IMG/VR virus record: IMGVR_UViG_3300031973_000420
Span: 1-23,358 of that record
DNA from: a virus
Reading direction: 5' to 3' (one strand)
Length of the DNA stretch: 23,358 nucleotides
The position numbers were made by a program, and so were the translations under genes. Shown here piece by piece: positions 1 to 23,358 of the stretch; positions within the stretch are counted from its first letter, which is position 1, and every line of letters begins with the position of its first letter. The notes beneath the pieces were generated by a model. It had not been told where the DNA came from. It was given only the letters and a program-made list of their open reading frames with translations, and ran no database searches.

Positions 1-396
1 GTTGAGCTTAAAGAAAAGAAAGATAGAGTTGAAGATGCTATATATGCTACTAAAGCTGCTTTGCAAGAAGGTATAGTACCTGGCGGTGGTGTTGCGCTGT
101 TAAATGCTGCAGAAAAAATTTTAACCGGGCAAGCCGGCGAGGTATTGCTTTCAGCATGTAAAGCACCATACGAAACTATATTATCAAACGCTGGTTATAA
201 TGAGTTTCAAAACACACAAGGACCAGGTCGTGGTATTGATGTAGTAACAGGTTTCCCTGTTGATATGATAGAAGTAGGTATTGTAGATCCAGTACTAGTA
301 ACTAAAACAGCATTGAAGAACGCTGTGTCAGTAGCGTTGACTATCATGTCCGCTGATTGTGTAATTTCAAATATACGTATCAATGAAGGCAGTTAA
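1..396 (+). CDS. groEL: Chaperonin GroEL (Hsp60), C-terminal part only; 5' end outside window
   Basis: The 131 visible residues are the second half of the equatorial ATPase domain of a group I chaperonin, the ring that folds proteins in a closed cavity. The reading frame is open from base 1, so the gene starts upstream. KEKKDRVEDA matches the family motif holding the catalytic aspartate (D398 in E. coli, here bases 34-36). VPGGGVAL matches the nucleotide-binding GGG, and the Asp of GIVDP corresponds to D495 (bases 286-288). The GGG-to-D495 stretch is about 13 residues shorter than in E. coli, and the protein stops without the Gly-Gly-Met tail. Both points suggest a divergent phage chaperonin rather than host DNA. 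The end overlaps the next gene, groES, by 14 bases, reversing the usual bacterial groES-groEL order. Confidence 0.93.
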   Translation, partial: VELKEKKDRVEDAIYATKAALQEGIVPGGGVALLNAAEKILTGQAGEVLLSACKAPYETILSNAGYNEFQNTQGPGRGIDVVTGFPVDMIEVGIVDPVLVTKTALKNAVSVALTIMSADCVISNIRINEGS

Positions 397-652
397 TGAT
401 TATATAGTCATAGAGAAGATTAAAGAGCAGAAGACTACATCAGGTGGTCTTCTACTTACAGATGATACAGACATCGATAATAGATATAAAAAAGCTAAGG
501 TAGTATCTGTGGGTAATCTAGCTGAAGTTATAAAAGTAAACAGCTTAGTTATGTATGATCAACATGCTGGTCATGATATAGATTATGATGGTATCATGTA
601 TAGAGTTATAAAACTTAGAGATGTAGTATTAGTAGATGAGGATAACAGCTGA
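383..652 (+). CDS. groES: GroES-like co-chaperonin
   Basis: This 89-residue protein is slightly shorter than bacterial GroES (about 97). GroES forms the seven-subunit lid of GroEL. The N-terminus MKAVNDYIVIEKIK matches the first beta strand. A mobile loop follows around residues 15-32 with the hydrophobic tripeptide LLL in SGGLLLT, where E. coli has GGIVL; this is the part that docks on GroEL. VVSVGN and the later DGIMYRVIKLRDVVLVD fit the remaining strands of the barrel. It overlaps groEL by 14 bases and the next gene by 17, so the three are probably co-translated. By analogy with T4 gp31 it may adapt a chaperonin to the capsid protein; that role is inference, the fold is clear. Confidence 0.9.
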   Translation: MKAVNDYIVIEKIKEQKTTSGGLLLTDDTDIDNRYKKAKVVSVGNLAEVIKVNSLVMYDQHAGHDIDYDGIMYRVIKLRDVVLVDEDNS

Positions 653-1076
653 TGATATAAAGCAAATACAACTATTTAAGTATTACAGAATAGTACGCAA
701 GTGGGTATGCAAGGCTAACAATATAAAAGACGCTGATCTAGAATTATTAATATACTTAAACTGTTTAAATAGATTTACTAGAGATGAATTCATAAACGGT
801 GTATATGCGTACTCTTGGGATAAACATCGTTGGGAAAGATTACGTAGAGATGGTTGGATAGATGTTTGGCGAGAAAGAAATCGCACAACAATGAAGTATG
901 CAATTTACAAAACGTCATTTAAGTGTAATCATATGATAAACAGGATTTACAAAATCTTACTTGGTGAAGAAGATATACCTGTTTCAATTAAAAATCCTTA
1001 TTATAATAATAAATCTTATACAGACAAAGTTATGAATAAGGCTATTGATGATATGATTAAAGATAAAGACAGATGA
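636..1076 (+). CDS. Winged-helix (MarR-like?) small protein
   Basis: This is a basic 146-residue protein. The stretch from YYRIVRKWVCKANNIKDADLE through LLIYLNCLNRFTRDEF to WERLRRDGWIDVWRE, followed by a short basic turn and YAIYKTSFKCNHMINRIYKILLG, has the helix-helix-helix-wing-helix order of MarR-type winged-helix DNA-binding proteins. The recognition helix would be near WDKHRWERLRRDGWI. This is read from pattern only. If correct it could be a late regulator; it could also be a virion protein with a borrowed fold. Start and end overlap the neighbours by 17 and 4 bases, placing it firmly in the same transcript as groES and the PAP2 gene. Confidence 0.5.
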   Translation: MRITADDIKQIQLFKYYRIVRKWVCKANNIKDADLELLIYLNCLNRFTRDEFINGVYAYSWDKHRWERLRRDGWIDVWRERNRTTMKYAIYKTSFKCNHMINRIYKILLGEEDIPVSIKNPYYNNKSYTDKVMNKAIDDMIKDKDR

Positions 1077-1936
1077 ATAAAAACACTCCTATATTTAGAA
1101 AGAATTTAGATAGCGGTATACTAGGTGAAGCTAATATCGATGGGAGTATATTCATAGACAGCTCTATAAAGAAAGGTAGTCAACTAGAGAAAGATGTAGT
1201 AGCTCATGAGTCTTTTCATGCTAAGCAAATAAAGAATGGTGTCTTGTCTTATACCGATGATAAAGTTACTTACAGAGGTAAAGACTATGAGAGAAAAGAT
1301 GGTAAAATAAAATACAATGGTAAGTTCTACCTAGAAGGTAGTAATGTTTTTCCTTGGGAGCAAGAAGCTAATAAAGCGATAACTAATAAATTCTTTGAGG
1401 ACTTTGATGTATCTAAGTTTAAAAACATGAAGCCACCTAGTGATAGTTCTTATGACACTATGCTAGAAGTTAAAGAGCTTAACAAAATACCTTTAAATAA
1501 AGATTTTGTTAAAGATCATGATGATCTGCAAAAAGCTTTTAAAAAATTAGCTGTAAAGAAAAACTTAAAAGATTACGATGAGACTATTGCTGCTGAGCTT
1601 ATAGCTGAGTCAGCACCTATAATATTAAAGTTGAAAAACTATTTTAATAGACCTAGACCTAAGAACGTAGCTGGTAAAATGAATATAAGCATGCAAGATA
1701 TAGAGATGGAGTCTATGAAAACAATGTCTTATCCTTCTGGTCACTCAGCCCAAGCGTTTTTAATAGCTGGTGTATTAGGTGATCAGTACCCTAGCAAAAG
1801 AGAAGACTTTAAAAAGTTAGCTAAAAAAATATCTTATAGTAGGAGAGTGGCTCACGCCCACTATAAGACTGATAGTAAATTTGGTGAGCTCCTAGGAAAA
1901 TCAATGTACAAACACATTAAAAACAAACAATCATGA
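1073..1936 (+). CDS. Fusion of HExxH zincin-like region and PAP2-type phosphatase
   Basis: This 287-residue protein has two apparent modules. The N-terminal part has HESFH (residues 45-49), an HExxH zinc-peptidase motif inside a helix, with a further acidic motif PWEQEA (94-99) that could supply the third ligand, as in zincins that scan as HExxH...E. The C-terminal part has the full signature of the PAP2/vanadium haloperoxidase phosphatase family: K-x6-RP at 186-194, PSGH at 221-224 and SR-x5-H-x3-D at 256-267, with all catalytic residues present. I see no hydrophobic transmembrane segments, so it would be a soluble PAP2 enzyme, unlike lipid phosphatases. The substrate is unknown. It overlaps the flanking genes by 4 bases each. 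The peptidase assignment is less sure than the PAP2 one. Confidence 0.75.
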   Translation: MNKNTPIFRKNLDSGILGEANIDGSIFIDSSIKKGSQLEKDVVAHESFHAKQIKNGVLSYTDDKVTYRGKDYERKDGKIKYNGKFYLEGSNVFPWEQEANKAITNKFFEDFDVSKFKNMKPPSDSSYDTMLEVKELNKIPLNKDFVKDHDDLQKAFKKLAVKKNLKDYDETIAAELIAESAPIILKLKNYFNRPRPKNVAGKMNISMQDIEMESMKTMSYPSGHSAQAFLIAGVLGDQYPSKREDFKKLAKKISYSRRVAHAHYKTDSKFGELLGKSMYKHIKNKQS

Positions 1937-2181
1937 TGAAAAAAGCACCTGCTAAGATGATGAAAAAGTCTCCAGCAAAATTGATGAAAAAATCTCCTGC
2001 TAAAAAAGCTTTAGTTGGTAAACAAAAAAACTTACCAAAAGAGTTGAGAGATAAAATCTTAGCATCTCCAGCTAAAATGCTTAAGCCAGCGGCTATGAAG
2101 TTAATGAAAAAAGATTCACCTGCAAAGCTGATGAAAAAAGATTCACCTGCTAAGTTGATGAAGAACAAAAAGAAAAAGTAA
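1933..2181 (+). CDS. Lysine-rich SPAK-repeat protein
   Basis: This 82-residue protein is made almost entirely of Lys, Pro, Ala, Met and Ser. SPAK occurs five times and APAK once, mostly in the frame (M)KK-x-PAK-(L/M)M. It ends in a run of lysines. There is no signal peptide, no cysteine and no expected globular core except perhaps the middle KNLPKELRDKILAS. SPxK/SPKK motifs are known in histone H1 tails, where they bind the minor groove of AT-rich DNA, so a role in DNA condensation or charge neutralization is plausible but is inference. The start ATGATG overlaps the PAP2 stop by 4 bases, and the stop is followed directly by the next ATG. Confidence 0.7.
   Translation: MMKKAPAKMMKKSPAKLMKKSPAKKALVGKQKNLPKELRDKILASPAKMLKPAAMKLMKKDSPAKLMKKDSPAKLMKNKKKK
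2104..2157. repeat. 27-bp tandem direct repeat (two copies) inside the SPAK gene
   Basis: Two adjacent 27-base units (2104-2130 and 2131-2157) differ at two positions and encode MKKDSPAKL twice. Looser copies occur near 1954-2000. The array looks like recent slippage or unequal exchange that extends the SPAK protein by nine residues per step. Confidence 0.85.
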
Positions 2182-2574
2182 ATGGGGTTGCTGCAGAAAG
2201 TATTATCTACTGGAGCAGGTAAACTTATTAAAGATGTTGGTGGGGTCTTAGATGACCTCACCACTTCTAAAGAAGAGAAGTTAGCTGCACAGCAGAAAAT
2301 TAAAGAGTTAATATCTAACCATGAGTTAGAGATGCAAAAGCAGGTGACTAATCGTTGGGAGGCAGATATGAAGTCTGACTCTTGGTTATCAAAAAACGTT
2401 AGGCCATTAGTACTTATATTTCTAGTTGTATCAACAGTGTTAATGATATTTATCGACGCTGGTGCTATAGCTTTTACTGTAGAGCAGAAGTGGACTGACT
2501 TATTACAATTAGTATTAATAACAGTTATCGGTGCTTACTTCGGTGGTAGATCGATAGAGAAAACAAAAAAATAA
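2182..2574 (+). CDS. Holin-like membrane protein (GTA/3TM holin type)
   Basis: This 130-residue protein has an amphipathic, charged N-terminal half (residues 1-65, including KEEKLAAQQKIKELISNHELEMQKQ, likely coiled coil). Two hydrophobic segments follow, near 73-98 (VRPLVLIFLVVSTVLMIFID onward) and 106-122 (LLQLVLITVIGAYFGG), then a short basic tail. The WLSKNVRPLV entry and the YFGGRSIEK exit match my memory of the holin family seen in gene transfer agents and many phages. A holin would permeabilize the inner membrane at lysis. No endolysin lies next to it in the window, so the lysis role is unproven. It starts on the base after the stop of the SPAK gene. Confidence 0.65.
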   Translation: MGLLQKVLSTGAGKLIKDVGGVLDDLTTSKEEKLAAQQKIKELISNHELEMQKQVTNRWEADMKSDSWLSKNVRPLVLIFLVVSTVLMIFIDAGAIAFTVEQKWTDLLQLVLITVIGAYFGGRSIEKTKK

Positions 2575-2588
2575 AATTAAATTAAATT

Positions 2589-2870
2589 ATGGCAACAAAA
2601 GAAAAAGTTGTAGACTTAAAAGCTAAAGCTGAAAAAGTAACTGACGAAGAGTTAAAGAAGTTAAACGAAGTAGTATCTAATATAAATTCACTACAATCAG
2701 AAGTTGGTAGATTAGAAGCTCAAAAACATACATACTTACATAAGTTAGCTATGGTAAGAGATGAAGCAGCTTTAATGCAAGCTGAGTTAGAAAAGAACTA
2801 CGGTACTGCTGATGTTAATATAAACGATGGTACTATAAACTATCCTAAGGATGGAGAGCCACGTAATTAG
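2589..2870 (+). CDS. Small coiled-coil protein, unknown function
   Basis: This 93-residue, charged protein is mainly a predicted coiled coil (residues about 5-70: KAEKVTDEELKKLNEVVSN, then EVGRLEAQKHTYLHKLAMV), ending in a short Asp/Asn-rich tail around GTADVNINDGTINYPKDGEP. There is no signal peptide or membrane segment. It is preceded by a 14-base AT-only leader without a Shine-Dalgarno sequence. It overlaps the next gene by 20 bases. A chaperone, scaffold or length-setting role would fit the neighbourhood, but I do not recognise the family with confidence. Confidence 0.6.
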   Translation: MATKEKVVDLKAKAEKVTDEELKKLNEVVSNINSLQSEVGRLEAQKHTYLHKLAMVRDEAALMQAELEKNYGTADVNINDGTINYPKDGEPRN

Positions 2871-3075
2871 AAAGATTACTATAGGTAAAGACTACAAGAA
2901 CGATGCCATGCATTACTCTGTAGGTCAAGATGTCTATGGTGGTCATACAATATGTGATATATTAGAAGAAGAACAAAAGTACTCTATATATATCAGGAAA
3001 AAAGATGTTGTTATCCCTTGGAAGGATTTCAATAAGAACATGGCAATTTCAGTTGAATACGATCTTAACTACTAA
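2851..3075 (+). CDS. Small conserved phage protein, unknown function
   Basis: This 74-residue protein is mostly beta in character: IRKITIGKDYKNDAMHYSVG, VYGGHTICDILEE, YSIYIRKKDVVIPWKDFN, MAISVEYDLNY. The alternating pattern and the final WKDFNKNMAISVEYDL look like a small beta barrel or sandwich. The ATG lies inside the previous gene (20-base overlap), and the stop TAATG overlaps the next start by one base, so it is translationally coupled on both sides. No function can be read from the sequence. I have the impression of similar short proteins upstream of terminase genes in marine phages, but that is memory only. Confidence 0.6.
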   Translation: MESHVIRKITIGKDYKNDAMHYSVGQDVYGGHTICDILEEEQKYSIYIRKKDVVIPWKDFNKNMAISVEYDLNY

Positions 3076-3677
3076 TGAAACCTATATTTGAGTTTGTAGT
3101 TAAACCTCTTGGTGATAGATATAATAACTCAGTAGAAGTAGGAGATAAAAGTTTAATACTTAACACTGAAGTATTTAATCATCAATACGTAAATAGGGAA
3201 GCTACTATAATATCAACACCTATACATAATCCTAAAGGATTAAAAGAAGGTGATATAGTTATACTACATCATAACGTATTTAGAAGATGGCATAATGTTA
3301 AAGGTATAGAGAAAAATAGTAGAAGTTTTCTTAATGAAGATGAATACCTTGTTTCTGAAGACCAAATGTTTATGTACAAAAGAGATGGTCAATGGGTTGC
3401 AATGCCTGGGTTTACGTTCGTTAAACCTATAAAATCACAAAACAATTATGATCTTACTCCAGAAAAACCTTTAGTCGGGATAGTTAAGTATTCCGACGGG
3501 GCTTTTCTACCTACACAGCTAGTAGGTTTTAGACCTAGCAGTGAGTATGAGTTTATTGTAGATGGTGAGAGGCTGTACAGAGTTATGAATAATTTTATTA
3601 CAATTGAATATGAGTATAAAGGAGACGAAGAAGAATATAATCCAAGCTGGGCGGAAAGCGGTGGAAGAGCTAATTAA
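3075..3677 (+). CDS. Putative tandem GroES-like (co-chaperonin fold) protein
   Basis: This 200-residue protein seems to hold two GroES-like barrels. Copy 1 (residues about 6-110) shows a loop region around SLILNTEVFNHQ, then ATIISTP, the family-like GLKEGDIVILHHNVFRR (compare KVGDIVIFNDGYG in GroES), and EYLVSEDQMFMYK (compare EVLIMSESDILAI). Copy 2 (about 113-185) restarts with FTFVKPI, gives LVGIVKYSD without a mobile loop, then VGFRPSSEYEFIVDGE and LYRVMNNFITIEYE. The match is my reading by eye and needs a profile search. If right, this phage encodes both a single and a double GroES-like protein. It overlaps the next gene by 68 bases when that gene starts at its ATG. Confidence 0.5.
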   Translation: MKPIFEFVVKPLGDRYNNSVEVGDKSLILNTEVFNHQYVNREATIISTPIHNPKGLKEGDIVILHHNVFRRWHNVKGIEKNSRSFLNEDEYLVSEDQMFMYKRDGQWVAMPGFTFVKPIKSQNNYDLTPEKPLVGIVKYSDGAFLPTQLVGFRPSSEYEFIVDGERLYRVMNNFITIEYEYKGDEEEYNPSWAESGGRAN

Positions 3678-3885
3678 AGTAGCTAAAGAACCTATAGTAG
3701 ACTCAGACGATGATATATCTGCTGACAGACTTAAAAATGCTGCTGCTACTAAGAAGCTAGCAATATTCGATGCGTTTGAAATTTTAACTAGAATAGAAGA
3801 AGAAGAGAGAATAATAAATGATTTAGAAAAACCCAAAGAAACTAAGCCTAAGTTTCAAGGTTTTGCTGAAGGAAGAAGTAAGTGA
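3610..3885 (+). CDS. Small helical protein before TerL; candidate small terminase subunit
   Basis: The chosen start is ATG 3610 (MSIKETKKNIIQ); a TTG two codons upstream is less likely. The 91-residue product is helical and charged: AGRKAVEELIKVAKEP, DISADRLKNAAATKKLAIFDAFEILTRIEEEERI, then a Lys/Pro-rich tail. The pattern SADRLKNAAATKKLAIFDAFEIL resembles the short helical subunits often found just upstream of TerL. Its stop TGA shares a base with the TerL ATG (TGATG), the tight coupling expected of a terminase pair. No DNA-binding helix-turn-helix is obvious, so the TerS assignment rests mainly on position. It begins inside the preceding gene, in a different frame. Confidence 0.45.
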   Translation: MSIKETKKNIIQAGRKAVEELIKVAKEPIVDSDDDISADRLKNAAATKKLAIFDAFEILTRIEEEERIINDLEKPKETKPKFQGFAEGRSK

Positions 3886-6110
3886 TGTACGAGCAAACGT
3901 TATATAAAGTAGTAGAGCCAATTAAACTTACTACCATTAATAGGCTTAACAAAGGTAAGAAGTGGAAGTATGGCTATGATAAAGAAGGTGATGTAGTTGT
4001 AATATCTAAGTCTGGTCAGATAGGTGAAATACTAGAGATACAAGGTTTAAAAATAGCTTTACCTAAACAACCTAAAGAAGTATTTAGTTACTCCAATAAA
4101 AAGAGTGAACAGAAGTGGAGTAGGTTTGATATACCAGAAGCTTTTTCTAAAATAAAAACTAGGTTTGATTGGGATGATTATCCTAAAGAATTTAAAGAAA
4201 CATATTATAGTTACATCGACCAAGAGTTTAGCAGAAGAGAAAATGGCTTTTGGTTTATGAATAATGGTACGCCAACGTATTTACCTGGTAGTTACTATAT
4301 GTATTTGCAGTGGAGTAAAATTGATGTTGGTGCTCCAGACTTTAGAGAAGCAAATAGATTATTTTTTATATTTTGGGAGGCGTGTAAAGCTGATCAAAGA
4401 TGTTACGGAATGTGCTACCTTAAAAATAGACGTTCTGGATTTTCTTTTATGAGTTCGGCTGAAACCGTTAACTTAGCCACTTTAGCAAGTGATAGTAGAT
4501 TTGGGGTGTTATCAAAAAGCGGTAGTGATGCTAAGAAGATGTTTACGGATAAGATAGTACCTATAAGTATTAATTATCCGTTTTTCTTTAAGCCTATACA
4601 AGATGGTATGGATCGTCCAAAGTCAGAGTTAGCTTATCGTATACCAGCTAAGAAGTTTACTAGAAAAAAGATGAGAGAGAACGAGGCTGAAGATGATATG
4701 CAAGGCCTTGATACTACTATCGACTGGAAGAATACTGGTGATAATAGTTACGATGGTGAAAAGCTTTCTTTGTTAGTACATGATGAAAGTGGTAAGTGGG
4801 AAAAGCCTGATAACATACTTAACAACTGGAGAGTAACTAAAACTTGTTTAAGGTTAGGTGGTAGAATAGTGGGTAAGTGTATGATGGGATCAACATCAAA
4901 TGCTTTGGATAAAGGTGGTGATAACTTTAAAAAACTTTACAATGATTCAGATGTTACCAAGCGAAATAGAAATGGTCAGACGAAGTCTGGTTTATATTCT
5001 TTGTTTATCCCAATGGAGTGGAACTATGAAGGATTTATTGACGAGTTCGGACTTCCAGTTTTTGATACACCAGACTATGACAGGCGAGGGCCACACGGTA
5101 CATTAATAGATATAGGAGTTGTTGATTACTGGGATAATGAAGTAGAAGGTTTGAAAGATGATCAAGATGCTTTAAACGAATTTTATCGACAGTTTCCTAG
5201 AACAGAAGAGCATGCATTTAGAGACGAGACTAAAAACTCATTATTCAACCTCATTAAAATCTACGAACAGATCGATTACAATGAAGGTAATAGAAACTCT
5301 TCAGTCCTTACTACGGGTAATTTCCAATGGGCTAATGGTGTTAAAGACACTCAAGTAAGTTTCAATCCCGATCCTAATGGTAGGTTTAAAGTTAGCTGGG
5401 TACCTAACGGTAACATGCAGAATAATGTAATACTAAAGAACGGTATTAAATACCCAGGTAATGAGCACGTTGGTGCATTTGGTTGTGATAGCTACGACAT
5501 ATCAGGTACTGTTGATAATAAAGGATCTAAAGGTGCTTTGCACGGTTTAACTAAGTTTAGCATGGAAGATGCTCCAGCTAACACTTTCTTTTTAGAATAT
5601 CTAGCTAGACCACAAACCGCAGAGATATTTTTTGAGGATGTGCTCATGGCATTAGTGTTTTATGGTATGCCAATACTCGCGGAGAATAACAAACCTAGAT
5701 TACTATACTACTTAAGACGTAGAGGTTATAGAGGTTTTAGTATGAACAGACCAGATAAAATATGGAATAAATTATCTGTAGCAGAAAGAGAAGTTGGTGG
5801 TATGCCAAACTCTAGTGAAGACATAAAGCAAGCACACGCTGCAGCTATTGAAATGTATATTAATGATCATGTAGGTTTACTTGAAGATGGTACTTACGGT
5901 ACTATGTACTTCAACGATACACTAAATGATTGGAGTAAGTTTGATATAAACAAAAGAACAAAACACGATGCTTCTATAAGTACTGGTTTAGCTATCATGG
6001 CTTGTAATAGACATCTATATAGACCAAATCCTGAAACTAAAAGACAACCACTAGGTATAAGTATATCTAAATATAATAACAAAGGAATATCATCAAAAAT
6101 AATAAAGTAG
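3885..6110 (+). CDS. terL: Terminase large subunit (TerL)
   Basis: This is the ATP-driven DNA packaging motor and headful nuclease, 741 residues from ATG 3885; a GTG at 3882 is also in frame, but the ATG overlaps the upstream stop by one base. LKNRRSGFSFMSSAETVNLA (around residues 179-198) sits where the Walker A/adenine region belongs, in the altered form seen in several Bacteroidota phage terminases. LSLLVHDESGKW has the Walker B pair D300-E301. The coupling motif probably lies near MMGSTSNALDKGGDNF. The C-terminal RNase H-like nuclease begins at GAFGCDSYDISG with D535 as the likely first metal ligand. The protein is larger than classic TerL (about 450-600) and of the size usual in crAss-like phages. 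The portal gene follows after one base. Confidence 0.9.
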   Translation: MYEQTLYKVVEPIKLTTINRLNKGKKWKYGYDKEGDVVVISKSGQIGEILEIQGLKIALPKQPKEVFSYSNKKSEQKWSRFDIPEAFSKIKTRFDWDDYPKEFKETYYSYIDQEFSRRENGFWFMNNGTPTYLPGSYYMYLQWSKIDVGAPDFREANRLFFIFWEACKADQRCYGMCYLKNRRSGFSFMSSAETVNLATLASDSRFGVLSKSGSDAKKMFTDKIVPISINYPFFFKPIQDGMDRPKSELAYRIPAKKFTRKKMRENEAEDDMQGLDTTIDWKNTGDNSYDGEKLSLLVHDESGKWEKPDNILNNWRVTKTCLRLGGRIVGKCMMGSTSNALDKGGDNFKKLYNDSDVTKRNRNGQTKSGLYSLFIPMEWNYEGFIDEFGLPVFDTPDYDRRGPHGTLIDIGVVDYWDNEVEGLKDDQDALNEFYRQFPRTEEHAFRDETKNSLFNLIKIYEQIDYNEGNRNSSVLTTGNFQWANGVKDTQVSFNPDPNGRFKVSWVPNGNMQNNVILKNGIKYPGNEHVGAFGCDSYDISGTVDNKGSKGALHGLTKFSMEDAPANTFFLEYLARPQTAEIFFEDVLMALVFYGMPILAENNKPRLLYYLRRRGYRGFSMNRPDKIWNKLSVAEREVGGMPNSSEDIKQAHAAAIEMYINDHVGLLEDGTYGTMYFNDTLNDWSKFDINKRTKHDASISTGLAIMACNRHLYRPNPETKRQPLGISISKYNNKGISSKIIK

Positions 6111-6111
6111 T

Positions 6112-8457
6112 ATGACAGAGTCTGTTGTAAACTTTCCGTCGCAAGCGGTAAGTGATTTAGAAAAGATGACACAAGAGTATGGGTTGAAAGTAGCCAGAGC
6201 TATTCAAACAGAGTGGTTCGGTAACAAAACTTCAGCTTATGGAAAAGGTTATGGTCAACGTAGTAGGTACGGTGATAGTATGAATAACTTTCACAATCTA
6301 AGGCTATATGCTAGAGGTGAGCAGTCTATAGAGAAGTATAAAAATGAGTTATCTATAAACGGTGACTTAAGCTACTTAAACCTAGACTGGAAACCTGTAC
6401 CGGTTATATCTAAGTTTGTAGATATTGTTGTCAATGGTATGTCTCAAAGGAGTTATGACATAAGTGCTTTCTCTCAAGATCCAAGTGGTATGAGTAAAAG
6501 AACTGAGTATATGGAGTCTATGCTTGAAGACATAAGAGCCAAAGAATATAATGACATGGTTCAAGAAGGTTTCGGTATGGATATATATAGTAGCGATAAA
6601 GAAACATTACCAGATACTGAGGAAGAGCTAGCTCTTCATATGCAACTTAGTTATAAGCAAGCTATTGAAATAGCTGAAGAGCAAGCTATAAACACTTTAA
6701 TGGAAGGCTGTGATTATGATTTAATTAAACGTAGGTGTTTATATGATTTAGTTACGATTGGTATAGCTGCAACTAAAACTAGTTTTAATTATAGCGACGG
6801 TGCTAAAGTAGAGTACGTAGATCCCACTAATTTAGTTTACTCTTATAGTGATTCACCGTATTTTGAAGATATATACTATGTAGGTGAGGTTAAAACTATA
6901 CCTATAAACGAACTAGTAAAAGAGTTCCCAGATTTAACAGAGTCTGAAGTAGCTGATTTATTAAAAAATTCTAGTTCTTATGTAGACTCTATAATTAAAC
7001 AACGTTACAATGAAGTAACGGTTTTATATTTTAACTATAAGACTAACGCTAACGATGTTTATAAAATAAAGAAAACTGGTACTGGTGCTGATAAGGTTAT
7101 AGTTAAAGACGATACATTCAACCCTCCTACTGATATGAATGGTGATTTTTCTAGGTTAGATAGAGTGGTAGAGGTTATGTATGAAGGTGTTTTAGTTCTT
7201 GGAACAGATAAATTACTTAAATGGGAGATGGCTTCGAATATGATGAGGTCTAAATCCGATTTTGGTAAAGTAAAAATGAACTATAATATTGTAGCGCCTC
7301 GAATGTACGAGGGTAGAATACAATCTTTAGTTAGTAGAATAACAGGTTTTGCAGATACTATACAGTTAACACATTTAAAAATACAGCAAGTTATGAACCG
7401 TATGGTTCCTGATGGTGTTTATTTAGATGCTGATGGTTTAGCTGAAATAGATTTAGGTAATGGTACAAACTATAATCCGCAAGAAGCTTTAAATATGTTC
7501 TTCCAAACTGGTTCGGTTATTGGTAGATCATTTACTTCAGATGGTGATATTAACCCAGGCAAAGTACCTATTCAACAAATACAAAACGGTAGTGGTGGTA
7601 ATAAACTTCAAACATTAATAGCTACATACAATTACTACCTTCAAATGATACGTGATGTCACCGGACTTAACGAAGCTAGAGATGGTAGTATGCCAGATAA
7701 GAACGCTTTGGTTGGAGTTCAAAAGTTAGCTGCTGCTAATAGTAATACAGCTACTAGACACATAATGCAGTCTATGCTTTACTTAACAGCTGAAGCGGCT
7801 GAGTGTTTATCACTTAGAATATCTGATATTATAGAGTACTCACCTACTAAAGAAGCTTTTATAAGAGCTATAGGATCTCATAATGTAGCTACGTTAGAAG
7901 AGTTAAAAGAGTTACACTTATATGACTTTGGTATATTTATAGAATTAATGCCTGATGACGAGGAAAAAGCTATGCTAGAGAATAACATACAAGTAGCTTT
8001 AAGTCAAGGGTTAATAGATTTAGACGATGCTATAGATGTTAGAGAAATAAGGAGTGTTAAGCTAGCTAACCAATTACTAAAGGTTAAGAAGAAGAAAAAG
8101 CAAGAGCGAGATCAAATGATACAACAGCAGAACATACAAGCTCAAGCTCAAGCAAATGCTCAAGCACAACAAGTAGCTGCTCAAGCTGAAGTTCAGAAGA
8201 ATCAAGCTAAAGCTCAGACAGATGCACAGCTAGAACAAGCTAAGGCTCAATTTAAAATACAATACTTACAACAAGAAGCTGAAGTTAAAAAAGAGTTAAT
8301 GCAGTTAGAGTTTGATTTAAACTCTCAGTTACAAAATAGTGAGAGACAATCACGGGAAAAAATTGCCGATATGAAAAACAAGGGGCAAGAGATTAAAAAG
8401 TTTGAATCATCAGGTAATGATATAGTAACAGGTGGAGCGGGGTTAGATAACCTCTAA
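6112..8457 (+). CDS. Portal protein
   Basis: This 781-residue protein is of the size of P22/crAss-type portals, which form the dodecameric ring at one capsid vertex. I base the call on position directly after TerL, size, and the portal-like body: an N-terminal alpha/beta part, a long middle with VMYEGVLVLGTDKLLKWEM and NYNIVAPRMYEGRIQSLVS, and the helical RDVTGLNEARDGSMPDKNALVGVQ region that resembles the portal stem. The C-terminal ~140 residues (from about 660) are an extended coiled coil rich in Gln, Ala, Lys and Glu, matching the barrel extension of long portals. It starts one base after the TerL stop. Confidence 0.85.
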   Translation: MTESVVNFPSQAVSDLEKMTQEYGLKVARAIQTEWFGNKTSAYGKGYGQRSRYGDSMNNFHNLRLYARGEQSIEKYKNELSINGDLSYLNLDWKPVPVISKFVDIVVNGMSQRSYDISAFSQDPSGMSKRTEYMESMLEDIRAKEYNDMVQEGFGMDIYSSDKETLPDTEEELALHMQLSYKQAIEIAEEQAINTLMEGCDYDLIKRRCLYDLVTIGIAATKTSFNYSDGAKVEYVDPTNLVYSYSDSPYFEDIYYVGEVKTIPINELVKEFPDLTESEVADLLKNSSSYVDSIIKQRYNEVTVLYFNYKTNANDVYKIKKTGTGADKVIVKDDTFNPPTDMNGDFSRLDRVVEVMYEGVLVLGTDKLLKWEMASNMMRSKSDFGKVKMNYNIVAPRMYEGRIQSLVSRITGFADTIQLTHLKIQQVMNRMVPDGVYLDADGLAEIDLGNGTNYNPQEALNMFFQTGSVIGRSFTSDGDINPGKVPIQQIQNGSGGNKLQTLIATYNYYLQMIRDVTGLNEARDGSMPDKNALVGVQKLAAANSNTATRHIMQSMLYLTAEAAECLSLRISDIIEYSPTKEAFIRAIGSHNVATLEELKELHLYDFGIFIELMPDDEEKAMLENNIQVALSQGLIDLDDAIDVREIRSVKLANQLLKVKKKKKQERDQMIQQQNIQAQAQANAQAQQVAAQAEVQKNQAKAQTDAQLEQAKAQFKIQYLQQEAEVKKELMQLEFDLNSQLQNSERQSREKIADMKNKGQEIKKFESSGNDIVTGGAGLDNL

Positions 8458-8491
8458 TCTACTATTTTTTAATATTTTATAAAATTTTATT

Positions 8492-9685
8492 ATGGCAGAA
8501 GAAACTAAAGATACAGTTGAACAAACTGTAGATCAACCAGTCGAAAACACTATCGACGAATCAAAGTTTGAAAGCGCTGGAGATGATAGCGTTATTAAAG
8601 TAGACTTAAGTAAACCAATAGTAACCGAAGAAACTAATGAAACTACAGAAACAGAAACTGACACAGCAAGAGTGGTGGGAGGCGATGAAAACGCCGGAGC
8701 CACAGAAGAACAAGAAGAAGTACAACCGCAAGCAGAAGTACAAGAAGCAGACGCACCAGTATTAGAAGAGATAACTGAAGAAGAGGTTAAACAAGAAGTT
8801 GAACAAGTTGAAGAGGTTGTTGAAGAAGCTATAGCAGAAGCGGAAGCTACAGGTAAACCATTACCAGAGAATATCCAGAAGTTAGTAGACTTCATGGATG
8901 AAACAGGTGGTAGTCTTGAAGATTATGTTAGATTAAATACTGACATTAGCAAACTAGATACTTCAGATGTTTTAGATGAGTATTATAAACAGACTAAACC
9001 ACATTTGTCTGCTGAAGAGCGTAACTTTCTTTTAGAAGAAACATTTAGTTACGACGAGGAAGTAGATGACCCTAAAGATATAAAAAGAAAAAAGATAGCT
9101 TTAAAAGAAGAAGCTGCTAAAGCCCGTAAGTACTTAGAGAAACAAAAAGCTACTTACTATGAAGAAATAAAAGCTGGTAGTAATTTAACACCAGAACAAC
9201 AAAAGGCAGTAGACTTTTTTAACAGATATAATAAAGATACTGAAGCTCAAAATAAAGCTACAGAAAAAAGTACAAAAGCATTCAGACAGAGAACAGATGC
9301 TGTTTTCAACAAAGAGTTCAAAGGTTTTGATTTTAATGTTGGAGATAAAAAGTATAGGTACAATGTCAAGAATATCGATGAGGTTAAGACAACTCAAAGC
9401 GACTTAAATAATTTTGTCAATAAGTTTATTGGTGAAGATAACACTATTAAAGACGCTGCAGGTTATCATAAATCTCTGTTCACAGCAATGAATCCTGATG
9501 CTATTGCTAAACACTTCTACGAACAAGGTAAAGCTGATGCTATTAAGCAAAGCGTTGCTAAAGCTAAAAACGTTAACACTGAGGCGAGGTCGTCTCATGG
9601 AGAAGTTAACGCTGGTGGTTTAAAGTTTAGAGTTTTAGGTGATGATTCAAATTCATTGAAATTTAAAATTAAAAATAAACGCTAA
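8492..9685 (+). CDS. Acidic scaffold-like head protein
   Basis: This 397-residue protein sits between portal and major capsid protein, the normal place of the scaffolding protein that templates procapsid assembly. Residues 1-125 are strongly acidic and low-complexity (many Glu, Val, Thr, Gln). The middle holds LVDFMDETGGSLEDYVRLN and long charged helices (DPKDIKRKKIALKEEAAKARKYLEKQKATYYEEI and on). The C-terminus is basic (GGLKFRVLGDDSNSLKFKIKN), a usual MCP-binding end of scaffolds. An AT-only spacer of 34 bases precedes the ATG. I do not see a protease motif. The scaffold call is inferred from composition and position. Confidence 0.7.
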   Translation: MAEETKDTVEQTVDQPVENTIDESKFESAGDDSVIKVDLSKPIVTEETNETTETETDTARVVGGDENAGATEEQEEVQPQAEVQEADAPVLEEITEEEVKQEVEQVEEVVEEAIAEAEATGKPLPENIQKLVDFMDETGGSLEDYVRLNTDISKLDTSDVLDEYYKQTKPHLSAEERNFLLEETFSYDEEVDDPKDIKRKKIALKEEAAKARKYLEKQKATYYEEIKAGSNLTPEQQKAVDFFNRYNKDTEAQNKATEKSTKAFRQRTDAVFNKEFKGFDFNVGDKKYRYNVKNIDEVKTTQSDLNNFVNKFIGEDNTIKDAAGYHKSLFTAMNPDAIAKHFYEQGKADAIKQSVAKAKNVNTEARSSHGEVNAGGLKFRVLGDDSNSLKFKIKNKR

Positions 9686-9702
9686 TTTAAAAATTTAAAA
9701 TT

Positions 9703-11208
9703 ATGGCAATTACAGGTGGTGCGTTGTTAAATAAAGTTCCTTCTGCTCAGCAGCAAACTTTAGCTAGCAACTACATTGACTTCGCGGGCGGTTCAACCGG
9801 TTGGGAGCAACAATATTTACCAGACCTAATGGAGAAAGAAGCAGAAGTGTTCGGTCAAAGAACTATTTCAGGTTTCTTATCTCAAGTAGGTGCTGAAGAG
9901 GCGATGACGTCTGATCAAGTTGTGTGGTCTGAACAAGGTAGATTACACTTATCTTATGTTGGTACAGTAGCAACAGCTGGTGATACTAACGGTACATTTA
10001 CTGTAGTAACTGATATTGATGGTTCTGCAGATGGTGAAAACGGTTTTGCTGTAGCAAATCACGGTGTTCGTGTTAACGATGTTGTGCTTATAGCTACTGC
10101 TGGTATCGTTACTAAATGTTTAGTAGTTGAAACTCCAGCTACTGCAGTTATATCTGTTGAGCCTTACGATAAAGCTGATCTAACTGGTCACGCTACAACT
10201 GCTAGTGGATCTGTTTTATTAGTAGTAGGTTCTGAGTATGGTAAAGGACAATCTTACAGTGATATTACTGGTGCTGCTGCTGCAGACAAAAGAACTGCTC
10301 TTACCCCTACTTTCAAATCTTACAGCAACAAACCAATCATCATGAAAGATTACTACGAAGTATCTGGATCTGATGCTTCTCAAATTGGTTGGGTTGAAGT
10401 TACAGGTGAAGAAGGTCAAAACGGTTACTTATGGTACCTAAAAGCTGAAGGTGATACTCGTGCTAGATTTACAGATTACTTAGAGATGTCTATGCTTGAA
10501 GCTGAGAAAACAGCAGCTGCATCTATCATTGGTTTTGCTAATGGTGAGATTCGTGGGTCTGCTGATGCTGGTGCTAACGGCGCTGGTTCTGAAGGTTTAT
10601 TCGCTGCTATTGAGTCTAGAGGTAACGTTACTTCTGGTGTTACTGGTGTTAACGCTGCTACTGATTTAGCTGAGTTTGACGCTATCTTAGCAGAGTTTGA
10701 CAAGCAAGGCGCTATTGAAGAAAACATGTTATTCTTAAATAGATCTACGTCTTTAGCTATCGATGATATGCTAGCTTCAATGAACTCTTACGGTGCTGGT
10801 GGTACTTCTTACGGAGTATTTGACAATGACGAAGATATGGCTTTAAACTTAGGTTTCTCTGGTTTCAGAAGAGGTTCTTACGACTTCTACAAGTCTGACT
10901 TTAGATACTTAAACGATAAAGCTACTCGTGGAGAAATAAACAGAATCGCTGGTTCTGCAGCAATTCGTGGTGTTATTATCCCTGCTGGTACTTCTACAGT
11001 TTATGACCAAAGTCTTGGTAAAAACTTGAAGCGTCCTTTCTTACATGTTAGATATAGAGCTTCAGCTACTGATGACCGAAGAATGAAAACTTGGGTTACT
11101 GGTTCTGTTGGTGCTGCTACATCTGCGCTTGACGCAATGCAGATTCACTACTTATCTGAAAGATGTTTAGTTACTCAAGGTGCTAACAACTTTATGTTAA
11201 TGAAGTAG
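9703..11208 (+). CDS. Major capsid protein (HK97-fold type expected)
   Basis: This 501-residue protein follows portal and scaffold and has the features of a major head protein: an N-terminal segment with WEQQYLPDLMEKEAEVFG, an inserted beta-rich domain around residues 85-175, EVSGSDASQIGWVEV, and a C-terminal NRIAGSAAIRGVIIPAGTSTVYD then YLSERCLVTQGANNFMLMK. Codon choice (frequent AAC, TAC, GAC, TTC, GGT, GCT) is more biased than in the neighbouring genes, as expected for the most highly expressed gene. A strong hairpin terminator lies just after it, and a 17-base AT-only leader precedes the start. Size agrees with crAss-like capsid proteins (about 490-510). Confidence 0.85.
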   Translation: MAITGGALLNKVPSAQQQTLASNYIDFAGGSTGWEQQYLPDLMEKEAEVFGQRTISGFLSQVGAEEAMTSDQVVWSEQGRLHLSYVGTVATAGDTNGTFTVVTDIDGSADGENGFAVANHGVRVNDVVLIATAGIVTKCLVVETPATAVISVEPYDKADLTGHATTASGSVLLVVGSEYGKGQSYSDITGAAAADKRTALTPTFKSYSNKPIIMKDYYEVSGSDASQIGWVEVTGEEGQNGYLWYLKAEGDTRARFTDYLEMSMLEAEKTAAASIIGFANGEIRGSADAGANGAGSEGLFAAIESRGNVTSGVTGVNAATDLAEFDAILAEFDKQGAIEENMLFLNRSTSLAIDDMLASMNSYGAGGTSYGVFDNDEDMALNLGFSGFRRGSYDFYKSDFRYLNDKATRGEINRIAGSAAIRGVIIPAGTSTVYDQSLGKNLKRPFLHVRYRASATDDRRMKTWVTGSVGAATSALDAMQIHYLSERCLVTQGANNFMLMK

Positions 11209-11220
11209 TATTTATATTTA

Positions 11221-11252
11221 GATCGAGGCTTCGGCCTCGGTCTTATTTTTTT
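11221..11252 (+). terminator. Rho-independent terminator after the major capsid gene
   Basis: A 9-bp GC-rich stem (11221-11229 with 11234-11242, one G-U pair) closes a TTCG tetraloop and is followed by a T-rich tract (TTATTTTTTTT). It lies 12 bases after the capsid stop codon. It may be leaky, capping most capsid transcripts while letting some read into the next gene, which begins only 20 bases later. Confidence 0.9.
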
Positions 11253-11272
11253 AATTTTTATTATATTATATT

Positions 11273-12145
11273 ATGGCTAAAAAGCAAACAAAAAAAGTTG
11301 AGGCTAAAGTAGAACCTCAAGTAGAGGCTCAAGTAGAGCAAGTAGTTATGGAGCAAGCTCCAGCTCAAGAAGTAGTTAAAACTAAAAGTATTAGAGTAGA
11401 AAAAACAAATAAAGTTTTAACTGACGGATGGGAACTTAAAGATAGAATTTACAGATTAAAAGGAAATAAAAAACCTCTTTCTAGGTCTATAAGATCAGCG
11501 AATATACATTGGTTTGACGAAGAAAAAGGTTATGAAAGAGAGTTGAAGTATACTTCTAATCAAAGAACTCCTTTTGTAGACGAGATGATAGGTGATCAAA
11601 GACTAGAGCATATTGTTTTTAGAAACGGAATGTTGATAGTTGAAAAACAAAAAGTTGTATTACAAAAACTATTATCTCTTTATCATCCAGATTTAGATAA
11701 ATTGTTTTACGAAGAGAAGCCAGTAGCTAAAGCTGCTAATGAGATTGAATGGTTAGAAATGGAGATCGAAGCTCTTAACGCTGCTAAAAACATAGATATT
11801 GATTTAGCTGAAGCTGTTATGAGAGTAGAGGTTGGATCTAAAGTATCTGATATGAGTTCTAAAGAACTTAGAAGAGACTTATTATTATACGCTAAAAGAA
11901 ATCCTGAATTGTTTTTAGAGTTAGTTAATGACGACAATGTACAACTAAGGAACTTTGGAATAAAAGCAACTGAACTAAACATTATAAAGTTATCATCAGA
12001 TCAAAGACACTTTATGTGGGGATCTAACGATAGAAAACTTATGACAGTTCCGTTTGACGAACACCCGTACTCTGCACTTGCACAGTGGTTTAAAACTGAT
12101 GAAGGTATGGAAGTATATACTAATATTGAGAAGCGGTTATCATAA
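11273..12145 (+). CDS. Conserved head-region protein, unknown function
   Basis: This 290-residue protein starts with a Lys/Glu/Val/Gln-rich, probably disordered tail (residues 1-35, repeated VE-x-QVE motifs). Residues about 40-125 look beta-rich (LTDGWELKDRIYRLKGNKKP, HWFDEEKGYERELKY, HIVFRNGMLIVEKQKVVLQ). A helical part follows (LEMEIEALNAAKNIDIDLAEAVMR, SSKELRRDLLLYAKRNPELFLELV). The conserved-looking end is LSSDQRHFMWGSNDRKLMTVP and PYSALAQWFKTDEGMEVY. There is no signal peptide. Placement right after the capsid terminator suggests a head or connector component, but I do not recognise the family. Confidence 0.6.
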   Translation: MAKKQTKKVEAKVEPQVEAQVEQVVMEQAPAQEVVKTKSIRVEKTNKVLTDGWELKDRIYRLKGNKKPLSRSIRSANIHWFDEEKGYERELKYTSNQRTPFVDEMIGDQRLEHIVFRNGMLIVEKQKVVLQKLLSLYHPDLDKLFYEEKPVAKAANEIEWLEMEIEALNAAKNIDIDLAEAVMRVEVGSKVSDMSSKELRRDLLLYAKRNPELFLELVNDDNVQLRNFGIKATELNIIKLSSDQRHFMWGSNDRKLMTVPFDEHPYSALAQWFKTDEGMEVYTNIEKRLS

Positions 12146-12154
12146 CTGCTTCTT
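12128..12154 (+). terminator. Hairpin overlapping the stop codon of the 290-residue gene
   Basis: An inverted repeat (12129-12138 with 12144-12153, one G-U pair, extendable by a G-U pair outward) has a five-base loop, and the TAA stop codon at 12143-12145 sits at its 3' shoulder. The following bases are AT-rich but not a clean T tract. It may be a weak terminator or an mRNA 3'-end stabilizer. Confidence 0.5.
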
Positions 12155-12242
12155 ATAATACTAAATAATCACAAACCATAATCCTTAATCCTTAAACTCG
12201 AATTCACAAACAATTATTTATTAATCATTAAACATTTAAAAA

Positions 12243-12635
12243 ATGAAAGAAGTTTATTTGTACTTTCGTACACAAGCAACCTTAGCAGACGATGATGATT
12301 CAGCTCAATCAGCTATGTTTCCATTATCTAGATTAACAGGTATGCATCCAACAGCTGATGATACATTAGCTCTACATTTCTTACCTCAAATTAGAAACAA
12401 CGGTGATGGTCAAGCTAATGACTTTACTAATAACGATAAAGTTGTAGTATCGCTAAGTGCAGTTAATACTCACAAAGCTGTTATCTCTGAATTATGTAGA
12501 TTGTTCGCTGGTGCTGCTAACGGTGGTATTCATGCAGACGGTTTCATAGACGTTGCTGATGACTTAAATTCTACTTACGCTGTTTCTGGAGTTAGTGGTC
12601 TTAGTACTATTTCAATTGGTGCTGCGTTCTCTTAA
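12243..12635 (+). CDS. Probable structural protein, unknown function
   Basis: This 130-residue acidic protein begins with a beta strand (MKEVYLYFRTQATLADDDDS) and includes DTLALHFLPQI, DKVVVSLSAVNTHKAVISELCRLFAGAANGG, and HADGFIDVADDLNSTYAVSG. The Ser/Gly-rich end (SGLSTISIGAAFS) looks like an exposed beta tail. It has its own long AT-rich leader (97 bases from the previous stop) and its own strong terminator, so it may be made in large amounts, as a capsid decoration or cement protein would be. That role is inferred from position and transcription signals only. Confidence 0.55.
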   Translation: MKEVYLYFRTQATLADDDDSAQSAMFPLSRLTGMHPTADDTLALHFLPQIRNNGDGQANDFTNNDKVVVSLSAVNTHKAVISELCRLFAGAANGGIHADGFIDVADDLNSTYAVSGVSGLSTISIGAAFS

Positions 12636-12655
12636 CAACTAAGTAACTTAATATT

Positions 12656-12687
12656 AATAGCCATCCTTTCGGGTGGCTATTTTTTTT
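12656..12687 (+). terminator. Rho-independent terminator after the 130-residue gene
   Basis: An 11-bp stem (12656-12666 with 12671-12681, one G-U pair) closes a TTTC loop and is followed directly by a run of T. It is as strong as the one after the capsid gene and isolates the 12243-12635 gene between terminator-like structures. Confidence 0.92.
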
Positions 12688-12754
12688 AAGGTAATAAAAT
12701 ACTCTAATATGTAATATTCTATTTATAGCAAAGTAAATAATAAAACAAAATAAA

Positions 12755-13171
12755 ATGGGACAAAACTCAACAGAAGTAGCTTACGGCTTTGGTCAGTTCG
12801 GATCTACTTTTTTAAAAGGTGATGGAGCTAAGCTTTTACTTACAGCATCAACAGCGAAGTATTATGTATGTGCTATCACTATGATAACAGATGTTGCCTT
12901 TCAATCTTTAGAATCTCTTGATGGAGGTGTTAATATGGGTATGGGTGATACTGCTTTTGTAGGTACTGACGTGCTAGCTATTGATAGTCATTGGAACGCT
13001 GCTGCTGCAGATACTACTAATGAAACTAACGAAGATGCTGATCCAATAACAACTGCGGATGTTTTTCCAAAAGGCGTTACTATATATGGTATGTGGGATA
13101 ATGTAGAGTTACACTCTGGATCTGTAGTAGTTTATGTAGCACCAAGACCAGATTATAGAAATAGAGCGTAA
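12755..13171 (+). CDS. Probable structural protein with small beta-rich fold
   Basis: This 138-residue protein shows KLLLTASTAKYYVCAITMITD, then VAFQSLESLDGG, a Thr/Asn/Asp-rich loop, and a final FPKGVTIYGMWDNVELHSGS followed by VVVYVAPRP. The FPKGxTIYGxW..VxLxSGxVxxY ending is one I associate, from memory, with short structural proteins of marine phages; a trimeric fibre or decoration role is possible. The start follows an AT-rich leader after the terminator. Its stop shares a base with the ATG of the LamG gene (TAATG), so the two are translationally coupled and may form one appendage. Confidence 0.55.
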   Translation: MGQNSTEVAYGFGQFGSTFLKGDGAKLLLTASTAKYYVCAITMITDVAFQSLESLDGGVNMGMGDTAFVGTDVLAIDSHWNAAAADTTNETNEDADPITTADVFPKGVTIYGMWDNVELHSGSVVVYVAPRPDYRNRA

Positions 13172-14418
13172 TGTTAGGGTTGTCAAGCGTTTCTTCACAA
13201 GTTAGTTATCTACCTTTTAGTTCCAGTAGGTCTATATTGCTAGATGGTTCTAATGAGTATATAGCTGTTAACAGTGAGTTTAATTCTACGTTTAATGACT
13301 CTTTTAGTATTAGCATATGGGTTAAAGCTACTGACGGTAATCCAGCTGAGCTTGACTATATATATGGTTCAAAAAATACTTCTGAAGAAGACGAAATATT
13401 TTTAAGAGTAAGTACGTCTGGTTTACTTGCGTTTGTTTTTAAAGGAGATGGTAACAGCGCTGTGTTTGAAACTGACGCCGCTGTTTTTACAGACGGTGCT
13501 AATGACTGGAAGCACATTGTTTGTACAGTTTCAAAAGGTGGTAGTGGTAATAGTGTTATTGTTATATACGTAAACGGTAGTGCTGTAAGTGCTACTGAGG
13601 ATGCAGGTGGTATTCCCGTAGCAAATCATGGTGCTTTTGCTTCAGACGCTACATTTGCAATAGGAGCTTTAAACGCTGCTGCTACTGGTAGAGAAAAATA
13701 CTTCAATGGAGCAGTAGACGAATTTGGTTTGTGGAGCACAGCATTATCAGCTAATGCCGTATCTGCTCTGTATAACAACGGTAAACCAACTGAACTGTCA
13801 TCATCTCAAGGAGATTACACAGCTCAAGAAGATCTTGTTGCTTGGTATAGAATGGGTGACGGACATTTAGATAATGCAGGAAGTAATACTTCGGGTGGTA
13901 GTAGAGCAGTAATAGTAAACCAAGTGGGAGCAAGTATAGGGGCAAATCTAGCTACTGGAAACAATAACAATTTTGCTACTGGAGTTGGTAATTGGATCGC
14001 ACTCGGAAGCGGAGTTTCCGTTGGTGCTAGCGGTGGAATACTTACTGTTACGTTAAGCGGTAGTGGAGGAGCAACTGCTAATGAAGGCGCTGAATTAGAT
14101 TTATCTAACGCTGTAGTTGAAGCAGGTAAAATATATAGAATGTCAGCAGATATTTGGTTAGGAACAGCTACACCTAATGATTTTAGAATGGCTTGTGGAG
14201 GTGCAAGTATACCAGTAAGTCTAACAACAACTAGAACAAATTTTGTAGTTTATTTTGAAACTGCTAACACTAATGACGTTACATTTTTTGATGATGATGT
14301 TGATGGAGGTAGTGGTACTTTTTTTATAGCTGATTTTAGATTACAAAAAATATCACCTGATAACTCTGCTATAGCAATAAATACAGAAGCTGCTGACTTT
14401 AGAATTGATACACCTTAA
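13171..14418 (+). CDS. LamG/concanavalin-like lectin-domain protein (adhesin or fibre-like)
   Basis: This 415-residue protein has a LamG/jelly-roll domain at residues about 20-205: RSILLDGSNEYIAVN, FSISIWVKATDG, DWKHIVCTVSKGG, VIVIYVNGSAVSATED, FNGAVDEFGLWSTALSANAV and SALYNNGKPT are all hallmark strands of the family. A second beta-sandwich at about 255-400 (FATGVGNWIALGSGVSV, IYRMSADIWLGTATPNDF, FFIADFRLQK) looks like a carbohydrate-binding module. There is no signal peptide, so it probably acts on the virion, binding glycans as a head fibre or receptor-binding appendage; substrate and attachment point are unknown. Neighbours are small structural proteins. It overlaps the gene before it by one base. 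Confidence 0.75.
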   Translation: MLGLSSVSSQVSYLPFSSSRSILLDGSNEYIAVNSEFNSTFNDSFSISIWVKATDGNPAELDYIYGSKNTSEEDEIFLRVSTSGLLAFVFKGDGNSAVFETDAAVFTDGANDWKHIVCTVSKGGSGNSVIVIYVNGSAVSATEDAGGIPVANHGAFASDATFAIGALNAAATGREKYFNGAVDEFGLWSTALSANAVSALYNNGKPTELSSSQGDYTAQEDLVAWYRMGDGHLDNAGSNTSGGSRAVIVNQVGASIGANLATGNNNNFATGVGNWIALGSGVSVGASGGILTVTLSGSGGATANEGAELDLSNAVVEAGKIYRMSADIWLGTATPNDFRMACGGASIPVSLTTTRTNFVVYFETANTNDVTFFDDDVDGGSGTFFIADFRLQKISPDNSAIAINTEAADFRIDTP

Positions 14419-14419
14419 T

Positions 14420-14638
14420 ATGAAAAAATACGTAATACTAGATAAAGATGAAGTATCATCAATAAAGTTTAGTGATGTTTTAGAACATAATGAAGAAACA
14501 TTAAGATATAAACTTGATGGTAGTCAAACGTTTGTAAAGTTTGTAGGTGAAACACCTTCTTGGTTAGAAGGTAAAACTATTTATAATAATGAAGAGTTTA
14601 TTTCATTATTAAATAATAGTGATAACGGTTGGATATAA
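14420..14638 (+). CDS. Small protein, unknown function
   Basis: This 72-residue protein runs from ATG 14420, just after the LamG stop; an upstream in-frame TTG (14405) lies inside the LamG gene and is less likely. The sequence reads MKKYVILDKDEVSSIKFSDV, then EETLRYKLDGSQTFVKFVGETPSWLEGK and a helical end (EEFISLLNNSDNGWI). The two halves, short beta strands then a helix, suggest a compact fold, perhaps a chaperone for the LamG protein. Its TAA overlaps the next ATG by one base. I recall similar proteins in marine phage contigs, always short and uncharacterized. Confidence 0.6.
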   Translation: MKKYVILDKDEVSSIKFSDVLEHNEETLRYKLDGSQTFVKFVGETPSWLEGKTIYNNEEFISLLNNSDNGWI

Positions 14639-14850
14639 TGGAAATATTTAAGAACGATAACAATTGGAACGAGAAAGCTGTAGTAGGCTTTATAGCTTTT
14701 GCAGTTATGTGTTTGATAATGGTTGCTGACTTAGTAACTGGTTGGGTTGGTCAAGATTTAATAATAAACGAATACGTATACAACTCATTTGTTTGGGTTG
14801 TACTTGGTTGCTTCGGTATATCAGGCGTAGAGAAGTTTGCAAATAAATAG
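14638..14850 (+). CDS. Two-TM small membrane protein, holin-like
   Basis: This 70-residue protein starts at ATG 14638, which overlaps the previous stop (TAATG). After a polar start (MEIFKNDNNWNEKA) it has two hydrophobic segments, about residues 15-36 (VVGFIAFAVMCLIMVADLVTG) and 47-65 (YNSFVWVVLGCFGISGVE), joined by a short loop and ending in a basic tail. Two membrane helices with short termini fit a class II holin or another small phage membrane protein. It is the second holin-like candidate in the window after the gene at 2182, and no endolysin is adjacent. Confidence 0.6.
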   Translation: MEIFKNDNNWNEKAVVGFIAFAVMCLIMVADLVTGWVGQDLIINEYVYNSFVWVVLGCFGISGVEKFANK

Positions 14851-14852
14851 TT

Positions 14853-15020
14853 ATGGCTTTTAAAATGACATCACCTTTTAAAAAGAAAGGTAAGAAAGAC
14901 GCTTGTTACCATAAGGTAAAATCAAGAGTTAAGGTTTGGCCTTCAGCTTACGCTTCAGGTCAACTAGTACAGTGTAGAAAACGTGGCGCTGCTAACTGGG
15001 GTGTCGGTAAAAAGAAGTAA
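14853..15020 (+). CDS. 55-residue basic cysteine-containing protein (first of the basic cluster)
   Basis: This short gene lies between the membrane protein and the next basic gene. The product begins MAFKMTSPFKKKGKKDACYHK and continues with VKSRVKVWPSAYASGQLVQCRKRGAANWG before a lysine tail. The pattern Cys-x2-Lys-Val-Lys-Ser-Arg...Val-Trp-Pro-Ser-Ala-Tyr-Ala-Ser-Gly...Cys-Arg-Lys-x-Gly-Ala-x-Asn-Trp-Gly is one I recall from small proteins of marine phages and giant algal viruses; I cannot verify the family name. Two conserved cysteines and the very high charge suggest a nucleic-acid- or metal-binding role. The ATG follows the upstream stop by two bases, and the next ATG follows its stop by one. 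Confidence 0.75.
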   Translation: MAFKMTSPFKKKGKKDACYHKVKSRVKVWPSAYASGQLVQCRKRGAANWGVGKKK

Positions 15021-15021
15021 T

Positions 15022-15375
15022 ATGCCTTTTAAACTTAGAAGTAAAAAGATAGATAATATAGTTAAAGAGCTTAAGAAAGCTAGCAATACACACGCAGCTC
15101 AAGCTAAAAAGCTAGAAAAGATAAATAAGTCACCTATAGCTAAAAGGATGGGTGAGTTTAAAGAGTCTGATGCTCCAGATGCTAAAGGTAAGTTTAGAGA
15201 TCTGTCCGCGCCTAAGCTAGCTAGCTGGATGATTAAATCTCGCAAAGGTGATCTATCTAAAATTATTAGTAGCTTAAATCAACAAGTAGTATTTAGAAGA
15301 AACAAGGATCCTAAGTACGCGGCTAAAATGCGTAGAACTATGGATATAGTTAGAAAAAGATTAGGTAAAAAATGA
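15022..15375 (+). CDS. Basic protein of the cluster, unknown function
   Basis: This 117-residue protein starts at ATG 15022 (MPFKLRSKKIDNIVKELKKAS); a GTG further upstream is in frame but would run through the preceding gene. It is strongly basic and mostly helical: LKKASNTHAAQAKKLEKINK, KSPIAKRMGEFKESDAPDAK, LSAPKLASWMIKSRKGDLSK and the end DPKYAAKMRRTMDIVRKRLGK. The SPIAK tetrapeptide echoes the SPAK repeats at 1933-2181. The final four bases of the gene overlap the next start (ATGA). No catalytic motif is visible; DNA binding is inferred from composition. Confidence 0.6.
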   Translation: MPFKLRSKKIDNIVKELKKASNTHAAQAKKLEKINKSPIAKRMGEFKESDAPDAKGKFRDLSAPKLASWMIKSRKGDLSKIISSLNQQVVFRRNKDPKYAAKMRRTMDIVRKRLGKK

Positions 15376-15836
15376 AAGCTTACAGAGGTGTTTTAAAAGC
15401 TAGAATATCTAAGCTATACGGTGGTGATGTTACAGTAGATAAAGCTAGGAAGTTAAAAGCTAGAAAAGATGCTACACCTAGAGATAAGCAATTAGCTAAT
15501 TGGTTTATAAACATGCAGACAAACAGACCATCACCCGCTAAAAAACGTAAAGATCCTTTAGTTGGCACAGGTAAAAAACCTAAAGGTAGTGGTAGAAGAT
15601 TATACACAGATGAAAATCCTAAAGACACTGTATCTATAAAGTTTGCTACAGTATCTGATGCTAGAAAAACAATAGCTAAAGTAAAAAACATAAATAAGCC
15701 ATACGCTAGAAAAATACAGATACTTACAGTATTAGAACAGAGAGCTAGAGTAATGGGGAAGATGGAACAAGCTAGATTAGCTAAGCAAGCTAAGAAACAA
15801 TTAAAAAAACAACATGAGTTACGTTCAAAAAAATAA
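15372..15836 (+). CDS. Basic protein with a virus-shared domain, unknown function
   Basis: This 154-residue protein has three parts: a helical start (MKAYRGVLKARISKLYGGDV, RKLKARKDATPRDKQLANWF), a linker RPSPAKKRKDP with an SPAK motif, and a domain GSGRRLYTDENPKDTVSIKF, then ATVSDARKTIAKVKNINKPYARKIQ, then ILTVLEQRARVMGKMEQ. The RLYTDENPKDTV.IKF..VSDA pattern recalls domains of unknown function that I associate with both phages and large algal viruses. It overlaps the previous gene by 4 and the next by 23 bases. A role on DNA is plausible from charge, but not shown. Confidence 0.6.
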   Translation: MKAYRGVLKARISKLYGGDVTVDKARKLKARKDATPRDKQLANWFINMQTNRPSPAKKRKDPLVGTGKKPKGSGRRLYTDENPKDTVSIKFATVSDARKTIAKVKNINKPYARKIQILTVLEQRARVMGKMEQARLAKQAKKQLKKQHELRSKK

Positions 15837-16092
15837 TCCTATAAAAAAGATTAAAGGTGGCGGTACAAAGAAAGTTTGTTTACCTGCTGCTAAGGTTCGT
15901 AGTATGAGTAAAAGCGAGAGAGATAAGGTTGTTAGAGCTAAACGTAAAACTGCAGCTAGCGGTGGTTATAGAAGATCAAGTAAATCAAACGTTAAAGGTG
16001 CTAGAAGAAAAGGTGCTACACTCAGAGACTGGTTTAAAAAAGAAAATTGGGTTCAAGTAGGTAATCCAAGTAAAAAATGTGGTGAAGACTAA
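15814..16092 (+). CDS. Basic cysteine-containing protein, unknown function
   Basis: This 92-residue protein begins MSYVQKNNPIKKIKGGGTKK, then VCLPAAKVRSMSKSERDKVVRAKRKTAASGGYRRS. It ends KGATLRDWFKKENWVQVGNP with a final KKCGED. Two cysteines (one near residue 22, one near 89) flank a highly basic, Lys/Arg/Ser-rich centre. The N-terminal pattern MxYxQxNNPxK is shared with the next gene (MAYKQVNNPYK), so the two may be related in their first dozen residues. It overlaps the flanking genes by 23 and 1 bases. Possible roles are DNA condensation or a small head protein. Confidence 0.6.
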   Translation: MSYVQKNNPIKKIKGGGTKKVCLPAAKVRSMSKSERDKVVRAKRKTAASGGYRRSSKSNVKGARRKGATLRDWFKKENWVQVGNPSKKCGED

Positions 16093-16451
16093 TGGCGTAT
16101 AAACAAGTAAATAATCCGTATAAAGTTACTAGCTGTGGTAGACGTAGAACGTTTATGCAAGGTAATGACTTACCTAAAGATAGAACTGAAGGTCATCCGT
16201 TTAAAAAGCTAAGAAAAACTACTAGAGGTAAAGGTAGACATTTTCTTCACGCTGACGAAGGAGCTGGTATGACTGAAGCTGGTAGAAGAGCTTACAGAAA
16301 AGAAAATCCTGGTAGTACTTTATCCGCACCAGTTACAGGTAAGGTTAAAGCAGGTAGTAAAGCAGCAAAACGCAGAAAAAGTTTTTGCGCTAGATCAAGA
16401 AGCTGGAAAAGCGAAAGAGGTTTAGCTGCAAGACGTAGATGGAAATGTTAA
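16092..16451 (+). CDS. DUF6321-like basic cysteine protein
   Basis: This 119-residue, very basic protein contains the arrangement DEGAGMTEAGRRAYRKENPG, a spacer of about 20 residues, KRRKSFCARSRSWKSERGL and a final AARRRWKC. Invariant-looking cysteines in KSFCAR and the terminal RRRWKC match what I recall as the DUF6321 pattern of short phage proteins (glycine-rich start, KSFCAR centre, ...RRWKC end). Its function is unknown in the literature as I know it. The start overlaps the preceding stop by one base. The N-terminal MAYKQVNNPYKVTSCG resembles the previous gene, pointing to duplication or a shared targeting tag. Confidence 0.7.
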   Translation: MAYKQVNNPYKVTSCGRRRTFMQGNDLPKDRTEGHPFKKLRKTTRGKGRHFLHADEGAGMTEAGRRAYRKENPGSTLSAPVTGKVKAGSKAAKRRKSFCARSRSWKSERGLAARRRWKC

Positions 16452-16465
16452 ATATAAATAATAAA

Positions 16466-18955
16466 ATGAATAGAATAGTTTATCTTCTACTGTTTTTTAG
16501 TACAGTCTCTTTAGCTCAAGACAGTATACTTTATGATTGTGTAGGTAATGATGTTACTGAAATAATAGATTGGGTTGGTGATGGTTTTTGCGACGATGGA
16601 TCTTATTCTTGGGATGGTAACGATGTTTATTTTAACTGCGAAGAGTTCAACTTTGATGAAGGTGATTGTGTACCTCAAGAACAAATTCCTGGCTGCATAG
16701 ATGTGAACGCTTTAAACTATGTACCTGAAGCTACACTAGATGATGGAAGTTGTATATATCCTTTCTTTAACGATTTTGTCTGGGGATGTACAGATCCTGA
16801 AGCTATAAACTTTAATCCTTGGGCTGAAATAGATTTTAACTGCTTAACTAATGTTTGTAATGATGATCAATCATTAATAACAATTGAAGTTACTTTAGAT
16901 CAATACCCTAGTGAAACAGGTTGGATATTAACTGACGTATCTAACGGTCAACCTATAAAAGCTGTTAGCGCTAATAGCTATAACTACAATCAAGCTTACA
17001 GCACTATATCTTACAACGTGTGTATACCTGAGACTGGTGTTGAGTTTATATTAAGCGATACATATGGAGATGGTATGGAAAGTAGTAACTGGGGTAGTGA
17101 AGATGGTGATGTTGTTATACTTGGTGATGATTTACCTTGTGGAGATTTAGATACTTTATGGTCATTAGATAGTGCCAACTTTGGTAGCGCTGCTTACTCA
17201 GGTGTTATCTACTTAGATGTTTGTGAAGACCCTATGGTATTTGGTTGTACAGATCCTAACTACGTAGAATATAATCCTGAAGCTAATGTTGATAATGAAA
17301 CTTGTGTTAACCTACATAAGTTAGGATGTATTGATACGTCAGCTTTCAACTTTGACACTCTAGCTACAATAGAAGAAATAATACCAACTTGTGATTATAC
17401 TTTAATAATAGAAGATGATGCAGGTGACGGATGGGGTGGATGCTACTTAGGTATAGCACAGGAAGATTCTGTTATAGGTGAATACTATATGGAACCAGGT
17501 TTCTTTTCTAAAGAATACACTATACAGTTAGATACAGATAAACCAGTTAGTGTTTATTATTTTGAAATATCATTTGGTCAACAACCAATAGAAGAGTTAC
17601 AGTTCTCTTCAATGCAAAACTCTTTTAGATTAATAAACTCTGATGGAGTATTATTGACTCAAGGTGGTGTACACCCGTTTGCTAACAACGGTGCTGGTGC
17701 ACTACAACCTCACAAAGGTCCTTTCTGGAACAAGTACACAGCAACTCCTTACTGTGGAAACTATTGTATACCTAAAGTCTACGGGTGTACAGATTCACTA
17801 GCATATAATTTTGATTCACTAGCGAATACAAATGTTGGTTGTATAGAAGCTATTATTGGTTGTACTAATGAACTAGCTTTTAACTACGACTCTCTAGCTA
17901 ATGTAGATGATGGTCAATGTACGGCTATTGTTTATGGATGTATGGAGAACGATGCTTGGAATTACAACTACTTAGCAAACATCGAGGATAGTTCTTGTCT
18001 TTACTTTGGTTGTACAGATACTATAGCATTAAACTATGATTCAACTGCTAATGTAAATAATAGTTCTTGTGTATATCCTGTTTATGGTTGTACAAACCCG
18101 ATAGCTTTTAACTACGATGTAGAAGCTAATGTTAATGATGGTTCATGTGTACCAGTTATACTTGGTTGTATGGACGTAACAATGTTTAATTACAATGAAG
18201 AAGCAAACACAGCAATTGATAATTGTATTCCTTTTGTATTTGGCTGCACAGATATTACCGCTTATAATTTTGACCCTCTGGCCAACACTGATAACGAGTC
18301 TTGCATCCCAATAATACCTGGTTGTACTGATCCTATAGCTTTTAATTACAACGAAGAGGCTAATCAAGAAGACTTCTCTTGTGTTGACGTTGTTCTAGGA
18401 TGTACTGATTCATTAGCTTTTAATTATGATCCATTAGCTAATACAAATAACGATGCATGTATAAATGTAGCTGAAGGTTGTATGGATCAACTAGCTCATA
18501 ACTACGATGAGTTTGCTAACACAGAAAATGGTAGTTGTTTGTATGATGCTGGTTGTATTGACGGGCCTGGTAATCCTTACTGGTTAAATGATACATGTTA
18601 TGCTTGGGTTATTATGGTGGATTCATACTGTTGTAATACTGAGTGGGATGATAAATGCCAAGAGTTATATTGGAAGTGTGGTGGTGATAGTGAGTTAGAT
18701 GTTAGAGATTTAATGAGAACAGCTGACATAGCTATTTACCCAGTACCTATGGGTGATGAAGTTAATATATTAACTAAAGGTAAAGTCACTATTAGAATTT
18801 ACGATATTCAAGGTAAGCTTATTAAGCATGTAAGACAGAAGCAAACTATAAAAGGTTTAAATACTTTAAATGTAAAATATATACCATCAGGTTTATATAA
18901 CATTAGTGTAACTTATGATAACAAAACAATAACAAAGCAGGTAGTTAAGAGATGA
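16466..18955 (+). CDS. Secreted repeat protein with T9SS C-terminal sorting domain
   Basis: This 829-residue protein runs from ATG 16466, which starts a Sec signal peptide MNRIVYLLLFFSTVSLAQ and has an A-rich leader; in-frame ATGs at 16439 and 16445 lie in the previous gene. Order: an LNR-like cysteine segment (about 25-70, GDGFCDDG...FNCEEFNFDEGDC), then 14 GC(T/M/I)-type repeats with the core GCTDPxAxNYDxxANxxDxSC between 76 and 691 (ten in near-tandem from 440), with two beta domains between the early repeats. Residues 692-740 carry another cysteine-rich segment (SYCCNTEWDDKC). The end, from ADIAIYPVP to KTITKQVVKR (about 753-829), matches the type A T9SS sorting domain. The cargo should cross the outer membrane of the host. 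ATGA overlap couples it to the next gene. Confidence 0.88.
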   Translation: MNRIVYLLLFFSTVSLAQDSILYDCVGNDVTEIIDWVGDGFCDDGSYSWDGNDVYFNCEEFNFDEGDCVPQEQIPGCIDVNALNYVPEATLDDGSCIYPFFNDFVWGCTDPEAINFNPWAEIDFNCLTNVCNDDQSLITIEVTLDQYPSETGWILTDVSNGQPIKAVSANSYNYNQAYSTISYNVCIPETGVEFILSDTYGDGMESSNWGSEDGDVVILGDDLPCGDLDTLWSLDSANFGSAAYSGVIYLDVCEDPMVFGCTDPNYVEYNPEANVDNETCVNLHKLGCIDTSAFNFDTLATIEEIIPTCDYTLIIEDDAGDGWGGCYLGIAQEDSVIGEYYMEPGFFSKEYTIQLDTDKPVSVYYFEISFGQQPIEELQFSSMQNSFRLINSDGVLLTQGGVHPFANNGAGALQPHKGPFWNKYTATPYCGNYCIPKVYGCTDSLAYNFDSLANTNVGCIEAIIGCTNELAFNYDSLANVDDGQCTAIVYGCMENDAWNYNYLANIEDSSCLYFGCTDTIALNYDSTANVNNSSCVYPVYGCTNPIAFNYDVEANVNDGSCVPVILGCMDVTMFNYNEEANTAIDNCIPFVFGCTDITAYNFDPLANTDNESCIPIIPGCTDPIAFNYNEEANQEDFSCVDVVLGCTDSLAFNYDPLANTNNDACINVAEGCMDQLAHNYDEFANTENGSCLYDAGCIDGPGNPYWLNDTCYAWVIMVDSYCCNTEWDDKCQELYWKCGGDSELDVRDLMRTADIAIYPVPMGDEVNILTKGKVTIRIYDIQGKLIKHVRQKQTIKGLNTLNVKYIPSGLYNISVTYDNKTITKQVVKR
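16691..18538. repeat. Fourteen-copy protein repeat GCTDPxAxNYDxxANxxxxSC
   Basis: Fourteen copies of a unit of about 21-25 residues occur in the T9SS protein. Four are spread over 16691-17380, and ten run almost head to tail from 17783 to 18538. DNA copies are diverged, but several share blocks such as GGTTGTACnGAT and TTTAAnTACGAT. This is a coding repeat, not a spacer array. Confidence 0.9.
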
Positions 18956-20040
18956 TGAATAATATTAAAAACTGGTTACTACAAAGTTTAATAAGCATAG
19001 GTCTTGTTATATTATTTTCTTTTGTATTAATATCAATTACTAAATCTTGTAATGCTCAAGGTTTAAATAAGATATTAAAGTACTCTACATTTTACGCTGC
19101 AGTTAACGGTGGTACGTCTTTATCTGACGACCAAGTATGGTCTGTAACTTCAGGTACATTAGAAGAAGATGTTATTGAAACTCCTTTTGATTATACATTA
19201 TCTATAGGTATTAGAAAGATTAAAAGATTTGGTTATGAAAACAGAGCCAATACATTTTATAATGGTACTGAGAACTCTTATTCTGATGCAGCAACAGTAG
19301 GTAGAGTTGATGGGTTTGAATATCTATTTGAATATGATTTAGTAAGAAGATTAGGTATTAACTACACAAACCAAAATCACTTTGTAAGATATGTTGCAGA
19401 TAAATGGGTTGCTAAGATAGCTTATGTGGAAGATGGTTTTGCTGATATAAAGTATTTTGAGGCATCTCAGAGATACAGAAAACAAATTAATGAGGGTAAA
19501 CTATCTTTTAATATTGGAGCTGCACAGAGACTGTCTGAGCCATATGGATTTGATCCTCTTGCTGATTGGATATTAGATAATGGAACATTACATTATACAT
19601 ACCTAGCTCTACAAGAAGGTTATGATATTGACATGCAAGGTAATTACTTTAGTCCAGATGGTACTTTAGTAGCTAACAATCAAGAAGTTTGGGAAGAGGT
19701 TGTTATACCTGAAGTTATCGATAACTATGTTGATAAACAAAGAAATGCTTTAGATAATATTGTTGAATATTCTGTAATATTAGGATTTGACTATTATCAT
19801 TTTACAAAAGACTTTTGGTTTCACAGCTGGGGTAATTTAATGCCTTATCACTTAAAGTCTGATGATCAATACTCTTACTATAAATATAAAGGTGGACAGT
19901 GGGTTGATTACTCAACTGGTCTTATCTTTGGTTATAGATTTAATAAAAGCCTAGGTACTTTTATAGAAGGTAAATATAATAAGTACTGGAATAGAAGATG
20001 GCACAATTTTAGTATAGGAATTAATTACGTAATATTTTAA
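18952..20040 (+). CDS. Putative outer-membrane beta-barrel protein
   Basis: This 362-residue protein has a long N-terminal hydrophobic signal (about 10-32, SLISIGLVILFSFVLISITKS, ending SCNAQG). The rest alternates polar and hydrophobic residues in strands such as FDYTLSIGIRKIKRFGY, EYLFEYDLVRRLGINY, WVAKIAYVEDGFADIKYFEA, SVILGFDYYHFTKDFWF and a final HNFSIGINYVIF. The terminal phenylalanine with alternating aromatics fits the beta-signal read by the BAM complex. I recall this family from marine phage contigs, without a known function. It is translationally coupled to the T9SS cargo upstream and followed after two bases by the next gene. Possible roles are receptor masking, superinfection exclusion or envelope weakening. 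Confidence 0.7.
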   Translation: MMNNIKNWLLQSLISIGLVILFSFVLISITKSCNAQGLNKILKYSTFYAAVNGGTSLSDDQVWSVTSGTLEEDVIETPFDYTLSIGIRKIKRFGYENRANTFYNGTENSYSDAATVGRVDGFEYLFEYDLVRRLGINYTNQNHFVRYVADKWVAKIAYVEDGFADIKYFEASQRYRKQINEGKLSFNIGAAQRLSEPYGFDPLADWILDNGTLHYTYLALQEGYDIDMQGNYFSPDGTLVANNQEVWEEVVIPEVIDNYVDKQRNALDNIVEYSVILGFDYYHFTKDFWFHSWGNLMPYHLKSDDQYSYYKYKGGQWVDYSTGLIFGYRFNKSLGTFIEGKYNKYWNRRWHNFSIGINYVIF

Positions 20041-20042
20041 AC

Positions 20043-20327
20043 ATGGCAAAGGAATTAAATGAAGATACAACGCTAAAGCTAAGTATAAAAACATTAGCTG
20101 GTATAGCAGTACTTATATTTACGTTGGTAGGTATGTGGTTTACATTACAAGGAGATATAGCAGATGCTAAAGAATTACCTAAACCACCAGATCCTGAGAT
20201 TACTCGTATGGAATACGATATGAAAGATCAATTAATAAGACAAACCATTATGTCTACTCAAGATGATGTTAGAGAAATTAAAGATCAAATGATTAGAGTA
20301 GAAGAGAAGATAGATAAATTAAGATAA
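20043..20327 (+). CDS. Single-pass membrane protein with coiled coil, spanin/holin-like
   Basis: This 94-residue protein has a short charged N-terminus, one membrane helix at about residues 17-36 (LAGIAVLIFTLVGMWFTLQG), a proline-rich bend (ELPKPPDPE) and a charged coiled coil to the end (EYDMKDQLIRQTIMSTQDDV, REIKDQMIRVEEKIDKLR). This topology fits a small phage membrane protein with the coiled coil on one side, as seen in i-spanins and some holins, but no o-spanin lipoprotein is seen nearby. It starts two bases after the barrel gene. The exact role is unknown. Confidence 0.6.
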   Translation: MAKELNEDTTLKLSIKTLAGIAVLIFTLVGMWFTLQGDIADAKELPKPPDPEITRMEYDMKDQLIRQTIMSTQDDVREIKDQMIRVEEKIDKLR

Positions 20328-20331
20328 CTTT

Positions 20332-20670
20332 ATGAAAAATATTTTACTTATACTATTATTTCTACCTACAATAATACTTAGCCAAGACTTCCCTGATGGT
20401 TTAACTGTTGTAGAGTTTAATGCAAGCTTTAACAAACCAAACGAGGTTCAATGGTTAACTAAGTTAACTGATTGTGAGGTAGAAAGAGTAGATATTACTA
20501 CAGATTCTAGATGGGCTAGTGAGTACAAAATAGTTGTTGTACCCACTTTAGTTGTTTTTAATAATAACGAAGAAGCTAAAAGGTTTCAAGCAAATATTAT
20601 GATGACTATGGAAGCCACGTTAAGAGAAGTACAAGAGTCAGTCGATGAAATAATAATGGAAGCTTTTTAA
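20332..20670 (+). CDS. Exported thioredoxin-fold protein lacking the CxxC motif
   Basis: This 112-residue protein begins with a signal peptide (MKNILLILLFLPTIILSQ). The mature part follows the thioredoxin plan: TVVEFNASFNKPNEVQWL, where thioredoxins have VVDFWAxWCxxC, then DCEVERVDITTDSRWASEYK, the cis-proline strand VVVPTLVVFNNNEEAKRFQ, and a final helix. The CxxC pair is replaced (SFNKPN), and the single cysteine in LTDCEVE is not in the active-site position, so disulfide exchange is unlikely. It could be a binding or chaperone subunit in the periplasm. It lies in the envelope cassette, a few bases after the coiled-coil gene. Confidence 0.75.
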   Translation: MKNILLILLFLPTIILSQDFPDGLTVVEFNASFNKPNEVQWLTKLTDCEVERVDITTDSRWASEYKIVVVPTLVVFNNNEEAKRFQANIMMTMEATLREVQESVDEIIMEAF

Positions 20671-20674
20671 TATC

Positions 20675-20764
20675 ATGGACAAGAATAAATTAAACGAGAT
20701 TGTACAAATAACAATTTTTGCGGCAGTAATAATCTCTTTTATATTACTAGCAAACACTATTTAG
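20675..20764 (+). CDS. 29-residue single-TM peptide
   Basis: This short frame starts four bases after the thioredoxin-like gene. It encodes a polar start (MDKNKLNEIVQI) followed by a hydrophobic stretch (TIFAAVIISFILLANTI), that is, one membrane helix reaching the C-terminus. Position, spacing and clean N-in single-helix design favour a real gene over chance, but small size limits certainty. It would be the fifth member of the envelope cassette. Confidence 0.5.
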   Translation: MDKNKLNEIVQITIFAAVIISFILLANTI

Positions 20765-20798
20765 AAGTAAAAGCTTTAATAAAATAAACAATAAACTC

Positions 20799-20823
20799 AA
20801 TACCACTCTATACGGGTGGTATT
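20799..20823 (+). terminator. Terminator-like hairpin ending the envelope cassette
   Basis: A 10-bp stem (20799-20808 with 20814-20823, one G-U pair) closes a TATAC loop. The following bases are AT-rich (ATTATATAG) but not a clean T run, so termination may be partial. It lies between the 29-residue gene and the neck genes. Confidence 0.65.
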
Positions 20824-20879
20824 ATTATATAGTAACATACCGCTTTATTATGTAACTATATTAAAGTAAAATAAAGATT

Positions 20880-21584
20880 ATGGCAGTAAATGTAAACAAT
20901 GTATATCAAAAGGTTCTAGCTCTTGCTAATAAAGAGCAGAGAGGTTATATAACGCCTCAAGAATTTAATTATTTTGCCGATCAAGCTCAGCTTGGTATAT
21001 TTGAAAACTATTTTTACGATGCTACAACAGCTCAACTGAGGGTTTCTAAAAGCAGCGACTATGTAGATGAAAGTGATATTTTAAAAGAGAAGCTAGATAT
21101 ACATCGAATAAGTTTAGCAAGTTTAACACACGTATCTAATAATAAATTTACGTTACCTTCAGATGTTTATGTTTTAGATTTTATAATTACTTATACTGGT
21201 AAAGTAGCTAATGAGGTTACTTTGAACCAATATAATACTATGGCGCTTAATAGCTTAACAGCACCTACAGACGATAGACCTATTTTTCATAGAAGTAGTG
21301 AAGGTTCTATTCTTGTTTATCCTAGTACTGCAGCTTCTGGTAGCGCGATACCTTTTGCTAGTTATTACAAAAAACCAACTGCTCCTGATTGGGGTTACGT
21401 TGTAATAAATGGTAAAGCTTTGTATAACTCTGCTACTAGCACTAATTTTGATTTACACGAGTCTGAAGAAAACAATTTAGTAATGAGAATACTAGAGCTT
21501 TCTGGTATAACTTTAAAAGATCAAGCTTTAACTGAAACAGCTTTAAGAGATCAAGCAAAAACTAAAGCTGAAAAAAATAATTAA
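20880..21584 (+). CDS. Neck/connector protein (ring-protein or tail-tubular-like)
   Basis: This 234-residue protein begins with a helical region typical of phage connectors: MAVNVNNVYQKVLALANKEQ then RGYITPQEFNYFADQAQLGI and a second helix. A beta part follows (NKFTLPSDVYVLDFIITYTG, GSILVYPSTAASGSAIPF, ASYYKKPTAPDWGYV), and a C-terminal helix ends ESEENNLVMRILELSGITLK. The order helical start, beta middle, helical end, and placement before another connector and the stabilization protein, suggest a ring or head-completion protein as described for crAss-like phages. The leader is AT-rich. Confidence 0.65.
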   Translation: MAVNVNNVYQKVLALANKEQRGYITPQEFNYFADQAQLGIFENYFYDATTAQLRVSKSSDYVDESDILKEKLDIHRISLASLTHVSNNKFTLPSDVYVLDFIITYTGKVANEVTLNQYNTMALNSLTAPTDDRPIFHRSSEGSILVYPSTAASGSAIPFASYYKKPTAPDWGYVVINGKALYNSATSTNFDLHESEENNLVMRILELSGITLKDQALTETALRDQAKTKAEKNN

Positions 21585-21586
21585 TT

Positions 21587-22897
21587 ATGGGATTACTAGA
21601 TAGCACAACTCAAAATTCATACTATAGTGGTAGTTCATTTGGCGACTATCAGTTTGTTACTCTTGATCATATTATAAGTGGTTTTACAGTTTCGTATGTT
21701 GGAGAAAGTAAATTAATAAATAAAGTTAGTAGGACTGACGTACAGTTTCATGCTATGCGAGCTATACAAGAGTTTAGCTACGATGTTTTTAGATCTTTTA
21801 AATCTCAAGAAATAGAAGTACCTAATACTTTAAAGATGATACTGCCTCAAGACTATGTTAACTATACTAAGATTACTACTAGTGGTTCTGATGGTATTCA
21901 AAGAAATTTATACCCAACAAGTAAGACTTCGAATCCTTTAGCTATAGTACAAGACACAGACGGTTCGTATACATTTAGCGGAACTTCAGATGTTAGCCCT
22001 TTTAGAGAAATTAAAATAACTTGCCCTAACAAAGCGACTCTTGAAGATGGTGCTCAATTTAGAGTCGCGCTATCATCTACCGCAGGTGAGGTTGCTTATT
22101 TTGTTTTTGATGTTGATTCTGATTTAAACGATGGTACTATACCCGCTGATTCAGCTACTGGTATTAGAGTGCCTGTAATAATAACTGGTGGTGATTCTAC
22201 TTCTACTGATGTTGCGACTAAATTTAAAAATGCTATTAATCTTGGTACAGCTAGTTACTTAACAGCTACTAGTGATGGTGCCGACGTTACTATAACTTAC
22301 AATAATGTACTTAGCTCTTATAGTCAAGAATATAGCGGGGTTTTTACTGGCTCAGGTGGTGCTGCTGCTGGTTTTACTTATTCAGTAATTAATGCTGGTA
22401 GCACTTCAGTTACAGATAACTTGACTCTGCAGCCTGATTCAGATACTTGGACCAACTTTAAATCACACACATCAGACTATGTTGATTCAGCAAGAGATGA
22501 TTATGAAACTGACGATGAAATAATACATCAGTTTGGTAGAAGATACGGGTTAGATCCTCAGCACGCACATCAAAATGGTAGTTTTTATATAGATCAAAGA
22601 ACTGGCTTTATACATTTTGGTTCTAACTTATCAGGTAGAACAATTGTATTACACTACATAAGTGATGGTTTAGGTACTAACGCTGAGATGGTTGTACATA
22701 AGTTTGCTGAAGAAGCTATTTATAAATGGATAGCTTATGGTATTTTGTCTTCAAGATCTAACATACCAGAGTACATCGTACAAAGATTTAAGAAAGAAAG
22801 ATTTGCTGAAGCTAGAAAAGCTAAAATTAGATTATCTAATATTAAGATAGAAGAATTTACTCAAGTATTAAAAGGCTTAAGTAAACCTATAAAATAA
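21587..22897 (+). CDS. Second connector/ring protein with inserted beta domain
   Basis: This 436-residue protein has an N-terminal helical part (VTLDHIISGFTVSYVGESKL, SRTDVQFHAMRAIQEFSYDV, FRSFKSQEIEVPNTLKMILP) and the phrase DYVNYTKI, then a beta-rich insert at residues about 145-275 (FREIKITCPNKATLEDG, AYFVFDVDSDLNDG, YLTATSDGADVTITYNNV). The conserved body resumes near DDEIIHQFGRRYGLDPQHAH with GSFYIDQRTGFIHFGSNLSG and a helical end. VHKFAEEAIYKWIAYGILSS near the C-terminus is like other phage adaptor proteins. It starts two bases after its partner, suggesting a heteromeric neck. Confidence 0.65.
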   Translation: MGLLDSTTQNSYYSGSSFGDYQFVTLDHIISGFTVSYVGESKLINKVSRTDVQFHAMRAIQEFSYDVFRSFKSQEIEVPNTLKMILPQDYVNYTKITTSGSDGIQRNLYPTSKTSNPLAIVQDTDGSYTFSGTSDVSPFREIKITCPNKATLEDGAQFRVALSSTAGEVAYFVFDVDSDLNDGTIPADSATGIRVPVIITGGDSTSTDVATKFKNAINLGTASYLTATSDGADVTITYNNVLSSYSQEYSGVFTGSGGAAAGFTYSVINAGSTSVTDNLTLQPDSDTWTNFKSHTSDYVDSARDDYETDDEIIHQFGRRYGLDPQHAHQNGSFYIDQRTGFIHFGSNLSGRTIVLHYISDGLGTNAEMVVHKFAEEAIYKWIAYGILSSRSNIPEYIVQRFKKERFAEARKAKIRLSNIKIEEFTQVLKGLSKPIK

Positions 22898-22902
22898 TAA
22901 GG

Positions 22903-23358
22903 ATGGCAGAGATTAAAAGAACTTTTACGGCCGCTAAGATGAACAAGGATCTTGACGAAAGACTTGTACCTAACGGTCAATATAGAGATGCTATGAACAT
23001 CCAGATCAGAACTACAGATGGTGATGCTGCTGGTACTGTTCAGAATATACAAGGTAATACACCTTTTATGTATGCTAATAGCTCTACTTTTGGTACTAAT
23101 AAATCTAAAGTAATAGGTAGTATAGCTGATGAAAAAAATAACAAAGCTTATTTTTTAGTTGCAGCTCCAGATTTTGATGTCACCGCTACAAGTATAAGCG
23201 CACTAACTACTTGGTTTGATGAAATAGTAGAGATAGATGATCTTGGTTTTAATAAAGTAGTTGTTAGAGATTTATTTGCTATTACTACAACTAGAAGTTT
23301 AGCATCATTAGAAGCTGCCGCAGGAGGTAATAGCATAACTATAAGTTCTAGTTATAAT
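22903..23358 (+). CDS. Stabilization ('muzzle', P22 gp10-like) protein, N-terminal part; 3' end outside window
   Basis: The 152 visible residues run open to the window's end. The start MAEIKRTFTAAKMNKDLDER, then LVPNGQYRDAMNIQIRTTDG and VQNIQGNT, is the N-terminal signature of the family annotated as phage tail stabilization protein, which forms the tail plug in P22 (gp10) and the muzzle in crAss-like phages. Later strands SKVIGSIADEKNNKAYFLVA and EIVEIDDLGFNKVVVR fit the start of a propeller-like fold. The start has ATAAGG before ATG, the only clear purine-rich site among the nearby leaders. The full gene should be much longer. Confidence 0.8.
   Translation, partial: MAEIKRTFTAAKMNKDLDERLVPNGQYRDAMNIQIRTTDGDAAGTVQNIQGNTPFMYANSSTFGTNKSKVIGSIADEKNNKAYFLVAAPDFDVTATSISALTTWFDEIVEIDDLGFNKVVVRDLFAITTTRSLASLEAAAGGNSITISSSYN

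Follow-up and report, generated by a model that had tools for sequence, protein, structure and literature searches.

What does a phage gain from a gene, set among its structural genes, whose product appears to be addressed to the surface of the bacterium that it infects? The question is raised by an open reading frame on the + strand of the window (the whole stretch of virus-record DNA analysed here, 23,358 bases), which encodes a predicted Sec signal peptide at one end and a sorting domain of the type IX secretion system (T9SS) at the other. The surroundings are those of a phage: the terminase of the window matches phrog_6681 (576 bits), the portal gene is phrog_6547, a virion structural protein of the capsid region is phrog_13704 and further virion structural proteins (phrog_14543 and phrog_13977) lie farther downstream. 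Relatives share a start reading MEML..., which points to 16439 as the start of the cargo gene, and this start also overlaps the upstream gene. The features discussed below are as follows.

14629-14850, + strand: 73-aa two-helix membrane protein, often near the cassette though not a fixed member
16439-18955, + strand: T9SS cargo gene, 838 aa (829 aa if ATG 16466 is used)
16466-16519, + strand: predicted Sec signal peptide MNRIVYLLLFFSTVSLAQ (sequence, by eye; hydrophobicity rule in homologues)
16691-18550, + strand: region with 14 GC[TIM][DNE]x5[FY]x3A repeats (pattern count)
18551-18685, + strand: CYAWVI-VD-YCC-WD-C-Y-C module (sequence conservation)
18734-18952, + strand: T9SS type A sorting domain, TIGR04183 / PF18962 (curated profile matches)
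18952-20040, + strand: predicted phage-specific 12-stranded outer-membrane beta-barrel (model and conserved context)
20043-20327, + strand: 94-aa membrane protein, cassette member (context; topology from sequence)
20332-20670, + strand: secreted thioredoxin-like protein, cassette member (Pfam match and context)

Elsewhere in the window, positions 1-652 hold the genes for a phage GroES and for the C-terminal part of a phage GroEL; two related phages, MW202828 and the cultured Flavobacterium phage immuto, also have both. The gene at 1073-1936 encodes a PAP2-family phosphatase (42.8 bits) with an HExxH motif (HESFH) in its N-terminal half, and may have arisen by the joining of a metalloprotease-like part to a PAP2 part. 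A small basic protein of KKSPAK-like repeats (1933-2181) precedes a three-transmembrane-helix (3TM) holin gene at 2182-2574.

The cargo protein and its sorting domain

A type A sorting domain had been proposed from the sequence alone, and comparison with the curated profiles bears this out, the C-terminus scoring above both cut-offs. PF18962 matched residues 757-826 of the 829-aa form with 42.1 bits (cut-off 27), and TIGR04183 matched residues 757-829 with 40.4-45.3 bits (cut-off 23), covering profile positions 1-72 of 72 and ending at the last residue of the protein. A profile built from ten homologues also matched two T9SS sorting domains of known structure (8glk_D with E 0.0018, and 8glj_D). 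Both TIGR04183 and PF18962 were matched by 54 of 56 cargo C-termini (E 0.01 or better); the two exceptions (L013 and L084) carry, by inspection, short DDGTVEKKIV-like tails instead. These C-termini diverge to as low as 23% identity with that of the window, and the sorting domain is under purifying selection (median dN/dS 0.16 in 25 closely related pairs). Since a useless signal would be expected to decay, the low dN/dS argues that the sorting domain is in use.

The Sec signal peptide named in the same reading is likewise supported. Judged by eye, the N-terminus (MNRIVYLLLFFSTVSLAQ|DS) is typical of a Sec signal, and a hydrophobic N-terminus was found by a simple rule in 117 of 122 distinct cargo homologue ORFs, at least two of the five others being other repeat ORFs. 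Between signal and sorting domain the protein runs through a Notch-repeat-like cysteine segment, two beta-rich-looking segments (these middle segments being named by eye), the repeats and the CYAW module. The pattern GC[TIM][DNE]x5[FY]x3A occurs exactly 14 times, against a maximum of one over 5,000 shuffles, with four repeats in the N-terminal half and ten in near-tandem array from 17783. The earlier count of 14 'GCTDP repeats' was thus exact in number and loose in wording, as the literal GCTDP occurs in only three of the 14. Neither an enzyme nor any domain known to block receptors could be recognised in this protein, which counts against the masking role proposed below. Its best-conserved part is the CYAWVI..YCC..WD module (81%, compared with 58% for the sorting domain), so that the body of the cargo itself probably acts.

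The same GC-x-D repeats were seen in very large ORFs that lack a sorting domain and sit upstream of the cassette in three relatives (L033:638-5338, L034:2-5359 and L047:732-5396), the first of them adjoining a tail-fibre-like ORF. The GC-x-D module may hence serve both an exported protein and the virion; its presence in these large ORFs fits either the masking of a shared target or an adhesin role.

A four-gene cassette and its distribution

A first scan gave 18 viral loci, 36-100% identical and many of them in the same context. Relatives of the neighbouring barrel gene were found in at least 586 stretches of IMG/VR, and a divergent query gave 505 (the two sets overlap). Taking the best 80 loci per scan, we obtained 140 distinct barrel genes, 71 of which had at least 4 kb before and at least 5.5 kb after them. 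In all 71 loci of this set, beyond which more distant barrels without the cassette could exist, the cargo, the 94-aa membrane protein and the thioredoxin-like protein lay within 6 kb, and with every partner present the set behaves as a cassette. Gene order is permuted in some lineages. The cargo stop overlaps the barrel start in 46 of the 71 loci; in the window the overlap is an ATGA at 18952, in agreement with the translational coupling of these two genes suggested earlier. Pairwise identities of the cargo C-terminus and of the barrel were correlated (rho 0.80), as were those of barrel and terminase (0.73), values that are descriptive only because the pairs are non-independent.

The cargo and barrel are nearly phage-specific. 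Among 84,980 species genomes the barrel profile hit only five contigs, all in metagenome-assembled genomes (MAGs); three of these (L179, L180 and L181) carry further cassette members and two (L182 and L183) end within the barrel gene. Within the family to which the L179-bearing MAG (titled Winogradskyella) belongs, a more sensitive barrel search covering 299 genomes found the barrel in that MAG only, and the cargo profile was found in one of 60 genomes of the same family, again the MAG holding this cassette contig. Two MAGs with cassette contigs had 39 and 15 T9SS sorting-domain matches. The TerL relatives of the window belong to phages of Flavobacterium, Cellulophaga, Tenacibaculum and Maribacter, and Flavobacteriia use T9SS.

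No relative of the cargo, the barrel or the coiled-coil protein was detected by tblastn among 50,697 named phage records, and the thioredoxin-like protein matched only Streptomyces phage thioredoxins there, over 33-37% of its length. In MW202828, the closest of the named phages (TerL identity 63.6%), the annotation shows no cassette between the capsid and tail genes and tblastn gave no match, so that the cassette is accessory. Queries with the CTD alone gave weak matches in two uncultured phage genomes of more than 600 kb (LR745206.1, 298444-298620; LR756502.1, 325928-326140) and in a gut phage record (MT836089.1, 10943-11152); these are possible further phage T9SS cargo.

The gene overlapping the end of the cargo had been described as encoding an outer-membrane-like protein, a description now backed by a structural model with 12 strands (pLDDT 78.5 from a 78-sequence alignment; an 11-sequence model was poor, with pLDDT 55). 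The best structural matches of the model were outer-membrane barrels such as KdgM, NanC and Tsx (Z about 10.5). Chain 8gl6_F of a T9SS complex scored Z 8.6, tied with many generic barrels, and a PorV-like identity was not separable from other barrels by fold search. At the sequence level, the barrel did not match as a member of the PorV or PorP-SprF families: no OMP family appeared among the Pfam matches of 78 members (E 0.1) and no PDB sequence matched at E 1. Conservation peaks in the segment between strands 2 and 3 (85%, compared with 76% for the strands), and a 74-residue segment between strands 7 and 8 is 71% conserved. With the usual orientation assumed, the model would place the first of these in the periplasm and the second outside; conservation at this level points to fixed partners and not to a loop that evades immunity.

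From its sequence, the 94-aa protein combines a single N-terminal helix with a probable periplasmic coiled coil that follows it. It matched no family, and no lipoprotein spanin partner was recognised in the cassette. The Pfam thioredoxin match of the product of 20332-20670 was just above threshold (23.8 bits, cut-off 23.5). In 89 of 92 thioredoxin-like ORFs NxxN stands where CxxC would be expected, and none of the 92 has CxxC, so that an ordinary disulphide oxidoreductase is unlikely. Together, the four cassette proteins would span the inner membrane, the periplasm, the outer membrane and the cell surface. The 73-aa two-helix protein encoded at 14629-14850 is strongly conserved (often > 85%), and its relative in immuto adjoins a putative chitinase and a holin; by analogy, it may be holin-like.

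Proposed surface display and competing explanations

Directed display of the cargo on the cell surface by way of T9SS, as part of a cassette, is in our judgement highly likely, because the cargo carries both predicted signals, the cassette is conserved, the sorting domain has been kept and the related phages infect Flavobacteriia, a group with T9SS. In the infected Bacteroidota host, the cargo would pass first through Sec and then through the T9SS translocon of the host to reach the cell surface, where it would act with the inner-membrane coiled-coil protein, the periplasmic thioredoxin-fold protein and the outer-membrane barrel. The four proteins could be joined in a single complex across the envelope, with the barrel anchoring or assisting the cargo as SprF does for SprB. 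Most likely, the surface of the infected cell would in this way be remodelled or masked, whether at receptors or at the gliding and T9SS adhesins that such phages use, and this would exclude superinfecting phage or spare progeny from adhering to a cell that is dying.

Gliding proteins are important for the adsorption of phages to Cellulophaga, where mutation of GldM leads to phage resistance and where SprB and RemA, both T9SS adhesins, are possible receptors (PMC13288928), so that covering or replacing this surface would protect the cell or prevent re-binding. A masking or exclusion role is nevertheless put forward tentatively, as a proposal with somewhat less than an even chance of being right, and the setting of the cassette, with structural genes around it, points to expression at a stage that would be late for superinfection exclusion of the classic kind. 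For the explanation as a whole (display, partners and a benefit from masking) we regard the case as evenly balanced.

Several other functions can be set against masking. The four genes might instead belong to a lysis or release cassette, in which the barrel, the coiled-coil protein and nearby holin-like genes disrupt the envelope late in infection, while the cargo detaches or shields debris and so frees progeny. Judged from sequence, the coiled-coil protein is laid out like an inner-membrane spanin, with one helix and a coiled coil; 49 of the 173 loci examined have a 3TM holin (phrog_3427, PF11351) no more than 3 kb away, and the setting of the 73-aa family in immuto, beside chitinase and holin, points the same way. 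The holin of the window, however, is about 14 kb off, and no holin relative was seen within 3 kb in most loci (some of which end early); the fixed four-gene set includes neither an o-spanin lipoprotein nor an endolysin, and an adhesin-like cargo with repeats is not among the known components of lysis. We consider such a function unlikely.

Less probable again is a virion-linked adhesin, whereby displayed cargo would be picked up by progeny, or its repeats would serve adhesion between particle and cell or between cells. The location of the cassette among structural genes would suit such a role, as would the repeat-bearing large ORFs of relatives with one beside a tail-fibre-like ORF, but a signal peptide and a sorting domain would route the protein out of the cytoplasm and so away from assembling particles. 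A further possibility, which we rank below the adhesin, is that cargo and barrel saturate or jam the translocon and so halt the display of host adhesins. Maintenance of the sorting domain would be expected of such jamming, and the possible receptor role of T9SS adhesins (PMC13288928) would give it a purpose, whereas a long, conserved cysteine-rich body would be unnecessary for it. Finally, an assembly chimera, or a host gene swept into a viral bin, was rejected as wholly improbable even though the sorting domain is otherwise of the kind found in host secreted proteins: a second contig (L002) is essentially identical, dozens of diverged and independent contigs share the same phage neighbours and, within the family searched, cargo (1/60) and barrel (1/299) each occur only in the MAG that holds the cassette contig, which upholds the sequence-only reading of a phage gene rather than contamination.

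In its broadest form, the display reading holds that many Bacteroidota phages carry a dedicated, phage-specific envelope machine of four proteins that hijacks the host T9SS and rebuilds the surface of the infected cell, a conjecture that we would place a little short of even; if true, this machine would open a new class of phage systems for excluding superinfection or taking over the surface. Use by phages of the Bacteroidota-specific T9SS has so far been noted only in passing, and a fixed four-gene cassette spread over hundreds of contigs from uncultured Bacteroidota phages would turn such use into a recurrent strategy. The cassette would also offer a concrete gene set to test and tie phages to the gliding and T9SS adhesins implicated in adsorption, while the barrel and the NxxN thioredoxin-like proteins are functionally uncharacterised families open to expression and study.

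Relation to known systems

In its layout the cargo resembles known T9SS type A cargo (8glj, 8glk), having a Sec N-terminus and a sorting domain of about 72 residues that ends at the last residue. It differs in being phage-encoded and in standing in a fixed four-gene cassette with a phage-specific barrel. The pairing of adhesin and barrel is similar to that of SprB and SprF, in which the gene of a surface repeat adhesin lies beside that of an outer-membrane barrel; the sorting domain of SprB, however, is of type B, whereas the cargo described here is of type A and the phage barrel has no Pfam OMP match. Phage-encoded outer-membrane proteins are also familiar from Llp of T5, Lc of phage PA-2 and Lom of lambda, which act in superinfection exclusion or surface change. 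Placing a phage-encoded protein in the host outer membrane is shared with these, although none of the three is known to use T9SS or to accompany an exported repeat protein.

Two precedents stand closer, and the idea of phage T9SS cargo is itself not new (PMC7468147; PMC6949934). Proteins with type A sorting domains are encoded by Cryophage, and it was proposed that this phage hijacks the secretion system of its host and excludes superinfecting phage (Bellas et al., 2020; PMC7468147). The Cryophage cargo consists of variable genes (endoglucanase, glycoside hydrolase 39 and PA14) in one phage (PMC7468147), whereas here a single conserved cargo family with constant partners extends over hundreds of contigs. 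In crAss-BACON cluster 2, sorting-domain ORFs lie near phage head genes; these ORFs have BACON repeats in place of the GC-x-D repeats of the present cargo and are not known to come with a cassette of barrel, coiled-coil and thioredoxin-like proteins (PMC6949934). Set against both, and within the open-access literature, what appears to be new is the conserved set of four genes, the barrel specific to phages within it and the spread of the cassette.
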